Shown: piece by piece, positions 1 through 64,000 of the stretch | Numbering within the stretch: position 1 is the stretch's first letter | Layout of the letters: each line of letters starts with the position of its first letter | Assembly (NCBI RefSeq): GCF_006715305.1 | Contig: NZ_VFMY01000001.1 | Span: 1,054,001-1,118,000 of the forward strand | Origin: Arthrobacter sp. SLBN-100 | GTDB lineage: Bacteria > Actinomycetota > Actinomycetes > Actinomycetales > Micrococcaceae | DNA: 64,000 nt | Direction of reading: 5' to 3' | Made by a program: the position numbers and the translations under genes | The notes under the pieces: generated by a model | The model's database searches: none | Seen by the model: the letters and a program-made list of their open reading frames with translations, nothing else | What the model was told of the DNA's origin: nothing

Positions 1-297
1 GCCACCGGCCCCGTCGTCGCCGTGTCCGACTACATGAAGGCAGTCCCTGACCAGATCCGCCAGTTCGTCCCCAACGAATTCGCCACCCTCGGCGCCGATG
101 GCTTCGGCTTCTCCGACACCCGCGCCGCAGCCCGCCGCTTCTTCAAGATCGATATCCACTCCATTGTGGTGCGGTCGCTGGAGATGCTGGCCCGCCGTGG
201 GGAGGTTGATCCCCAGGCTCCGGCCAAGGCGATCGACAAGTACAGGCTGCACAACGTGAATGCCGGTTCCACCGGCAACGCCGGCGGCGAGGCCTAG
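1..297 (+). CDS. aceE: Pyruvate dehydrogenase E1 component, C-terminal end (partial)
   Basis: This is the last 98 codons of a gene that begins before the window; the reading frame is open from base 1 and ends in TAG at 295-297. The translation has the C-terminal transketolase-like domain of homodimeric AceE, including the stretch around VPNEFATLGADGFGFSD and a tail of DPQAPAKAIDKYRLHNVN type. AceE decarboxylates pyruvate and transfers the acetyl group to the lipoyl E2 component. Its position just before fasR-fabD is the usual actinobacterial order and links acetyl-CoA supply to fatty acid synthesis. The catalytic N-terminal domain is outside the window. Confidence 0.93.
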   Translation, partial: ATGPVVAVSDYMKAVPDQIRQFVPNEFATLGADGFGFSDTRAAARRFFKIDIHSIVVRSLEMLARRGEVDPQAPAKAIDKYRLHNVNAGSTGNAGGEA

Positions 298-322
298 CCT
301 CCGGCGGAAAGCCAGTAAGCGC

Positions 323-358
323 GACGGCGGCTCCCACCGAAAGGCGGGGGCCGCCGTC
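323..358 (+). terminator. Hairpin terminator after aceE
   Basis: GACGGCGG-CTCCC at 323-335 pairs with GGGGG-CCGCCGTC at 346-358 around a short A-rich loop, 26 bases after the aceE stop. No clear T tract follows, so it may be a GC-rich actinobacterial terminator or an RNA-stabilising 3' end. Confidence 0.6.
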
Positions 359-454
359 GTCCGTTCTGCTGTGGCCCGGCTGTGACGCACAACTACCCGG
401 ATTGTAGCCTTCGCACAAATGGAGCTTGCAGGGCAGGGGCCGTATGCTCAAAGA

Positions 455-1699
455 ATGCCAGCACCAGCCACACCGTCCGCGAGCCGCAAACAGTCCCTGC
501 CCGGCGTCACTCCGGAGAAGTCCGAAACGCTGAAGAAACTGCGCGCCAACGTGGGCCAGCTTTCCACCACCACTATGCGGGAGCTGGAAAAATCCCTGCC
601 CTGGTACAGCCGGCTCAGCTCGGATGAGCGCTCCGCCTTGGGAATGGTCGCCCAAAACGGCATTGCGGCATTTGTGACCTGGTACGAGCGCCCGAGTTCG
701 CCCTCGTGGATCCTCACGGACGTCTTTGGCACGGCCCCCACGGAATTGACCCGGTCGATCAGCCTGCAGAAGGCCCTGCAGCTGATCCGGATCGTGGTGG
801 AGGTGGTGGAAGACCAGGTTCCGGTGATTGCGCCTGAAGCTGACCAGCCATCGCTCCGCGAGGCGGTGCTCCGCTACTCCCGCGAGGTGGCTTTCGCCGC
901 CGCCGATGTTTACGCACGGGCCGCCGAGTCCAGGGGCTCATGGGACACGCGGCTGGAAGCCCTGATCGTGGATGCGATCCTGCGCGGTGAAAATACTGAC
1001 GCCCTGCGCTCCAGGATCGCCGCGTTGGGCTGGAAAGCCCAGGAACGGTTCACCGTGATGGTGGGTAATTCCCCCTCAGAGCCAAGCGCCAGCTACGTGA
1101 GCGAACTCCGGCGGATGGCAGGCCGCTACGCGGAGGACGCGCTGGTCGGGATCCAGGGCGACCGGTTGATCCTGATCCTGGGCGGCGTGCATGACCGGGA
1201 AACCGCCTATGTGAAGCTCAGCGACATGTTTGCCCCCGGACCCGTAGTCTACGGTCCGGAAGCCGGTTCCCTGCTGGAGGCGAGCGGCTCCGCCCAGTCC
1301 GCTTTCGCCGGGCTGACTGCTGCACGCGCCTGGCCTTCCGCCCCTCGGCCGGTGGCCGCCGATGACCTCCTTCCCGAGCGGGTGATCTCCGGTGACGACG
1401 CTGCCCGCCGCTCCCTGGTCAAAAACATTTACCGGCCGCTGCTGGCAGCGTCCAACGGACTGGTGGAAACCCTCGGAACCTACCTGGAACTGGGCCATTC
1501 ACTGGAGGCAACGGCCCGGGAACTCTTCGTCCATGCCAACACGGTCAGGTACCGCCTGAAGCGGGTTTGTGACGTCACCGGCTGGGATCCGCTCCTGCCG
1601 CGGGAGGCGTTTGTCCTCCAGGCGGCTCTCGTGGTTGGCCGTCTTTCGGCCCCGCCCAAAGCCGCCGCGGAGCGCCATCCGTCGCGGAACCAGCCCTGA
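455..1699 (+). CDS. fasR: PucR/CdaR-family transcriptional activator of fatty acid synthesis (FasR type)
   Basis: A 414-residue protein starting at ATG 455; an in-frame ATG at 419 would add 12 residues lacking family features. The C-terminal ~60 residues form the PucR-type helix-turn-helix (LELGHSLEATARELFVHANT followed by VRYRLKRV), and the middle has the GGDEF-like CdaR fold expected of the family. In Streptomyces the PucR-type protein FasR is encoded directly before fabD and activates the fab operon. The same position here, next to a palindrome in the fabD leader, supports this role. It is distinct from the TetR-type regulator also called FasR in corynebacteria. A half-site TTGTAG also lies at 402-407 before this gene, so autoregulation is possible. 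Confidence 0.85.
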   Translation: MPAPATPSASRKQSLPGVTPEKSETLKKLRANVGQLSTTTMRELEKSLPWYSRLSSDERSALGMVAQNGIAAFVTWYERPSSPSWILTDVFGTAPTELTRSISLQKALQLIRIVVEVVEDQVPVIAPEADQPSLREAVLRYSREVAFAAADVYARAAESRGSWDTRLEALIVDAILRGENTDALRSRIAALGWKAQERFTVMVGNSPSEPSASYVSELRRMAGRYAEDALVGIQGDRLILILGGVHDRETAYVKLSDMFAPGPVVYGPEAGSLLEASGSAQSAFAGLTAARAWPSAPRPVAADDLLPERVISGDDAARRSLVKNIYRPLLAASNGLVETLGTYLELGHSLEATARELFVHANTVRYRLKRVCDVTGWDPLLPREAFVLQAALVVGRLSAPPKAAAERHPSRNQP

Positions 1700-1703
1700 G
1701 TCG

Positions 1704-1720
1704 TTGTAGACTTCCTACAA
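1704..1720. promoter_or_regulatory. Candidate FasR operator upstream of fabD
   Basis: A perfect inverted repeat TTGTAG-acttc-CTACAA sits 4 bases after the fasR stop and 67 bases before the fabD start. It is the only obvious dyad in the 88-base gap, and the TTGTAG half-site recurs before fasR at 402-407. The link to FasR is inferred from position. Confidence 0.5.
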
Positions 1721-1787
1721 TCTGACTCCATGAGCTTGGTGCGGACAAACACCGCTCGATCACACAGTAATTTGGAAAGCTGGTTAC

Positions 1788-2717
1788 GTGCTTGCAATAG
1801 TCTGCCCTGGACAGGGCTCGCAAACCCCGGGTTTTCTGGCCCCCTGGCTGGAACTGCCCCCGGTGGCAGGCCAGCTGGCCGCCCTGAGCGACATCGCAGG
1901 CATTGACCTGATCGCGCACGGGACCACCTCGGACGAAGAAACCATCAAGGACACTGCCGTGGCGCAGCCCCTGATCGTAGCGGCCGGCCTCGTCGCCGCC
2001 ACGTCCCTTTTTGACGTCGAGCTGAGCTCCCTGCCGGTGATCCTGGCCGGACACTCCGTGGGTGAAATCACGGCATCGGCCCTTGCCGGCGTCCTCACCG
2101 AGCAGGAAGCCATGACCTTCGTCCGCGAGCGTGCCAACAGCATGGCCGCCGCCGCGTCCGTGACGCCCACCGGCATGAGCGCCGTGGTGGGCGGGGACCC
2201 GGCAGAGGTCCTGGCCTCGATCGAAGCCGCAGGCGCCACCCCCGCAAACGTCAACGGCGCAGGCCAGACGGTTGCTGCCGGAACCTTCGAACAGCTCAAG
2301 GCCCTCGCGGACAACCCGCCAGCCAAGGCACGCGTCATTCCGCTGAAGGTTGCCGGCGCCTTCCACACCAGCCACATGTCTCCGGCCGTCAGCACACTCA
2401 AGGCGCTGGAGCCGCAGCTGAAGCCGCAGGCCCCGAAGGTGCCCCTCCTGTCGAATTACGACGGCGGAGAGGTCACCGACGGCGGTGCCGCCGTCGAAAG
2501 CCTGATCGCCCAGGTGTCGCGCCCGGTCCGCTGGGACCTCTGCATGGAGGCTCTTGTCCAGCGCGGTGTCACCGGCGTCATCGAACTGGCTCCCGCCGGC
2601 ACCCTCGCCGGGCTGGCCAAGCGGGGCATGCCGGGCGTCAAGACAGTTGCGGTCAAGACCCCCGACGATCTTTCCGCCGCCCTGGCACTTTTCGCAGAAC
2701 TGGAGGGCAACGCATGA
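1788..2717 (+). CDS. fabD: Malonyl-CoA:ACP transacylase
   Basis: A 309-residue protein starting at GTG 1788 with GGAAAG at 1774-1779 as ribosome site. It transfers malonyl from CoA to ACP, making the extender unit for type II fatty acid synthesis. The GQGSQ motif is at residues 8-12, the nucleophile elbow GHSVG carries Ser90, and the catalytic His lies in GAFHTSHM. Length and motifs are normal for FabD. It is the first enzyme gene of the fab operon and overlaps fabH by 4 bp (ATGA), which suggests translational coupling. Regulation probably comes from the upstream palindrome and FasR. Confidence 0.96.
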   Translation: MLAIVCPGQGSQTPGFLAPWLELPPVAGQLAALSDIAGIDLIAHGTTSDEETIKDTAVAQPLIVAAGLVAATSLFDVELSSLPVILAGHSVGEITASALAGVLTEQEAMTFVRERANSMAAAASVTPTGMSAVVGGDPAEVLASIEAAGATPANVNGAGQTVAAGTFEQLKALADNPPAKARVIPLKVAGAFHTSHMSPAVSTLKALEPQLKPQAPKVPLLSNYDGGEVTDGGAAVESLIAQVSRPVRWDLCMEALVQRGVTGVIELAPAGTLAGLAKRGMPGVKTVAVKTPDDLSAALALFAELEGNA

Positions 2718-3775
2718 GCGTTCCCACGCTGAAGCAAGCTCCCATCCAGGAGCACACCCGGATCCTGGGGCTTGGCGCCTACCGTCCTGACGTGATCGTC
2801 ACGAACGAAGACGTTTGCCAGTGGATTGACTCCTCGGACGAATGGATCCGCCAGCGCACGGGAATCGTGACCCGGCACCGCGCATCCGCTGACGTCAGCG
2901 TCATCGACATGGCCGAGGGCGCTGCCCGCGAAGCGATGGAAAAGGCCGGGATCCAAGGCTCGGACCTGGGCGCCGTCATTGTCTCCACGGTCACCCATCC
3001 GTATGCGACGCCGTCGGCCGCCGCCAGCCTGGCGGACCGCCTCGGTGCCACCCCTGCACCCGCCTTTGACATCTCGGCCGCCTGCGCCGGCTACTGCTAC
3101 GGCATTGCCCAGGGTGACGCGCTGGTCCGTTCGGGAGCCGCGAAGTACGTGCTGGTGGTCGGCGCCGAGAAGCTGTCCGACGTCATTGACAACCGGGAAC
3201 GCACCATCTCCTTCCTGCTCGGGGACGGTGCAGGCGCCGTCGTCATCGGCCCCTCCGAGACTCCCGGCATCGCGCCTTCTGTGTGGGGCTCGGACGGCAG
3301 CAAATGGGACGCCATCGGCATGACCCGGTCCATGCTGGACGTCCGCGACCTTGGCATGGCTGCCCGGCAGTCCGACTCCACCGGCGACCTTGCCTTGCTT
3401 GAAGAGGCCCAGGAGCTCTACCCCACGCTGCGCCAGGATGGCCAGACGGTATTCCGTTGGGCTGTCTGGGAGATGGCAAAGGTGGCCCAGCAGGCCCTTG
3501 AGGCGGCCGGTGTAGAGGCTGAGGACCTGGTGGCGTTTATCCCGCACCAGGCCAACATGCGCATCATCGATGAGATGGTGAAGAAGCTGAAGCTGCCCGA
3601 GACGGTTACAGTGGCACGGGACATCGCCGATGCAGGGAACACCTCTGCGGCGTCCATCCCGCTGGCTACCCACCGCCTCCTGGCGGAGAAGCCGGAACTG
3701 AGTGGCGGGCTGGCCCTGCAGATCGGTTTCGGCGCCGGGCTGGTCTTCGGTGCCCAGGTAGTAGTCCTTCCCTAG
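2714..3775 (+). CDS. fabH: 3-oxoacyl-ACP synthase III (beta-ketoacyl-ACP synthase III)
   Basis: A 353-residue initiating condensing enzyme that joins an acyl-CoA primer to malonyl-ACP. The catalytic triad is visible: Cys124 in SAACAGYCYG, His in FIPHQANMRI, and Asn in DAGNTSAAS. In branched-chain-fatty-acid actinobacteria FabH usually prefers isobutyryl-, isovaleryl- and anteisovaleryl-CoA primers; the sequence alone does not settle this. The start ATG overlaps the fabD stop. It is slightly longer than E. coli FabH because of a short N-terminal extension ending at HTRILG. Confidence 0.96.
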   Translation: MSVPTLKQAPIQEHTRILGLGAYRPDVIVTNEDVCQWIDSSDEWIRQRTGIVTRHRASADVSVIDMAEGAAREAMEKAGIQGSDLGAVIVSTVTHPYATPSAAASLADRLGATPAPAFDISAACAGYCYGIAQGDALVRSGAAKYVLVVGAEKLSDVIDNRERTISFLLGDGAGAVVIGPSETPGIAPSVWGSDGSKWDAIGMTRSMLDVRDLGMAARQSDSTGDLALLEEAQELYPTLRQDGQTVFRWAVWEMAKVAQQALEAAGVEAEDLVAFIPHQANMRIIDEMVKKLKLPETVTVARDIADAGNTSAASIPLATHRLLAEKPELSGGLALQIGFGAGLVFGAQVVVLP

Positions 3776-3857
3776 AAGCGCCCCCCACAGGCCGCAACCG
3801 CGTCCTGAACCATTTCCGGCAGTCCCTGCCGGCAATAACAAGAAAAGGAGCCATCAC

Positions 3858-4103
3858 ATGGCTAGCAACGAAGAGATCCTGGCCGGCCTGGCTGAAATCG
3901 TCAACGAAGAAACCGGCCTGGCCCCCGAGGCCGTGGAGCTGGACAAGTCCTTCACCGAGGACCTGGATATCGACTCCATCTCCATGATGACCATCGTGGT
4001 CAACGCCGAAGAGAAGTTCGGCGTGCGCATTCCGGACGAAGAGGTCAAGAACCTCAAGACCGTCGGCGACGCCGTCAGCTTCATCTCCGGAGCACAGGCC
4101 TAG
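3858..4103 (+). CDS. acpP: Acyl carrier protein
   Basis: An 81-residue, strongly acidic carrier protein. The phosphopantetheine attachment serine is Ser40 in DIDSISMM, so the usual DSL is DSI here. A strong AAAAGGAG ribosome site at 3842-3849 precedes it, as expected for a highly translated protein. It lies 82 bases after fabH and 173 bases before fabF, and a long hairpin follows it. The hairpin could give acpP more transcript than fabF. Confidence 0.97.
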   Translation: MASNEEILAGLAEIVNEETGLAPEAVELDKSFTEDLDIDSISMMTIVVNAEEKFGVRIPDEEVKNLKTVGDAVSFISGAQA

Positions 4104-4135
4104 CCACAGGCTCCCGCCGTACCTACGGCTTGGCA

Positions 4136-4180
4136 GGGCTGCCGGTCCGGACGACCGGACCGGCAGCCCGCCGCATTTTT
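4136..4180 (+). terminator. Strong intra-operon hairpin between acpP and fabF
   Basis: A perfect 15-bp stem (4136-4150 with 4155-4169) and a 4-base ACGA loop are followed by GCCGCA and TTTTT at 4176-4180. This is a textbook intrinsic terminator, but it lies inside the fab operon 97 bases before fabF. It may be a partial terminator that sets the acpP:fabF ratio, or fabF may have its own promoter after it. Confidence 0.8.
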
Positions 4181-4276
4181 CCGGCACCTTGCGCTGTACC
4201 AGCGGTGCCGACCACCAACACGCGGGAACCTCCGGCAGATCCGGAGGCGGAATCCCCACCGACAGAGAGTGATCCC

Positions 4277-5512
4277 ATGACACGCAAAGTAGTCATAACC
4301 GGTCTGGGTGCCACCACGCCCATCGGCGGCGATGTACCCACGATGTGGAACAACGCGCTCAAGGGGGTCTCCGGTGCCCGCACCCTCGAGGACGACTGGG
4401 TAGCGAAGTACGAACTTCCCGTCCACTTCGCGGCCCGCTGCAGCACCCCCGCCCTGGACGTCCTGAGCCGCGTTGAGGCAAAGCGGATGGACCCCTCCAC
4501 CCAGTTCGGCGTTATTGCTGCCCGTGAAGCCTGGGCCGACTCCGGCATCACAGAATTCGACAAGGACCGGCTCGCCGTGGCCTTCGCTACCGGCATCGGC
4601 GGGGTCTGGACCCTGCTGGACGCCTGGGACACGCTGAAGGAAAAAGGCCCCCGCCGCGTCCTCCCCATGACCGTACCGATGCTGATGCCCAACGGCGTTG
4701 CGGCGGCCGTCAGCCTGGACCTCGGCGCACGCGCCGGCGCCCACACCCCCGTTTCCGCCTGCGCCTCCGGCACCGAGGCCATGCACCTGGGCCTGGACCT
4801 GATCCGCTCGGGCAAGGCGGACGTGGTGATGTGCGGCGGTGCTGAAGCAGCCATCCACCCCATGCCCCTGGCAGCGTTCGCTTCGATGCAGGCCCTGTCC
4901 CGCCGCAACGACGACCCGCAAGGCGCGTCCCGTCCGTACGACATGGGCCGCGACGGGTTCGTGATGGGTGAAGGCGCAGGCGCCCTGGTCCTCGAAGCCG
5001 AGGAACACGCCCTGGCCCGCGGAGCCCGGATCTACGGTGAACTCGCCGGAACCTCCGTTACGGCCGACGCATACCACATCACCGCACCGGACCCTCAAGG
5101 CCTTGGTGCAACCCGCGCGCTGAAGGCAGCCATGTTTGACGGCCGGATCCAGGCCGAAGACGTGGTCCACGTCAACGCCCACGCCACTTCCACCCCCGTG
5201 GGTGACAAGCCGGAGTACACCGCCCTCCGCGCCGCTCTTGGATCGCACATCGACAACGTGGCAGTTTCGGCCACCAAGTCACAGATGGGCCACCTGCTGG
5301 GTGCGTCCGGTGCAGTTGAGGCGGTGCTCACCGTGCTGGCCGTCTACGAGCGCAAGGCGCCTGTGACGATCAACCTTGAGAACCAGGACCCGGAGATCCC
5401 GCTCGACGTGGTCACCTCCGCCAGGGATCTGCCTGCCGGCAACATCGTGGCGCTGAGCAACTCCTTCGGCTTCGGCGGACACAACGCCGTGGTAGCGGTC
5501 CGCAGCATCTAA
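4277..5512 (+). CDS. fabF: 3-oxoacyl-ACP synthase II
   Basis: A 411-residue elongating condensing enzyme. I chose ATG 4277 because TRKVVITGLG is the normal N-terminus; the open frame extends back to 4130, but that segment encodes a hairpin region and no family sequence. The Cys-His-His triad is present: Cys162 in SACASGTEA, His in NAHATSTPVGD, and His in QMGHLLGASG. It is the last gene of the fatty acid synthesis operon and is followed by a bidirectional terminator. Confidence 0.96.
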   Translation: MTRKVVITGLGATTPIGGDVPTMWNNALKGVSGARTLEDDWVAKYELPVHFAARCSTPALDVLSRVEAKRMDPSTQFGVIAAREAWADSGITEFDKDRLAVAFATGIGGVWTLLDAWDTLKEKGPRRVLPMTVPMLMPNGVAAAVSLDLGARAGAHTPVSACASGTEAMHLGLDLIRSGKADVVMCGGAEAAIHPMPLAAFASMQALSRRNDDPQGASRPYDMGRDGFVMGEGAGALVLEAEEHALARGARIYGELAGTSVTADAYHITAPDPQGLGATRALKAAMFDGRIQAEDVVHVNAHATSTPVGDKPEYTALRAALGSHIDNVAVSATKSQMGHLLGASGAVEAVLTVLAVYERKAPVTINLENQDPEIPLDVVTSARDLPAGNIVALSNSFGFGGHNAVVAVRSI

Positions 5513-5550
5513 CAACCGTCCGGACTTTCGTCCGCGCCGCTGCAAACACC

Positions 5551-5578
5551 AAAGGCCCCGCCAACCGGCGGGGCCTTT
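5551..5578. terminator. Bidirectional terminator between fabF and the DUF3145 gene
   Basis: A perfect 12-bp stem, AAAGGCCCCGCC at 5551-5562 with GGCGGGGCCTTT at 5567-5578, around an AACC loop. A/T-ended arms make it usable from both strands, and it separates convergent genes. Confidence 0.88.
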
Positions 5579-5668
5579 GCTGTTGCTATGGAGATTGCGT
5601 TGTGTACGGAGCTGCGTCGCTGTCCGCCGGGCGTGGCCGCGGACGACGGCGACAGTTGCCTTTGGCAA

Positions 5669-6172
5669 TTAGCCCACCTGGTGCAGCCAGCGGACCGGCG
5701 CGCCCTCGGCAGCGTGCCGGAAGGGTTCGAGTTCCTCATCCCAGGCCTCACCGAGCGCCAGGGAAAGCTCGTGGTAGACCGCTGCGGGATCACCGGCGCC
5801 GGATTCGTAGGCGTAGCGGATCCTGTCTTCGGAAACCATGATGTTGCCGTGAACGTCGGTAACCGCGTGGAAGATGCCCAACTCGGGTGTGTGCGACCAG
5901 CGGCCGCCATCAACACCCTGGCTCGGCTCCTCGGTGACCTCGTAGCGGAGGTGGGCCCAGCCGCGCAGAGACGAGGCAAGCTTTGATCCCGTCCCGGGGG
6001 CACCGGTCCAGGACAGCTCGGCCCGGAACATTCCGGGCGCGGCAGGCTGAGGGGTCCACTCAAGATCCGTCCGCTTGTCAACGACGGAGCCGATGGCCCA
6101 CTCCACATGCGGGCACAAAGCAGTAGGGGCTGAGTGAACAAACAGCACACCGCGGGTCATTGCAACAGACAT
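5669..6172 (-). CDS. DUF3145 family protein
   Basis: A 167-residue actinobacteria-restricted protein of unknown function. The recognisable N-terminus is MSVAMTRGVLFVHSAPTALC, so I start at 6172 rather than the in-frame ATG at 6184. It has no signal peptide, membrane segment or known catalytic motif. The conserved features are a Cys-Pro-His near residue 20, a Trp-rich middle (RGWAHLRYEVTEEP), and an acidic stretch GEAWDEELEPFRH near the C-terminus. In actinobacteria it commonly sits downstream of fabF, here convergent with it. Its function cannot be inferred from sequence. Confidence 0.85.
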   Translation of the reverse strand: MSVAMTRGVLFVHSAPTALCPHVEWAIGSVVDKRTDLEWTPQPAAPGMFRAELSWTGAPGTGSKLASSLRGWAHLRYEVTEEPSQGVDGGRWSHTPELGIFHAVTDVHGNIMVSEDRIRYAYESGAGDPAAVYHELSLALGEAWDEELEPFRHAAEGAPVRWLHQVG

Positions 6173-6428
6173 TCCATCCTCCATAGCTCTAGGTACGTCT
6201 TCCCCAACGACCTCTGCCTGGATGGAACTGCCGTGCCCTGTACTGCGGGGCCTGCTTCCTGCCTCGATATTCAGTTGTTCAGATTAAGCAATGTCCGGAC
6301 TTGCTGGTCTGCTGGAAGCGATGGAGCTTCAAGCGGGACTTGAAAGTTGCCGGACGTGACTCTTATTGTGCCGTACGCCGAGTAATTACGCCAGTGCGAT
6401 TCCCTCAGCTGATTCGCGCAGCCCGGGG

Positions 6429-7355
6429 TCAGGCCCTGGGGTGTGCCTGCTGGTAGCTCTTGCGCAGCCGGTCCACCGAGACGTGGGTGTAGATCTGGGT
6501 GGTGGCCAGGCTGCTGTGCCCCAGGATCTCCTGCACCGCCCGCAGATCAGCGCCGCCGTCCAACAAGTGGGTGGCTGCCGAGTGCCGGAGGGCGTGCGGA
6601 CCTGAGGCCGAAGTGTCACCCAAGGCCGCCAACAGAGTATTAACGAGCGCCCGGACCCGCCGCTGGTCCATCCGGCCTCCCCGGGCGCCCAGGAAGAGAG
6701 CAGGACCGCTGTTATCCCTGGCGAGCTTCGGCCTGCCCCGCCGGAGCCAGTCGTCCAGTGCCAGCGCCGCGGGGACGCCGTAAGGGACAGTGCGTTCCTT
6801 GTTGCCTTTGCCGATGACCCGCAGGGTACGCCGGTCCGGGTCCAGGTCATCGATGTCGAGTCCCGTGAGCTCCCCGACGCGGACGCCAGTGGCATAGAGC
6901 AGTTCGACAATCGCCCTGTCCCGTACGGGCAATGGTTCACCTTCCGCCGCAACTTCCTCCAGCCTGGCCAGCAGCCGGGTCAGCTGCTGGGACTGCAGCA
7001 CGCCGGGCAGGGATTGCTCACGTTTCGGTGCCTTGAGCCTCAGGGCAGGATCCGCTGGGATATGCTCTTCCCTCAGTGCCCACGCCGTGAATGCACGGGC
7101 AGTGGCAGACCGGCGGGCCAGCGTGGCACGCGCCACACCCGCCTGGCTCTGCACCCCCAACCACCGCCGAAGGGTACCGAGTTCCAGGTCCGCCAGCCTG
7201 GTTGCGCCCTCGAAGGCTGCATGGGACAACAGGCCGCGCAGGTCGCCCTCGTAGGCACGCATGGTATGCGGGGACATGGCCCGTTCCCCCGACAGGTACT
7301 TCACGAAGGCGCCCAGCGCCTGGTTTAGCTCCGGGGGCAATTCCTGGTTCTCCAC
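6429..7355 (-). CDS. xerC: Tyrosine recombinase XerC
   Basis: A 308-residue site-specific recombinase. The N-terminal SAM-like core-binding domain (residues ~10-95) precedes the catalytic domain with Arg in ATGVRVGEL, Lys in GKGNKER, HALRH, the second His in LGHSS, and nucleophilic Tyr in TTQIYTHVS. With XerD it resolves chromosome dimers at dif. The start is GTG 7355, with AGGAGG directly abutting it, so the exact start is a little uncertain. Being next to dprA is common in actinobacteria and argues for housekeeping XerC rather than a phage integrase. The 256 bases downstream (6173-6428) contain only a weak hairpin (TTCAAG/CTTGAA around 6328-6344) and the presumed DUF3145 promoter. Confidence 0.92.
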   Translation of the reverse strand: MENQELPPELNQALGAFVKYLSGERAMSPHTMRAYEGDLRGLLSHAAFEGATRLADLELGTLRRWLGVQSQAGVARATLARRSATARAFTAWALREEHIPADPALRLKAPKREQSLPGVLQSQQLTRLLARLEEVAAEGEPLPVRDRAIVELLYATGVRVGELTGLDIDDLDPDRRTLRVIGKGNKERTVPYGVPAALALDDWLRRGRPKLARDNSGPALFLGARGGRMDQRRVRALVNTLLAALGDTSASGPHALRHSAATHLLDGGADLRAVQEILGHSSLATTQIYTHVSVDRLRKSYQQAHPRA

Positions 7356-7470
7356 CCTCCTACTGTCTCAGGTGCTGCCGCCGACCCCGGTTCCTGACAC
7401 GGTCTCTCAACGCTCCTGCCTGACCCGCTGGACAGTCCGGTTGCCGGTCCGGCTGGCCGGTTGACGGCCC

Positions 7471-7524
7471 GCTTGTTGGTTGCCAGTCCGGCTTGTTGGT
7501 TGCCAGTCCGGCTTGTTGGTTGCC
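7471..7524. repeat. 20-bp tandem repeat between dprA and xerC
   Basis: The unit GCTTGTTGGTTGCCAGTCCG occurs at 7471-7490 and 7491-7510, followed by a 14-base partial copy at 7511-7524. Degenerate related sequence (GGTTGCCGGTCCGGCTGGCC) precedes it. It fills the intergenic space between the dprA stop and xerC start. Confidence 0.9.
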
Positions 7525-7547
7525 GGTGCAGCGCGGTTCGTCCCCGG

Positions 7548-8744
7548 TCAGGTCGATGTCTTCCCTCGCTTCCAGCCGCCCCGCTCCGATACCGCCAGTC
7601 CGAGCAGCCCCAGCCGGCCAAGGCCTGCCCGTACTGACTCTTGACCGAGACCCGCCACGGAGCACAGCTTCTCGACCGACGTGGTGGTCCGCAGTGGCAG
7701 CGCATCCAGGAGGATCAGGTCTTCCAGCGTGAGCCCGTCCTGGACTTCGGCTCCGGTCTGGCGGGGTTCGGGAAGACCGGCCCCGCTTGGCCCTGCCAGC
7801 TCGGCAACTTCGGCTGCATCGGTCACGCAAACGGCCCCGCCGTCCCGAAGCAGACGGTGGCAACCGGCCGAATTCGCGCTGTGGACCGAACCGGGGACGG
7901 CACCTACTGCCCGGCCCAGCGACTCGGCGTGGTGGGCGGTGTTCAATGCTCCTGACCGCCACCGCGCTTCCACAACGACCGTCACCGCCGACATGGCGGC
8001 GATGAGTCTGTTCCGTTGCAGGAAACGGTAACGGGTAGGCGCCGAGCCCGGAGGAACTTCCGCAATCACGGCCCCCTGGTTGCACACAGCACGGAGCAGG
8101 TCTTCGTTCCCGGACGGGTAGAAGCGGTCAACACCGCCGGCCATCACGGCGATAGTGGGCACTGCTGCCGAGGCGCCGGCAAGCGCGGCGCGATGGGCGT
8201 GTGCATCGATGCCATACGCGCCGCCCGATACAACTGTCAGGCCGCGTTGCGCCAAAGAATAGGCGATGTCCCCTGTTACGGATGCACCATAGCTGGTGCT
8301 GTCCCGCGACCCGACGAGCGCGATGCACTTGTCCGCCCCGGGAAGGGGCTGCTCCTGTCCGCGCCACCACAGGCAGATGGGTTCCTGGATCCCCAAGTCG
8401 GCGAGCTGGACGGGCCACAATTCGTCCGACGGGATGATCAGCCTGCCGCCGAGGCGCGCCATGGTGGCGAGGTCCCGCTCCGGCGCCAAATCTGGAATTC
8501 GGGGCTGCCAGCGTTTCAAGGATGCGGTCATCCCGGACCAGCTGGCGGACCCGCTGTCCGCCAGGAGCGAGGTGATTTCGCGCTCCAGCTCGGCGCCGGC
8601 AGCAACCTGGCCGGTGGCAATCCGCAGGGCATCAACTGCGCCGCAGACTTGCACCAGTGCCAGGCCGGCAGCATCCTGGGGCTCCATGAGCCGCGCAAGC
8701 GCGGCGCGGGACAGCCTTTCTGTGTCCACTTCCGTCCCCTTCAT
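7548..8744 (-). CDS. dprA: DNA-processing protein DprA (Smf)
   Basis: A 398-residue protein that protects incoming single-stranded DNA and loads RecA during natural transformation. It has an N-terminal helical region and a Rossmann-like DprA fold with IALVGSRDSTSYG, VVSGGAYGIDAHAHRAAL and FLQRNRLIAAMS. A C-terminal winged-helix-like segment (LEDLILLDALP onward) follows. Its ATG overlaps the comM stop by 4 bp, so comM and dprA are translationally coupled. The yraN-comM-dprA order is the usual actinobacterial competence-associated cluster. Confidence 0.94.
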   Translation of the reverse strand: MKGTEVDTERLSRAALARLMEPQDAAGLALVQVCGAVDALRIATGQVAAGAELEREITSLLADSGSASWSGMTASLKRWQPRIPDLAPERDLATMARLGGRLIIPSDELWPVQLADLGIQEPICLWWRGQEQPLPGADKCIALVGSRDSTSYGASVTGDIAYSLAQRGLTVVSGGAYGIDAHAHRAALAGASAAVPTIAVMAGGVDRFYPSGNEDLLRAVCNQGAVIAEVPPGSAPTRYRFLQRNRLIAAMSAVTVVVEARWRSGALNTAHHAESLGRAVGAVPGSVHSANSAGCHRLLRDGGAVCVTDAAEVAELAGPSGAGLPEPRQTGAEVQDGLTLEDLILLDALPLRTTTSVEKLCSVAGLGQESVRAGLGRLGLLGLAVSERGGWKRGKTST

Positions 8745-10288
8745 GCGGCCACCGCCGCTGCCTGCCGCAGCCCCAGGGCCTGTCCGATATCGTTGCTGTC
8801 CGGCCGCTCCCGGTGCCCGAGGTCCGCCATGGTCCAGGCCAAACGAAGAACCCGGTCGTAGCCGCGGGCAGTGAGGACGCCGCGCTCGAGCGAATGGTCG
8901 AGGATGCGGGTAGATGCCGGCGGAAGCCGGAGTTCTCCCCGCAGTAGACGGCCGGGCACCTGCGAGTTTGTTTCCAGTCCGAAGGGCTGCAGCCGTTCAA
9001 GCTGCCGCCCGCGCGCGTCGCGGACCCGAGCGGCAACGGACGCAGTGTCCTCCTCGGCACCTCCCTGCCCGAACTCGGCCAAGGAGACCCTGTCAACCTG
9101 GAGCTGGATATCCACGCGGTCCAGGAGCGGGCCGGACATCCTGGCCAGGTACCGCCGCCGCATCATCGGGGTACACGTGCAGTCCAGCCCCTTCCCGGAG
9201 GCCTTGCCGCAGGGGCAGGGGTTGGCTGCAAGGACCAGCTGGAAGCGGGCAGGATAGGCAGCAGTTCCGGCGGAGCGGTGAATCACCAGCTCGCCGCTCT
9301 CCAGGGGCTGGCGCAGCGCGTCCAGCACGCGGCGCTCATACTCGGGGGCCTCATCCAGGAATAGAACGCCCCGGTGGGCACGGGAGGCAGCCCCCGGCCT
9401 GGGCAGGCCTGAGCCACCGCCAATGATTGCGGCGGCGGTGGCCGAGTGGTGCGGGTTTTCAAAGGGCGGCCGGCGCAGCAGCTGCTGGGCTGAGGAGGAC
9501 GGCAGGCCGCAGAGCGAATGGATGGCTGTAACCTCCATGGCCTCGTGGTCGGCAAGGTCCGGTAACAGCCCGGGAAGACGTTCGGCCAGCATGGTCTTTC
9601 CTGCACCGGGCGGACCCATCAGAAGCAGATGGTGCGCGCCGGCTGCTGCCACTTCGAGGGCCCGCCGTGCATCACCCTGGCCGGAAACATCAACCATGTC
9701 CGGGCAGGTCCCGTCTTCCTCCTGCTCATCGGCGGGAAGGTCCGGATCCTCCGGGTCAAAGTCCAAGGCAAGCTCCTGCGGGTCAGCACCAAAATCGAGG
9801 GCCAGGCGGGCGAGGGTGCGGTATCCACTGACCTTGGCGCCGGGCACCAGGGCAGCCTCGGCCAGATTGGCGTGGGCCACCACGATGTCCGGATAGCCTG
9901 CCTGAACGGCCGCCATCACAGCGGGCAGGATGCCGCGGACCGGGCGCAGCCTGCCGTCAAGCCCGAGCTCCGCGATGAAGACTGTTTTCCCGGTTGGCTT
10001 GATGTCATTTGCTGCCCGGAGCACCGCCATGGTGACCGCCAGGTCGAAACCCGAGCCCCGTTTAGGCAGCGAGGCCGGAATGAGGTTGGCGGTGATCTTC
10101 CGGCGGCTCAGCGGTATCCCGGAATTCTTGGCTGCGGAGCGGATACGCTCCTTGGCCTCATTCAACGAGGCGTCCGGCAGCCCTAGGAGTATAAAAGCCG
10201 GCAGGGTTTGGCCGATGTCGGCCTCGACCTCCACGATGTAGCCGTTCAACCCCACCAGCGCGATGGAGTAGGTTCTGCCGAGGGCCAT
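8741..10288 (-). CDS. comM: YifB/ComM family Mg-chelatase-like AAA+ ATPase
   Basis: A 515-residue protein with an N-terminal Lon-protease-like fold (residues ~1-170), then a Mg-chelatase ChlI-type AAA+ module. Walker A is GPPGAGKTM, Walker B is VLFLDEAPEY, and the C-terminal domain is of Mg_chelatase_C type. ComM proteins are hexameric helicases that promote branch migration during natural transformation in some bacteria; in actinobacteria the role is inferred. The Lon-like domain lacks an obvious catalytic Ser-Lys pair, as is normal for this family. It directly follows yraN with no spacer and overlaps dprA. Confidence 0.93.
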   Translation of the reverse strand: MALGRTYSIALVGLNGYIVEVEADIGQTLPAFILLGLPDASLNEAKERIRSAAKNSGIPLSRRKITANLIPASLPKRGSGFDLAVTMAVLRAANDIKPTGKTVFIAELGLDGRLRPVRGILPAVMAAVQAGYPDIVVAHANLAEAALVPGAKVSGYRTLARLALDFGADPQELALDFDPEDPDLPADEQEEDGTCPDMVDVSGQGDARRALEVAAAGAHHLLLMGPPGAGKTMLAERLPGLLPDLADHEAMEVTAIHSLCGLPSSSAQQLLRRPPFENPHHSATAAAIIGGGSGLPRPGAASRAHRGVLFLDEAPEYERRVLDALRQPLESGELVIHRSAGTAAYPARFQLVLAANPCPCGKASGKGLDCTCTPMMRRRYLARMSGPLLDRVDIQLQVDRVSLAEFGQGGAEEDTASVAARVRDARGRQLERLQPFGLETNSQVPGRLLRGELRLPPASTRILDHSLERGVLTARGYDRVLRLAWTMADLGHRERPDSNDIGQALGLRQAAAVAA

Positions 10289-10645
10289 TCACCCCACCCC
10301 CTTGAGGTGCTCCACCAAAGGTTCGCCGCCGCCGTCGTCCACCACGGCGATGACATCCACCCGCCGCAGGGGCATCCGCAGCTCCCGGTCGCGGCACCAT
10401 GCGGAACCGAGTCGGTGCAGGCGGGCGAGCTTCTCCGGGCCTACCGCCTCAAACGGATGTCCGTAATCGAGGGACCGGCGGGTTTTTACTTCCGCAATGA
10501 CCAGGGCATCGCCATCCAGGGCCACGATGTCGATTTCACCCTCGGTGCAGCGCCAGTTGCGCTCGACCACCAGCATGCCGAGGGACTCGAGATAGCCGGC
10601 GGCAAGGTCCTCACCGCGGCGGCCCAACAGGTCTTTTGATTTCAT
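10289..10645 (-). CDS. YraN family (UPF0102) endonuclease-like protein
   Basis: A 118-residue protein with the restriction-endonuclease-like core of UPF0102: GRRGEDLAAGYLESLG at the N-terminus, then GEIDIVALDGDALVIAEVKTR. The Glu, Asp and E-x-K residues of a PD-(D/E)xK site are present. The family's physiological role is not established; its steady linkage to comM and dprA suggests DNA processing. Its stop codon directly abuts the comM ATG. Confidence 0.9.
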   Translation of the reverse strand: MKSKDLLGRRGEDLAAGYLESLGMLVVERNWRCTEGEIDIVALDGDALVIAEVKTRRSLDYGHPFEAVGPEKLARLHRLGSAWCRDRELRMPLRRVDVIAVVDDGGGEPLVEHLKGVG

Positions 10646-10767
10646 TTTTACCTCCGCAACCAGCCTGCGCGGGCGCGGTTGCGAAGGTAAGGGAGTTCAT
10701 CCCGTATGTGTACAAGTCAGCGCCGGCGGACGAATGTGCAGGACAAGTCGCCGGCGGCTCTCAGGGA

Positions 10768-11094
10768 CTACTGGCCGAGGTCCACGTCCTTGGGCAGCGC
10801 AAGTTCCTCGTTGCGCGGAAGCTCTTCCACGTTGACGTCCTTGAACGTGAGGACCCGGACACTTTTGACGAACCGCGCCGAGCGGTAAACGTCCCACACC
10901 CAGGCGTCCTGGAGCGTCAGGTCGAAGTAGACTTCGCCGTCGGCGCTGCGGGCCTGGAGGTCCACGTGGTTGGCCAGGTAGAAGCGCCGCTCGGTCTCGA
11001 CAACGTAGCTGAACAGTCCGACGACGTCGCGGTACTCACGATAGAGCTGCAGCTCCATGTCGGTTTCATAGTTTTCAAGATCCTCAGCACTCAT
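10768..11094 (-). CDS. DUF2469 domain-containing protein
   Basis: A 108-residue acidic protein of an actinobacteria-restricted family. The start at 11094 gives the typical MSAEDLENYETDMELQLYRE N-terminus; a start at 11112 would add six residues. Conserved blocks include YREYRDVVGLFSYVVETERR and FYLANHVDL. It sits between rnhB and yraN, its normal place. No catalytic motif, signal peptide or membrane segment is visible, and the function is unknown. Confidence 0.9.
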   Translation of the reverse strand: MSAEDLENYETDMELQLYREYRDVVGLFSYVVETERRFYLANHVDLQARSADGEVYFDLTLQDAWVWDVYRSARFVKSVRVLTFKDVNVEELPRNEELALPKDVDLGQ

Positions 11095-11205
11095 GGTTCC
11101 ATCTTGCACCATGTACGGCGCCGCTGGCGCCCGTGCTGTGCCCGGGAAGCAGTCCTCGCCGCCGACTGATTCTTCGATGCCACAACCCTTTGCGGGTGCC
11201 CGGAC

Positions 11206-12066
11206 TCAGTCTTCGGTGGCAGCAGCCTCGTCGCCGTCGTCCCCGACGTCCCCGTCCAGGCCGTTGTCCTGCCCGCCGTCCAGCAACTCCCCGCCGAGCA
11301 GTCGCCAGCTCACCCGGTGGTAAGGGGTTGGCCCTGCCACCCGGAGAACGTTCCGGTGCAGCACGGTGGCGTAACCCTTGTTGATGTCCCAGCCGAAGTC
11401 CGGGTACTCGGCATGCAGTTCCCGCATCATCCGGTCCCGCTCCACCTTTGCAATCACGCTCGCCGCCGCCACGCTCAGGCACTGCATGTCCGCCTTGATC
11501 TTGGTGTGCACCGGGGCGTCGCAAACGGCCTCAAGCACCGGCTCGTCAAAGAGGGACGCCTGCCCTGCGGGGGACAGCCAGTTATGGCTGCCGTCCAGGA
11601 GCACCATGTCCGGTGTCACGCCCGCCGCGAGAATTTCCTGCCACGCACGGGTTCCGGCCAGTCGCAGCGCAGCGATGATGCCATGGGAATCGATCTCCTG
11701 CGCCGACGCGTGCCCCACCGCGGATGCCACGCTCCACCGCCGGACCAGCGGGTCAAGCCGTTCCCGTTCGGCCGGGCTGAGGAGTTTGCTGTCCCGAACG
11801 CCGGCCAGCGGCCGCTGGCGCTCCAGGTCCACGACGGCGATGCCGACGCTGACGGGCCCGGCAAGGGCGCCCCGGCCCACTTCGTCCACGCCGGCGACGA
11901 GGCGCACCCCCCGTTCCTTGAACGTCCGTTCGTGCCGCAGGGTGGGAGCCTTGGCGGGACGGGGCACCTTGGTGGAGCCGCCACGCCCCGTTGCCGCCCC
12001 GGCCTTTACGGGACCGGCCTTTACGGGATCGCCCTTTACGGGACCGGCCTTAACTACCGGGGACAT
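11206..12066 (-). CDS. rnhB: Ribonuclease HII
   Basis: A 286-residue enzyme that cleaves RNA in RNA-DNA hybrids and starts ribonucleotide excision. Active-site acidic residues lie in [15 protein letters not shown] and in VLLDGSHNW. The catalytic domain spans residues ~55-265. The first ~45 residues are unusual: a low-complexity lysine/proline/glycine leader made by a 15-bp DNA repeat ([10 protein letters not shown] units). A short acidic tail ends the protein. The gene starts two bases after the lepB stop, so it is probably co-transcribed with the signal peptidases. Confidence 0.93.
12001..12050. repeat. 15-bp tandem repeat in the rnhB N-terminus
   Basis: Three near-identical copies of GGCCTTTACGGGACC (12001-12015, 12016-12030, 12031-12045) and the start of a fourth encode the pentapeptide repeat GPVKA/GDPVK on the minus strand. 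It is in frame and lies before the catalytic domain. Confidence 0.92.
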
Positions 12067-12068
12067 GG

Positions 12069-12893
12069 TCAGGGCGCCGCCGGCACATTCCGGAAGACGT
12101 CCGGGTAGTTGTCCAGGGTTGTGATCCGGTTCAGCGGCCAGGCGATGACAGCGGCCTTGCCTTCAAGGTCTGCGACGTCGATGAACCCGCCGTCGGCTTC
12201 CATGTGCGCGCGGGAGTCGGCGGAGTGGTTCCGGTTATCGCCCATCACCCACACCTTGCCTTCGGGGACAGTGACATCGAAATTGCGGACCTGGGGGACT
12301 TCGGCGGAATTGATGTACTTCTCGTCGATGGCGGTCCCGTTAACCGTCAGTTTACCGCCGGCATCACAGCAGACCACATGGTCCCCCGGCAGCCCGATGA
12401 CCCGCTTGACCAGGTGTTGCTCGGAGTTGTCCGGCAGGAGGCCAACAAAAGTGAGGCCGTCCTGCACCCAGGTGAACGGTCCATCGGTCTTTTCCGGCAT
12501 GGCCGGCAGCCAGCCTTTGGTGTCGCGGAAAACCACAACGTCCCCGCGGCTCAGTGAGAAAGGTTCAGGCACCAGGAGGTTAACGAAGATCCGGTCGTCG
12601 ACGTCAAGGGTGTTGACCATGGATTCGGAGGGGATGAAGAAGGCCCGGAACAGAAAGGTTTTGATCAGGAAGGAGAGCACGACGGCGATGACCACCACGG
12701 TGGCTATTTCCTTCAGCCAGGCGAGCACCTGGCCGCCGCCGGTTTTTTCATTGGCGGCCCTGGCTGCGGCCCGGCTGCCCCCGGCGGGAGAAGGTGCTTC
12801 GGGACCGGCAGCTGCTTCCCGGGCAGCACTGGCCGTGGAATCCGGAGCGCCGTCCGGACGCGGCTCGGGGGTCCGCGGGTAGTTCTCGGGCAT
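12069..12893 (-). CDS. lepB: Signal peptidase I (longer paralogue)
   Basis: A 274-residue membrane protease that removes signal peptides from exported proteins. A ~58-residue Pro/Ala-rich cytoplasmic N-terminus is followed by one membrane helix (residues ~60-80). The catalytic Ser91 is in IPSESM, the general-base Lys in KRVIGLPGD, and [11 protein letters not shown] forms the conserved box E. The stop is two bases before rnhB, and the start directly abuts the stop of a second signal peptidase gene. The two paralogues differ mainly in N-terminal length and in the insert between the Ser and Lys boxes. Confidence 0.95.
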
Positions 12894-13571
12894 CTACTGT
12901 CCGTTCTCTGTTCTCGGCCCTGCCGCTGGCGGCCGGGGTACTTCAGCAAATCTATCAAGCGGCCAGACGATCCGGACCGGCCTGCCAATCACCCTGTCCA
13001 GCGGCACCATGCCTCCACCTGGAGCACCAAGCAGGCTCCGGGAGTCGGCAGAAACGGACCGGTGGTCGCCCAGCAGCCACAACCGCCCGTCCGGCACCTC
13101 TGCGCTGAACTTCCGGGTGCTGGGTTGGTCCCCGGGAAAGACGTAGGGCTCGTCCAGCGGTTGCCCGTTGACGGTGATTTTCCCGCCGGCATCGCAGCAG
13201 AGAACAGTGTCCCCCGGCAGGCCGATGACGCGCTTTACATAGGTGGTGTCGCTGCCGGTGAGGCCAAGCCATTGGGTGATGCCCGCGGCCGTATCCACCA
13301 GCGCGCCCTTGCCGCTGTTGAGCGGTGCGAAAGTGCCTCGGCCGTCAAAAACCACGATATCCCCGCGCCGGACAGGCCCGGCCTTGAAATCGGTGCGCGA
13401 GACGAGGATGCGGTCCCCGCCCTCAAGGAGCGGTTCCATGGACTCGGACGGAATGTAGTAGACGTCGAGCCAGAGTGAGCGGACCAGCCCGCTGATCGCA
13501 AGGGCCAGCACAAAGGCAAGGAACACAAAACGCCAGCCCGTTTTGGGGGGCTGGCGTTTTGTCTGGTCCAT
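12894..13571 (-). CDS. lepB: Signal peptidase I (shorter paralogue)
   Basis: A ~225-residue signal peptidase with one N-terminal membrane helix (WRFVFLAFVLALAISGLV), catalytic Ser in IPSESMEP, Lys in [10 protein letters not shown] and box E GDHRSVSADSR (GDH instead of GDN). I chose ATG 13571, preceded by AGGA at ~10 bases; ATG 13598 would add nine residues and has GGAG very close. A terminator-like hairpin (13527-13560) overlaps codons ~4-15. It lies 83 bases after rplS and its stop abuts the next lepB, so the pair probably arose by tandem duplication. Confidence 0.9.
   Translation of the reverse strand: MDQTKRQPPKTGWRFVFLAFVLALAISGLVRSLWLDVYYIPSESMEPLLEGGDRILVSRTDFKAGPVRRGDIVVFDGRGTFAPLNSGKGALVDTAAGITQWLGLTGSDTTYVKRVIGLPGDTVLCCDAGGKITVNGQPLDEPYVFPGDQPSTRKFSAEVPDGRLWLLGDHRSVSADSRSLLGAPGGGMVPLDRVIGRPVRIVWPLDRFAEVPRPPAAGPRTENGQ
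13527..13560 (-). terminator. Perfect hairpin within the first codons of lepB
   Basis: A 13-bp perfect stem (13527-13539 with 13548-13560), GC-rich inside with AAAA/TTTT ends and an 8-base loop. On the minus strand it continues into TTTTGTGTTCCTT, giving a U-rich run. It looks like an intrinsic terminator for rplS, but it lies inside the 5' coding sequence of the shorter lepB. Ribosomes entering lepB would disrupt it, which suggests attenuation. Confidence 0.7.
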
Positions 13572-13654
13572 AAGTCCGTATCCTGGGCGCTGGTGCATGG
13601 CTCCGGCGCTGGCCGGGTACGGCTGCGGCCCTGCCTGGGTAGGTCCGGTGGGAC

Positions 13655-14014
13655 TTACTTGGCGGTGCTGAAGTCGCGCTTTTCCTTGATCTTCGCAGCC
13701 TTACCGCGCAGTGCGCGCATGTAGTACAGCTTGGCGCGCCGGACGTCACCCTTGGTAACGACCTCGATCTTTTCGATGATCGGGGAGTGCACCGGGAAGG
13801 TACGCTCCACGCCGACACCGAAGGACACCTTGCGGACGGTGAAGGTCTCGCGGACGCCCTCGCCCTGGCGGCCCAGGACGAAGCCCTGGAATACCTGGAC
13901 ACGGGTGTTCTTGCCTTCAATGATGTTCACGTGAACCTTGAGGGTGTCACCGGCGCGGAACGCCGGAACATCGGTGCGCAGCGAGGCTGCATCTACGGAA
14001 TCGAGAATATGCAT
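13655..14014 (-). CDS. rplS: 50S ribosomal protein L19
   Basis: A 119-residue ribosomal protein at the 30S-50S interface. I start at ATG 14014 ([14 protein letters not shown]), which has AGGAGTG about 6 bases upstream; the in-frame ATG at 14038 lacks such a site. The sequence is typical L19, including [21 protein letters not shown] and [15 protein letters not shown]. It belongs to the rpsP-khpA-rimM-trmD-rplS ribosome cluster, but a 261-base gap with a hairpin separates it from trmD, so it may be expressed separately. Confidence 0.97.
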
Positions 14015-14117
14015 GATTGCACTCCTGGTAAACGCCACAGGTCATTCACTTTGGGTCACGGAAGTCAAGCCCGGACGCTGTTGGCGCACCGGAGATTGCT
14101 GCCGAAAGTTTAGTGGT

Positions 14118-14146
14118 CCGGCCACTTCACTGATTGAGGTGGCCGG
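14118..14146 (-). terminator. Hairpin between trmD and rplS
   Basis: A 12-bp stem (14118-14129 with 14135-14146, one G-U pair) and a 5-base loop lie 104 bases before the rplS start on the minus strand. No U tract follows. It may terminate trmD transcripts, or be a leader structure of rplS. The rest of the 261-base gap holds nothing recognisable. Confidence 0.55.
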
Positions 14147-14275
14147 TTGTCTAAGCTGTTGGTTGCGCTCCCCCTGTGGCAGGTGCGGACCCAGCAGACA
14201 CAAAGACTAATTTTGCCACAGTCCGCGGCGGACAGCCAATCCCGGAAGCGAGAGGGCGGCGGGGCTGCGGGCCGG

Positions 14276-15088
14276 TCAGTCCTGCTGTTCGTCCGGTTGG
14301 GCAGGGCGGCGCCGCAGGCGGCCGTCGACGACGTCGTACCCCAGGTCCTGCAGCGCGGTGCGGTCGGCACGGGGCAGCTTTCCGGCGTCGAACGTTTCGA
14401 GCAGGTCCGGGCGGCGTTCGGCCGTCCGGCGGAACTGTTCGTGCCGGCGCCACTGGGCGATCTTGCCGTGGTTTCCGCTGAGCAGGACTGCCGGCACTTC
14501 CCGCTCCCGCCAGGCGGACGGTTTGGTGTAGACGGGGTACTCCAGCAGCCCGTCGGAGTGGGACTCCTCCACCAGCGACTCGGGATTGCCCACCACGCCG
14601 GGCAGGAGCCTGCCGATGGCCTCCACCATGGCCAGGACCGCCACCTCGCCGCCGTTCAGGACGTAATCGCCAAGGCTGACAGGCCGGACGGTGAAATGTT
14701 CCCGGGCCCATTCGATGACCCGCTCATCGATGCCCTCGTAGCGTCCGCAGGCAAACGCGAGGTGTTCCTGTTCGGCCAATTCGTACGCGAGGGCCTGGGT
14801 GAACCGCTCCCCCGCCGGCGAGGGGACGATCAGGACCGGTTTGCCTGCCCCTTCGGGGCGCCCCTCGGCGATCGATGACAGGGCCTGCGCCCAGGGCTCA
14901 GCCTTCATCACCATCCCCGCGCCGCCGCCATAAGGGGTGTCATCCACAGTCCGGTGCCTGTCGGTAGTGAAGGCGCGGAGGTCGTGGACGTGCAGGTCCA
15001 GCAGCCCGTCCTGGCGGGCCTTGCCGATCAGGGAGAGTTCCAGCGGCGCCAGGTACTCGGGGAAGATACTGACGACGTCGATCCGCAT
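14276..15088 (-). CDS. trmD: tRNA (guanine37-N1)-methyltransferase
   Basis: A 270-residue SPOUT methyltransferase that makes m1G37 next to the anticodon to prevent frameshifting. Visible family features are [27 protein letters not shown], the AdoMet trefoil-knot segment [20 protein letters not shown], and [11 protein letters not shown] charged C-terminal tail ([12 protein letters not shown]) follows the normal helical domain. The ATG directly follows the rimM TAA with no spacer. Confidence 0.96.
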
Positions 15089-15634
15089 TTAAGCCTTGCT
15101 TTCCGGATCGGCGCCGGCATCCTGGTCCGAGTTGAGCTCGAACAGGCCGTCCGGCGGGGTAAGGAGGACGAACCCTTCCTCGATGTTGACCTCGGGCACG
15201 ATCTGCTCAACGAAAGGAATGAGCACTTCCTCGCCGTTGGGGGTGGTGACTACCAGCAGGTCCTGGACCGGCATGGTGTTGAGCGCGGCAACCTTGCCCA
15301 CCACCCGGGAACCCACGCGGGCCTCGAGTCCCACCAGTTCGTGCTCGTACCAGCCTTCGTCGTCGTCCTCATCCAGTTCTTCGGTCTCGATGAAGAGCTT
15401 GGCGCCGCGCAGGGCTTCCGCTTCATTGCGGGTTTCAATTTCCTCAAAGCCGAGCAGGAGGATGTCCTTGTTCCAGCGGGCGCTGATAACGGTCAGCGGG
15501 CCGGCCGAGGCCGGTTCCACCACGAATTCCGTGCCCGGCACAAACCTGTCTTCAGGGGCGTCGGTCAGGACCTGGACCGTTACTTCCCCCCGGATGCCGT
15601 GGGGTTTGCCGATTCGTGCCACCTGAAGCTGCAT
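15089..15634 (-). CDS. rimM: Ribosome maturation factor RimM
   Basis: A 181-residue 16S processing factor that binds S19 and helps mature the 30S head. I chose ATG 15634 (QLQVARIGKPHGIRGEVTV), preceded by GAGGAA; the longer open frame to 15724 passes through a hairpin and has no family sequence. The N-terminal RimM fold contains GKPHGIRGE and the C-terminal PRC-barrel has LLVVTTPNGEEVLIPFVEQI. An acidic insert (ELDEDDDEGWYEHELVG) joins them. It ends adjacent to trmD. Confidence 0.95.
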   Translation of the reverse strand: MQLQVARIGKPHGIRGEVTVQVLTDAPEDRFVPGTEFVVEPASAGPLTVISARWNKDILLLGFEEIETRNEAEALRGAKLFIETEELDEDDDEGWYEHELVGLEARVGSRVVGKVAALNTMPVQDLLVVTTPNGEEVLIPFVEQIVPEVNIEEGFVLLTPPDGLFELNSDQDAGADPESKA

Positions 15635-15687
15635 GTGTTCCTCTGTTCCGATGTGTCTGTTCGTCTGGGGTGTTCCGGTGAAAGCAC

Positions 15688-15720
15688 TCCGGCCCCTCCA
15701 CCAGGGGTGGAGGGGCCGGA
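15688..15720 (-). terminator. Perfect 15-bp hairpin between khpA and rimM
   Basis: Arms 15688-15702 and 15706-15720 pair perfectly around a 3-base loop, 23 bases after the khpA stop. It has no T tract. It could be a processing or RNA-stability element dividing the ribosomal operon into rpsP-khpA and rimM-trmD parts. Confidence 0.65.
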
Positions 15721-15743
15721 GCAAAGCTGATGTTGCCGAGCGC

Positions 15744-15986
15744 TCAGCGGCGGCGGTCTGTGTCGACGACGTCGACCCTTACCGGTTCGCCGCCGGCCAG
15801 GGCAGCCACAACGGTGCGCAGTGCGCGTGCCGTGCGGCCCTGGCGGCCGATCACCCGTCCGAGGTCGTCCTGATGAACCCGCACCTCGAGGGTGTCCCCG
15901 CGGCGGTTGTTCTTCGAGCTGACCTTGACGTCATCCGGGGAATCGACGATTCCCCGGACCAGGTGTTCCAGCGCTTCTGCCAGCAA
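15744..15986 (-). CDS. khpA: KH-domain RNA-binding protein KhpA
   Basis: An 80-residue single-KH-domain protein, with the KH loop as DDLGRVIGRQGRTARALRTV. KhpA binds structured RNA; in other bacteria it partners KhpB in RNA metabolism. It starts at TTG 15986, one base after the rpsP stop, and this rpsP-khpA-rimM order is standard. The start could be slightly different because TTG is a weak initiator, but upstream sequence is rpsP. Confidence 0.93.
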   Translation of the reverse strand: MLAEALEHLVRGIVDSPDDVKVSSKNNRRGDTLEVRVHQDDLGRVIGRQGRTARALRTVVAALAGGEPVRVDVVDTDRRR

Positions 15987-15987
15987 T

Positions 15988-16404
15988 TTACTCAGCCTCG
16001 GTGGTCTCTGCTTCGGCCGGTGCCTCGGCTGCGTCAGACTTGGATGCCTTCTTGGTGATGGCTTCCGGGATGATCACGGAACCCTTCTCCGGGGCAACGA
16101 AGGCTTCCTTCTGAGTCTTGGTCTTCAGGGTGCCTTCCTGGCCCGGGAGGCCCTTGAACTTCTGCCAGTCACCGGTGATCTTGAGGATCGCGGCAACCTG
16201 CTCCGACGGCTGGGCGCCAACGGAGAGCCAGTACTGGGCACGCTCAGAGTTGACCTCGATGTATGAGGGCTCTTCGGTGGGGTGGTACTTGCCGATTTCC
16301 TCGATGGCGCGGCCGTCACGCTTGGTGCGTGAGTCTGCGACGACGATGCGGTAGTACGGTGCGCGCATTTTGCCAAAGCGCTTAAGGCGAATCTTTACGG
16401 CCAC
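15988..16404 (-). CDS. rpsP: 30S ribosomal protein S16
   Basis: A 138-residue S16, first gene of its cluster. I chose GTG 16404 ([20 protein letters not shown]) with AGGAGTG just upstream; the open frame to 16587 continues into non-coding leader. The S16 core is residues 1-85. The C-terminal tail ([20 protein letters not shown] and more) is a long Lys/Ala/Glu-rich extension typical of actinobacterial S16. Confidence 0.96.
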
Positions 16405-16608
16405 TTTTGTGGTCACTCCTGTTTCAGAAAGGGGGTGAACCCGACGTTCTGCACCCGTGGGGCGGGCCGTACTTGCGGGCTCGAAGGACAGGATCCGGAC
16501 GCGGAGAGAGGGGCCACGCAGATCGAGTACCTGTTTATTGTGCCAGATGAGCGCCCGGATTTCGACTTGACACGCATCCGGCACCATCCGCAGGAAGCGG
16601 GAGCCAGG

Positions 16609-17049
16609 TCAGGCGGACCAGACGTACAGGCCTGTGCGCTCCGAATCATCGACGGCGGCCGCAAGTTCGGCCAGCTGCTGCACATAGGTCCGCGCCCGCG
16701 CTGCATCGAACGGCATGTCGTCCTGGGCGGCCCACTGCTCGGCAACGTCGTCCAGGACGTTGCCTTCCCCCTCGGTTTCATAGGAGATCAGGTCCGCCAG
16801 GGCACGGACCATGGCCGGCGGAACGGCCAGCAGCGAATCGCTCGCCACATCCACCATGGTCAGCTCGTAGTCGGCGCCGCCGGCGTGTACGGCTGTACCG
16901 GCAAGGTCCCCCAGTTGTTCGACCTCAAAGTCGCTGATTCCCTCGATCCTGACCGCCTGGCCGGCTGGAGCGCTGCTGCCCTGATCCAGCACCCCGGCGC
17001 GCTTCAGCGCGCCCGCATGGTCAGCGACAAAGATCTCGGTGAAGCCCAT
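16609..17049 (-). CDS. Hypothetical protein
   Basis: A ~146-residue soluble, acidic protein I do not recognise. ATG 17049 (GFTEIFVADHAGALKRAGVL) has GAGGG eight bases upstream; starts at 17064 and 17085 lack a ribosome site. The sequence resembles a small regulatory or immunity-type fold, with a beta-rich N-terminal half (VRIEGISDFEVEQLGDLAG) and a helical C-terminal half (MVRALADLISYETEGEGN). It has no membrane segment or catalytic signature. It lies 204 bases before rpsP on the same strand and after a VOC gene. Codon use matches its neighbours, so I believe it is a real gene. Confidence 0.7.
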   Translation of the reverse strand: MGFTEIFVADHAGALKRAGVLDQGSSAPAGQAVRIEGISDFEVEQLGDLAGTAVHAGGADYELTMVDVASDSLLAVPPAMVRALADLISYETEGEGNVLDDVAEQWAAQDDMPFDAARARTYVQQLAELAAAVDDSERTGLYVWSA

Positions 17050-17162
17050 GGGAATTACCCTCATTCCGTCGACGGTCCGGCACATCAGGAGGCAGAATCC
17101 GCCACCCCGCCGTTCGGTTTCAGCCTAGTACACGGGCCCCGGCTGTCCGGGCATCGGCAGCC

Positions 17163-18038
17163 TTAGCGGACCGCGACCCGGATGCTGTTGCGCCAGGGAT
17201 CCTCAAACCGCAGTTCCGCACCGGTGTGGTGGGCGGGCACCCCGGCGACCTTCAGCCGGTCAGCCAGCGCCCCGACGTCATCCCCGGCCGGAACCTCGAT
17301 AAGCACCTCGCCAAGGCCCAACGTATCCTTGCGGGGACCGGCGCCGCGGCTGTTCCAGACGTTCATGGCCATGTGGTGGTGGTAGCGCCCGGCCGAGACA
17401 AAGAGTGCCTGCCCGTGCCAGCCCGCGGTTTTTTCGAACCCGAGGATGTCTACGTAGAAATCGCGGGCCCGCTGGACGTCGCCCACCTGGAGGTGGACAT
17501 GGCCCACTCCCGCCACGGTTCCGCGCTGGCGCTCGAGGGACTCCTCGGTGAGGTGCTGCTCCAGGTAGCGCTGCGGCGGCAGGGCCAGGCTGTCCATCAC
17601 CACGTCCGTACCGTTCCATGACCAGTTGCTCCTTGGGCGGTCCCAGTAGAGCTCAATCCCGTTGCCTTCGGGATCATTGAAGTAGAAGGCCTCGCTGACG
17701 AGGTGGTCGGCGCTGCCTGTGAAGGAGCGGGGCTCGAACTGCGCGGCAGTGGCGATGGTGGCGGCGAGGTCGGCCTGGTTCTCAAAAAGCAGGGCCGTGT
17801 GGAAGAGCCCCGCCTCTCCCCTGCCCGGGAGGTTCAGTCCGGGGGCGGGTGCAAGGTGGACCAGCGGCTTCTTGAGCCGGCCGAGGTAAAGCCCGCCGTC
17901 CTGTTCAGCAACAACCTCAAGGCCAAGGGCACGCTGGTAGTAGTCGGTCATGACCTTCATGTCGCCCACCTTGAGCATCACGGTGCCCATGGTGAGGTCG
18001 GCAGGAAGAAGATCCTGGGTGGCGGCTTCTGCAGTCAT
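17163..18038 (-). CDS. Two-domain VOC family protein, CatE-like extradiol dioxygenase
   Basis: A 291-residue protein made of two vicinal-oxygen-chelate units (residues ~16-130 and ~170-290). The first beta strand of the second unit has the metal-ligand His (VGHVHLQVGDV), while the first unit has none (MGTVMLKVGDM), the pattern of Bacillus CatE-type enzymes. The remaining likely ligands are in GRYHHHMAMNVW and GAELRFEDPWRN. Substrate is unknown; catechol-type ring cleavage or quinone/glyoxal detoxification are both possible. GGGAG six bases before the ATG supports the start. A palindrome 59 bases upstream suggests control by a MarR-type repressor. Confidence 0.85.
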   Translation of the reverse strand: MTAEAATQDLLPADLTMGTVMLKVGDMKVMTDYYQRALGLEVVAEQDGGLYLGRLKKPLVHLAPAPGLNLPGRGEAGLFHTALLFENQADLAATIATAAQFEPRSFTGSADHLVSEAFYFNDPEGNGIELYWDRPRSNWSWNGTDVVMDSLALPPQRYLEQHLTEESLERQRGTVAGVGHVHLQVGDVQRARDFYVDILGFEKTAGWHGQALFVSAGRYHHHMAMNVWNSRGAGPRKDTLGLGEVLIEVPAGDDVGALADRLKVAGVPAHHTGAELRFEDPWRNSIRVAVR

Positions 18039-18096
18039 TGAAAACTCCCGGTGCTGTGGCCCGTCGGGTTGGTGGGCCTGTCACTATTAAAATTAC

Positions 18097-18108
18097 TTGA
18101 AGCTTCAA
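18097..18108. promoter_or_regulatory. Palindromic operator upstream of the VOC gene
   Basis: A perfect 12-bp palindrome TTGAAGCTTCAA in an A/T-rich patch, 59-70 bases before the VOC start and unlike the GC-rich surroundings. TTGAA-type dyads are typical of MarR-family repressors that sense phenolics or electrophiles. The cognate regulator is not adjacent. Confidence 0.5.
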
Positions 18109-18140
18109 TTTATTCCAAGTGGCTTTCGTGACTTTGTGCC

Positions 18141-19223
18141 TCAGCGCATGATGCGCCCTCCCAGCACCACGTGGGCCAACTGCTGCACCGTTTCGGGAAC
18201 CTGCCGCGGATCTTCCCTGCACAGTACGACGTCGGCCCGGGCACCTTCGTCGAGCGCTTCGGCGCCCAGCCACTCCCGCGCGCCCCAACACGCCGCGTCG
18301 AGGGCGGCGGTGACGGGAAGTCCGGCGTGGTGGAGAGCCAGGATTTCGTCCCCGATCCTTCCGTGCCGGATGACGCTGCCCGCGTCAGTACCGGCGTAGA
18401 TCGTCGCCCCGGCCTCGAACGCCTCCGCCACCCGCTCCGCACGGCGTTCCCACAGTGCACGCATATGGGCCGCGTACCGGGGGAACTTGTGCTCCGCCTG
18501 CGCCGCGATGTCCGGAAAAGTGGCGATGTTGATGAGGGTGGGCACAATGGGAACACCCTGCTCAGCGAACCGCGGAAGGTGCCGGGGCAGCAGTCCGGTG
18601 GCATGTTCTATGCAGTCGATATCCGCGTCCAGCATCTGGTCCAGCGTTTCTTCAGCAAAGCAGTGCGCGGTGATCCGGGCGCCTTCGTCGTGCACCGCCT
18701 GGACGGCGTCCCTGACGACGGCGGCGGGAAACGACGGCGCCAGGTCACCGGCGCCGCGGTCTATCCAGTCCCCCACGAGCTTGACCCAGCCGTCGCCGTC
18801 GCGCGCCTGCTTCCGGACGGCTTCGACCAGCCCGTCGGGTTCCACTTCCTCCGCGAAGCCCCGGAGGTACCGGCGGGTCCTGGCAACATGCCTGCCGGCA
18901 CGGAGCAGCATCGGGAAATCCCGGCCGCCCTGCATCCAGCGGGTGTCTGCCGGGGAACCCGCGTCCCGGACCAGCAGCGTGCCGGCCGCCAGGTCAGCCC
19001 GCGCCTGCCCCTCGGCAACCTCGGCATCCACGGGGCCGCCGGGGCCCAGGCCGATGTGGCAATGGGCATCCACGAAGCCCGGCAGGACCCAGCCGTCCAG
19101 CACGCGGTTCGGCCTGTGCTCCGGCCGCGTGAACGTCAACAGCCCGTCAACGGACCACAGGCCCCGCCGCTCACTATGGGGCCCGGTCAGCACCGGGCCG
19201 CTGAATTCGATAATCTGCGGCAT
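18141..19223 (-). CDS. Amidohydrolase family protein
   Basis: A 360-residue metal-dependent hydrolase of the TIM-barrel amidohydrolase superfamily. The HxH pair is His54/His56 in VDAHCHIG. Other ligand positions are Lys in WVKLVGDW, His in ITAHCFAEE, His in CIEHATGL and Asp in YAGTDAGS, so the binuclear site looks complete. It has no signal peptide. It is closest in layout to imidazolonepropionase/Xaa-Pro dipeptidase-type cytosolic amidohydrolases, but substrate cannot be assigned. It is transcribed away from the thiC riboswitch and separated from the VOC gene by ~100 bases that hold the palindrome. Confidence 0.88.
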   Translation of the reverse strand: MPQIIEFSGPVLTGPHSERRGLWSVDGLLTFTRPEHRPNRVLDGWVLPGFVDAHCHIGLGPGGPVDAEVAEGQARADLAAGTLLVRDAGSPADTRWMQGGRDFPMLLRAGRHVARTRRYLRGFAEEVEPDGLVEAVRKQARDGDGWVKLVGDWIDRGAGDLAPSFPAAVVRDAVQAVHDEGARITAHCFAEETLDQMLDADIDCIEHATGLLPRHLPRFAEQGVPIVPTLINIATFPDIAAQAEHKFPRYAAHMRALWERRAERVAEAFEAGATIYAGTDAGSVIRHGRIGDEILALHHAGLPVTAALDAACWGAREWLGAEALDEGARADVVLCREDPRQVPETVQQLAHVVLGGRIMR

Positions 19224-19308
19224 CCGCGCTCCTCTTCCTCGCCAGTCAGGCTAGCACCGGCAATGTGACGGGGCCCTTCCCGAAGGCTGTGGTAGCTTCG
19301 TTCCTGAC

Positions 19309-21969
<2,661 letters not shown>

Positions 21970-22004
21970 GACCCAACCCTATTCCACGGCACCGACATGT
22001 TAAG

Positions 22005-22058
22005 TCAGTAGCGCCAGGTGTCGTTTTCAGCGGTCAAAACGACACCTGGCGCTACTGA
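22005..22058. repeat. Long perfect inverted repeat after ffh
   Basis: Arms 22005-22027 and 22036-22058 are perfect complements over 23 bases around the 8-base loop CAGCGGTC; the inner ends are TTTT and AAAA. It lies 10 bases after the ffh stop and 36 bases before the hydrolase start (minus strand). It would act as a terminator. Its length and the modular TAGCGCCAGGTGTCGTTTT arm suggest a dispersed REP/MITE-like element. Confidence 0.85.
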
Positions 22059-22067
22059 GTTGGACTG

Positions 22068-23654
22068 TTACTTTCCGAGGAACTTGTCGAAGCCCTTGGG
22101 CAGGTTCAGCTGCGAGGGATCGAAGTCGCCCCCCTGCTGGCCGAAAGCGGCACCGGTGGGAAGCGCCTTGGCTGCATTCGCGCGGCGGGCCTCGGCGTCC
22201 TTACGCTCCTGGGCAGCCTTGGCCGGGTTACCGGACTTGGCCTTCTTCTTGGGGGCGGCGTTCTTCGCGTTCTTCCGTGCGCCGCCGCCGGCCCCGGGCA
22301 TACCCGGCATTCCGGGCATGCCGGGCATCCCGCCCTGGGCCATCTTCTTCATCATCTTCTGGGCCTGCGCAAAACGCTCCAGCAGGCCGTTCACCTCGGA
22401 AACGTGCACGCCGGAACCACGGGCGATGCGGGCGCGGCGTGAACCGTTGATGATCTTCGGTGCAAGGCGCTCATGCGGCGTCATGGACCGGACGATGGCT
22501 TCGACGCGGTCAATTTCCCGCTCGTCGAACTGCTCGAGCTGCTGGCGGATGTTCTGCGCGCCGGGCATCATCATGAGCATTTTCTTCATGGAGCCCATGT
22601 TGCGGATCTGCTGCATCTGGGCAAGGAAGTCCTCAAGGGTGAAGTCCTCCTGGTCGGCGAATTTCTTCGCCATCCTGGCAGCTTCGTCCTTGTCCCAGGA
22701 TTTCTCGGCCTGCTCGATGAGCGTCAGGACGTCACCCATGTCGAGGATGCGGGAGGCCATCCGGTCCGGGTGGAAGAGTTCGAAATCGTCCAGGCCTTCG
22801 CCGGTGGACGCAAACATCACGGGCTTGCCGGTGACCGACGCGACCGAGAGGGCGGCACCGCCGCGGGCGTCGCCGTCGAGCTTTGACAGCACGATGCCGG
22901 TGAAGTTGACGCCCTCGTCGAAGGCGAGCGCGGTGTTCACCGCGTCCTGGCCAATCATCGAGTCAATAACGAACAGGACTTCATTGGGCACGATGGCGCG
23001 GCGGATCTGGCGTGCCTGCTCCATCATGTCCACATCGACGCCGAGTCGGCCGGCGGTGTCCACGATGACGACGTCGTGGAGCTTCTGGCGGGCTTCCTCA
23101 ACACCGGCGCGGGCAACCTCCACCGGGTCCCCGGCGGGATGCTCCAGTTCGGAGGACGTGGCCCCCGGGTGGGGCGCGAAGACCGGTACTTTGGCCCGCT
23201 CGCCCACCACCTGGAGCTGGGTCACAGCGTTGGGGCGCTGCAGGTCACAGGCCACCAGCATGGGGCTGTGGCCCTGGGACTTCAGCCACTTGGACAGCTT
23301 GCCGGCGAGGGTGGTTTTACCGGCACCCTGGAGGCCCGCCAGCATGATGATGGTGGGGCCGTTCTTGGCGAGGCGGATCCGGCGGGTTTCGCCGCCCAGG
23401 ATCTCCACGAGTTCCTCGTTGACGATCTTGACGATCTGCTGGCTCGGGTTCAGTGCCCCCGAAACCTCGGCGCCCAAGGCGCGTTCGCGCACGCGGCTGG
23501 TGAATTCACGGACTACAGGAACGGCAACGTCCGCGTCCAGGAGGGCACGGCGGATCTCCCGCACGGTGGCATCAACGTCTGCCTCAGTGAGGCGGCCTTT
23601 GCCGCGGAGATTCTTGAAGGTTGCTGTCAACCGGTCAGAGAGTGAATTGAACAC
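22068..23654 (-). CDS. ffh: Signal recognition particle protein Ffh
   Basis: A 528-residue SRP54 GTPase that binds 4.5S RNA and signal peptides and docks with FtsY. The N domain (residues 1-85), G domain with GLQGAGKTTLAGKL and DTAGRLGVD, and methionine-rich M domain are all present. After the M domain comes a ~75-residue tail with a GMP repeat (MPGMPGMPGMPGAGGG), a Lys-rich stretch and a final GGDFDPSQLNLPKGFDKFLGK. It starts at GTG 23654. ftsY, its receptor gene, lies 5 kb away in the same window. Confidence 0.96.
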   Translation of the reverse strand: MFNSLSDRLTATFKNLRGKGRLTEADVDATVREIRRALLDADVAVPVVREFTSRVRERALGAEVSGALNPSQQIVKIVNEELVEILGGETRRIRLAKNGPTIIMLAGLQGAGKTTLAGKLSKWLKSQGHSPMLVACDLQRPNAVTQLQVVGERAKVPVFAPHPGATSSELEHPAGDPVEVARAGVEEARQKLHDVVIVDTAGRLGVDVDMMEQARQIRRAIVPNEVLFVIDSMIGQDAVNTALAFDEGVNFTGIVLSKLDGDARGGAALSVASVTGKPVMFASTGEGLDDFELFHPDRMASRILDMGDVLTLIEQAEKSWDKDEAARMAKKFADQEDFTLEDFLAQMQQIRNMGSMKKMLMMMPGAQNIRQQLEQFDEREIDRVEAIVRSMTPHERLAPKIINGSRRARIARGSGVHVSEVNGLLERFAQAQKMMKKMAQGGMPGMPGMPGMPGAGGGARKNAKNAAPKKKAKSGNPAKAAQERKDAEARRANAAKALPTGAAFGQQGGDFDPSQLNLPKGFDKFLGK

Positions 23655-23737
23655 GTGCCGTGCACTTCTTTCAGTGGATGATCGTGACTCGACTATCTAG
23701 GGTACCAAGCCGGCCCGCAAGGTGGCATGCTGGCGAA

Positions 23738-25141
23738 ATGACGAGCCAAACAACGGTAAAAACCCTGCTCATCCTCGGCGCTTCCGGTGACCTCACCGGC
23801 AGGCTGCTCCTGCCGGGCCTCGCACGCCTTGCGGCCAACGGCCGGGCGGGCGGGTTGCGGCTCGTCGGGGCAGGCTCGGATCCCTGGACGCCGGAGCAAT
23901 GGCGGGACAGGGTGCATCAGTCCTTCGCGGGGGCGGCGGAGTCGGCTGACCCCGCGGGACGAAGCGCCTTGGCGGACCTGGAAAAGGAAACCGTCTACCA
24001 CCAGCTGGATGTCACCGCCAGCGGCGCCCTGGCCTCGCTGCTGGCCACCCTGGAGGGTCCCACGGCCGTCTATTTCGCGTTGCCGCCGCGTATCAGCCAA
24101 CTGGCCTGCGAAACCCTCCGGCCGGAGCAGGTTCCGGCTGGCACCCGGCTGGTTATGGAAAAGCCCTTCGGTTCCAGCGAGGAATCCGCCCGTGCGCTGA
24201 ACCAGACCCTGGTTCGCCTGGTCCCGGAGGACCACATCCACCGGGTGGACCACTTCCTGGGCAAGGCCACGGTGCTGAACATCCTGGGCCTGCGGTTCGC
24301 CAACAACTTCCTGGAGCCGGTCTGGAACCGGCATCACGTGGAAAAAGTGGAGATCATTTTCGACGAAGACCTCGCCCTTGAGGGCCGGGCACGCTATTAC
24401 GACGGCGCAGGCGCACTGCGCGACATGATCCAGAGCCACCTCCTGCAGATTATGGCCCTGATGGCCATGGAGCCGCCGTCGAGCATCATTGAACGGGACC
24501 TGCGCGACGCCATTTCGACGGTCCTGCGCGCGGCCAGCGTCGGCGCACCCTTCACGGAGACCACGCACAGGGCGCGTTACACGGCCGGCACCGTGGCAGG
24601 AAAGGAAGTCCCGGACTACATCCGGGAGGAGGGCGTGGACGCGTCACGCGAAACCGAAACGCTCGCCCAGATCCAGGTACGAATCGACAACTGGCGCTGG
24701 AAGGACGTCCCGTTTATTCTCCGCTCCGGAAAGGCGATGGGGGTGAAGCGCAAGGAAGCCGTGGTGACGTTCCGGCCGGTCCCCCACCTCCCCCGGGGCT
24801 TTACCGGGGTGGATTCGCCAAACCAGCTTCGGATCGGCTTCGGGCCGGACACCCTCGAGTTCGACGTCGACGTAAACGGTCCGGGCGAAATCCTCAGCCT
24901 GTCCCGGATCTCCCTCGAAGCGGAACTGAGCGCCTCCGAACTCCTGCCCTATGGCGAAGTGCTTGAGGGTGTGCTCGCCGGTGATCCGCTGCTCTCCGTC
25001 CGGGGCGACACGGCCGAAGACTGCTGGCGGATCCTTGAGCCGGTGCTGAAGGCATGGCAGCAGGACAGCGTCCCGATGGAGGAGTACGACGCCGGCTCGG
25101 CCGGCCCGGCGGGATGGTCCACTACCGCGCGGGCGAAGTAG
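23738..25141 (+). CDS. zwf: Glucose-6-phosphate dehydrogenase family protein
   Basis: A 467-residue protein of the Zwf family, oxidising glucose 6-phosphate with NAD(P)+. The nucleotide-binding loop is LGASGDLTGRLLLPGL. MEKPFG, the active-site signature IHRVDHFLGK, and GALRDMIQSHLLQIMALMAMEPP-like helix with its His are present (motif around nucleotides 24409-24477). ATG 23738 gives the usual short N-terminus; the open frame to 23660 overlaps the ffh promoter. No gnd, tal or opcA is nearby, so this is probably a second copy outside the pentose phosphate operon. It occupies the position between ffh and glnK where glnD is found in many actinobacteria. Confidence 0.9.
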   Translation: MTSQTTVKTLLILGASGDLTGRLLLPGLARLAANGRAGGLRLVGAGSDPWTPEQWRDRVHQSFAGAAESADPAGRSALADLEKETVYHQLDVTASGALASLLATLEGPTAVYFALPPRISQLACETLRPEQVPAGTRLVMEKPFGSSEESARALNQTLVRLVPEDHIHRVDHFLGKATVLNILGLRFANNFLEPVWNRHHVEKVEIIFDEDLALEGRARYYDGAGALRDMIQSHLLQIMALMAMEPPSSIIERDLRDAISTVLRAASVGAPFTETTHRARYTAGTVAGKEVPDYIREEGVDASRETETLAQIQVRIDNWRWKDVPFILRSGKAMGVKRKEAVVTFRPVPHLPRGFTGVDSPNQLRIGFGPDTLEFDVDVNGPGEILSLSRISLEAELSASELLPYGEVLEGVLAGDPLLSVRGDTAEDCWRILEPVLKAWQQDSVPMEEYDAGSAGPAGWSTTARAK

Positions 25142-25161
25142 CGCGCACTACAGGCCAAACA

Positions 25162-25202
25162 GAAGAGCGGGCAGGAACCTTTCGGTTTCCTGCCCGCTCT
25201 TC
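25162..25202. terminator. Bidirectional terminator between zwf and glnK
   Basis: A perfect 16-bp stem (25162-25177 with 25187-25202) and 9-base loop between convergent genes. Arms begin GAAGAGCGGGCAGGAA. Confidence 0.88.
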
Positions 25203-25242
25203 CCGGCTGCCCGGTTGGCCTGCCCTTTCGCGCTGCGGCCGC

Positions 25243-25581
25243 CTAGATCGCGGCGACTCCGCGTTCCCCGGTGCGGACCCGGACTGCTTCGAAGACGTCC
25301 ATGGTCCAGACCTTGCCGTCGCCGGCCCGGCCGGTGTTCGAACTGGCGATGATGACGTCCAGGATGTCATCGGCCTGCTCATCCGTGGCCAGGACTTCCA
25401 CCCGGATCTTCGGCAGCAGATCCACGTTGTACTCGGCTCCGCGGTAGACCTCGGTGTAGCCGCGCTGCCGGCCATAGCCGCTGGCCGCGCTGACCGTCAG
25501 GCCCTGTACGCCGTAGGCTTCCAGTCCTTCCCGGATGGCTTCGAGCTTTTCCGGCCTGACGATTGCGGTGATCAGTTTCAT
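25243..25581 (-). CDS. glnK: Nitrogen regulatory protein P-II (GlnK)
   Basis: A 112-residue PII signal protein. The T-loop carries Tyr51 in YRGAEYNVDLLPK, the residue uridylylated in enterobacteria and adenylylated in studied actinobacteria. The B- and C-loop blocks (ATDEQADDILDVI; GDGKVWTMDV) are normal. Its ATG overlaps the amt stop by 4 bp, so it is coupled to the ammonium channel it blocks when nitrogen is plentiful. The expected modifying enzyme gene glnD does not follow. Confidence 0.96.
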   Translation of the reverse strand: MKLITAIVRPEKLEAIREGLEAYGVQGLTVSAASGYGRQRGYTEVYRGAEYNVDLLPKIRVEVLATDEQADDILDVIIASSNTGRAGDGKVWTMDVFEAVRVRTGERGVAAI

Positions 25582-26933
25582 GCCCCCACGCTTTCCTTAC
25601 CTGTTGCTGATTCTTTCTTCGGCGCTGCGGCTTCGGCAGCCTGCGCGCCGTCCTGCTGGCTCTTGCCAGTGATCATGTCGTGCAGCGGCTGGAAGCTTCC
25701 GCCGTGTCCGCTCACCCCGAACTCGTAGGCGGTCTCGGCGTGCAGGCTGAGGTCCACACCCACCGTTTCCTGTTCCTGCGAGACCCTGAAGCCCATGGTC
25801 TTGTGGATGGCCAGGGCAATGATGGCCGTCAGGATGGCCGAGTAGGCAATGGCGATTCCGGCCGCTGCGAGCTGCGCCCACAACTGGGTCGCTCCGCCGC
25901 CGTAGAACAGGCCGCCGCCCACGCCGTCGGTGGGCAGTGCGATGAAGCCCAGGGCAACGGTGCCGATGATGCCTGAGACAAGGTGGACGCCGACGACGTC
26001 CAGCGAGTCATCGAATCCCCAGCGGAACTTCAGTCCCACGGCAAGGGCCGACGCTACACCGGCTACCACGCCGAGGCCGAGGGCACCGACGGGGCTGACA
26101 TTGGCACAGGCCGGGGTGATCGCCACGAGGCCGGCAACAACGCCGGAGGCTGCGCCCAGCGACGTGGGGTGGCCGTCACGGATACGTTCGGTGACAAGCC
26201 AGCCGAGCATGGCTGCTGCGGGGGCTGCGAGGGTGTTGATCCAGATGAGGCCGCCCTGCTCAGCAGTGGTGGCGGCGCCACCGTTGAAGCCGAACCAGCC
26301 GAACCAGAGGATGGCTGCGCCGAGCATCACAAACGGGATGTTGTGCGGGCGGTGGTTCGGGTCCTTGCCGAAGCCCTTGCGATTGCCGATGATCAGGACC
26401 AGCACCAGGGCCGCGACGCCTGCGTTGATGTGGACCACGGTGCCGCCGGCGAAGTCGATGGCGGGTCCAAGTGCCTGGCCCACTGCGCCCTCGGGGCCGA
26501 ACAGTCCGCCGCCCCACACCATGTAGGCCAGCGGGCAGTAAACCAGCGTGACCCAGACGGGGACGAACACGGTCCAGGCGCCGAACTTGGCGCGGTCGGC
26601 GATGGCGCCGCTTATCAGTGCGACGGTGATGATGGCGAAGGTGGCCGCGTAGCCAACCTTGATCAATCCGTCAGGGGTGTCGATCCCCTCCAGGCCGAAG
26701 GTGGCGAAGGGGTTGCCTACAATCTGCAGGAAACCTTCGCCGGAGCTCATGGATGCACCCCAGAGAACCCAGACAACGCCTACCACGCCGATGGAGATGA
26801 AGCTCATCATCATCATGTTCAGCGCGGCCTTGGCACGGGTCATGCCGCCGTAGAAAAATGCCAGACCTGGTGTCATGAACAGCACAAGGGCTGCCGCCAC
26901 CATGATCCAAACGTGACCTGCGGTAAGTTCCAT
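25578..26933 (-). CDS. amt: Ammonium transporter
   Basis: A 451-residue Amt/MEP channel with about 11 membrane helices. Signature regions include TPGLAFFYGGM, DFAGGTVVHINAGVAALVL (with a conserved pore His in VHINAG) and a C-terminal cytoplasmic tail with a DLSLHAETAYEFG-type motif that contacts GlnK. GAGAGGA upstream supports ATG 26933. It is followed by coupled glnK. Transcription probably depends on nitrogen status; a GlnR-like box lies ~160 bases upstream. Confidence 0.96.
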   Translation of the reverse strand: MELTAGHVWIMVAAALVLFMTPGLAFFYGGMTRAKAALNMMMMSFISIGVVGVVWVLWGASMSSGEGFLQIVGNPFATFGLEGIDTPDGLIKVGYAATFAIITVALISGAIADRAKFGAWTVFVPVWVTLVYCPLAYMVWGGGLFGPEGAVGQALGPAIDFAGGTVVHINAGVAALVLVLIIGNRKGFGKDPNHRPHNIPFVMLGAAILWFGWFGFNGGAATTAEQGGLIWINTLAAPAAAMLGWLVTERIRDGHPTSLGAASGVVAGLVAITPACANVSPVGALGLGVVAGVASALAVGLKFRWGFDDSLDVVGVHLVSGIIGTVALGFIALPTDGVGGGLFYGGGATQLWAQLAAAGIAIAYSAILTAIIALAIHKTMGFRVSQEQETVGVDLSLHAETAYEFGVSGHGGSFQPLHDMITGKSQQDGAQAAEAAAPKKESATGKESVGA

Positions 26934-27094
26934 GGTGCACGTCCTCTCTCATCGAATCTTGCGGACTCGTCCGCCTGCCAACGCCTTTTTGCGTCCTGTA
27001 AAGAGTTTGTCGTCGGCGTGTTTCGCCCGCGGAGGATTTAGATTGCCGGGCTGTTACAACAACCTCTAGGAAGTAAATGGTGCATATCGCGCTT

Positions 27095-27110
27095 GTTACG
27101 GTTGTGTTTC
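27095..27110 (-). promoter_or_regulatory. Possible GlnR box upstream of amt
   Basis: On the minus strand GAAAC-acaacc-GTAAC gives two G-N-A-A-C half-sites 11 bp apart, the AC-n9-AC pattern described for actinobacterial GlnR. It is ~160 bases before amt and 49 bases before the divergent MFS gene. One site by eye in a GC-rich genome could be chance. Confidence 0.35.
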
Positions 27111-27158
27111 CCCATTCCCGCCGCCACCCGACCGCCCGACTGCAAGGATTTGCCCACC

Positions 27159-28400
27159 ATGACGCCAGCACGCCCCGGAAGCGGCGCCACTTCAAGGATT
27201 TTGGCCCGACTCCGGCCGCATCGCGACCGGCTTCCGCGCGACATCAAGGTGATGCTGGTCGCGGCGTTCCTGATTGCGCTTGGATTCGGGCTTGTTGCGC
27301 CCGTATTGCCGCAGTTCGCCACCACTTTCGGGGTGGGCAACACCGAGGCGTCGGTGATTGTTGCCATCTTCGCGTTCATGCGACTGGTGTTTGCCCCTGC
27401 CGGCGGAAGCCTGATCGGCAAGCTGGGGGAACGGCCCGTTTATGTGGCTGGGCTCCTGATCGTGGCCGCTTCGACCGCGGCCTGCGCCTTCGCCCAGGAC
27501 TACTGGCAGTTGCTGCTCTTCCGGGGGCTCGGCGGCGCCGGCTCCGTGATGTTCACTGTGGCGTCGATGGCCCTGGTGGTACGGCTGGCTCCGCCGCAGA
27601 GCCGGGGACGGGTTTCGGGTGCATACGCTTCGGCGTTCCTGGTGGGCAATGTGTGCGGTCCGATCGTGGGCGGGCTGCTGGCAGGGCTCGGCCTGCGGGT
27701 ACCGTTCCTGGCGTACGCCGCGGCGCTGGTTGTTGCCGCGCTGGTGGTGCAGACGCAGCTAAGCCACCAGCGCCGGGGGTCGGCTGAGGCACACCAGCGG
27801 GCGCCGGAGATGAAGTTCGGGGAGGCGCTGGGAACAGGGGCTTACCGGGCCGCGTTGACATCCAGTTTCGCCAACGGCTGGGCGACGTTCGGTGTCCGGA
27901 TGGCCACTGTTCCGCTGCTGGCCGCAGCGGTCTTCGGAGCGGGACCCGAGGCGGCGGGGCTGGCGTTGGCTGTTTTCGCCGCAGGCAACGCCGTGGCGCT
28001 GACCTTCTCCGGCCGCCTGGCGGACAGCATGGGGCGCAGGCCCATGATGATCGCGGGATTGCTGGTGGCGGGCACCGCCACTGCAGCCATCGGCTTCGCG
28101 GACCAGCTCGCGTGGTTCCTGGCCGCCTCCGCGCTGGCCGGCGTCGGCTCCGGGCTCTTCGGGCCCGCCCAGCAGGCCGCCGTCGCCGATGTTATTGGCT
28201 CTGAGCGCTCCGGCGGAAAGGTGCTCGCTGTCTATCAGATGACGTCCGACGTCGGAGCGATCGTTGGGCCTGTCCTGGCCGGTGTGCTGGCGGACCGTTT
28301 GGGTTATGGCTGGGCTTTCGGGGTTACGGGCGGCATCATGCTGCTTGCAGCAGGCACGTGGCTCGGTACCAGGGAGACCCTCAAGCCCGCCAAGGCCTGA
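27159..28400 (+). CDS. MFS drug/solute transporter
   Basis: A 413-residue major facilitator with 12 predicted helices. I chose ATG 27159, preceded by AAGGA ten bases upstream. The helix 2-3 loop is GSLIGKLGERPVYVAGLL, and the second-half equivalent is GRLADSMGRRPMMIAGLL, both the typical G-x-L-x-D/E-x-x-G-R-R/K motif. It resembles efflux-type (DHA1) permeases; substrate unknown. It is divergent from amt and ends 14 bases from the convergent ftsY stop. Confidence 0.87.
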   Translation: MTPARPGSGATSRILARLRPHRDRLPRDIKVMLVAAFLIALGFGLVAPVLPQFATTFGVGNTEASVIVAIFAFMRLVFAPAGGSLIGKLGERPVYVAGLLIVAASTAACAFAQDYWQLLLFRGLGGAGSVMFTVASMALVVRLAPPQSRGRVSGAYASAFLVGNVCGPIVGGLLAGLGLRVPFLAYAAALVVAALVVQTQLSHQRRGSAEAHQRAPEMKFGEALGTGAYRAALTSSFANGWATFGVRMATVPLLAAAVFGAGPEAAGLALAVFAAGNAVALTFSGRLADSMGRRPMMIAGLLVAGTATAAIGFADQLAWFLAASALAGVGSGLFGPAQQAAVADVIGSERSGGKVLAVYQMTSDVGAIVGPVLAGVLADRLGYGWAFGVTGGIMLLAAGTWLGTRETLKPAKA

Positions 28401-28414
28401 GGGTCCCGGCCGGA

Positions 28415-29623
28415 CTAGTTCAGCAGGGCGTCCACAAACGCTTCGGCCTCAAAGGGTGCGAGGTCGTCAGCGCCTTCACCCAGTCCGATGAGCTTGACCG
28501 GAACGCCAAGGGACCTCTGGATGGCGACGACGATGCCGCCCTTGGCCGTACCGTCCAGCTTGGTGAGGACGATGCCGGTGATGTTGACCACTTCGGCGAA
28601 CACCCGCGCCTGGTTCAGCCCGTTCTGGCCGGTGGTGGCGTCGAGCACCAGGAGGACCTCGTCCACCTCGGCCAGCTTTTCGACCACGCGCTTAACCTTC
28701 CCGAGCTCGTCCATGAGCCCCACCTTGTTCTGTAGCCGGCCGGCGGTGTCGATCATGACCACGTCGACCTCCTGGTCGATGCCGGCCTTGACTGCTTCGT
28801 AGGCAACCGAGGCGGGGTCGGCGCCGTCGATGTCCGATTTGACGGTGGGAACGCCCACACGCTGGCCCCAGGTCGCCAGCTGCTCGGCGGCCGCGGCGCG
28901 GAACGTGTCAGCGGCGCCCAGGAGGACGTCCTTGTCCTCTGCCACCAGCACGCGGGCAAGCTTGCCAACCGTGGTGGTCTTGCCGACGCCGTTCACGCCG
29001 ACCACCATCATCACGGCAGGCTTGTCGTCATGGCGCTGAACGTTGAGGGTGCGGTCCATGGTGGGATCAACGAGCTTGATGAGTTCCTCCCGGAGCAGCA
29101 CTTTGACCTGCTCGGGGGTCCGGGTGCCCAGCACCTTGACGCGCTCACGCAGGGCGTCAACGAGCTGCATGGTGGGTTCGGTGCCAAGGTCCGCCAGGAG
29201 GAGGGTTTCCTCCACCTCGTCCCAGACGCTTTCGTCGATCTTGTCGCTGGACAGCAGCGCCAGCAGTCCCTTGCCCATGATGTTGTTGGAGCGGACCAGC
29301 CGCTCGCGAAGGCGCATGAGCCGGCCTGCCACAGGCAGCGGCGTCTCCACCGGAATGACTTCCAGGCCCGCCGCATCGTCCGGGACGGTGGTGGTGTCCA
29401 GCTCCGTCAGGTCAACGCTGTCGGCAGCAGTGCCATCCGTGGTGGTGGCCGGCCTGTCCTCGACCGCCGTGCTGCCGCCGCGGGGCAGTACGGGATCGTT
29501 GGCATCCCGGGTACCCGGGTACTGTTTGATGTTTTTCCGCGTCTTGAGCAGGACCGGAATCAGCCCGCCAATAACCGCCAAGGCAGCAACAATGGACAAA
29601 ATTATGGGGAGGATGTCATTCAC
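28415..29623 (-). CDS. ftsY: Signal recognition particle receptor FtsY
   Basis: A 402-residue SRP receptor GTPase. An N-terminal hydrophobic helix (PIILSIVAALAVIGGLIPVLL) anchors it, as is usual in actinobacteria. An acidic/threonine-rich linker follows to residue ~90, then the NG domain with P-loop GVNGVGKTTTVGKLA, DTAGRL, and TKLDGTAKGG. Start is GTG 29623. It is the first gene after smc on the same strand, 72 bases downstream, in a gap with only a small CCTGGCG/CGCCAGG hairpin. Confidence 0.96.
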   Translation of the reverse strand: MNDILPIILSIVAALAVIGGLIPVLLKTRKNIKQYPGTRDANDPVLPRGGSTAVEDRPATTTDGTAADSVDLTELDTTTVPDDAAGLEVIPVETPLPVAGRLMRLRERLVRSNNIMGKGLLALLSSDKIDESVWDEVEETLLLADLGTEPTMQLVDALRERVKVLGTRTPEQVKVLLREELIKLVDPTMDRTLNVQRHDDKPAVMMVVGVNGVGKTTTVGKLARVLVAEDKDVLLGAADTFRAAAAEQLATWGQRVGVPTVKSDIDGADPASVAYEAVKAGIDQEVDVVMIDTAGRLQNKVGLMDELGKVKRVVEKLAEVDEVLLVLDATTGQNGLNQARVFAEVVNITGIVLTKLDGTAKGGIVVAIQRSLGVPVKLIGLGEGADDLAPFEAEAFVDALLN

Positions 29624-29695
29624 TCCCCTAGCTTCTCACACACGCATGACGCGTGATTGACGCCTGGCGCACGCCAGGTTCACCGCGGTCCGCGC

Positions 29696-32600
29696 CTAGA
29701 CCTCTGCTCCCAAGCGCTGGCTGATCACGGTGGATACGCCGTCGCCCCGCATGGTCACGCCATAGAGTGCGTCCGCCACTTCCATGGTCCGCTTCTGGTG
29801 GGTGATGACAATGAGCTGACTGGACTCCCGGAGCTCCTCAAAGATGGTGATCAGGCGGCCGAGGTTTGTGTCATCCAACGCAGCCTCCACCTCGTCCATG
29901 ACGTAGAAGGGCGACGGGCGCGCCTTAAAGATGGCCACGAGCAGGGCGACTGCGGTCAGCGAGCGCTCACCGCCGGACAGCAGTGACAGGCGTTTGATCT
30001 TCTTGCCCGCAGGACGGGCCTCCACGTCAATGCCGGTGGTCAGCATGTCCGCCGGATCCGTCAGGACCAGCCTTCCCTCGCCGCCGGGGAAAAGCCGGGC
30101 AAAAACCCTGATGAACTGCGCCTGCGTGTCCTCGAAGGCTTCGGTGAAGACCCTCTGGACGCGGTCGTCCACTTCCTTGATGATGTCCAGCAGGTCCTTG
30201 CGGCTGGCTTTCAGGTCCTCCAGTTGCGTGCTGAGGAACTGGTGGCGCTCCTCGAGCGCGGCGAATTCCTCCAGTGCCAGGGGGTTGACGCGGCCCAGGC
30301 TGGCGAGGTCGCGTTCGGCTTTCCGGAGCCGTTTCTCCTGCTCCTCGCGGACGTACGGCTTTCCCTCGATGATTTCCGATCCGCCGGCGTCCACCGGGGC
30401 GCGCAGGGCCGCCCATTTGTCGGCGCTTTCTTCGGCCGGGACCGGAACGGGCACGTCCGGCCCGTAGTCAGCCACCAGGGCGTCCGGCGTGATTCCGAGT
30501 TCATCAATGGAGCGGCTTACGAGTGCCTCGATCCGGGCCAGTTGCTGTGCGCGGGCCAGCTCATCCCGGTGCACATTGTCCGTTAGCTCGGCCAGTTCCC
30601 GCGCGAACGTGTCATTGGCTGCCCGGAGGTGCAGCAGTTCCCGGTCCCGCTGTTCCCGGTTCTCCTCCGCAAGGTCGCGTTCGTGCCGTGCGAGGTCCAC
30701 GGACACATCCATGTACCGCAGGGCCAGTTCGACGGCGGCAGCGACTGCCGCGGCACGTTTCGCCTGGGCGCGGCGGCGCCGGGCACGTTCCGCGGCTTCC
30801 TGGCGTGCGCGGCGCTCGGTTGCCGCCGCACGCTCCAGTGACGCAATCCGGTTTTGCGTGGCGGCCAGTTGTTCTTCGCCGCTGCGCAGCGACAGCCGGG
30901 CCTCCACCTCGGCGGCACGGGCAGTTGCCGCCGCGGCGGCAAGGCCATCCCTGTGTTCAGTGGAGGGCTCCTGCTCCAGGGGCGCTTCCTGGGCGGCAGC
31001 CAGCCGCGCGGCTACGCCGGCGAGCGATTCCTCCTCCGCCGCGACGTTTTGTTCGGCCCGTGCCAGCGACCCCGCCAGCCTGTCGCTTTCACCGACCGCG
31101 CTGCGGAGGACGGAATTGAGGTGTCCCAGCCGTTCGGAAACAGCAGCCAGCCTCGCATCTGATTCATGCAGCCGGTCCAGGGCGGCGTCCGTCCGTTCCT
31201 GCGCCTCGGAGTGCCGGGCCTCGGCGCCGGCGAGGGCGAACCTGCTCCGTTCAAGCCCAGCGGTGACTTCTGAAAGTTGGCCTTCGGCGTCGTCTACTGC
31301 AGCCTGGACTTCGAAAAGCGACGGCGCCTTGGCGGACCCGCCAGTGGCCGAAACAGCAGTAAAGATATCGCCCGCCCGGGTCACCGCGGTGATCACTGGA
31401 TGGGCCGACACCACGGCGGCGGCAGACTCGATGTCGGGGACGACCGCGATGCCCGCCAGCAGGTGCCGCACCGCGGCGGCGGAGCGGCCGGCGTCCCTGA
31501 CAAGTCCGGCAGCCCATGCGGCTCCCTGCGGAAGGGACGGCAGGGCGCCGGTCTCGGCTCCGGAGGCGGCATCCGGGGAGGCCAGCAGGAGCGACGCACG
31601 CCCGCCGTCGTCATCCTTAAGGACCTGAACCGCGGCTGCCGCTGCCTCTTCGTCGCGGACCAGCACGGCTTCCGAGGCCTCCCCCAGTGCCGCAGCTATT
31701 GCGGTTTCGAAGCCCGGTTCCACGGTGAGTTCGGCGGCGAGGCTTCCCAGCACTCCTGCCACGCCTGCCTGCAGGACATGCCCGGCACCGTCTTTTCTGG
31801 TGAGGCCAAGTTTCAGGGCGTCAAGGCGCGCCGCCAGGGCGTCACGCTTCCGGATTCCCTCGCTGACCGCAGCGTTCAGATCAGAGATTTCCTGCCGCAC
31901 CGCGTCCAAGGCGTCGCTGGCGGCCTCATAGTCAGCATCAAGGGATTCCTCGCCCTCCTCCACGCCTGCCACTTGGTTTTCGAGCGCTGTGAACTCGGAT
32001 TGCGCGCGGGCACGGCGCTCCAGCCCGGCGGCCTGCGATTCCCGCAGCCGGCCCAGCTCAGCCTGTGCGGATTCCACCCGTGATCGTGCAGCGGCAACCT
32101 GCCCGGCCAGCCGGGCCAGTCCTTCACGCCGGTCGGCGGCGGCCCGCAGCACTGCTGTCAGCCGTTTGTCTTCGGCAAGCGCTGCGGCTTCGGCTTCCGT
32201 CTTTGCTGTGCTGGCCGCCTCCAGGGCGCTCCGCCTGTTCAGGATGTGGCGTTCGAGTTCGGTGAGCTCCTCCCGGACCCGCGCGGCCTGGCGCTCCAGC
32301 TGTTCAGGGTCCCGGCCGGCGGGGGCGGGCTCGGTGGAACCGAGCAGGCGGCTGCGGTCCCGGGCAAGCGATCCGAGGGAGCGGAGCCGTTCGCGCGAAG
32401 CGGTGAGCCGGTACCAGGTGTCCCGTGCGGCGTTCAGTTTTGGCGTTGCCTCCGCGGCAAGCTGCTCCAGGGCGGCCTGCTGCCGGCGGCCGGCCTCAAG
32501 CTCCTGTTCGACGGCGGCGCGCCGGGTCTTCAGCGCGGCTTCGTCTGCCACGTCCTGTTCCAGGGCCTGCTGCAGCTGGACCAGGTCATCGGCCAAAAGC

Positions 32601-33283
32601 CTGGCCCGCGCGTCGCGGACGTCGAACTGGACGCGCTGGGCCCTGCGGGCAACCTCAGCCTGTTTGCCCAAAGGGGTGAGCTGGCGCCTGATTTCCCCCG
32701 TGAGGTCAGTGAGCCGCTGAAGGTTGGCCTGCATGGCCTCCAGCTTGCGCACCGTCCGCTCCTTGCGGCGGCGGTGTTTGAGGATGCCGGCTGCCTCCTC
32801 GATGAAGCCGCGGCGGTCCTCGGGGGTGGCGTGCAGGACCCTGTCCAGCTGGCCCTGGCCCACGATGACGTGCATTTCGCGGCCCAGGCCGGAGTCGGAC
32901 AGCAGTTCCTGGATGTCCAGCAGGCGGCAGCTTGCACCGTTAATCGCATATTCGGACCCGCCGGCGCGGAAGAGCGTCCGCGAGATGGTGACCTCGCTGT
33001 ACTCGATGGGCAAGGCACCATCGGTGTTGTCGATGGTCAGCGAGACGTGGGCGCGTCCCAGCGGCGGCCGGCCCGAGGTTCCGGCGAAGATGACGTCCTC
33101 CATCTTGCCGCCGCGGAGCGTCTTGGCACCCTGTTCCCCCATGACCCAGGCCAGGGCATCCACCACATTGGACTTGCCTGAGCCGTTAGGGCCTACGACT
33201 GCGGTGACGCCGGGTTCGAACTCGAAGGTGGTGGCGGACGCAAAGGACTTGAACCCCCGGACGGTCAGGCTTTTGAGGTGCAA
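29696..33283 (-). CDS. smc: Chromosome segregation protein SMC
   Basis: A 1195-residue condensin subunit. The N-terminal ATPase half has Walker A GPNGSGKSN at residues 31-39. Two long coiled coils (residues ~170-500 and ~660-1010) flank a hinge domain around residues 505-660. The C-terminal half carries the LSGGERSLTA signature and Walker B PFYVMDEVEAALDD. It starts at TTG 33283, giving HLKSLTVRGFKSFASATT, the normal N-terminus. The coiled-coil part is Ala/Arg/Glu-rich, which creates long spurious frames on the other strand. Together with ScpA/ScpB (not in the window) it organises the origin region. Confidence 0.96.
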   Translation of the reverse strand: MHLKSLTVRGFKSFASATTFEFEPGVTAVVGPNGSGKSNVVDALAWVMGEQGAKTLRGGKMEDVIFAGTSGRPPLGRAHVSLTIDNTDGALPIEYSEVTISRTLFRAGGSEYAINGASCRLLDIQELLSDSGLGREMHVIVGQGQLDRVLHATPEDRRGFIEEAAGILKHRRRKERTVRKLEAMQANLQRLTDLTGEIRRQLTPLGKQAEVARRAQRVQFDVRDARARLLADDLVQLQQALEQDVADEAALKTRRAAVEQELEAGRRQQAALEQLAAEATPKLNAARDTWYRLTASRERLRSLGSLARDRSRLLGSTEPAPAGRDPEQLERQAARVREELTELERHILNRRSALEAASTAKTEAEAAALAEDKRLTAVLRAAADRREGLARLAGQVAAARSRVESAQAELGRLRESQAAGLERRARAQSEFTALENQVAGVEEGEESLDADYEAASDALDAVRQEISDLNAAVSEGIRKRDALAARLDALKLGLTRKDGAGHVLQAGVAGVLGSLAAELTVEPGFETAIAAALGEASEAVLVRDEEAAAAAVQVLKDDDGGRASLLLASPDAASGAETGALPSLPQGAAWAAGLVRDAGRSAAAVRHLLAGIAVVPDIESAAAVVSAHPVITAVTRAGDIFTAVSATGGSAKAPSLFEVQAAVDDAEGQLSEVTAGLERSRFALAGAEARHSEAQERTDAALDRLHESDARLAAVSERLGHLNSVLRSAVGESDRLAGSLARAEQNVAAEEESLAGVAARLAAAQEAPLEQEPSTEHRDGLAAAAATARAAEVEARLSLRSGEEQLAATQNRIASLERAAATERRARQEAAERARRRRAQAKRAAAVAAAVELALRYMDVSVDLARHERDLAEENREQRDRELLHLRAANDTFARELAELTDNVHRDELARAQQLARIEALVSRSIDELGITPDALVADYGPDVPVPVPAEESADKWAALRAPVDAGGSEIIEGKPYVREEQEKRLRKAERDLASLGRVNPLALEEFAALEERHQFLSTQLEDLKASRKDLLDIIKEVDDRVQRVFTEAFEDTQAQFIRVFARLFPGGEGRLVLTDPADMLTTGIDVEARPAGKKIKRLSLLSGGERSLTAVALLVAIFKARPSPFYVMDEVEAALDDTNLGRLITIFEELRESSQLIVITHQKRTMEVADALYGVTMRGDGVSTVISQRLGAEV

Positions 33284-33680
33284 GGCTTTTCGGATCTCCT
33301 GGATGGCGTGGGCGAGTGCTTCGCTGCACCAAATCTACTGCGTCACGTGTCGAAGGCGGTGGATGTGCGGGCTTCCACACACTTCTGCGGGTTTGGCCGC
33401 CGCGGCGCCAATTGCCTTGCCGCCCATTTTTGCCCAGCCTAGAGTCGCAGCTACAGGTTGCTAGACGCTGCTTGGCTTGGTGGTCTCACACGGGTCTTCC
33501 GGACCGGTTCCTCCAGGCTTGATCCACGCTGGTGCAGACAGTATGGATGGGCAGCATCCACGATCGGCCGCAGGACAACTGAATATCTTGGTTTGGCTGC
33601 CCCTGGGGGGAGCGGCACAGGTTCGAGTCGATTCCGCCTTGGACCGGCTTCGCGATAGCGCACTCAATCCAGGAGTTCAC
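33284..33680. other. Intergenic region between divergent smc and the modular surface protein gene
   Basis: A 397-base gap that should hold both divergent promoters. I see no convincing open reading frame, repeat or RNA. The only clear element is AGGAG at 33671-33675, the ribosome site of the right-hand gene. An apparent T-loop-like GGTTCGAGTC near 33620 has no tRNA around it. Confidence 0.5.
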
Positions 33681-36600
33681 ATGCCCGCATCCCCCGCCGT
33701 GCGACCACTGACAGCCCTCCAGCGGGTTGTCCTCCCGCTCGTCATTGCACTGGTGGCGGCCCTGCTTCCAGTGGGGTTGCCGGTCCTCCTGACCAGGGCG
33801 GCAGCGGCCGACCCCTGCGCTCCTTTGATCAACGCGGTGGCGTGTGAGAACTCCAAGCCCGGCAGCCCTGCTTCAGAGTGGGACATCGAAAAAGCCGGTG
33901 ATGATTCCATTCAGGGCTTCGCCACGGAGATGAGCACCAACGCCGGGCAGGCTGTGCGCTTCAAGATTGATACCAACGCGGCCAATTACTCCATCCGGAT
34001 CTACCGGACCGGCTGGTACCAGGGCCTGGGTGCCCGCAAAATCGCAGACGTTACCCCGTCGGCCCTGCGCCAGTCACAGCCCCAATGCCTGTCCGATAAC
34101 ACCACCGAGCTGTATGACTGCGGCACCTGGGCGGTCTCGGCCACCTGGCAGGTGCCCGCGGACGCTGTTTCCGGAGTCTACGTCGCGTTGCTCACCCGCC
34201 CGGACACCGGCGGCCAAAGCCACATCACCTTCATAGTCCGCAACGACGGCAGCCGTTCGAATATCGTCTTCCAGACCTCGGATACCACGTGGCAGGCGTA
34301 CAACACGTACGGCGGAGCCGACTTCTACCAGGGCGCTGTTAATGGCCGTGCCTACAAAATCAGCTACAACCGGCCGTTCGCCACACGCGGTGATTCGGAA
34401 GGCAGGGACTTCTACTTCAGCAACGAGTACCCCCTGGTCCGTTTCCTGGAGAAGAACGGCTACGACGTCAGCTACATCAGTGGACTCGATACTGACCGCA
34501 GCGGAGCGCTGCTGCGCAACCACAAAGTCTTCCTGTCTGTGGGCCACGACGAATACTGGTCCGGCGCGCAGCGAACCAACGTTGAAGCTGCCCGCGACGC
34601 CGGAGTGAACCTGCAGTTCCTCTCCGGCAATGAAGTATATTGGCGCACCCGCTACGAGCCGTCTCCGGTGGATGGAGCCGCGCACCGCACCATCACGTCC
34701 TACAAGGAAACCTGGGCCAACGGAAAAATCGACCCGAGCACGGAATGGACCGGCACCTGGCGTGACCCGCGCTATGCAGCACCGGCGAACGGTGGCGGAC
34801 TGCCCGAGAATGCCTTGACCGGGACGATTTACATGTCGAACTACACCGACCTTCCCATCACAGTCAGTGCCGCTGAAGGCAAAACCCGGCTGTGGCGGGG
34901 CACTTCCCTTGCATCCCTCGCAACCGGAGCATCCGCTGCTTTGGCACCGCACACAGTCGGTTACGAATCCGATGAAGACCTGGACAACGGGTTCCGTCCC
35001 GCGGGGCTGATCCGGCTGTCCACCACAACGGGGCCAACAGTTCAGTACCTCCAGGATTTTGGCAACACTGTCCAGCCGGGAACGACCACCCATAACCTGA
35101 CGCTTTACCGTGCGGCCAGTGGAGCGCTCGTGTTCGGTGCCGGCACCGTCCAATGGACGTGGGGCCTTGACCAGGAACACGACGGCGAGGGCGCAGGAGC
35201 GGACCCGCGCATCCAGCAGGCACAAATCAACCTGCTTGCAGATATGGGCGCACAGCCGGGAACAAGGGACCCGGCCCTGGCAGCAGCGGCCGCCAGCACT
35301 GATGTGGCTGGACCGTCAGTCACGGTCAGTTCGCCGGCAGAGGGCGCAGGCATCGCGCACGGCACCAGTGTCACCGCCTCAGGGACCGCGACGGACTCCG
35401 GCGGTGTTGTGTCCGGCGTCGAAGTCTCTACGGACGGCGGCAAATCCTGGCATCCCGCGCAGGGAAAGCAGAACTGGACCTACACCTACATGCAAAAGGG
35501 ACTGACGGCGTCCACCTTCCAGGTCCGCGCAATTGACGACAGCGCCAACATCGGAGCCACCGTCACCCGCAACCTTCAAGTGCCCGGCCCATACACCGTC
35601 TTTGGCCAGCAGGTGCCGCCAGTCCCGGATTCCCAGGACGGGGGCGCCTATGAGCTGGGCCTGAAAATCACCCCCACTGTGGATGGCTTCATCACCGGTG
35701 TCAGGTTCTACAAAAGCAGTGCCAACACCGGAACGCACACGGGTTCACTCTGGAATGCCGCCGGCCAGCGGCTGGCAACGGCGACATTCAGCGCGGAGAC
35801 CACCTCAGGCTGGCAGAAGGTGCTCTTCTCACAGCCAGTTGCCGTAACAGCCGGCACCAAATACACCGTCTCCTACAAGGCGCCCAACGGGCATTACGCC
35901 ATCAAGGACTACCAGTGGGCAAGCTTCGGCTTTTCCGAGCCCCCGCTGACCGTCGCCGGCGGATTCGGGAGTGAGCCGGCAGGTGTGTACGGTTCGGCTG
36001 ATTCGTTCCCCACCAACAGCTACGGCAACGGCAACTACTTCGTGGATGCCGTGTTTGACACCGTCGATAACACGCCGCTGACAGCAGGCGGGCAATGGCC
36101 GCTGGACGGCTCCTCGAGCGTCCCCCAAGCCACTACAGTGGGTGCGGTCTTCTCAAAGCCTGTGACGGCCTCGACTGTCAGCCTCACCCTCAAAGCCGCC
36201 GACGGAACAACTGTTGCCGGCACCACAGCCTATGATTCCGTGGTCCGCAAAGCCACCTTCACGCCCAGTGCCCCGCTGGCTTTGGCCACGAAGTTCACGG
36301 TCGCGCTCAGCGCCACGGCATCGAGCGGAGGGTCCCTGACAGCAGGGGGGACCTGGTCCTTCACCACCGTCGTTTCCCCACCACTGCCCGGAACCTGCCC
36401 CTGCAGTTTCTATGACGATGCGGCAACTCCCGGCATCCAGGAGATCCGCGACGGCGTCCCGCTGACGCTCGGCCTAAGGTTCTCCAGCACTGCCGGCGGG
36501 ACAGTTACCGGTGTCAGGTTCTACAAGTCAGCCGGCAACACCGGAACCCACACGGGCTCCCTCTTCAGCGCAGCCGGCGAGCAACTCGCCACCGTTACCT

Positions 36601-39224
36601 TCGCCAATGAAAGCACTTCGGGCTGGCAGACGGCGTACTTCAACCAGCCGGTGGCGATGAGTGCGAACACCGAGTACGTTGTGGCATACAAGTCGACAAC
36701 GGGCGCGTACTCCGCAACAGTGAACGGGTTCGGTTCCGGCCTGAGCGTTGGCAACCTGCGGGCGGCGTCCGATGCGGGAGCCTACTCCTACTCCACCGAC
36801 TTCCCCGGGTCCCGGTCGTCCGCCAGCTACCTCGTTGACGTGGTTGTGCAATACCCCGACCCGCCCTTCACGGGGGTTAACCAGTCGCCGCTGGCCGGCT
36901 CGTCCAGTGTCGCACTGGACAGCCCGGTGTCCGTGGTCCTGTCCAAACCCGCCACCGCATCAACGGTCAAACTCACCCTCACCGGCCCCGGCACTACACC
37001 CGTGAACGGCACCTCCGCCTACGACACGGCCACAGGCAAGGCCACCTTCACACCCGCCGCCGCCCTGGCCACCTCCACCACCTACACGGCAACCCTGAGC
37101 GCAACCTCCACCACAGGACAGCAACTCAGCGCAGGCAACACCTGGACCTTCACCACAGTGCCCGCACCACGCACCGAAGGAACCTGCCCCTGCACCCTCT
37201 ACCAGGACACCGTCACCCCCACCACCATGGAAATCAAAGACGGCACCCCACTCACCCTCGGCGTCCGCTTCGCCAGCGCCGCCGACGGCACCATCACCGG
37301 CCTCCGCTTCTACAAAGCAGCCGGCAACACCGGAACCCACACCGGTACCCTCTTCACCGCCGGCGGCCAACAACTGGCCACCATCACCTTCACCAACGAA
37401 ACCACCGCCGGCTGGCAGACAATGAACTTCAGCCAACCCGTCCCCATCACCGCCAACACCGAATACATCGCCGCCTACACCACCCCCACCGGCACCTACT
37501 CATCAACACCAGGCGGCTTCAACACCGGCTTCACCAGCGGACCACTACGCACCACAGAAGGATCCGGCGCCTTCACCTATTCGGGTGCCTTCCCGGGCTC
37601 ATCATCGAGTTCCAGCTATCTCGTGGACCTTGTGTTCCAGCAGGCTGATCCGCCCTTCGCGGGGGTTAACCAGTCGCCGCTGGCCGGCTCGTCCAGTGTC
37701 GCACTGGACAGCCCGGTGTCCGTGGTCCTGTCCAAACCCGCCACCGCATCAACGGTCAAACTCACCCTCACCGGCCCCGGCACTACACCCGTGAACGGCA
37801 CCTCCGCCTACGACACGGCCACAGGCAAGGCCACCTTCACACCCGCCGCCGCCCTGGCCACCTCCACCACCTACACGGCAACCCTGAGCGCAACCTCCAC
37901 CACAGGACAGCAACTCAGCGCAGGCAACACCTGGACCTTCACCACAGTGCCCGCACCACGCACCGAAGGAACCTGCCCCTGCACCCTCTACCAGGACACC
38001 GTCACCCCCACCACCATGGAAATCAAAGACGGCACCCCACTCACCCTCGGCGTCCGCTTCGCCAGCGCCGCCGACGGCACCATCACCGGCCTCCGCTTCT
38101 ACAAAGCAGCCGGCAACACCGGAACCCACACCGGTACCCTCTTCACCGCCGGCGGCCAACAACTGGCCACCATCACCTTCACCAACGAAACCACCGCCGG
38201 CTGGCAGACAATGAACTTCAGCCAACCCGTCCCCATCACCGCCAACACCGAATACATCGCCGCCTACACCACCCCCACCGGCACCTACTCAGCAACACCA
38301 GGCGGCTTCAACACCGGCTTCACCAGCGGACCACTACGCACCACAGAAGGATCCGGCGCCTTCGCTAATGGCTCTGTTTTCCCGGTCAACGGCTCCACTA
38401 CCAGCTACTTTGTGGACGTCGTCTACGGGGGGACGTCCCCGTCCTCAGCATCATTTACCGTGACAGCCCAGTCGCCAGTCCAGAATGCGACCAATGTACC
38501 GCGGGATGTGAAACCCACATTGACGCTCTCCTCAAGCGCAAAGCCCGGAGCAGCCCTGGAACTGGTGGTGGCCGGGGCCACCATTTCCGGAGCGTCAGCA
38601 CTCTCGACCGATGGCAGGACTATCACCTTTACACCCAGCGATCTGCTCCCAGCCAACACACAAGTAACGGCTCGGGCCGTCAATGTCAGTTCCACCGATG
38701 GGGCAGCCTTGCCAGCCACGAGTTGGTTGTTCACCACAACGAACCCTCCTGACCAGACTCTTTTCGCTACCCTCACTCCAACAGTTGCCGCCTCCAGCGA
38801 AACCAGGGCCATCGAGCTGGGCGCAACGTTCAGGACCTCACGGACCGGTTGGGTTACCGGAATCCGTTTTTACAAGGGTCCGCTCAACACCGGCATCCAC
38901 TACGGTTCGCTTTGGAACTCCGCCGGTAGCCGCCTGGCCCGGGTTGCCTTTAGCAACGAGACTGCCACCGGCTGGCAGACGGCAGTCCTATCGCCTCCCG
39001 TCCGCCTGACTGAAGCGACAGATTACGTGGTTTCGTACAACGCTCCGGTGGGCCGATATTCCTTCACTTCTGCGTTCTTCACGCGGGCGTGGACAAGCGG
39101 CTATCTCACAGCTCCGGCGGCCAGGAACGGGCTGTTCCGTTACGGTTCCGGAACCGCGGTTCCCAACCGTACCGACAATGCCACCAACTACTTCGTGGAT
39201 GTTGTCTTCTCGCCCGCTTCATAA
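33681..39224 (+). CDS. Large secreted modular protein: DMFase-like domain, Ig-like domains and five DUF4082 modules
   Basis: An 1847-residue exported protein. ATG 33681 follows AGGAG by five bases; the open frame back to 33477 is not needed. Residues ~1-45 are a signal peptide ending in RAAAADPC. Residues ~50-545 match the N,N-dimethylformamidase large-subunit-like domain (GWYQGLGARKI, GDSEGRDFYFSNEYPLVRFL, LSVGHDEYWSG). Then an Ig-like domain (~540-635) and five ~155-residue DUF4082 units (starting ~636, 904, 1167, 1430, 1692; core VRFYKxxxNTGTHTGSL), separated by four SbsA/Big_5-type Ig-like domains. No LPXTG, membrane anchor or SLH motif follows, so attachment is unclear. Probably a surface or polysaccharide-associated protein; catalytic activity is unproven. 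It carries a recent internal duplication. Confidence 0.88.
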   Translation: MPASPAVRPLTALQRVVLPLVIALVAALLPVGLPVLLTRAAAADPCAPLINAVACENSKPGSPASEWDIEKAGDDSIQGFATEMSTNAGQAVRFKIDTNAANYSIRIYRTGWYQGLGARKIADVTPSALRQSQPQCLSDNTTELYDCGTWAVSATWQVPADAVSGVYVALLTRPDTGGQSHITFIVRNDGSRSNIVFQTSDTTWQAYNTYGGADFYQGAVNGRAYKISYNRPFATRGDSEGRDFYFSNEYPLVRFLEKNGYDVSYISGLDTDRSGALLRNHKVFLSVGHDEYWSGAQRTNVEAARDAGVNLQFLSGNEVYWRTRYEPSPVDGAAHRTITSYKETWANGKIDPSTEWTGTWRDPRYAAPANGGGLPENALTGTIYMSNYTDLPITVSAAEGKTRLWRGTSLASLATGASAALAPHTVGYESDEDLDNGFRPAGLIRLSTTTGPTVQYLQDFGNTVQPGTTTHNLTLYRAASGALVFGAGTVQWTWGLDQEHDGEGAGADPRIQQAQINLLADMGAQPGTRDPALAAAAASTDVAGPSVTVSSPAEGAGIAHGTSVTASGTATDSGGVVSGVEVSTDGGKSWHPAQGKQNWTYTYMQKGLTASTFQVRAIDDSANIGATVTRNLQVPGPYTVFGQQVPPVPDSQDGGAYELGLKITPTVDGFITGVRFYKSSANTGTHTGSLWNAAGQRLATATFSAETTSGWQKVLFSQPVAVTAGTKYTVSYKAPNGHYAIKDYQWASFGFSEPPLTVAGGFGSEPAGVYGSADSFPTNSYGNGNYFVDAVFDTVDNTPLTAGGQWPLDGSSSVPQATTVGAVFSKPVTASTVSLTLKAADGTTVAGTTAYDSVVRKATFTPSAPLALATKFTVALSATASSGGSLTAGGTWSFTTVVSPPLPGTCPCSFYDDAATPGIQEIRDGVPLTLGLRFSSTAGGTVTGVRFYKSAGNTGTHTGSLFSAAGEQLATVTFANESTSGWQTAYFNQPVAMSANTEYVVAYKSTTGAYSATVNGFGSGLSVGNLRAASDAGAYSYSTDFPGSRSSASYLVDVVVQYPDPPFTGVNQSPLAGSSSVALDSPVSVVLSKPATASTVKLTLTGPGTTPVNGTSAYDTATGKATFTPAAALATSTTYTATLSATSTTGQQLSAGNTWTFTTVPAPRTEGTCPCTLYQDTVTPTTMEIKDGTPLTLGVRFASAADGTITGLRFYKAAGNTGTHTGTLFTAGGQQLATITFTNETTAGWQTMNFSQPVPITANTEYIAAYTTPTGTYSSTPGGFNTGFTSGPLRTTEGSGAFTYSGAFPGSSSSSSYLVDLVFQQADPPFAGVNQSPLAGSSSVALDSPVSVVLSKPATASTVKLTLTGPGTTPVNGTSAYDTATGKATFTPAAALATSTTYTATLSATSTTGQQLSAGNTWTFTTVPAPRTEGTCPCTLYQDTVTPTTMEIKDGTPLTLGVRFASAADGTITGLRFYKAAGNTGTHTGTLFTAGGQQLATITFTNETTAGWQTMNFSQPVPITANTEYIAAYTTPTGTYSATPGGFNTGFTSGPLRTTEGSGAFANGSVFPVNGSTTSYFVDVVYGGTSPSSASFTVTAQSPVQNATNVPRDVKPTLTLSSSAKPGAALELVVAGATISGASALSTDGRTITFTPSDLLPANTQVTARAVNVSSTDGAALPATSWLFTTTNPPDQTLFATLTPTVAASSETRAIELGATFRTSRTGWVTGIRFYKGPLNTGIHYGSLWNSAGSRLARVAFSNETATGWQTAVLSPPVRLTEATDYVVSYNAPVGRYSFTSAFFTRAWTSGYLTAPAARNGLFRYGSGTAVPNRTDNATNYFVDVVFSPAS
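36861..37574 (+). repeat. Internal duplication, copy 1
   Basis: 714 bases that recur 789 bases downstream with two substitutions that I can see (36870 A/G and 37503 T/G). It encodes one Ig-like plus most of one DUF4082 unit. Confidence 0.95.
37650..38363 (+). repeat. Internal duplication, copy 2
   Basis: Second copy of the 714-base segment, in frame with the first. The 75 bases between the copies are different from the sequence after copy 2, so the exchange boundary is sharp. Confidence 0.95.
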
Positions 39225-39669
39225 GTATCCATATGCAAGAGCGACCCGCATCAGCCAGTACGGGGAACACGTGGCCCAGGTTGGGCGGGCGGAGTATTTC
39301 AGCCAGAAGAGCATTCCAGGTTCAAATTGGCCGGGATTGCTCTTCTGGCTCCATGAAACTTTCAACTCGGTCAGTTTTTCTTCGTTTCGTCGCCGAGGAT
39401 CTCGGAGGAGCCCAGCGGGACTGGTCATCCACGGCTTGCGGATGGGCAGCCCCGGTGTCCTTCGTCCAGGGAGGCAAGCCTCGGGATCCGGTACCTTGGC
39501 CATCAACCTTCCCCGCGCTAGAGGGTGCCAGATGCAGCCGGGCGGCAATCCGGTTGGGACGCGGCGGCGGGTGAAACGCGGCTTCAGAACCCGCCGTTCG
39601 GCGCGTACAACTTCGGTAGGAACTAATACTCAGGCGGTATCGCTTCTCTTTACTCCGGGGACGTGGCGT
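39225..39669. other. Intergenic region between convergent genes
   Basis: A 445-base gap after the modular protein gene. Apart from the inverted repeat at 39301-39350, I see no convincing gene: open frames here have poor codon use and no recognisable protein. The sequence is less GC-rich than the genes around it and may be an old decayed segment. Confidence 0.5.
39301..39350. terminator. Inverted repeat downstream of the modular protein gene
   Basis: AGCCAGAAGAGC (39301-39312) pairs with GCTCTTCTGGCT (39339-39350), extended by A-T, one mismatch and three more pairs (TCC/GGA). No T tract follows. It lies between convergent genes, 77 bases after the stop, so a transcript-end role is likely. Confidence 0.5.
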
Positions 39670-40710
39670 TTATCGCACCACGGATGGTGACCACGCGTGT
39701 TCGATATACAGCCGCGGGCCAGCTCCGCCATCAGCAGGAATTCGCCAGACATCCGAGTCCCCTGCTTCGCCCTCCCTCGGCAATCCGTAGAGGAGAAAGC
39801 TGTCATTAAGCCATTCGATCTGGTCATCAATGCTTCGGCTTTCGCCAAGGACTGTCTCCTTGCCACTCGCCAGATCAAGGACTGCTGCCTTCCAGTAAGG
39901 GGTGATGCCTGAGCCCATGCCTTTCTTAAAGGCGACGCGGGTCCCGTCAGGCGATATGGAGGGGCATTCCACCCCATCGTGGACTGCAGTCAAGGTGCGA
40001 CCGGCAATGCTGCCGCGAACCAGCCAATGGCGCCCGGAAGCTGCTGCTGTGGCGAAGAAGGCGTCAGGCTGACCGGGGACAAAAGTGACGCCCCAGATGT
40101 TTCTTTCTGAGCCCGTAATCTGCTGGCCATTTACCAGCAATGCAAATTCCTCCAGATTCCCGGCCTTGACAGCGCCATCCAGGCCCCTGATGGCCGTTTC
40201 AGTGGAAAATCCCGTCCCCGCGTAGGAGTGGCCGGTGACAAAAACAGTAGTAGCGACCAGGCCGGCGCCGCTGGCACGGGTCCTGCTGGGGATCCCCGGA
40301 AGGGCCCAGGCCTGAAGCCTCTGCCAACCGGCTCCGTAAATCGAGGCTTCGAAGCTCGTCACCAAGCCCCGGTTGGTGCTGAGGCAGACCACGTTTATCC
40401 CGGTCGCGTACACCCTGTCGCATGCTGCGCCGCCAATGCTCCTGGGGCCTGAGGGGTCTGCAGCGGGAACGGTTGCTGCCATGCCGTAACCCTGCCCCGC
40501 TGCGGTATTGCGGAAAAGGACGTAGGAACCTTTCGGCAATTCCGTGCTTTCTGCAGCAACGTCGACGGCGGGCGGCGCGGCGCGGCTGTCCTGCAGGCGT
40601 TGGAAGGCGGACAGGGCGTAAGAGCCCGCTCCCGCCAGGATGAGGCACGTCACCATCAAAAGAACCACCCAGCGGAGCCGGCCGCCGGAACTCTTGGTGC
40701 CTTCGGTCAT
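39670..40710 (-). CDS. Membrane-anchored TolB/WD40-like beta-propeller protein
   Basis: A 346-residue protein. I chose ATG 40710 because it overlaps the MFS stop (ATGA) and gives a short basic N-terminus followed by a membrane helix (WVVLLMVTCLILAGAGSYAL, residues ~14-33). The rest is predicted to be extracytoplasmic and beta-rich. TolB-type repeats such as PSISPDGTRVAFKKGMG and VWRIPADGGAGPRLYIEHA are visible, so a partial propeller is likely. It is the last gene of a three-gene operon with an MFS transporter. Function unknown; the open frame further upstream (to 41163) is out-of-frame MFS coding sequence. Confidence 0.78.
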   Translation of the reverse strand: MTEGTKSSGGRLRWVVLLMVTCLILAGAGSYALSAFQRLQDSRAAPPAVDVAAESTELPKGSYVLFRNTAAGQGYGMAATVPAADPSGPRSIGGAACDRVYATGINVVCLSTNRGLVTSFEASIYGAGWQRLQAWALPGIPSRTRASGAGLVATTVFVTGHSYAGTGFSTETAIRGLDGAVKAGNLEEFALLVNGQQITGSERNIWGVTFVPGQPDAFFATAAASGRHWLVRGSIAGRTLTAVHDGVECPSISPDGTRVAFKKGMGSGITPYWKAAVLDLASGKETVLGESRSIDDQIEWLNDSFLLYGLPREGEAGDSDVWRIPADGGAGPRLYIEHAWSPSVVR

Positions 40711-42026
40711 ACCACCGCTTCCTGCCGTTGTGCTTTCCGCAAGATGAAGTACGAGGCCGGGAGGACAACCGCCAGGAGACTCCCCACCACCACCATGGCT
40801 GCTGCCGGCCCGAGGGCAAACCAGCAAACTCCGAAGAGGGTGGATGCCGCTACCCGGCTGAGCGCCACCACGGTCTGCACCGTGCCAATGCCTGTGGCCA
40901 GCATGCCTGGTGGGCTCAGCTGGCTTGCAAAGGCTGCCAGGACACCATCGGTTGCAGCATAGAAGGCTCCCAGCAGGGCAAGGCAGAGCATTGTCGGCCC
41001 AAGGCCGCTCACTGGTGCCGCTGCGCAGAGGTAGCACGCCAGGAGTGCCACATGGCCGGCCAGGAAAACCCTTCCCTTGCCGTAGCGGTCGGCAAGCCTG
41101 CCCATGGGGATGGCCAGCAGCAGGAAAACGATATTGGTGCCAACGTACAGCAGGGGAAACCATTGCACCGCAAAGTCATCCCTGTCCTGCAGGACGAGGT
41201 AGATGAATCCGTCGCCGACGGTGAGCAGGCCAAGCAACGCTGATGCGATCAGCAACCGGCCCAGCCCGGGTTCCCTGAACAACTGCCAACGCAGTGGAAG
41301 GCGGGCACCCCGCCCCGGGGCTGCCTGGCTGCCGCCGGTTCGTTTCACGCCGGGCCGGCGCGCCTTCCGTCCCGTCCCCAGGTCCGGCACTACCAGGGCC
41401 AGTGCTGCCACGCCGATCGCTGCAAACGCGAGGGACACCACGAAGACGGTGCCGTATCCGTTGGGTATCAGCATCAGGATCAGAAAAGCGATGAGGGGTC
41501 CTGCTGCCGCTCCAATGTTGTCCAGCATCCTGTGCACGCCGAAATGCCGGGCCAGGTACTCCGGCTGCGCCGCCGTCGAGATCAGCGCATCACGTGGAGC
41601 GGTCCTGATGCCCTTGCCGATCCGGTCACCGGTGACGGCCGCCGCCATCGACCAGAATCCGCCGGCGAAGAGGAATCCGACACGGGCGATCAGCGACAAG
41701 CCGTACCCGGCCAGGGCTACTCGCTTGGGCCTGCCAACTCTGTCCGAGGCCCAACCGGCCGCGATCCGTACCAGGGCACTAGCACCTTGGTTTATTCCGT
41801 CGATGATTCCGAAGGCGATCACGGAAAGCCCCAGGAAGCCGGTGATGTAAAGCGGCAGGACGGCGGCAACTGACTCCGACGAGATGTCCGTAGCCATGCT
41901 CACTATGCCCAGCCAGAGGATAACGGGCGAAAGCCTGAAGCGCGCAGCCGGGAGATCTGCCCCCTCCATGGCTGGTTCCAGCGCTTTTTCCTTGCCGCCA
42001 TGGCGGTCCGACATGGATATGTACAT
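40707..42026 (-). CDS. MFS transporter in a three-gene membrane operon
   Basis: A 439-residue permease with 12 predicted helices. It has the helix 2-3 motif AAGWASDRVGRPKRVALAGYGLS and an equivalent GRLADRYGKGRVFLAGHVAL in the second half. The conserved GIRTAPRDALIS segment in helix 4-5 is typical of this MFS subgroup, often annotated as related to Bcr/CflA or YajR-like carriers. A long Arg/Gly-rich central loop (GRKARRPGVKRTGG) links the halves. It starts three bases after the upstream gene and overlaps the downstream TolB-like gene by 4 bp. Substrate unknown. Confidence 0.85.
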   Translation of the reverse strand: MYISMSDRHGGKEKALEPAMEGADLPAARFRLSPVILWLGIVSMATDISSESVAAVLPLYITGFLGLSVIAFGIIDGINQGASALVRIAAGWASDRVGRPKRVALAGYGLSLIARVGFLFAGGFWSMAAAVTGDRIGKGIRTAPRDALISTAAQPEYLARHFGVHRMLDNIGAAAGPLIAFLILMLIPNGYGTVFVVSLAFAAIGVAALALVVPDLGTGRKARRPGVKRTGGSQAAPGRGARLPLRWQLFREPGLGRLLIASALLGLLTVGDGFIYLVLQDRDDFAVQWFPLLYVGTNIVFLLLAIPMGRLADRYGKGRVFLAGHVALLACYLCAAAPVSGLGPTMLCLALLGAFYAATDGVLAAFASQLSPPGMLATGIGTVQTVVALSRVAASTLFGVCWFALGPAAAMVVVGSLLAVVLPASYFILRKAQRQEAVV

Positions 42027-42029
42027 GGA

Positions 42030-42830
42030 CTACCGCCCCGGTTCGGTGTGGAAATTGCCCAACAGCGAGAAGCGCGTGCTTCCGGTGCCAGTCACGGAAA
42101 GAGTAACGGATACAGAATCGTTTCCACGGGTGAGTCGAAGTCCTTGCTGCCCGACTGCTGCGGGCGCTTCTTCGGAGCGGAAGCCCGCCGACTGGAGGAC
42201 CTGTTGGAAGTGCCCCGTTACCTTTTCGGGCGCAAGCTCAACGATGCCCTCGGCGGTGGCTTGGAGCGTGTCCCCGCTTGAACTGACACCTGTGAAGACG
42301 ATGACCGTCCCGTCAGGAAACGAAAGAACCTGCGACGGGAAACCCTCTACTGTTTTTCCCTGCGCCGATGCCGGGGCCGGCAGCGGCGCACTGACCAAAG
42401 CTGCAGCCGGTGAGGGCACTGGGAGGCCGGTTGGTGAGGCACTGGCTGGCGGCAGGACTTCCAGGCGGCCTTGGCCTCCTGATCCGCCGGCACCGTCGGC
42501 CTCCGGGAAGCTGGCGTTACCACCGGATTCTGCGGTCCCAGGTCCACCTTGCGGCGGTGCACTGGTACCGCCCGTTCCCGCAGGAGCAAGGCCGTCCGCC
42601 ACGGGACCTTGGCCGGGAGAAGCAGCAGTCCCGGCCCCGGTGGCCGGCTGCTCGTGTGCCAGGTTGTCAAAAATCATGGCCGTACCGCTGAGGATGATGG
42701 CTGCGCCGGCACCAGCCAGGACCAGCCGTTTTACCAGCACGGCTGTACCGGCCTGCCGCGCGGGCCGGTTTGCCGCACCACGGCATCGGCGAAACCAGTT
42801 CCTGGGACGTCCATGGCCACAGTCTGACAT
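42030..42830 (-). CDS. Membrane-anchored protein with proline/alanine/glycine-rich linker
   Basis: A 266-residue protein I do not recognise. A basic N-terminus is followed by one membrane helix (LVLAGAGAAIILSGTAMIF, residues ~37-55). A ~100-residue low-complexity Gly/Pro/Ala/Ser linker (residues ~58-155) leads to a C-terminal ~110-residue globular domain (FPSQVLSFPDGTVIVFTGV, EKVTGHFQQVLQSAGF). The layout is like an extracytoplasmic domain held off the membrane by a spacer. It is the first gene of an operon with an MFS transporter and a TolB-like protein. Confidence 0.72.
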   Translation of the reverse strand: MSDCGHGRPRNWFRRCRGAANRPARQAGTAVLVKRLVLAGAGAAIILSGTAMIFDNLAHEQPATGAGTAASPGQGPVADGLAPAGTGGTSAPPQGGPGTAESGGNASFPEADGAGGSGGQGRLEVLPPASASPTGLPVPSPAAALVSAPLPAPASAQGKTVEGFPSQVLSFPDGTVIVFTGVSSSGDTLQATAEGIVELAPEKVTGHFQQVLQSAGFRSEEAPAAVGQQGLRLTRGNDSVSVTLSVTGTGSTRFSLLGNFHTEPGR

Positions 42831-42911
42831 CGCCTGTGGACGCAGGATAGGTGGATTTCCACACCTTTCCCGCCGTCTGGGCAGCGGATTCCGCAGGCTT
42901 CCGGTGGGTCC

Positions 42912-43883
42912 TTACCAGCGGCCGTTGCGGGGACGCGGCTGGCACACCGGGCAGGTGTGCGAGGAACGGTTCATGAACTGGTCACGGCGGATCAGGGCGT
43001 GGATTCCCGCAGAGGCACACCGGTGGCACGGCTGGCCCTCCCGGCCGTAGGCGTTAAGGGACCGGTCGAAGTACCCGGAGGCGCCGTTGACGTTCACGTA
43101 GAGGGAGTCGAAGCTTGTTCCGCCGGCGGCCAGGGCATCGACCATAACGTCACGGGCGCTGCCGACTACCCTTTCCGCTTCGGCCCGGCGGAGGGTGTCT
43201 GTGGGCCGGGCGAAGTGGAGGCGGGCACGCCACAGTGCTTCGTCGGCGTAGATGTTGCCGATGCCGGATACCAGGCCCTGGTCCAGCAACGCCCGTTTTA
43301 GCCCCGTTTTGCGTTTGCGCAGGCGGCGGTAGAAAAGATCAAACGAGAAGGCGGGGTCCAAGGGATCCCGGGCGATGTGGGCCGCTTCCTCTGCAATGAG
43401 TGGAAGGGGTGATTCAGCGAGTCCGCCGGGGCCGCCGTCATCTGTTGGTACCAGCGAGGTGACGAACAGCCCGCCGAAGATCCGCTGGTCCACGAACCGC
43501 AATTGCTCGGGCATGCCGTCGCTGGAACTCAAACGCAACCGTACTTTGAGGTGCTTCTCATCGGGGACGCTTCCGTCCTGCATGAGCAGTTGGCCGCTCA
43601 TCCCGAGGTGGGCCATGAGTGCCACGGCGGGACGATGGTTCCCGGAAGGGTGTGGATCCCGGGTGCCGGCGGATGCATCCAGCAGCGGCATCCAGAGGAA
43701 CTTGCCCCGCCGCACGACGTCGGCGACGGTTGCCCCCTCGAGGTTGCCGACGAAATCACGGGCACCCAGCGCATGGCGGCGGATTGAGCGTTCGTCAAGG
43801 ACGTCCACACCCTCGATGGTCCGGCCGCGGACCCAGCTCACCAGGCCGCGGCGGACCACCTCAACCTCGGGAAGTTCGGGCAC
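42912..43883 (-). CDS. mutM: Formamidopyrimidine-DNA glycosylase
   Basis: A 323-residue bifunctional base-excision enzyme removing 8-oxoguanine. The N-terminal [13 protein letters not shown] contains catalytic Pro2 and Glu3. The H2TH region has [25 protein letters not shown]. The C-terminal zinc finger has CHRC and CPVC, with the catalytic-loop Arg in [11 protein letters not shown]; the knuckle spacing is longer than usual ([16 protein letters not shown]). It starts five bases after the rnc stop. Orientation and neighbours are normal, except that smc does not follow directly. Confidence 0.94.
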
Positions 43884-43888
43884 AACCC

Positions 43889-44635
43889 CTACTTGGCGGC
43901 TACGTTGCCGGCGGATTTACCTCCGGTGGCGGAAGGCGCAGCCTTTGAAGCCGCGCTGCCGGAAAGAGCCCGCCAGGCGTCAGCGGCAGCTTCCTGCTCC
44001 GCTTCCTTTTTGGAGTGGCCGGTTCCCTGGCCGTAGGCCGTGCCGCCGATGTGCAGGACTGCTGTAAAAACCCGTGCGTGGTCGGGGCCGGAGCCTTCCA
44101 CCGCATAGTGGATGGTTCCGAGCTGGCGGCTGGCCGCGAGTTCCTGAATGCTGGTTTTCCAGTCGGTCCCGGCACCCAGGGCACCGGCGTCTTTCAGCAG
44201 GGGCCCGATCAGCCGCATCACGAGCTGGCGGGCCGTCTCGATGTCGTTGGACACGTAGGTGGCACCGATCAGGGCCTCCATGGTGTCCGCAAGGATGGAC
44301 GCCTTGTTCTTACCCTCGGTGAGTTTTTCGCCCTGCCCAAGGTAGATGTATTCGCCAATGCCGAGGCTGCGCCCGATGCCGGCAAGGGCCCGGGTGCTGA
44401 CCACGGCCGAGCGGCGCTTGGCAAGATCGCCTTCGGGGAGGTTCGGGTTGTCCCGGTAGAGGGCGTCCGTCACGGAGAACCCCAGGATGGAGTCACCCAG
44501 GAATTCCAGCCGCTCATTGGTGGGGATGCCGCCGTTTTCGTAGGCGTAGGAACGGTGTGTGAGCGCAAGACGAAGCGTCCCGGCGTCAATAGAGACACCG
44601 AGACGCTTCAAAAGCTCTTCAGTTGAAGACATCAT
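43889..44635 (-). CDS. rnc: Ribonuclease III
   Basis: A 248-residue double-strand-specific endoribonuclease that processes rRNA and mRNA. The catalytic domain contains the signature [20 protein letters not shown], and the second acidic motif is [15 protein letters not shown] dsRNA-binding domain ([16 protein letters not shown] to [14 protein letters not shown]) is followed by a short Ser/Ala-rich tail. Two adjacent ATGs (44635 and 44632) are possible starts. rpmF-rnc-mutM is a standard actinobacterial order. Confidence 0.95.
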
Positions 44636-44653
44636 GTCAGCCTGAGGGGCCGA

Positions 44654-44857
44654 TTAGACGTCCGCGACCTTGCGGCCCTTGTACTCAAGGAACAGCGCAG
44701 TGCCGGCCGAGTCGGTGACGACCTTCGCCTGGTGCGGCAGGCTGTAGGTGACCTGGCCGTTCTCCACGGTCTTCACCAGGTGGGGGGCGGTCGCCTTCCA
44801 CTGCGAGCGGCGGGCGCGGGTATTCGAGCGAGACATTTTCCGCTTGGGAACAGCCAC
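44654..44857 (-). CDS. rpmF: 50S ribosomal protein L32
   Basis: A 67-residue basic protein with the L32 N-terminus [20 protein letters not shown]. It lacks the four-cysteine zinc knuckle present in some L32 proteins, so it is the zinc-independent form common in actinobacteria. It lies between the DUF177 gene and rnc. Confidence 0.96.
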
Positions 44858-44893
44858 GGCTAACTCATTTCTCTCTAGACAAACACGTACAAA

Positions 44894-45442
44894 TCAATTT
44901 TGCCGGTCAGGCTTAGCCATATCAGCTAGGGCAGCCCAGCGAGGATCCAAGACCTCGTGGTGGTGCCCCGGCTCGTCTTCCAGGCGTACTCCGCATTCGG
45001 AGCAAAGGCCCTGGCAGTCTTCCCGGCACACCGGCTGGAACGGCAGATTGGTGACAACCGCGTCCCGCAACACCGGTTCAAGATCGATTACATCGTGCTC
45101 GACTCGACGTTGCTCTTCATCATCTTCTTCGTCCGAAAGCTGTACGCCCTCATAGAAGAAAAGTTCTTGCACATTGACCTCAAGGTCATACGCAAGGGGA
45201 TCCAGGCATCGGCCGCATTCACCCGTTACTTCGGCAAGTGCAGTTCCAGATACCAGAATTCCTTCGTGTACGGCCTCAAGCCTCAGATCCAGCTCGATAT
45301 CCGAGCCTTCCTGAACACCAATGAGCGCCACACCAAGATCACCCGGTGCGGGTACATGTTCCTTCAGTGTCCGCATGCTTCCCGGACTGCGTCCGAGGTC
45401 CTTGACGTCGAACGCCAGGGGCGAACCAGCATCTCTTTTAAT
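44894..45442 (-). CDS. DUF177/YceD family protein, probable ATT start
   Basis: A 182-residue protein of the family linked to 23S rRNA accumulation and normally upstream of rpmF. The first ATG gives MRTLKEHVPAPGDLG at 45376, but the conserved family N-terminus (AFDVKDLGRSPGSM) lies upstream in frame. There is no ATG, GTG or TTG before an in-frame TAA. The best start is ATT 45442, five bases after a perfect AGGAG (45448-45452, minus strand). Two pairs of cysteines (CGRC and CREDCQGLCSECG) form the family's likely metal site. The alternative is a 160-residue form from 45376. Confidence 0.8.
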   Translation of the reverse strand: MKRDAGSPLAFDVKDLGRSPGSMRTLKEHVPAPGDLGVALIGVQEGSDIELDLRLEAVHEGILVSGTALAEVTGECGRCLDPLAYDLEVNVQELFFYEGVQLSDEEDDEEQRRVEHDVIDLEPVLRDAVVTNLPFQPVCREDCQGLCSECGVRLEDEPGHHHEVLDPRWAALADMAKPDRQN

Positions 45443-45541
45443 GAGAACTCCTGTTGAACATATGACCGACGTACCATCTTAGCCTGAAGAGCCGCGGGGA
45501 CTCAAACCAGCCAGCGGGGACCGCCGAAGTACCTGACCAGC

Positions 45542-46042
45542 CTACCCTCTTGGCTGCTCATCGGCCGACGACCCGCCCGCCAGCATCCTGCGGTGCACCG
45601 ACCTCGGGACGTAGTCGGAAACGCTGCCGCCCAGGCCCGCGACTTCCTTGATCAAGGTGGAGGACAGGTGGATGTAGTGGGCCTCGGCCGGCAGGAAGAC
45701 CGTTTCCACACCGCTCAACTGGCGGTTCATCGTGGCCATGGGCAGCTCGTAGTCGAAGTCAGAGGACGACCTAAGGCCCTTCACGATCGCTGACACACCC
45801 CGCTGCCGGCAATACTCCGCGAGGAGCCCGTCGCCCACCGGTTCCACCACTATGCCCTTAAGCGACGCCAGCGTTTCGCGGGCCATGTCCAGGCGCTCTC
45901 CCAGCGTGAACCTGTACTTCTTACCCGGGTTGGTGGACACCGCCACAATGACTTCATCAAACAGGCTGGCCGCCCGTGCAATAACCTCGAGATGGCCGTT
46001 GTGGATGGGGTCGAAGGATCCGGGGCAGACAGCTCGTCTCAT
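45542..46042 (-). CDS. coaD: Phosphopantetheine adenylyltransferase
   Basis: A 166-residue nucleotidyltransferase for the fourth step of CoA synthesis. The T/HxGH motif is PGSFDPIHNGHLEV, and the C-terminal SSTLIKEVAGLGGSV segment matches the family. Its usual place is next to rsmD and recG; here two other genes separate it from rsmD. It is oriented away from the aminotransferase gene with a 43-base gap. Confidence 0.96.
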   Translation of the reverse strand: MRRAVCPGSFDPIHNGHLEVIARAASLFDEVIVAVSTNPGKKYRFTLGERLDMARETLASLKGIVVEPVGDGLLAEYCRQRGVSAIVKGLRSSSDFDYELPMATMNRQLSGVETVFLPAEAHYIHLSSTLIKEVAGLGGSVSDYVPRSVHRRMLAGGSSADEQPRG

Positions 46043-46085
46043 GCTCCGAACCTACCCCATGGAAAGGCCGGGATACCATGACTGG

Positions 46086-47315
46086 ATGCATCCTCCACGG
46101 GAACATTCCGCCCCCATGGCCCCTGCCCCCTGGCAACGGACCGCACTCGGAGCCAACCTCCTCGGACCGGATGGCGGGCTGGGCGTCACCATCTTCGAGG
46201 AGATGACTACCCTCGCCTCGCAGACCGGTGCCATCAACCTGGGCCAGGGTTTTCCGGATGAGGACGGACCGCTGGAGATCAGGGACGCTGCGCGCGCCGC
46301 CATCGCCGGCGGCGCGAACCAGTACGCGCCCGGCAAGGGAATCCTGGAGCTGCGCCAAGCGGTCACTGCCCATCAGGAAAGGTTTTACGGCCTCTCCCCT
46401 GACCCGCAGACCGAGGTCATCATTACCACCGGCGCCACCGAAGGCATCGCCGCCGCCCTGCTGGCCTTTACTGGTCCAGGCGATGAGGTCCTGACCTTCG
46501 AGCCGTTCTACGATTCCTACGGCGCCGTAATCGGGCTCTCCGGCGCCACCCACGTAACGGCTCCGCTGCTGGCCCCGGATTTCATGCCGGACCTGTCCGC
46601 CCTGGAAGCGGCCTTCAGCGAGAGGACCCGGGCGGTGCTGCTGAACAACCCGCATAACCCCACGGGTGCGGTATTTCCGCAGAGCGTCCTGCAGCGCGTC
46701 GTTGACCTGGCCAGGAAACATGGCTGCCTCATCATCACTGATGAAGTTTATGAACACCTCACTTTTGGCGCCCGCCACGTTCCGGTGGCCTCCCTGCCCG
46801 GAGCCGGCGAGCGTACCATCACCATCTCCTCTGCCGGCAAGACGTTTTCGCTGACCGGCTGGAAGATCGGCTGGGTGACAGGCCCGGAGGAGCTTGTGTC
46901 CGCCGTGCGCACGGTCAAGCAGTTCCTCACCTACAGTTCGGGCACTCCGTTCCAGTCAGCCATTGCCACCGGACTCGGCCTGCCGGACGCCTTCTACGAT
47001 GGCGTTGCCGCTACCCTGAAGCGCAAGCGGGACATCCTGAGCGAAGGGCTGCGGGCCGCGGGATTCGATGTCTACTCCCCGCAGGGTACGTACTTCGTCA
47101 ACGTCGATACCGCGCCGCTGGGAATCCATGATTCCGTGGACCTGGCCCGCAGGCTTCCGGGCCTGGTGGGCGTTGCCGCAATTCCAGTCCCGGTTTTCTG
47201 CCACCCGGAAGGGGCGGAGAGGACACGAAGCCTGCTCCGCTTCGCGTTCTGCAAAAAGACAGAGGTCCTGGAGGAGGCTGCAGCCCGGCTGGCCACCCTT
47301 GGCGGGCTGGTCTGA
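46086..47315 (+). CDS. Pyridoxal-phosphate aminotransferase, class I/II
   Basis: A 409-residue aminotransferase. The PLP lysine is in SSAGKTFSLTGWKIGW, with other cofactor contacts in NNPHNPTGAVF and TDEVYEHLTF. It is closest in style to DapC/kynurenine-type aminotransferases (YbdL/Rv0858c group); the amino donor and acceptor cannot be assigned. ATG 46086 adds ten residues before ATG 46116, which begins MAPAPWQRT, a typical start; neither has a strong ribosome site. The stop overlaps the next ATG by one base (TGATG). Confidence 0.87.
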   Translation: MHPPREHSAPMAPAPWQRTALGANLLGPDGGLGVTIFEEMTTLASQTGAINLGQGFPDEDGPLEIRDAARAAIAGGANQYAPGKGILELRQAVTAHQERFYGLSPDPQTEVIITTGATEGIAAALLAFTGPGDEVLTFEPFYDSYGAVIGLSGATHVTAPLLAPDFMPDLSALEAAFSERTRAVLLNNPHNPTGAVFPQSVLQRVVDLARKHGCLIITDEVYEHLTFGARHVPVASLPGAGERTITISSAGKTFSLTGWKIGWVTGPEELVSAVRTVKQFLTYSSGTPFQSAIATGLGLPDAFYDGVAATLKRKRDILSEGLRAAGFDVYSPQGTYFVNVDTAPLGIHDSVDLARRLPGLVGVAAIPVPVFCHPEGAERTRSLLRFAFCKKTEVLEEAAARLATLGGLV

Positions 47316-48103
47316 TGCAGGCAGGCAGCGAGGGAGGGGCGGCCCGGTTCCTTCGCACCAGCGGACAGCACGCATCCATCGAGCCGGACACCTTCACGGA
47401 GGGCAGTTACGTGCTCAGCATCGGTGGCGCGGAACAGTCCCACGTGAACCTGGCGCGGCCGGAGGAGATCTTCTACGAGTACCTGAGGCGGATCGGGCAT
47501 CTGGTGGACCTTGCGGCCCCGGCAGGAACCCCCGTCACGGCGCTGCACCTGGGAGCGGGCGCCCTGACACTGGCGCGCTACATCGAGGCGACCAGGCCGG
47601 GGTCGAACCAGTACGCGGTGGAGCTGGAACGTGAACTGCTCGATTTCGTCCTGCGGCAGCTGCCCCTCCCCGAGGGGACCAACCTGCACACCGTCATCGG
47701 AGATGCCAGGGATGCGCTGACCGACGTTGATCCGGGCCTCCGCTTTGACGTGGTCATATTGGACATCTTCTCCGGACCCGTTGCGCCGGCCCACCTTGCC
47801 TGCACCGAGTTCTACAGTGAGCTGCGGGAACGGCTTGCGCCACGAGGGCTCCTGATCATCAACGTGGGAGACGAGCCAGGCCTCACCCTGGTCCGGAGCC
47901 AGGTGGCTGCAATGCGCCGTGCCATGGGTGACGTCGCCGCTTTTGCTGAAGCAGGCATGTTTGAGGGCCGCTATCCCGGAAACATCATCCTGGCCGGCAC
48001 CCAAACTCCCTGGCCCGCCGGCTGGACCGAAGAATTGGCCGCCCGCGGGCCGCATCCGGCCAGGGTTTTGGCAGGAGTGGACCTGGACGCCCTCGGCGTG
48101 TAA
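47315..48103 (+). CDS. Spermidine-synthase-like AdoMet-binding protein
   Basis: A 262-residue protein with the Rossmann fold of spermidine synthases and class I methyltransferases: TALHLGAGALTLARYI (nucleotide loop), YAVELERELLDFV, and VIGDARDALTD. The usual aminopropyltransferase residues (a DGxxQ-type loop and a catalytic Asp in D-x-x-D) are not clearly kept, so substrate transfer may differ. It is translationally linked to the upstream aminotransferase by TGATG. Family assigned, reaction unknown. Confidence 0.75.
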   Translation: MQAGSEGGAARFLRTSGQHASIEPDTFTEGSYVLSIGGAEQSHVNLARPEEIFYEYLRRIGHLVDLAAPAGTPVTALHLGAGALTLARYIEATRPGSNQYAVELERELLDFVLRQLPLPEGTNLHTVIGDARDALTDVDPGLRFDVVILDIFSGPVAPAHLACTEFYSELRERLAPRGLLIINVGDEPGLTLVRSQVAAMRRAMGDVAAFAEAGMFEGRYPGNIILAGTQTPWPAGWTEELAARGPHPARVLAGVDLDALGV

Positions 48104-48127
48104 GCACGGCCGGCCCGGGCAGGTTTC

Positions 48128-48790
48128 CTACCTGCCGCTGCCGTCCGCCTCAATGGAATCCGGGTCACTCGCGTCCGCATCCAGGCCTTCCGCCTCAAGG
48201 GCGTCTGCGTCAATGGCGTCCGGCACAAAGGGCTCAGCGAACCACAGCCGGGTTTCGCCGTACTTTTTCTCCGCGAACCGCGCAAGCCCGCCCGGCCACG
48301 CCGGTTCCGGTGACCGGGAGGACCTCTCCACCACCACTACTGCCGCCGGCGCCAAGTGAGCGGCCAGTTTTTCGAGCACTGCGGACAACGCGACTTCCTC
48401 CAGCGGATAGGGCGGGTCCAGGAACACGAGGTCCCAGGCTTCGGCGGCTGCGGCGCGCTCCAGGAAAGGTTCCACCTTGGACCGGTGTACCGTCACGGCT
48501 TTGCGGCCCAGGACCCCGTTGATGAGGTCCGCGTTGCGCTGGCAGACAGCACTGGCTTTCGCCTCGGACTCCACGAGGTCGACGGTTTGGGCTCCCCTGC
48601 TGCCGCTCTCCACCCCGAGGGATCCTGAGCCGGCGTAGAGGTCCAGCACCCTGGCACCGGTGATGGCGTCAAAGGCATCAAGCCGCGAGAAGAGCGCTTC
48701 CTTGACCCGGTCCGTGGTGGGCCTGGTCAGCGAGCCCGGGACAGCCTGCAGGGGTGTGCCGCCAGCTGCTCCTGCGATGATCCGGCTCAC
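48128..48790 (-). CDS. rsmD: 16S rRNA (guanine966-N2)-methyltransferase RsmD
   Basis: A 220-residue methyltransferase. RIIAGAAGGTPLQAV at the N-terminus, RPTTDRVKEALFSRL, VLDLYAGSGSLGVESGSRGA and the catalytic DPPY (LVFLDPPYPLEE) are all typical. It starts at GTG 48790. The last ~30 residues are an acidic, repetitive tail (DAIDADALEAEGLDADASD) beyond the usual end, produced by GC-rich imperfect repeats near 48155-48225. It is 45 bases downstream of recG. Confidence 0.92.
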   Translation of the reverse strand: MSRIIAGAAGGTPLQAVPGSLTRPTTDRVKEALFSRLDAFDAITGARVLDLYAGSGSLGVESGSRGAQTVDLVESEAKASAVCQRNADLINGVLGRKAVTVHRSKVEPFLERAAAAEAWDLVFLDPPYPLEEVALSAVLEKLAAHLAPAAVVVVERSSRSPEPAWPGGLARFAEKKYGETRLWFAEPFVPDAIDADALEAEGLDADASDPDSIEADGSGR

Positions 48791-48835
48791 CGGACGGCCG
48801 TGCTTCCGCCGCCGCGCATTTCGGGTCCCACCATG

Positions 48836-51100
48836 CTAACCGCGTTCAAGGAACGCCTCCTTTTCGGGGTTGAGGTACTTGTCGATTGCTTCGGCCAGTT
48901 CCTGGTGTGCAGCCAGTGACGGGTCCTGTGACACGATCTGCTGGGCATCGTCCCTGGCCCGGCTGATGACGGCCTCGTGCTCGAGCACACGCAGCAGCCT
49001 CAGGGTGGAACGGCCGCCGGACTGGGAGGCACCCAGGATGTCGCCCTCGCGGCGCAGTTTGAGGTCCTCTTGGGAAAGCTCGAAACCGTCCGTGGTGGCG
49101 GCCACCGCCTCCAGGCGCTTCCGGCTGGGATGGCCGGGCTCCAGGGCGGTGACCAGCAGGCAGGTTCCAGGCAGCCCGCCCCTGCCCACCCGGCCACGCA
49201 GCTGGTGCAGCTGCGAGATGCCGAACCTGTCGGCGTCGAGGATGACCATAAGGGTGGCGTTGGGGACGTCAACGCCCACCTCAATGACGGTAGTGGAGAC
49301 GAGCAGCCTGACCTGGTTGTCCACGAAGCCGGCCATGGTGGCGGCTTTCACGTCGGGCGGCTGCCGCCCGTGGAGCGGGGCCAGGGGAACACCGGAAAGT
49401 GCCGGCTCGGCCAGGAGATGTTCGACGACGGCGGTCACGGACGCCAGTTCCCGCCCGTTTTCCCCCTCAGGGCCCTCGGCCAGGTCCGCTTCCTCCGGGC
49501 TGAAGTCGCCGTCGTCGTCGGTACCGATCTTGGGGCAAACAACATACACCTGGTGCCCGTTATCGATTTCCTCGCGGGAACGGGACCAGATGCGCCCGGC
49601 CCAGGCAGGGTTTTCGGCGAGGCCCACCAGGTGGGTGCTGATAGGGGCCCGGCCTGCGGGCAGTTCGTCCAGCACCGATGTCTCAAGGTCCCCGAACACG
49701 GTCATGGCAACAGTGCGCGGGATGGGTGTGGCGGTCATGACCAGCAGGTGGGGCGGCTTCCGCGCCTTGGCCCGCAGGGCATCCCGTTGTTCCACACCGA
49801 AGCGGTGCTGCTCGTCCACCACGATCAGGCCAAGATCGTAGAAGCTGACATTGCCGCTGAGCAGGGCATGGGTGCCGATGATGATGCCAGCCGTCCCCGA
49901 AGCGGCATCGAGCATGGCCTGCTTCCGGGCAGCAGCGGGCATGGAACCCGTGAGCAGCGTGACCTGGACCGAGGCAGCATCCAGCCCGCCCAGCAGGCCC
50001 TCTTTGGAGAGCGGTCCCAGGGAACGGCGGATCGACTCATAGTGCTGGGCGGCGAGGACTTCGGTGGGCGCCAGCAGTGCGGCCTGTCCCCCGGCGTCCA
50101 CCACCTGCAGCATGGCCCGCAGCGCCACGATGGTCTTACCCGAACCCACTTCGCCCTGCAGCAGCCGGTTCATGGGCGAGTCGCGGGCAAGTTCGGCCGC
50201 CAGGGTCTTTCCGATAGCGGCCTGCCCCGCCGTGAGGGTGAAGGGGAGATCCGCGTCAAAGGCGGCAAGCAGTCCGTCAGGAACCTGCCGCCGTGCCGTG
50301 GCTTCCTCCGCGGCCAGCTGCGCCCGGCGGCGGGCGAGGGCGGACTGCAACACCAGGGCTTCGTGGTAACGGAGCCGGTCCCGCGCCCGCCGCCAGTCGT
50401 CAGCGGATTCGGGCTCGTGGATGAGGCGGTAGGCCTCGGCCAGCGGCAGGAATTTTTCGCGGCTTACGACGGCGGGCGGGACCGGATCGGGCAAGGCGTC
50501 CAGGTCCAGCGTCTGCAGCAGCGTTTGGACGGCCTTCTGGATCTTCCAGCTGGGCAGTTTGGACGTGGCCGGATACACCGGAATGGGCATGGCGGCGAGT
50601 TTTTCCGGGTCTTGGCTGCCCTCGCTGAAAGGGTCGTCATCCAGGAGCTGGAAGTCCGGGTTGGTGAGTCCGAGTTGTCCCTTGAACTTGGTCACTTTTC
50701 CGGAGAACAGGGCCCGGCGTCCCTGCAGGAGGTCGGTTTTTGCCTTGTACCCGTTGAAGAAGCTGATCTTGAGGGTGCCGGGCGCTTTACCGCGGTAATC
50801 CGTTCCGCCTACCAGCCGAAGCCCCTGCCGCCCGTCGTCGTCGGACACTATGACGTCGGTGATGGTCCCGCGCCGCGCCTGCATGTTCCGGGTGCTGCTG
50901 GACAGCACCCTGGCGATGAGCGTGACTTCCTCGTCGAGGGGGAGCTCGCTGATGGGTGTCAGCTCGCCGCGGTTCATGTAGCGGCGCGGGAAGTAGTTCA
51001 GCAGCCCGTCCACTGTGGTGATGCCAAGATGCTTCTCAATGACGGCTGCCGAACGCTTTCCGATCCGCCGTTCCAGCGCGAGGTCCAGTTCAGCGGTCAT
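48836..51100 (-). CDS. recG: ATP-dependent DNA helicase RecG
   Basis: A 754-residue helicase that reverses stalled forks and processes Holliday junctions. An N-terminal wedge/OB domain is followed by helicase motifs: Walker A GEVGSGKTIVALRAML, DEQHRFGVEQRD (DExH), and TATPIPRTVAMTVFG. The C-terminal domain has HQLRGRVGRGG. The start at ATG 51100 overlaps the end of the upstream DhaL gene by 11 bp; GTG 51106 is also possible. Standard neighbours are the DhaL protein upstream and rsmD downstream. Confidence 0.95.
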   Translation of the reverse strand: MTAELDLALERRIGKRSAAVIEKHLGITTVDGLLNYFPRRYMNRGELTPISELPLDEEVTLIARVLSSSTRNMQARRGTITDVIVSDDDGRQGLRLVGGTDYRGKAPGTLKISFFNGYKAKTDLLQGRRALFSGKVTKFKGQLGLTNPDFQLLDDDPFSEGSQDPEKLAAMPIPVYPATSKLPSWKIQKAVQTLLQTLDLDALPDPVPPAVVSREKFLPLAEAYRLIHEPESADDWRRARDRLRYHEALVLQSALARRRAQLAAEEATARRQVPDGLLAAFDADLPFTLTAGQAAIGKTLAAELARDSPMNRLLQGEVGSGKTIVALRAMLQVVDAGGQAALLAPTEVLAAQHYESIRRSLGPLSKEGLLGGLDAASVQVTLLTGSMPAAARKQAMLDAASGTAGIIIGTHALLSGNVSFYDLGLIVVDEQHRFGVEQRDALRAKARKPPHLLVMTATPIPRTVAMTVFGDLETSVLDELPAGRAPISTHLVGLAENPAWAGRIWSRSREEIDNGHQVYVVCPKIGTDDDGDFSPEEADLAEGPEGENGRELASVTAVVEHLLAEPALSGVPLAPLHGRQPPDVKAATMAGFVDNQVRLLVSTTVIEVGVDVPNATLMVILDADRFGISQLHQLRGRVGRGGLPGTCLLVTALEPGHPSRKRLEAVAATTDGFELSQEDLKLRREGDILGASQSGGRSTLRLLRVLEHEAVISRARDDAQQIVSQDPSLAAHQELAEAIDKYLNPEKEAFLERG

Positions 51101-52076
51101 GCCCACTGGAGTTCACTGCATCGGTGTGGGGTTCGCGCGGCAGCGCGAGCTCGCTGATACTGAGTTGGGATGGCTCCCCCAGGCCCCGGATGATGCTGAC
51201 AGCCGGTTCCGGCTCCGGAACGTGCACATGCACCCGCCAGCGGTAGTTCCCGTCCGCGTCTTCGTTGCCGCCCACCTGGCTCATGATGACAGATTCGCCG
51301 ATTTCGTCGAGCTGCTGGCGGAGGGTTGCTGCGTGGAGGGGCGAAAGGTTGATAGTGCACATGACTTCGACGCCGTCATCGTCCGGCAGGGCCGTGTGGA
51401 TGTGTGGATCGGATACGTCATAGCCGTGCAGGCCGTCCAGCAGCTCGCTTTGGAGTTCCTCACCCAGGACGGCGGAACGGAGGCAATCCAGGATCAGGAG
51501 CATTCCAACTCCGCCGGCGTCCACGACCCGTGCCGTGGCCAGGACGTCCAACTGGTCCTCGGTGCGGATCACTGCAGCCAGGGCACCTTCAACAGCGGCA
51601 TCCAGGGCCAGGCCCAGGGCGTGGTTGCTGTCATCACCGTTCTGCCCGGCGTCCACCGCGGCCGCGGCCCGGGCTGCGGCCTCCATGACCGAAAGCATGG
51701 TTCCCGGAACGGGGTCGCTGAGGGCTGACCATGCCCTGATCTGGGCCCGGTTGAGCGCTGCGGCGAGCAGGGTGGACGTGAGCCGGGTGTGTCCCGCCAG
51801 GGGTTCAGCCGCAGCACACAGGAACACCGAGAAAAGAGTCCCCGAGTTTCCGCGGGCCTCCTCCATTGCAGCCTGGCCGGCGGCGGCCAGGACGACGCCG
51901 ACATCCAGCTGCGCGGGCTGGTCTTGAGCTGCAGCAGCAGACCGGGCGGCCGCCCGGACGGTCAGGTACAGGTTGGTACCTGTGTCTCCGTCTGCTACCG
52001 GGAAGATATTGATGGCGTTGAGGCGGTCGCTATGGTTCCCAATGACGGTCTCAGCCTTGCCCAACCACCTCTTCAT
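51090..52076 (-). CDS. DhaL/DegV-associated (FakA-like) domain protein
   Basis: A ~328-residue protein. The N-terminal DhaL kinase domain has the metal/ATP-binding motif INIFPVADGDTGTNLYLTV and GNSGTLFSVFL. The C-terminal part resembles the second domain of FakA-type fatty acid kinases. FakA phosphorylates fatty acids held by FakB (DegV) partners; no DegV gene is nearby, so the role is inferred. I start at ATG 52076 (KRWLGKAETVIGNHS), after the thiL stop; upstream starts at 52130 and 52148 would overlap thiL. The position next to recG is conserved in actinobacteria. Confidence 0.82.
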   Translation of the reverse strand: MKRWLGKAETVIGNHSDRLNAINIFPVADGDTGTNLYLTVRAAARSAAAAQDQPAQLDVGVVLAAAGQAAMEEARGNSGTLFSVFLCAAAEPLAGHTRLTSTLLAAALNRAQIRAWSALSDPVPGTMLSVMEAAARAAAAVDAGQNGDDSNHALGLALDAAVEGALAAVIRTEDQLDVLATARVVDAGGVGMLLILDCLRSAVLGEELQSELLDGLHGYDVSDPHIHTALPDDDGVEVMCTINLSPLHAATLRQQLDEIGESVIMSQVGGNEDADGNYRWRVHVHVPEPEPAVSIIRGLGEPSQLSISELALPREPHTDAVNSSGHDR

Positions 52077-52098
52077 CGCTTGCGCGTTGGCGGCGACC

Positions 52099-53145
52099 TT
52101 AGTGTGCAAAGTGATCCCATCCCCCGGCATCCGCGGACCGGCCCGCAATCTTGACGCTCGGGCTTTCGTTGCTTCCCAATGCTTGTACTGAGCCTATCGC
52201 AGCAAATCCCGGAGGCAGCTGAACATCAGCAGGGAATGTGGCAATCAGGCCGTGGTCCTCCCCGCCGTTGAGCACCCATCCCGCGGGATCCGTTCCCAGC
52301 AACTCCGAGGCGGGCCGCAACACTTCCCCCAGCACCTGCAGTTGCGCCGGATCCAGATCGAGGGCGATACTGCTCGCTGTTGCCAGCCGCAACGCATCCC
52401 GCAGCAGTCCGTCCGAGATGTCCAGCATGGCAGTGGCACCGGCGGCCCTGGCTGCGGGTCCTGCATCCAGCGGTGGCCGCGGCCTGCACTGCAGGTCCAG
52501 GAAGGCGCGCTCGGTTTCGCCCAGAGCATTGACGTTGACGGTGGACTCAAGGAGGGCCAGCCCTGCGGCAGCGTGTCCGGCTGTACCCGCCAACGCAAGA
52601 ACGTCCCCCGGCTCCGCCCCGGACCGCAGCACGGCGCGGCCGCCGTCCAGGGTGCCGAGTACGGCAACGGTGACCGAAATTTCCCGGCCGCGGCCCAGGT
52701 CGCCTCCCGCCACCGAACACCTGGTGGCTCCAAGGTTCCTGATCCCGGCCGTCAACCCATCCGCAAGGTCCTCCACCCAGCTGACCGGCGTCCGGGGCGG
52801 AAGGGTGAGGCTCACGACGAGGGACGTGGCGGTGGCCCCCATGGCATTGATATCGCTCAGATTCTGCGCCGCGGCCTTCCAGCCGACGTCGAACCCGGTG
52901 GTCCGGTAGCCATTGGGCCATTCGAGACGGAAATCCTGGTCCTGGACCTGGGTGTCGATGCTGATGACGGTCTTCCCGTCCGGCGCCGCCACCACGGCGG
53001 CGTCATCCCCCGGCCCCAGCAGCGTGGCCTGGGAGTGGGATCCTTCCATCGAAAGGCGGGGGAATATCCGTGCCAGCAATTCGGCTTCGGAGAGGGCACC
53101 GACGGCGGTGGGCTGCGCGTGGACGGTCAAACGGTTCTCTGGCAC
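52099..53145 (-). CDS. thiL: Thiamine-monophosphate kinase
   Basis: A 348-residue PurM-like kinase that phosphorylates TMP to TPP, the ligand of the thiC riboswitch in this window. Motifs include LLGPGDDAAVV, SIDTQVQDQDFRLEWPN, NLSDINAMGATATSLVVSL, SVAGGDLGRG and MLDISDGLLRDALRLA. It starts at GTG 53145. It is longer than E. coli ThiL, as usual in actinobacteria. It is upstream of the DhaL gene on the same strand and divergent from the DUF3515 gene. Confidence 0.94.
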   Translation of the reverse strand: MPENRLTVHAQPTAVGALSEAELLARIFPRLSMEGSHSQATLLGPGDDAAVVAAPDGKTVISIDTQVQDQDFRLEWPNGYRTTGFDVGWKAAAQNLSDINAMGATATSLVVSLTLPPRTPVSWVEDLADGLTAGIRNLGATRCSVAGGDLGRGREISVTVAVLGTLDGGRAVLRSGAEPGDVLALAGTAGHAAAGLALLESTVNVNALGETERAFLDLQCRPRPPLDAGPAARAAGATAMLDISDGLLRDALRLATASSIALDLDPAQLQVLGEVLRPASELLGTDPAGWVLNGGEDHGLIATFPADVQLPPGFAAIGSVQALGSNESPSVKIAGRSADAGGWDHFAH

Positions 53146-53237
53146 GCCACTACGCTACAGCGGACCGGCGGACATTGGCTGCCGGCACATCCGCCATCGT
53201 GTCCTGGCCCGGGCGGCTGCGGCGATAGGCTTGGAGT

Positions 53238-53741
53238 ATGCACCGCCCCCACGCTTCCCTGACCGCCCGCGCTGCCAGGACAGCACTGATCGGGGCTTTT
53301 GCGGCCCTCCCCCTGGCCGCCTGTTCGCCGGTGGTGGACGTGCCGGCTGCCAAGGATGCGGCCAACCCGGCGTGTGCTCCCATGATGGTCGCGCTCCCCG
53401 AAGCCATCGGGGCCTCCGCGCTGCGCAAGACGAACAGCCAGGCCACTGCCGCCTGGGGCGATCCCTCACTGGTGGTCCTGCGTTGCGGCGTGAACGTGCC
53501 GGGACCCACCACCGACCGGTGCGTTACCGTCAACGGGATCGACTGGGTCATCAAAGAAGGCGACCCTGTCTGGACGCTCACCACCTATGGCCGGGAGCCC
53601 GCCACGGAGATCTTGATGGACCCGGACAAGATCAGCTCCGCCACGGTTCTTGCCGACCTTGCCGTTGCCGCGGCAGAGGTCCCGGCCGGCAGGAACTGCG
53701 TGGGCCAGGAGGAACTGCAGAAGCTCCCGGAGAGCCAATAG
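53238..53741 (+). CDS. DUF3515 family lipoprotein
   Basis: A 167-residue exported lipoprotein of an actinobacterial family. The N-terminal helix (ARTALIGAFAALPLAAC) ends in a lipobox-like LAAC, so Cys29 would be lipidated. The mature part has two further cysteines likely to form a disulfide (VVLRCGVN and DRCVTVNG), and a third in NCVGQEEL. The position between thiL and ddl is conserved in actinobacteria. No molecular role is known. It is divergent from thiL with a 92-base gap. Confidence 0.88.
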   Translation: MHRPHASLTARAARTALIGAFAALPLAACSPVVDVPAAKDAANPACAPMMVALPEAIGASALRKTNSQATAAWGDPSLVVLRCGVNVPGPTTDRCVTVNGIDWVIKEGDPVWTLTTYGREPATEILMDPDKISSATVLADLAVAAAEVPAGRNCVGQEELQKLPESQ

Positions 53742-53748
53742 GTTTCGA

Positions 53749-53808
53749 CGAGCTCAACCACCGGAGCAGGCGAGCTCAACCACCGGAGCAGGCGAGCTCA
53801 ACCACCGG
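53749..53808. repeat. 22-bp tandem repeat after the DUF3515 gene
   Basis: The unit CGAGCTCAACCACCGGAGCAGG is present at 53749-53770 and 53771-53792, with a 16-base partial third copy at 53793-53808. The preceding GGTTTCGACGAGCTCAACCA (from 53741) matches a dispersed repeat core common in Micrococcales. It lies between the convergent DUF3515 and ddl genes, where it may act as a transcript boundary. Confidence 0.85.
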
Positions 53809-53823
53809 CTCCCGGAAAAAGGG

Positions 53824-54972
53824 TCAGCGGAGGCCCGTCTTCCGATTCAGTGCCAGGTAGATGAGTTCGTCGATCAGGTCTGCGTAGCCCAGGCCGGAGG
53901 CGGCCCACATCTGCGGGTACATGCTCTTGGGGGTGAAGCCCGGCATGGTGTTGATCTCATTGATGATCAGCCGGCCGTCGGGTGTGTAGAAGAAATCGAC
54001 CCTGCTCAAGCCCTCTGCACCCACCGCGTCAAAGGCAGCCGCCGAAAGTTCACGCACCCTGGCGATCGCTTCCTCGGGCAGGTCTGCGGGGCAGCTGAGC
54101 GCTGCGGCGTCGTCCTCGACGTACTTTGCGGTGAAGTCGTAGAACTCGTGGGTGCCGCCGGCCACGGAGATCTCGCCGGGCATGGAGCTCCGGGGAGCAT
54201 CAGTGCCCCTGCCTTCAAGCACCGCACATTCAATCTCACGGCCAACAATTCCCGCTTCAATGACGAGTTTGAGGTCGTGCCGCCGTGCTTCCTCAATGGC
54301 GGCATCCAGCTCATCCATAGAGTCCACCTTCGAAATACCCATCGAAGATCCCGCCCTCGCAGGCTTGACGAAGACGGGGAAGCCGAGCAGGTCCACCTGT
54401 TTCCGCACGGACTCCGCATCTTTGCGCCACTGCCTGTCGGTCACCGCGATGTAGGGGCCCACCTGAAGGCCGGCAGCTTCAAAAACCACCTTCATGAAGT
54501 GCTTGTCCATGCCCACAGCGGAGGCCAGGACACCCGCACCGACGTACCGGGTGTCTGAGAGTTCCAGGAGCCCCTGGATGGTGCCGTCCTCACCGAAAGG
54601 GCCGTGCAGCAGCGGGAACACCACGTCCACGGCTCCAAGCTCCTGGGGGACCTCGTTCGGGGAAGTCACGATCAGCTGCTGTTCGCCGCCGATCTGGGCC
54701 AGCGTCACTGTTTTCTGCGACGGGACCACCTCGGGAAGCGAGGATGCTGCAAGGGACCACTGTGCGGTGTCGGCGGGGGCAAGGACCCACTGCCCGGTCT
54801 TGGCGATCCCGATCGGGATCACCTCATACTTGTCCTTGTTAATGGCACCAAGGACGCCGGCAGCGGTAACACAGCTCACGGCATGCTCGCTGGAGCGTCC
54901 GCCGAAAAGTACTGCCACCCGGGGCTTTGCCCCGCCGGCCGGCTCTGCTGCGGTCACTTCGTGGTGGGACAT
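53824..54972 (-). CDS. ddl: D-alanine--D-alanine ligase
   Basis: A 382-residue ATP-grasp ligase making the D-Ala-D-Ala terminus of peptidoglycan precursors. Typical blocks are VAVLFGGRSSEHAVSCVTAAGVL, FPLLHGPFGEDGTIQGLLELS, GFPVFVKPARAGSSMGISKV and the C-terminal INEINTMPGFTPKSMYP. The N-terminal ~18 residues are a short actinobacterial extension. It starts two bases after the gpsA stop, so the murA-plsC-gpsA-ddl set is one transcription unit. Confidence 0.95.
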   Translation of the reverse strand: MSHHEVTAAEPAGGAKPRVAVLFGGRSSEHAVSCVTAAGVLGAINKDKYEVIPIGIAKTGQWVLAPADTAQWSLAASSLPEVVPSQKTVTLAQIGGEQQLIVTSPNEVPQELGAVDVVFPLLHGPFGEDGTIQGLLELSDTRYVGAGVLASAVGMDKHFMKVVFEAAGLQVGPYIAVTDRQWRKDAESVRKQVDLLGFPVFVKPARAGSSMGISKVDSMDELDAAIEEARRHDLKLVIEAGIVGREIECAVLEGRGTDAPRSSMPGEISVAGGTHEFYDFTAKYVEDDAAALSCPADLPEEAIARVRELSAAAFDAVGAEGLSRVDFFYTPDGRLIINEINTMPGFTPKSMYPQMWAASGLGYADLIDELIYLALNRKTGLR

Positions 54973-54974
54973 GG

Positions 54975-56027
54975 TCAGTAATCGCCTTCAGGTTTCAGTT
55001 CCCGGGCCAGCAGGACAGGCCCCAGTTGGTCAACGGACAGCTTGCCTGCCAGCACGGCGACGACGGCGGCCGTGATGGGCATTTCGACGCCCCGTTTTGC
55101 TGCCAGTTCGTGCACAGCCTGGCCGGACTTAATGCCTTCGGCGGTTTGGGTCATCTTTTGGCCCACTTCCTCCAGCGTCAGGCCCTGGCCCAGCAGCCGG
55201 CCGGCGGTATGGTTCCTTGAAAGGGGCGAAGAGCAGGTGGCCACCAAGTCGCCCAGGCCCGCCAGGCCGGCCATGGTTTTCGCTTCGCCGCCAAGCGCCA
55301 GCGCCAGGCGGGACGTCTCGGCGAGGCCGCGGGTGATAACTGATGCCTTGGTGTTGTCCCCCATTTGCCGGCCCTCACAGATGCCCACTGCCAGCGCAAT
55401 GACGTTCTTCACAATGCCGCCGATTTCCACCCCCACGATGTCCGCCGTGGTGTAGGGCCGGAAATAAGGTGCAGTGCAGCTGCGGGCAATCCAGCCGGCC
55501 GCAGCGGAATCAGTGCATGCAACCACAGAAGCCGTGGGCTCCTCGCGGGCGATCTCCATCGCCAGGTTGGGACCGGAAACGACGGCGATGCGCTCGGCGG
55601 GAACGCCAAGTTCCTCGCTGATGACCTCGCTCATCCGGGCGTCGGTGCCCAGTTCCAGGCCCTTCATCAGTGAGACCACCATGGCACCGGGGGCGATCAT
55701 GTCCTTCCAGCCGCGCAACTGCGGACGCAGGGACTGCGCCGGCACGGCCAGGACCACCAGGTCCGCCCCGTCCAGCACATGGCGGACCTCGGTGGAGGCC
55801 GTAATGCTTTCCGGGAGGGCGATGTCCTTCAGGTATTGGCTGTTTTGATGGACGGTGTTGATTTCCTCCACGACCTCACTGCGGCGCCCCCAGAGCCGGA
55901 TGGCACGCGGCTCACCGGCCGCGGTGGCGGCATCGGCCAGGATCTTCGCAAACGTGGTCCCCCAGGAGCCGGCACCGAGCACGGCAACGGAACGGGCGGA
56001 TCCGCCGCGTTCCCCCTCAGGAATCAC
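54975..56027 (-). CDS. gpsA: Glycerol-3-phosphate dehydrogenase [NAD(P)+]
   Basis: A 350-residue enzyme producing sn-glycerol 3-phosphate for phospholipids. The dinucleotide loop is SVAVLGAGSWGTTFAKILA near residue 13. The catalytic region includes EIGGIVKNVIALAVGICEG, with catalytic Lys, and NTKASVITRGLAE. I chose GTG 56027, overlapping the plsC stop by 11 bp; the longer open frame (to 56177) is the plsC coding sequence read in another frame. It sits next to plsC, which consumes the product after acylation. Confidence 0.93.
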   Translation of the reverse strand: MIPEGERGGSARSVAVLGAGSWGTTFAKILADAATAAGEPRAIRLWGRRSEVVEEINTVHQNSQYLKDIALPESITASTEVRHVLDGADLVVLAVPAQSLRPQLRGWKDMIAPGAMVVSLMKGLELGTDARMSEVISEELGVPAERIAVVSGPNLAMEIAREEPTASVVACTDSAAAGWIARSCTAPYFRPYTTADIVGVEIGGIVKNVIALAVGICEGRQMGDNTKASVITRGLAETSRLALALGGEAKTMAGLAGLGDLVATCSSPLSRNHTAGRLLGQGLTLEEVGQKMTQTAEGIKSGQAVHELAAKRGVEMPITAAVVAVLAGKLSVDQLGPVLLARELKPEGDY

Positions 56028-56793
56028 CGGGCATCCGTTCGCCGGCTTGCTGCTGCCCGCGGTCCACGAAGCGCCCCGGCTTTGCCTGCTGCTGCTTGGC
56101 CGGATCCCAACGCACCGCCGGAGGCTGCTCTCCCCTGAGCTCCGCCACGAGGCCGGTGATGGCGTCCATGATGGCATCGGTGGCCGCGGTCAGCGTGGCT
56201 TTGTCCAGGGGACGGCCGGAGAAGGCGCTGAGGTCCACGGGATCACCCACCACAACTCGGGACTGCTTGCGCGGGAAGATGTGGAACCGCTTGCCGTAAC
56301 GCGGGAACACCTCGTGCGCGCCCCAGTGTGCGATCGGAACCACGGGAATGCCGCCCTCAAGGGCCAGGCGCGCCGCGCCGGTGTGGCCCTTCATGGGCCA
56401 CAGGTCCGGGTCACGCGTCAGCGTGCCCTCCGGATAGATGATGATGGCGCCGCCCTCGGCAACAATCTCCTGCGCGACCTGCAGCGAGCGGTTCGCCCCC
56501 GCCGTCGAACGCTCCACCGGAACCTGCTTGGTGGCGCGCAGCAGCCAACCCAGGGCGGGCACCTTGAACAGGCCGGCCTTCGCCAGGAAGTGCGGGATAC
56601 GCTTCTGGTTGTACAGCATGTGGCCCACCACGAGCGGATCAATTTCCGTGCAGTGGTTGGGGGCGGCAATAAATCCGCCGGCGGGAAGCTTTTCCGTTCC
56701 CTCCCACTTTTTGTCCATCATGAGGTTCAACAACGGGCGGGCAACGCCGGCGATGAATATGAAGGTGGCCCTGCTTTTCGCAGACTCTTTCAC
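56017..56793 (-). CDS. plsC: 1-acyl-sn-glycerol-3-phosphate acyltransferase (PlsC family)
   Basis: A 258-residue acyltransferase. The catalytic HX4D box is NHCTEIDPLVVGHML, and the second signature is IIIYPEGTLTRD. A hydrophobic N-terminal stretch (ATFIFIAGVARPLLNLMM) should associate with the membrane. A Gln-rich tail ends the protein. It is placed between murA and gpsA, giving phosphatidate from glycerol 3-phosphate. Overlap with gpsA suggests coupled translation. Confidence 0.92.
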   Translation of the reverse strand: MKESAKSRATFIFIAGVARPLLNLMMDKKWEGTEKLPAGGFIAAPNHCTEIDPLVVGHMLYNQKRIPHFLAKAGLFKVPALGWLLRATKQVPVERSTAGANRSLQVAQEIVAEGGAIIIYPEGTLTRDPDLWPMKGHTGAARLALEGGIPVVPIAHWGAHEVFPRYGKRFHIFPRKQSRVVVGDPVDLSAFSGRPLDKATLTAATDAIMDAITGLVAELRGEQPPAVRWDPAKQQQAKPGRFVDRGQQQAGERMPGDS

Positions 56794-56803
56794 GTCCGTA
56801 CCG

Positions 56804-58129
56804 CTACTTCGTGGGGGTGATGTCGAAGTCGGCGCCCAGTCCGGCCAGCTTTTCGGTGAAGCGCTCGTAGCCCCGGTTGATGATGTCGATTCCCGTGACC
56901 CGGGAGGTTCCCGTCGCAGCGAGGGCCGCGATCAGGTGGCTGAACCCGCCACGAAGGTCCGGCACGTCGATGTCCGTTCCCTTGAGCTGGGTGGGCCCGG
57001 AGATCACTGCGGAATGCAGGAAGTTCCGCTGGCCGAACCGGCACGGCACGCTGCCCAGGCATTCACGGTGCACCTGGATGCTGGCGCCCATGCGGATCAG
57101 TGCGTCGGTGAAGCCGAAGCGGTTCTCGTACACCGTCTCATGGACGATTGAGACACCTTCGGCCTGGGTCAGCGCCACCACCAGCGGCTGCTGCCAGTCG
57201 GTCATAAAACCGGGGTGCACATCCGTTTCCAGGACCAGGGGGTTGAGCTTCCCGCCCCGGTGGTAGAAGCGGATGCCGTCCTCGCCGATGTCCATGCCGC
57301 CGCCCACCTTGCGGTAGGTGTTCAGGAACGTCATCATGTCCCGCTGGGAAGCGCCTTCAACGTAGATGTCACCCTTGGTAACCAGCGCCGCAGATGCCCA
57401 CGATGCCGATTCGTTCCGGTCCGAGAGCGCCCGGTGGTTGTAGCCGCCAAGGTCGCGCACGCCTTCGATGCGGATGGTGCGGTCCGTCTGGACGCTGATG
57501 ATGGCGCCCATCTTCTGCAGCACGGCGATCAGGTCGATGATCTCCGGCTCGGTGGCGGCTCCGGAGAGTTCTGTGATGCCCTCGGCGCGGGTGGCGCTGA
57601 GAAGCACCTGCTCCGTGGCCCCCACGGACGGGTAGGGCAGGGAAATCTTCGCGCCGTGCAGGCCCTTGGGAGCGGAAATGTGAATGCCGCCGGGCCGCTT
57701 CTCCACCACGGCACCGAACTGGCGCAGCACATCAAGGTGGTAGTCGATGGGACGGTCGCCGATCTTGCAGCCGCCGAGGTCGGGAATGAATGCTTCGCCG
57801 ATGGCGTGGATCAGGGGGCCGCAGAGCAGGATGGGAATCCGGGAGTCGCCGGCGTGGGCATCAATCGCGGTGCTGGGCGCAGTCTTGGCTGCTTTCGGGT
57901 CCAAAGTGAGATCCCCGTTGACGGGATCCTTGACCACAGTCACGCCGTGGAGCTGCAGGAGGGAGGTGACTACCTCCACATCCTTGATCTCCGGCACGTT
58001 CCGCAACACGGACGGTTCGTTGCCCAGCAACGCTGCCACCATCGCCTTGGGAACGAGGTTTTTCGCTCCCCGCACGGTGACGCGGCCTGTCAGCGGGACG
58101 CCGCCGCGGATTGTCAGAACACTACTCAT
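56804..58129 (-). CDS. murA: UDP-N-acetylglucosamine 1-carboxyvinyltransferase
   Basis: A 441-residue EPSP-synthase-fold enzyme for the first committed step of peptidoglycan synthesis. The catalytic cysteine is in LGGCKIGDRPIDYH, at the fosfomycin-sensitive position; it is Cys, not Asp as in mycobacteria and some other actinobacteria, so fosfomycin sensitivity is expected on this feature. Other blocks: RGAKNLVPKAMVAALLG and TAEGVSIVHETVYENRFG-like segment near nucleotides 57100-57180. It leads the murA-plsC-gpsA-ddl group, 10 bases before plsC. Confidence 0.95.
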   Translation of the reverse strand: MSSVLTIRGGVPLTGRVTVRGAKNLVPKAMVAALLGNEPSVLRNVPEIKDVEVVTSLLQLHGVTVVKDPVNGDLTLDPKAAKTAPSTAIDAHAGDSRIPILLCGPLIHAIGEAFIPDLGGCKIGDRPIDYHLDVLRQFGAVVEKRPGGIHISAPKGLHGAKISLPYPSVGATEQVLLSATRAEGITELSGAATEPEIIDLIAVLQKMGAIISVQTDRTIRIEGVRDLGGYNHRALSDRNESASWASAALVTKGDIYVEGASQRDMMTFLNTYRKVGGGMDIGEDGIRFYHRGGKLNPLVLETDVHPGFMTDWQQPLVVALTQAEGVSIVHETVYENRFGFTDALIRMGASIQVHRECLGSVPCRFGQRNFLHSAVISGPTQLKGTDIDVPDLRGGFSHLIAALAATGTSRVTGIDIINRGYERFTEKLAGLGADFDITPTK

Positions 58130-58220
58130 ATACCGGTTTCCTCACGATAACTAGCCCCAAAAAACTTGCAAAGGCTCCAACCAAGCATAGGAGGTCGCGT
58201 TACCGAACCGAAATACGCGG

Positions 58221-58254
58221 GCGACGGCGGCAGGGCGTGGCGGAGCGCCGTCGC
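58221..58254 (-). terminator. Hairpin after leuD
   Basis: GCGACGGCG (58221-58229) pairs with CGCCGTCGC (58246-58254) around a 16-base loop, 25 bases after the leuD stop. No T tract follows. It separates leuCD from murA. Confidence 0.5.
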
Positions 58255-58278
58255 GCAGTCAGAGGTACTTCCGCCCGC

Positions 58279-58881
58279 TCAGGAAAGGCGTGCCGGCAGG
58301 GTTTTCGGCAGGAAGGCAGGGCGCGTGGCCTCGAAGGCAGTGATGTCCGCCTCGTGCTGGAGGGTGAGCCCGATATCGTCCAGGCCTTCGAGCAGGCGCC
58401 AGCGGGTGTAGTCGTCGATGTCGAAGGGTGCCACGATGTTGCCGCACACCACCGTTTTGGACACGAGGTCCACGGTGACCTGGGTGCCGGGAGCGTTTTC
58501 GAGCTCTTTCCAGATCAGTTCGATGTCGTCCTGCGCCACCTGGGCCGCCAGCAGGCCCTGCTTGCCGGAGTTGCCGCGGAAAATGTCGGCGAACCGGGAC
58601 GACAGGACTGCTTTGAAGCCGTAGTCCTTCAGCGCCCACACTGCGTGTTCACGGGAGGAGCCGGTGCCGAAGTCGGGACCTGCCACCAGGACGGAACCGG
58701 TGTTGAACGGTTCCTGGTTCAGGATGAAGGAGGGGTCCTTGCGCCACGCCGAAAACAGGGCGTCCTCGAAGCCTGTGCGGGTGATGCGCTTGAGGTAGAC
58801 GGCGGGGATGATCTGGTCCGTGTCCACGTTGCTCTGGCGCAGCGGGACGCCGGTTCCGGTGTGGGTGGTGAACTTTTCCAT
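58279..58881 (-). CDS. leuD: 3-isopropylmalate dehydratase small subunit
   Basis: A 200-residue swivelling domain subunit. The N-terminus is [20 protein letters not shown]-type, followed by [17 protein letters not shown] and [21 protein letters not shown]. It joins LeuC to isomerise 2- to 3-isopropylmalate. It begins eight bases after the leuC stop. Confidence 0.96.
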
Positions 58882-58889
58882 GGCGGGTC

Positions 58890-60356
58890 CTAGGCTGCGT
58901 CGGTACGGATGGGGGTTCGGGCAGGCTCAACCACCGGCTCGGGATCAAGGTCCGACGGCGAACTCAGGGTGCCGCGGATGGCAGTGGCTGCGGCCACCAC
59001 CGGGGACACCAGGTGGGTCCGGCCGCCCTTGCCCTGGCGCCCTTCGAAGTTGCGGTTCGAGGTGGACGCGCAGCGCTCCCCCACCTCCAGCTGGTCCGGA
59101 TTCATGCCCAGGCACATGGAGCAGCCGGCAAAACGCCATTCCGCCCCGAAGTCCTTGAAGACCTTGTCCAGGCCCTCAGCTTCGGCCTCCAGGCGGACAC
59201 GCGCCGAGCCCGGGACCACCAGCATCCGGATGTTGGGGTCCTTTTGGCGGCCGCGGATGATGTCCGCAGCGGCACGGAGGTCTTCCATCCTGGAGTTGGT
59301 GCAGGAGCCCAGGAAGACGGTGTCCACGCGGATGTCCTTCATCGGCGTGCCGGCCTCAAGGCCCATGTACTGCAGGGCGCGCTCGGCGGCAGCCTTGGCG
59401 TTCTCGTCGCCGAAGTCCTCCGGAGAGGGCACGGATTCGGACAGGGAGACGCCCTGGCCGGGGTTGGTGCCCCAGGTGACGAACGGCTCCAGGGTGTCGG
59501 CATCCAGGTCAACCTGCACGTCAAAGGTGGCGTCGTCGTCGGTACGCAGGGTGTTCCAGTACTCCACGGCGGCGTCCCAGTCGGCGCCCTGGGGCGCGTG
59601 GGGCCGGCCCAACATGTATTCGTAGGTGGTCTCATCCGGCGCTATCATTCCAGCGCGGGCACCGGCCTCGATCGACATGTTGCAGATGGTCATGCGGGCG
59701 TCCATGGACAGGGCCCGGATGGCGGAGCCGCGGTATTCCAGGACGTAACCCTGGCCACCGCCCGTGCCGATCCTGGCGATGACGGCCAGGATGATGTCCT
59801 TGGCCGTGACGCCCGGACGGAGCGTACCTTCGACGTTGATGGCCATGGTCTTGAACGGCTTCAGGGACAGCGTCTGGGTGGCCATCACATGTTCCACCTC
59901 GGACGTTCCAATGCCCATGGCCAGCGCCCCGAAGGCTCCATGGGTGGAGGTATGCGAGTCGCCGCACACCACTGTCATGCCCGGCTGGGTCAGGCCCAGC
60001 TGCGGGCCCACCACGTGGACGATGCCCTGCTCCGCGTCCCCGAGGGAATGCAGCCGGACACCGAACTCGGCGCAGTTGTTGCGCAGCGTCTGGATCTGCG
60101 TGCGGCTGGTCAGATCGGCGATAGGCTTGTCGATGTCCAGCGTGGGAGTGTTGTGGTCCTCCGTGGCGATGGTCAGGTCCGGGCGGCGCAGCTTGCGGCC
60201 GGCCAGGCGCAGGCCTTCGAACGCCTGCGGGGACGTGACCTCGTGGACAAGGTGGAGGTCGATGAAGAGAAGGTCGGGCTGGGCGTTGGCTCCATCGCCC
60301 TCGCCTTTGCGCACCACGTGCGCGTCCCAGACTTTCTCGGCCAATGTCTTTGCCAT
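58890..60356 (-). CDS. leuC: 3-isopropylmalate dehydratase large subunit
   Basis: A 488-residue aconitase-family enzyme. The [4Fe-4S] cysteines are in [16 protein letters not shown] and in [12 protein letters not shown]. The true start is ATG 60356: AAGGGAG lies six bases before it, while it directly abuts the other in-frame ATG at 60362. The last ~20 residues ([20 protein letters not shown]) go past the usual end and are encoded by a fragment of the dispersed GGTTTCGACAGGCTCAACCA-type repeat. Divergent from its likely regulator. Confidence 0.95.
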
Positions 60357-60432
60357 GGCCATCTCCCTTCACTGCTGTTGACTGATGGATCCACTGAACC
60401 AGTACGGCTTCACACTGCGCCAGCCGAAAGAT

Positions 60433-60461
60433 TTGCATCTCAGATATTGAGACGGCAATAT
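60433..60461 (+). promoter_or_regulatory. Likely promoter of the IclR-type regulator, with operator
   Basis: TTGCAT at 60433-60438 and CAATAT at 60456-60461 are spaced by 17 bases. The -10 ends six bases before the ATG at 60468, so transcription would start at or next to the start codon: a leaderless mRNA. The dyad TCTCA-gatat-TGAGA (60438-60452) lies between the two elements, where a bound regulator would block RNA polymerase. The divergent leuC promoter must use the same 111-base gap. Confidence 0.6.
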
Positions 60462-60467
60462 CATTAC

Positions 60468-61187
60468 ATGGACAATTCTAGTGGAGTCGGTGTCATTGAT
60501 AAAGCGGCGCATGTGCTTGATGCGCTCGAGGCCGGTCCCACCACGCTGGCGCAGCTGGTGGCGGCAACCGGACTGGCCCGGCCCACGGTCCATCGCCTTG
60601 CCCTGGCCCTGGTGCATCACCGGCTGGTCAGCCGCGACATCCAGGGCCGTTTCGTCCTGGGAAGCCGACTCGTTGAACTCGCCTCGGCTGCAGGCGAGGA
60701 CCGTTTGATCGCATCCGCGGGACCGGTGCTGATGCAGCTGCGCGATGCCACCGGCGAGAGCGCACAGATCTTCCGCCGCCAGGGCGACTGGCGCGTCTGC
60801 GTAGCCTCCGCCGAGCGCCCTATCGGCCTGCGCGACACTATTCCGGTAGGCACGCAGCTGTCCATGAAGGCAGGGTCAGCCGCCCAGGTGCTGCTTGCCT
60901 GGGAGGACCACGACCGCCTGCTCGAAGGGCTGCAGTCGGCCCGCTTCACACCGACGGTCCTGGCAGGAGTACGACGGCGGGGCTGGGGCCAGAGCCTCGG
61001 CGAACGCGAGCCGGGGGTCGCCTCCGTGTCAGCACCGGTGCGCGGACCGTCCGGCCGCGTGATTGCGGCGGTTTCAATTTCCGGTCCCATTGAACGGCTT
61101 ACCCGGCAGCCGGGGCGGTTGCATGCGGAAGTGGTCTGCAACGCCGGCCGCATCCTCACCGAGGCGCTGCGCAAGAACAACGACTGA
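60468..61187 (+). CDS. ndgR: IclR-family regulator of leucine/amino acid biosynthesis (NdgR/LtbR type)
   Basis: A 239-residue regulator. The N-terminal winged helix-turn-helix is TLAQLVAATGLARPTVHRLA at residues ~26-45, followed by the IclR ligand-binding domain with GTQLSMKAGSAAQVLL and VSAPVRGPSGRVIAAVSISG. In Streptomyces (NdgR) and Corynebacterium (LtbR) the orthologue is divergent from leuCD and controls leu genes. The same arrangement and the dyad in the shared gap support this identity. Confidence 0.9.
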   Translation: MDNSSGVGVIDKAAHVLDALEAGPTTLAQLVAATGLARPTVHRLALALVHHRLVSRDIQGRFVLGSRLVELASAAGEDRLIASAGPVLMQLRDATGESAQIFRRQGDWRVCVASAERPIGLRDTIPVGTQLSMKAGSAAQVLLAWEDHDRLLEGLQSARFTPTVLAGVRRRGWGQSLGEREPGVASVSAPVRGPSGRVIAAVSISGPIERLTRQPGRLHAEVVCNAGRILTEALRKNND

Positions 61188-61261
61188 TGCAGGGGACCTG
61201 CTAACGGCAGGAACACCGGCTGACGCCCTGGGCCGGTGCAGCGGGCGCTAGGATTTTCGCC

Positions 61262-61813
61262 ATGGGCAGCTACTCAGTGTTTCTCCGCGGCATCAACGTG
61301 GGCGGCATCAACATCAAGATGGCAGAGCTCCGGGAGGCGCTCAAGTCAGTCGGATTCCCGGACGCCCGGACCCTGCTTGCCAGCGGAAACGTGGTGTTGA
61401 CCAGCAACCTGGACGCCGCCGCCGTGAAGCGGGAGTGCGAGAAATGCCTCCGGGACACCTTCGGCTACGATGCCTGGGTGGTGGTCCTGGATGCAGCCCG
61501 GGTGGCCGAGCTGGTGGCTGCCTGCCCCTACCCGGATGACGATAAGAGCACCCACACCTACATCACGCTCTCCTCAGATGTTGGCATGCTGGACGAACTC
61601 GAAGCAGCCGGAGCCGCGCTGGAGGGCGGGGAGCAAAAGAGGCTGGGCCCGGAGGCGCTGGCCTGGCTGGCACCTGCCGGCGGAACGCTGGACAGCCCGT
61701 TCAGCAAGATCACGGCCAAGAACAGGTTCAAGGCCTCCACCACCACACGAAACCTGCGCACCCTCATCAAAGTCAGGGACGCCGCCGCGGACCTTGAGGC
61801 CGCCGGCGGCTGA
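61262..61813 (+). CDS. DUF1697 family protein
   Basis: A 183-residue cytosolic protein of the DUF1697 family: SVFLRGINVGGINIKMAELR at the N-terminus, then the SGNVVLTSNLDAAAVKREC segment and the C-terminal SKITAKNRFKASTTTRNLRT. The family has a ferredoxin-like fold and no established biochemical role. It lies after the regulator, 74 bases downstream on the same strand, and converges with the GTPase gene. Confidence 0.88.
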   Translation: MGSYSVFLRGINVGGINIKMAELREALKSVGFPDARTLLASGNVVLTSNLDAAAVKRECEKCLRDTFGYDAWVVVLDAARVAELVAACPYPDDDKSTHTYITLSSDVGMLDELEAAGAALEGGEQKRLGPEALAWLAPAGGTLDSPFSKITAKNRFKASTTTRNLRTLIKVRDAAADLEAAGG

Positions 61814-61840
61814 CTAGCCGGTCCGGTGCGACCCTTGCTT

Positions 61841-63454
61841 CTACCCGGCCGCCGTCTTCAGCGCCGCATTGAAGGCCGCAAGCCGGCTGACTTCAACCTC
61901 CACGGGTTCCACTACGAGTTCCTGGGCCACGGCTGCCACCGCTGCGTTCAGCCGTTTCCGCGCACGCGCTGCCCGGGCGTTGGCGGCGGCCGCGGCAATG
62001 AAGCGTCCGGTTATCGCAAGGAAGATTCCCAACACCACCCCGACGGCGATCATCAGTGTCGGGACCGGCCAGCCCTCCACCCTGGGCACCTCCGGTACGG
62101 GCAGCTGGAAGTAGCCCAGCGCAGCGAGCACACCGAGCCAGCCCAGGCCTCCCAGTACTGTGAGCAGGGCCAGCCATTGCACCACGTTGAACAAGCCCCA
62201 CCACCACGATTTACGGTTGGCGGCAAGGTCTGTTCCGGCGACGGCCTGGTCAAGTGCATCCGGCAGTCGCTCCCTGCCCTCCCTGGCGGCACCCCGGATC
62301 GCTGCCCGCCAGGGACCAGGAGCGCCCGCACTGGCGGCGTCGGCAAATTCCCGCACCGCTGCATCAGTCCGGGCGCGTTCCGGGGCTCCGGCCGGCGGCA
62401 GCGAGGTGCGGTTCAACTCCGACGGTGCGGTGCGGCGCAAGTTCAGCCGCCGCAAAGGGTCGGGCCGGAACCGGGAAAGCCACCGCGTGACAGGCCAGCC
62501 TGTCCGCTTCACTGATTCAAGCCGGTAGGACTGGCCCACTGCCCGGACCACAGCCGGCACATTCGCCGCAACCGCCAACTCGTCGGCAAGGCGCGCCGTT
62601 GTACCGGACCGGACCCCGGCCGCCTCGCCGCCACCGGACACTGCGCCCAATTCGGTTGAAGCCCGGGTGATGTCGGCAGCGAGCCGCTGCGACTGGGCTT
62701 TGCGCTTCCCCGCAACGCTCCGGATGCTGTCCCGGACCTTGTCCACGCCTGTCCCGGTGAGTGCGGACGCCGCGAGAACCTGGACCTTGGCGAGGCCGTC
62801 GCGGGCAAGGATGGCCCGCAGCGACTCCAGTACGGGCTGCACGTCCTGGGCGGGAAGGCGGTCCACCTGGTTAAGGACCACCAGGGTGACGGCGCCGTGC
62901 GAGGCCAGGCGGGACAAGAAGTCGTTGTGGACAGCCGCGTCGGCGTACTTTTGGGGATCAAGGACCCACACCAGGACGTCGACGAGCCCCACCATCCGCT
63001 GGACCACTTCACGGTTCGCTGCCCGGGTGGAATCAAAGTCCGGCAGGTCCAACAGGATCAAGCCGGTGTCCTCGTCGGCGAAGCCCTCCACGGCTGCCGC
63101 ATGGTGGCGGTTCCGGACCTCCAGCCAGTCCAGCAGCGGTTCGCTGCCCTCCGCTCCCCACACCCCCGCCAAAGGCTCCGATGTGGTCGGACGCCGCGCC
63201 GCCGCCGTCGCGATTTCCGCTCCGCTCACGGCGTTGAACAGGGAAGACTTTCCGCTGCCGGTGGCGCCGAAGAACCCCACCACCGTATGGTCAGCGGACA
63301 GCGACCGCCGGGTGCTGGCACGCTCCAGCACGCCGAACACTTCCTGGAGCGACTCATCGGGGAGGACCCCTTCGCCCAGCTCCCGGGCGTCGTTGAGGGC
63401 GGAGAGCCGGCGGTCCAGCCGCGACGAGTCGCGGGTGTCGCTGTGGCGACTCAT
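61841..63454 (-). CDS. Dynamin-like membrane GTPase (YfjP type)
   Basis: A 537-residue GTPase. G1 is FFGATGSGKSSLFNAVSG (residues ~64-81), G3 is DLPDFDS, G4 is LNQVDRLP. A C-terminal hydrophobic hairpin (VVQWLALLTVLGGLGWLGVL and PTLMIAVGVVLGIFLAITG) should insert in the membrane. The layout matches bacterial dynamin-related proteins in actinobacteria, which commonly occur in pairs. Its ATG overlaps the stop of an upstream gene by 4 bp. Function is unknown; membrane remodelling or stress tolerance is suggested for the family. Confidence 0.82.
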   Translation of the reverse strand: MSRHSDTRDSSRLDRRLSALNDARELGEGVLPDESLQEVFGVLERASTRRSLSADHTVVGFFGATGSGKSSLFNAVSGAEIATAAARRPTTSEPLAGVWGAEGSEPLLDWLEVRNRHHAAAVEGFADEDTGLILLDLPDFDSTRAANREVVQRMVGLVDVLVWVLDPQKYADAAVHNDFLSRLASHGAVTLVVLNQVDRLPAQDVQPVLESLRAILARDGLAKVQVLAASALTGTGVDKVRDSIRSVAGKRKAQSQRLAADITRASTELGAVSGGGEAAGVRSGTTARLADELAVAANVPAVVRAVGQSYRLESVKRTGWPVTRWLSRFRPDPLRRLNLRRTAPSELNRTSLPPAGAPERARTDAAVREFADAASAGAPGPWRAAIRGAAREGRERLPDALDQAVAGTDLAANRKSWWWGLFNVVQWLALLTVLGGLGWLGVLAALGYFQLPVPEVPRVEGWPVPTLMIAVGVVLGIFLAITGRFIAAAAANARAARARKRLNAAVAAVAQELVVEPVEVEVSRLAAFNAALKTAAG

Positions 63455-64000
63455 GCAGTGCCCGCCAGCCGGGCCAGCGCATGCGGGTGCGCGGCGAGGG
63501 ACTGGGCGGTACCGTCATCGCTTACCGGAAGCCGGGACAGGAATTTCTGCTGTTCGTCCTGCAGCAGACGCTGGCACCGGATGTGCAGGTCCTCCCGCGC
63601 TTTTTCGGCCATCCGCCGGACAGCCTCCTCGCCGAAAACCGCCTCCAGCAGCCGCTGGCCCACAACCGCGGTTCCACCCGCCACCCCGACTTCGAGACCG
63701 GTCAGTCCGGCAGTCATCGAGAACACTACGATCATCAGGGCCGCGCCCAGCCCGTTGATCCCGAAGGACAGCCAGCGGGCATGGGTCCGCTTTCCCTGCC
63801 CCTCGGTGCGGATCAGTTCCATCAAGGCTTCCTGCCAGGCCCTGATTTCGGCGGCCGCCCGGTCCTCGAAGCCCGGAGTTGTCCCGGAAAGGTCGTCCGT
63901 ACCCAACAGATGGCGTCCGGCGGGGTCGGTCCGCCAGCGCTGGTCCGTGTCCTCGGCGGCATTTGCGGCTTCGTGCACGATCACGGCCTGAAGGCCGGTC
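63451..64000 (-). CDS. Partner dynamin-like GTPase, C-terminal part (partial)
   Basis: The C-terminal 182 residues of a gene that begins beyond the right edge. The frame is open to base 64000; an internal GTG at 63984 is not the start. It has a hydrophobic hairpin (LSFGINGLGAALMIVVFSMT and LTGLEVGVAGGTAVVGQRLL) followed by helices, matching the rear of the downstream GTPase. Its GTPase domain is expected outside the window. The 4-bp overlap with the downstream gene suggests a coupled pair, possibly forming a heteromeric dynamin-like complex. Confidence 0.75.
   Translation of the reverse strand, partial: TGLQAVIVHEAANAAEDTDQRWRTDPAGRHLLGTDDLSGTTPGFEDRAAAEIRAWQEALMELIRTEGQGKRTHARWLSFGINGLGAALMIVVFSMTAGLTGLEVGVAGGTAVVGQRLLEAVFGEEAVRRMAEKAREDLHIRCQRLLQDEQQKFLSRLPVSDDGTAQSLAAHPHALARLAGTA

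Follow-up and report, generated by a model that had tools for sequence, protein, structure and literature searches.

We analysed a 64,000-nucleotide stretch of DNA from Arthrobacter sp. SLBN-100, here called the window. A single frame on its forward strand (33681-39224) encodes, by translation, 1,847 amino acids followed by a stop, with no internal stop codon. This gene, to which we refer as the giant, starts at an ATG (33681) with a good ribosome-binding site, AGGAG, five bases upstream; an alternative, longer in-frame start lies at a TTG (33477; 1,915 amino acids). Hydrophobic residues 17 to 36 followed by AAAAD were judged by eye on the translation to form a signal peptide, and the protein is probably secreted. 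Pfam assigns residues 105 to 500 to DMFA2_C (PF20254; E 3e-103; 346.5 bits against a curated cut-off of 27), and in profile alignment this head has an Ig-like part starting at about residue 68. It is followed by a Big_7 domain (E 5e-8), four Big_5 stretches (E 7e-37), and five DUF4082 matches (PF13313) of 146 to 169 bits each against a curated cut-off of 28.4 (E 2e-215 for the whole protein). The first Big_5 domain separates modules 1 and 2, and domains 2 to 4 are taken to lie between modules 2 and 3, 3 and 4, and 4 and 5. Pfam thus bears out the domain reading of an earlier note on this DNA (a signal peptide, a dimethylformamidase-like head, an Ig-like domain, and five DUF4082 modules with four Ig-like domains), in which the signal peptide stays probable. 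That note had also seen no cell-wall anchor motif, and we likewise found no LPxTG-type motif in the giant. The giant is present in a single copy; no other DUF4082 or DMFA2_C gene was found in the SLBN-100 genome. The features discussed below are as follows.

33681..39224, + strand: giant, probably secreted, 1,847 amino acids (translation, Pfam)
33681..33809, + strand: probable signal peptide, about residues 1-43 (by eye)
33993..35180, + strand: DMFA2_C head, residues 105-500 (Pfam, profile search)
34299..34301, + strand: Tyr207, at iron ligand Y399 of Paracoccus dimethylformamidase (DMFase) (weak alignment piece)
34326..34328, + strand: Tyr216, at iron ligand Y440 of DMFase (profile alignment)
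34545..34553, + strand: His289, at catalytic H519, and Glu291, at iron ligand E521, of DMFase (profile alignment)
34629..34631, + strand: Asn317, at N547 of DMFase (profile alignment)
35313..35528, + strand: Big_7 Ig-like domain, residues 545-616 (Pfam)
35610..36044, + strand: DUF4082 module 1 (Pfam match)
36066..36368, + strand: Big_5 domain 1, residues 796-896 (Pfam)
36423..36833, + strand: DUF4082 module 2 (Pfam match)
36871..37574, + strand: near-exact repeat, copy 1 (offset 789 to copy 2)
37212..37625, + strand: DUF4082 module 3 (Pfam match)
37660..38363, + strand: near-exact repeat, copy 2 (offset 789 from copy 1)
38001..38414, + strand: DUF4082 module 4, a recent duplicate of the module 3 unit (Pfam match, repeat comparison)
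38772..39197, + strand: DUF4082 module 5, C-terminal (Pfam match)
39670..40710, - strand: TolB-like β-propeller protein that travels with the giant, also on plasmids (neighbourhood comparison)
40707..42026, - strand: MFS-type transporter, conserved beside the giant/TolB-like pair (one weak match and inspection of the sequence)

One 789-bp unit underlies both module 3 and module 4, its copies being identical over 632 and then 71 bases with one mismatch between, and the pair is a tandem duplication of recent date. Orthologues that occupy this slot of the chromosome (19 loci, L037-L055) carry four modules apiece. Arthrobacter sp. OV608 (L077), whose head is 96% identical to that of the window, likewise carries five modules; its exact repeat spans 701 bases, again at an offset of 789.

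Scanning one genome per species for sequence patterns confirmed at least 589 matching stretches, a count of stretches rather than of distinct loci. The best 80 loci come mostly from Actinobacteria, with others from Acidobacteria, Chloroflexi, one cyanobacterium, and several Proteobacteria. In all of these 80 best relatives, the main head gene carries one to five DUF4082 modules, some clipped at contig ends; the combination of PF20254 with PF13313 is common rather than unusual, and what sets the window giant apart from the other DUF4082 proteins is its set of five modules, following a recent duplication, and its position between smc and rnc. DUF4082 occurred in 7 of 198 genomes sampled across the phylum, one of the seven below the cut-off, and the family is therefore patchy. 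Stand-alone DMFA2_C heads of about 540 amino acids, without DUF4082 and away from the sugar operon described below, retain the five catalytic residues (L070-L073).

The head carries a site of the DMFase type. We searched the PDB with profiles of two alignments: A1, comprising 22 of 35 head coordinates, the window head, and the four stand-alone heads (27 heads), found an N-acetyl-(R)-β-phenylalanine acylase and DMFase, and A3, comprising 61 of 82 heads and the window head (62 heads), matched the acylase best (8i5a, E 1.9e-14), with DMFase (6lvb) at E 9.4e-8. Y216, H289, E291, and N317 align with DMFase Y440, H519, E521, and N547 in one significant piece; the piece that places Y207 on Y399 is separate and weak (0.8 bits for DMFase, 16.7 bits for the acylase), and 8i5a has a similar QAY motif at this place. 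All five residues are invariant in 27 of 27 A1 heads, even though the four stand-alone heads are only 26 to 28% identical to the window head. They are also invariant in 62 of 62 A3 heads, where the constancy of H289/E291 or Y207 is partly built in because the patterns that fetched the 80 loci included these residues (around GHDEYW or DxTWQAYN); A1 is free of this bias. DMFase Y399, Y440, and E521 are reported to bind Fe(III), its Y440A, E521A, and H519A mutants are reported to be inactive, and N547 is placed in the active site together with H519 (PMC7686228). The earlier note had considered the activity of the head unknown; its kinship reading stands, and the conserved DMFase-type site suggests that the head is probably an amidase. 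The conserved metal residues point to iron as its probable metal.

The giant shares with the Paracoccus DMFase large subunit (6lvb) the Ig-like domain I, the catalytic domain III, and the five residue positions but differs from it in its probable secretion, its long modular tail, and, by profile alignment, the lack of pentraxin domain II. The head alignment skips about 290 residues of the acylase and about 300 of DMFase, at the site of the DMFase pentraxin domain: profile positions 63-64 and 104-108 meet 44 and 336 of 8i5a and 31 and 337 of DMFase, so that a pentraxin-like domain II, sought in the head by profile alignment, has no room there. The head thus appears to be a compact form consisting of an Ig part and a catalytic part. 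The DMFase catalytic domain has been described as a novel fold whose evolutionary origin was unknown, with a domain III core that resembles the ThuA-like group of glutamine amidotransferases (PMC7686228). The acylase (8i5a, 8huy, 8i59), the head's best PDB profile match, cleaves an N-acetyl amide according to its depositors' name; it differs from the head in the additional region of about 290 residues and in its substrate, a small amino acid derivative. The acetamiprid amidase AceAB belongs to the DMFase family by sequence and is reported not to act on DMF, so substrates would vary within this family, as far as that account goes (PMC11573777); compared with the giant, AceAB has two subunits and a small substrate. 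Literature searches returned nothing for DMFase with exopolysaccharide, one review for DMFase with polysaccharide (PMC11573777), no fitting title for β-phenylalanine acylase, and none for a dimethylformamidase beta subunit.

Structure prediction of a single DUF4082 unit, a check named in the earlier note, gave a confident all-beta fold for module 2 (36387-36866; mean pLDDT 96, pTM 0.91). The closest solved fold is that of the PHR domains of MYCBP2 and BTBD2, with 3gbw at rank 1 (E 2.8e-5), a TM of about 0.6 (0.58 to 0.62) with 3gbw and 3no8 at an rmsd of 5 to 6 Å, a TM of 0.45 to 0.49 with 3hwj, and 13 to 15% sequence identity. Capsid and fibre proteins of viruses stand alongside PHR, and CBM35 (TM 0.38 to 0.45, E 4e-3 to 1e-2) and other carbohydrate-binding modules stand lower in the list. 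By sequence, PHR (PF08005) matches the whole giant at E 4e-8, with no individual stretch passing. Alignment A2 holds 74 modules (69 of 95 listed modules and the five of the window; 287 had been found, 170 after removal of near-copies); weak PHR matches occur in three of them (E up to 0.01, best 1.5e-3), and Lectin_like and CBM_4_9 each give one weak match. PHR domains are found in eukaryotic intracellular proteins, where they bind proteins; a literature search for a bacterial PHR domain returned none. On the predicted fold, DUF4082 is likely a binding module, for either glycan or protein. Pfam lists the domain as of unknown function, and among the open-access papers searched its name turned up in one, as a table entry. 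We set aside CxC motifs ahead of the modules as a possible general feature; they occur in at least four of the 74 modules, in alignment rows cut at the domain edge.

Within the genus, the slot reads smc, giant, TolB-like propeller, MFS-type transporter, one further gene, mutM, and rnc, where smc, mutM, and rnc were named from sequence rather than by family scan. The giant, the TolB-like gene, and the transporter occur together in 18 of 19 slot loci; in the remaining one (L044), the giant is inverted, and the TolB-like gene and the transporter were not found. The TolB-like protein is a probable partner of the giant. It has an N-terminal hydrophobic stretch (by eye) and also occurs in some exopolysaccharide loci. 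Nine Arthrobacter/Paenarthrobacter plasmids are among the listed giant matches, and eight of the nine are also among the listed TolB-like matches; on the two plasmids inspected, Rue61a p232 and pTC2, the giant adjoins the TolB-like gene. We considered and dropped the giant as a member of a DNA-repair/SMC neighbourhood, because 57 of 101 same-genus genomes lack it (ftsY is present in 101 of 101) and copies elsewhere have other neighbours.

Second-type giants, with heads 55 to 60% identical, lie in Arthrobacter exopolysaccharide loci; a WecG/GT2 glycosyltransferase was found in 7 of 13 such loci, and Wzy, a weak Wzz match, and glycoside-hydrolase-like proteins were each found in single scanned loci. 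Weak GH30C/Glyco_hydro_cc matches stand directly beside second-type giants at L063, L066, and L067.

In other genera, the giant frequently heads an operon in the order giant, Gfo/Idh, epimerase, DegT, PglD/NeuD acyltransferase, DegT, and Wzx. With markers named by a Pfam scan of a single representative from each cluster, the best 80 loci contain DegT in 38, Gfo/Idh in 36 (directly next to the giant on the same strand in 22), and epimerase in 27; some exopolysaccharide marker lies near the giant in 57 of 80, the smc slot accounts for 6, and 17 have neither. When the SLBN-100 operon proteins served as queries, 40 of these 80 loci had at least two of Gfo, epimerase, and DegT, and 33 had these three together with NeuD. 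The same search for seven operon proteins found none in the four stand-alone head loci (74 kb), none in 96 ftsY-smc loci (481 kb in total; the 80 loci span 1619 kb), and none in the 19 smc-slot loci; operon genes occur in 1 of 13 second-type loci, within the examined stretch. On Rhizobium leguminosarum pRlvE, Gfo/Idh, two DegT, an epimerase, two acyltransferases, and a translocase lie beside two DUF4082 giants, and the operon is absent beside the giant on another Rhizobium plasmid and beside the plasmid copies on Rue61a p232 and pTC2. Each of the two pRlvE giants, which stand in a row (L267, 10960-25497), is followed by a gene annotated as a GTP-binding protein, and a peptidase-domain ABC transporter comes after them.

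The SLBN-100 genome encodes this operon 1.8 Mb from the giant, in the order priming transferase, Gfo/Idh, epimerase, DegT, NeuD, DegT, Wzx, and glycosyltransferase. Of its proteins, NeuD and the priming sugar transferase score above the curated cut-offs of NCBIfam, and the other scanned proteins fall below cut-off in sugar and flippase families. Gfo, epimerase, DegT, and NeuD lie side by side in all ten other genomes checked, four of them without the giant. As a background for DegT, 47 matches below 1e-60 are listed in 41 same-genus genomes (counted by eye). By these family assignments, the operon is a predicted N-acylated amino-sugar pathway together with its export, including a NeuD-type sugar acyltransferase.

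Among 101 same-genus genomes, the giant (either type, E up to 1e-100) is present in 44 and the epimerase in 47: both occur in 43, the giant alone in 1 (an 82% complete genome), the epimerase alone in 4, and neither in 53 (Fisher p 1.1e-22). We mapped these patterns onto an FtsY+SMC tree of 97 genomes, from which 4 of the 101, with partial ftsY, were left out and to which G002, G083, G030, and G061 contribute a short smc part. On this tree, the minimum number of changes is 23 for the giant and 24 for the epimerase; in 19 independent pairs, the epimerase changes in the same direction as the giant in 16.7 on average and in the opposite direction in none (p ~1.5e-5). The second DegT agrees with the giant in 16.8 of 19 pairs, and NeuD, which 25 of the 57 genomes lacking the giant also carry, goes with it in 9.3 pairs and against it in none. 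A urease control agreed in 1.4 pairs and opposed in 1.0, with little power given its 5 changes on the tree. This co-inheritance indicates that the giant follows the sugar pathway even though the two are unlinked in the SLBN-100 lineage, and a functional link of the giant to the N-acylated amino-sugar polysaccharide pathway is very probable.

Co-inheritance with genes for an acylated amino sugar suggests that the giant probably trims or binds that outer polysaccharide. We tentatively favour a specific account that could well be right: the head would be a secreted, probably iron-dependent amidase that works outside the cell and removes an N-acyl group (N-acetyl or N-formyl) from an amino sugar of the cell's own exopolysaccharide, and the Ig and DUF4082 modules would form a long arm tethering the enzyme to the polysaccharide or within the matrix. 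In this account we infer secretion, iron, hydrolysis, the substrate, and polysaccharide binding by the modules. Gene context and co-occurrence back the earlier guess of a polysaccharide role; polysaccharide binding by DUF4082 itself stays a conjecture, since the predicted module fold is nearest to PHR domains and carbohydrate-binding modules rank lower. Several points count against the account as a whole: the alignment piece that sets Y207 on Y399 is weak; the DMFase large subunit is reported to be inactive alone, with the small subunit lining the substrate entrance (PMC7686228); 17 of the best 80 loci have neither exopolysaccharide markers nor the smc slot, the operon occurs without the giant in four genomes, and giant copies occur without the operon; and the predicted module fold is nearest to PHR, not to a lectin.

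The last of these points would suit a non-catalytic matrix protein or adhesin, a rather unlikely reading in which the head has turned to polysaccharide binding and the modules add length or contacts, as the tandem Ig/DUF4082 repeats, the one to five modules in the best 80 relatives, and the recent duplication might also suggest; yet five catalytic positions that do not vary among 27 heads, some only 26% identical to that of the window, go beyond the needs of binding. The head might instead work on the polysaccharide by other chemistry, such as transfer of an acyl group or attachment of the chain to the envelope or to a carrier. The operon link fits such an enzyme too, and the ThuA-like resemblance of the DMFase domain III core makes other chemistries conceivable (PMC7686228), but the named relatives, DMFase, the acylase (by its depositors' name), and AceAB (PMC11573777), are described as amide hydrolases, and we consider a transferase unlikely. 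Hydrolysis of small environmental amides, as by DMFase itself, is what the characterised relatives perform, and extra giant copies on plasmids of soil isolates, two with metal-resistance genes nearby, would suit a scavenger; the length of the modular arm (about 1,300 residues), the joint inheritance with a sugar operon, and the absence from the head of the region inserted in the small-amide enzymes make this very improbable.

Under extracellular N-deacylation of the cell's own polysaccharide, a wider picture can be sketched, which we hold to be doubtful: the giants would be cross-phylum extracellular iron N-deacylases, the pollutant-degrading dimethylformamidases would be offshoots of the superfamily, and DUF4082 would be a PHR-like polysaccharide docker. 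The DMFase-type site of the head, the operon link, the co-inheritance, and the PHR-like module fold are new, and the operon link offers the DMFA2_C head and DUF4082 families a role, and a class of substrate, that can be put to the test. Enzymes acting on N-acylation set the charge and stickiness of polysaccharides and thereby influence biofilm and soil-particle behaviour.

Second giant copies lie on plasmids of soil Arthrobacter/Paenarthrobacter (L056, L074, L268, L270), and on Rue61a p232 and pTC2 metal-resistance genes are close to the giant. Sequencing errors have probably broken the giant and the genes around it into several frames in one 79% complete genome (G053, L075). A cyanobacterial protein beside a giant (L136, 4949-9511) joins WD40 repeats to Big_5 and DUF4082.
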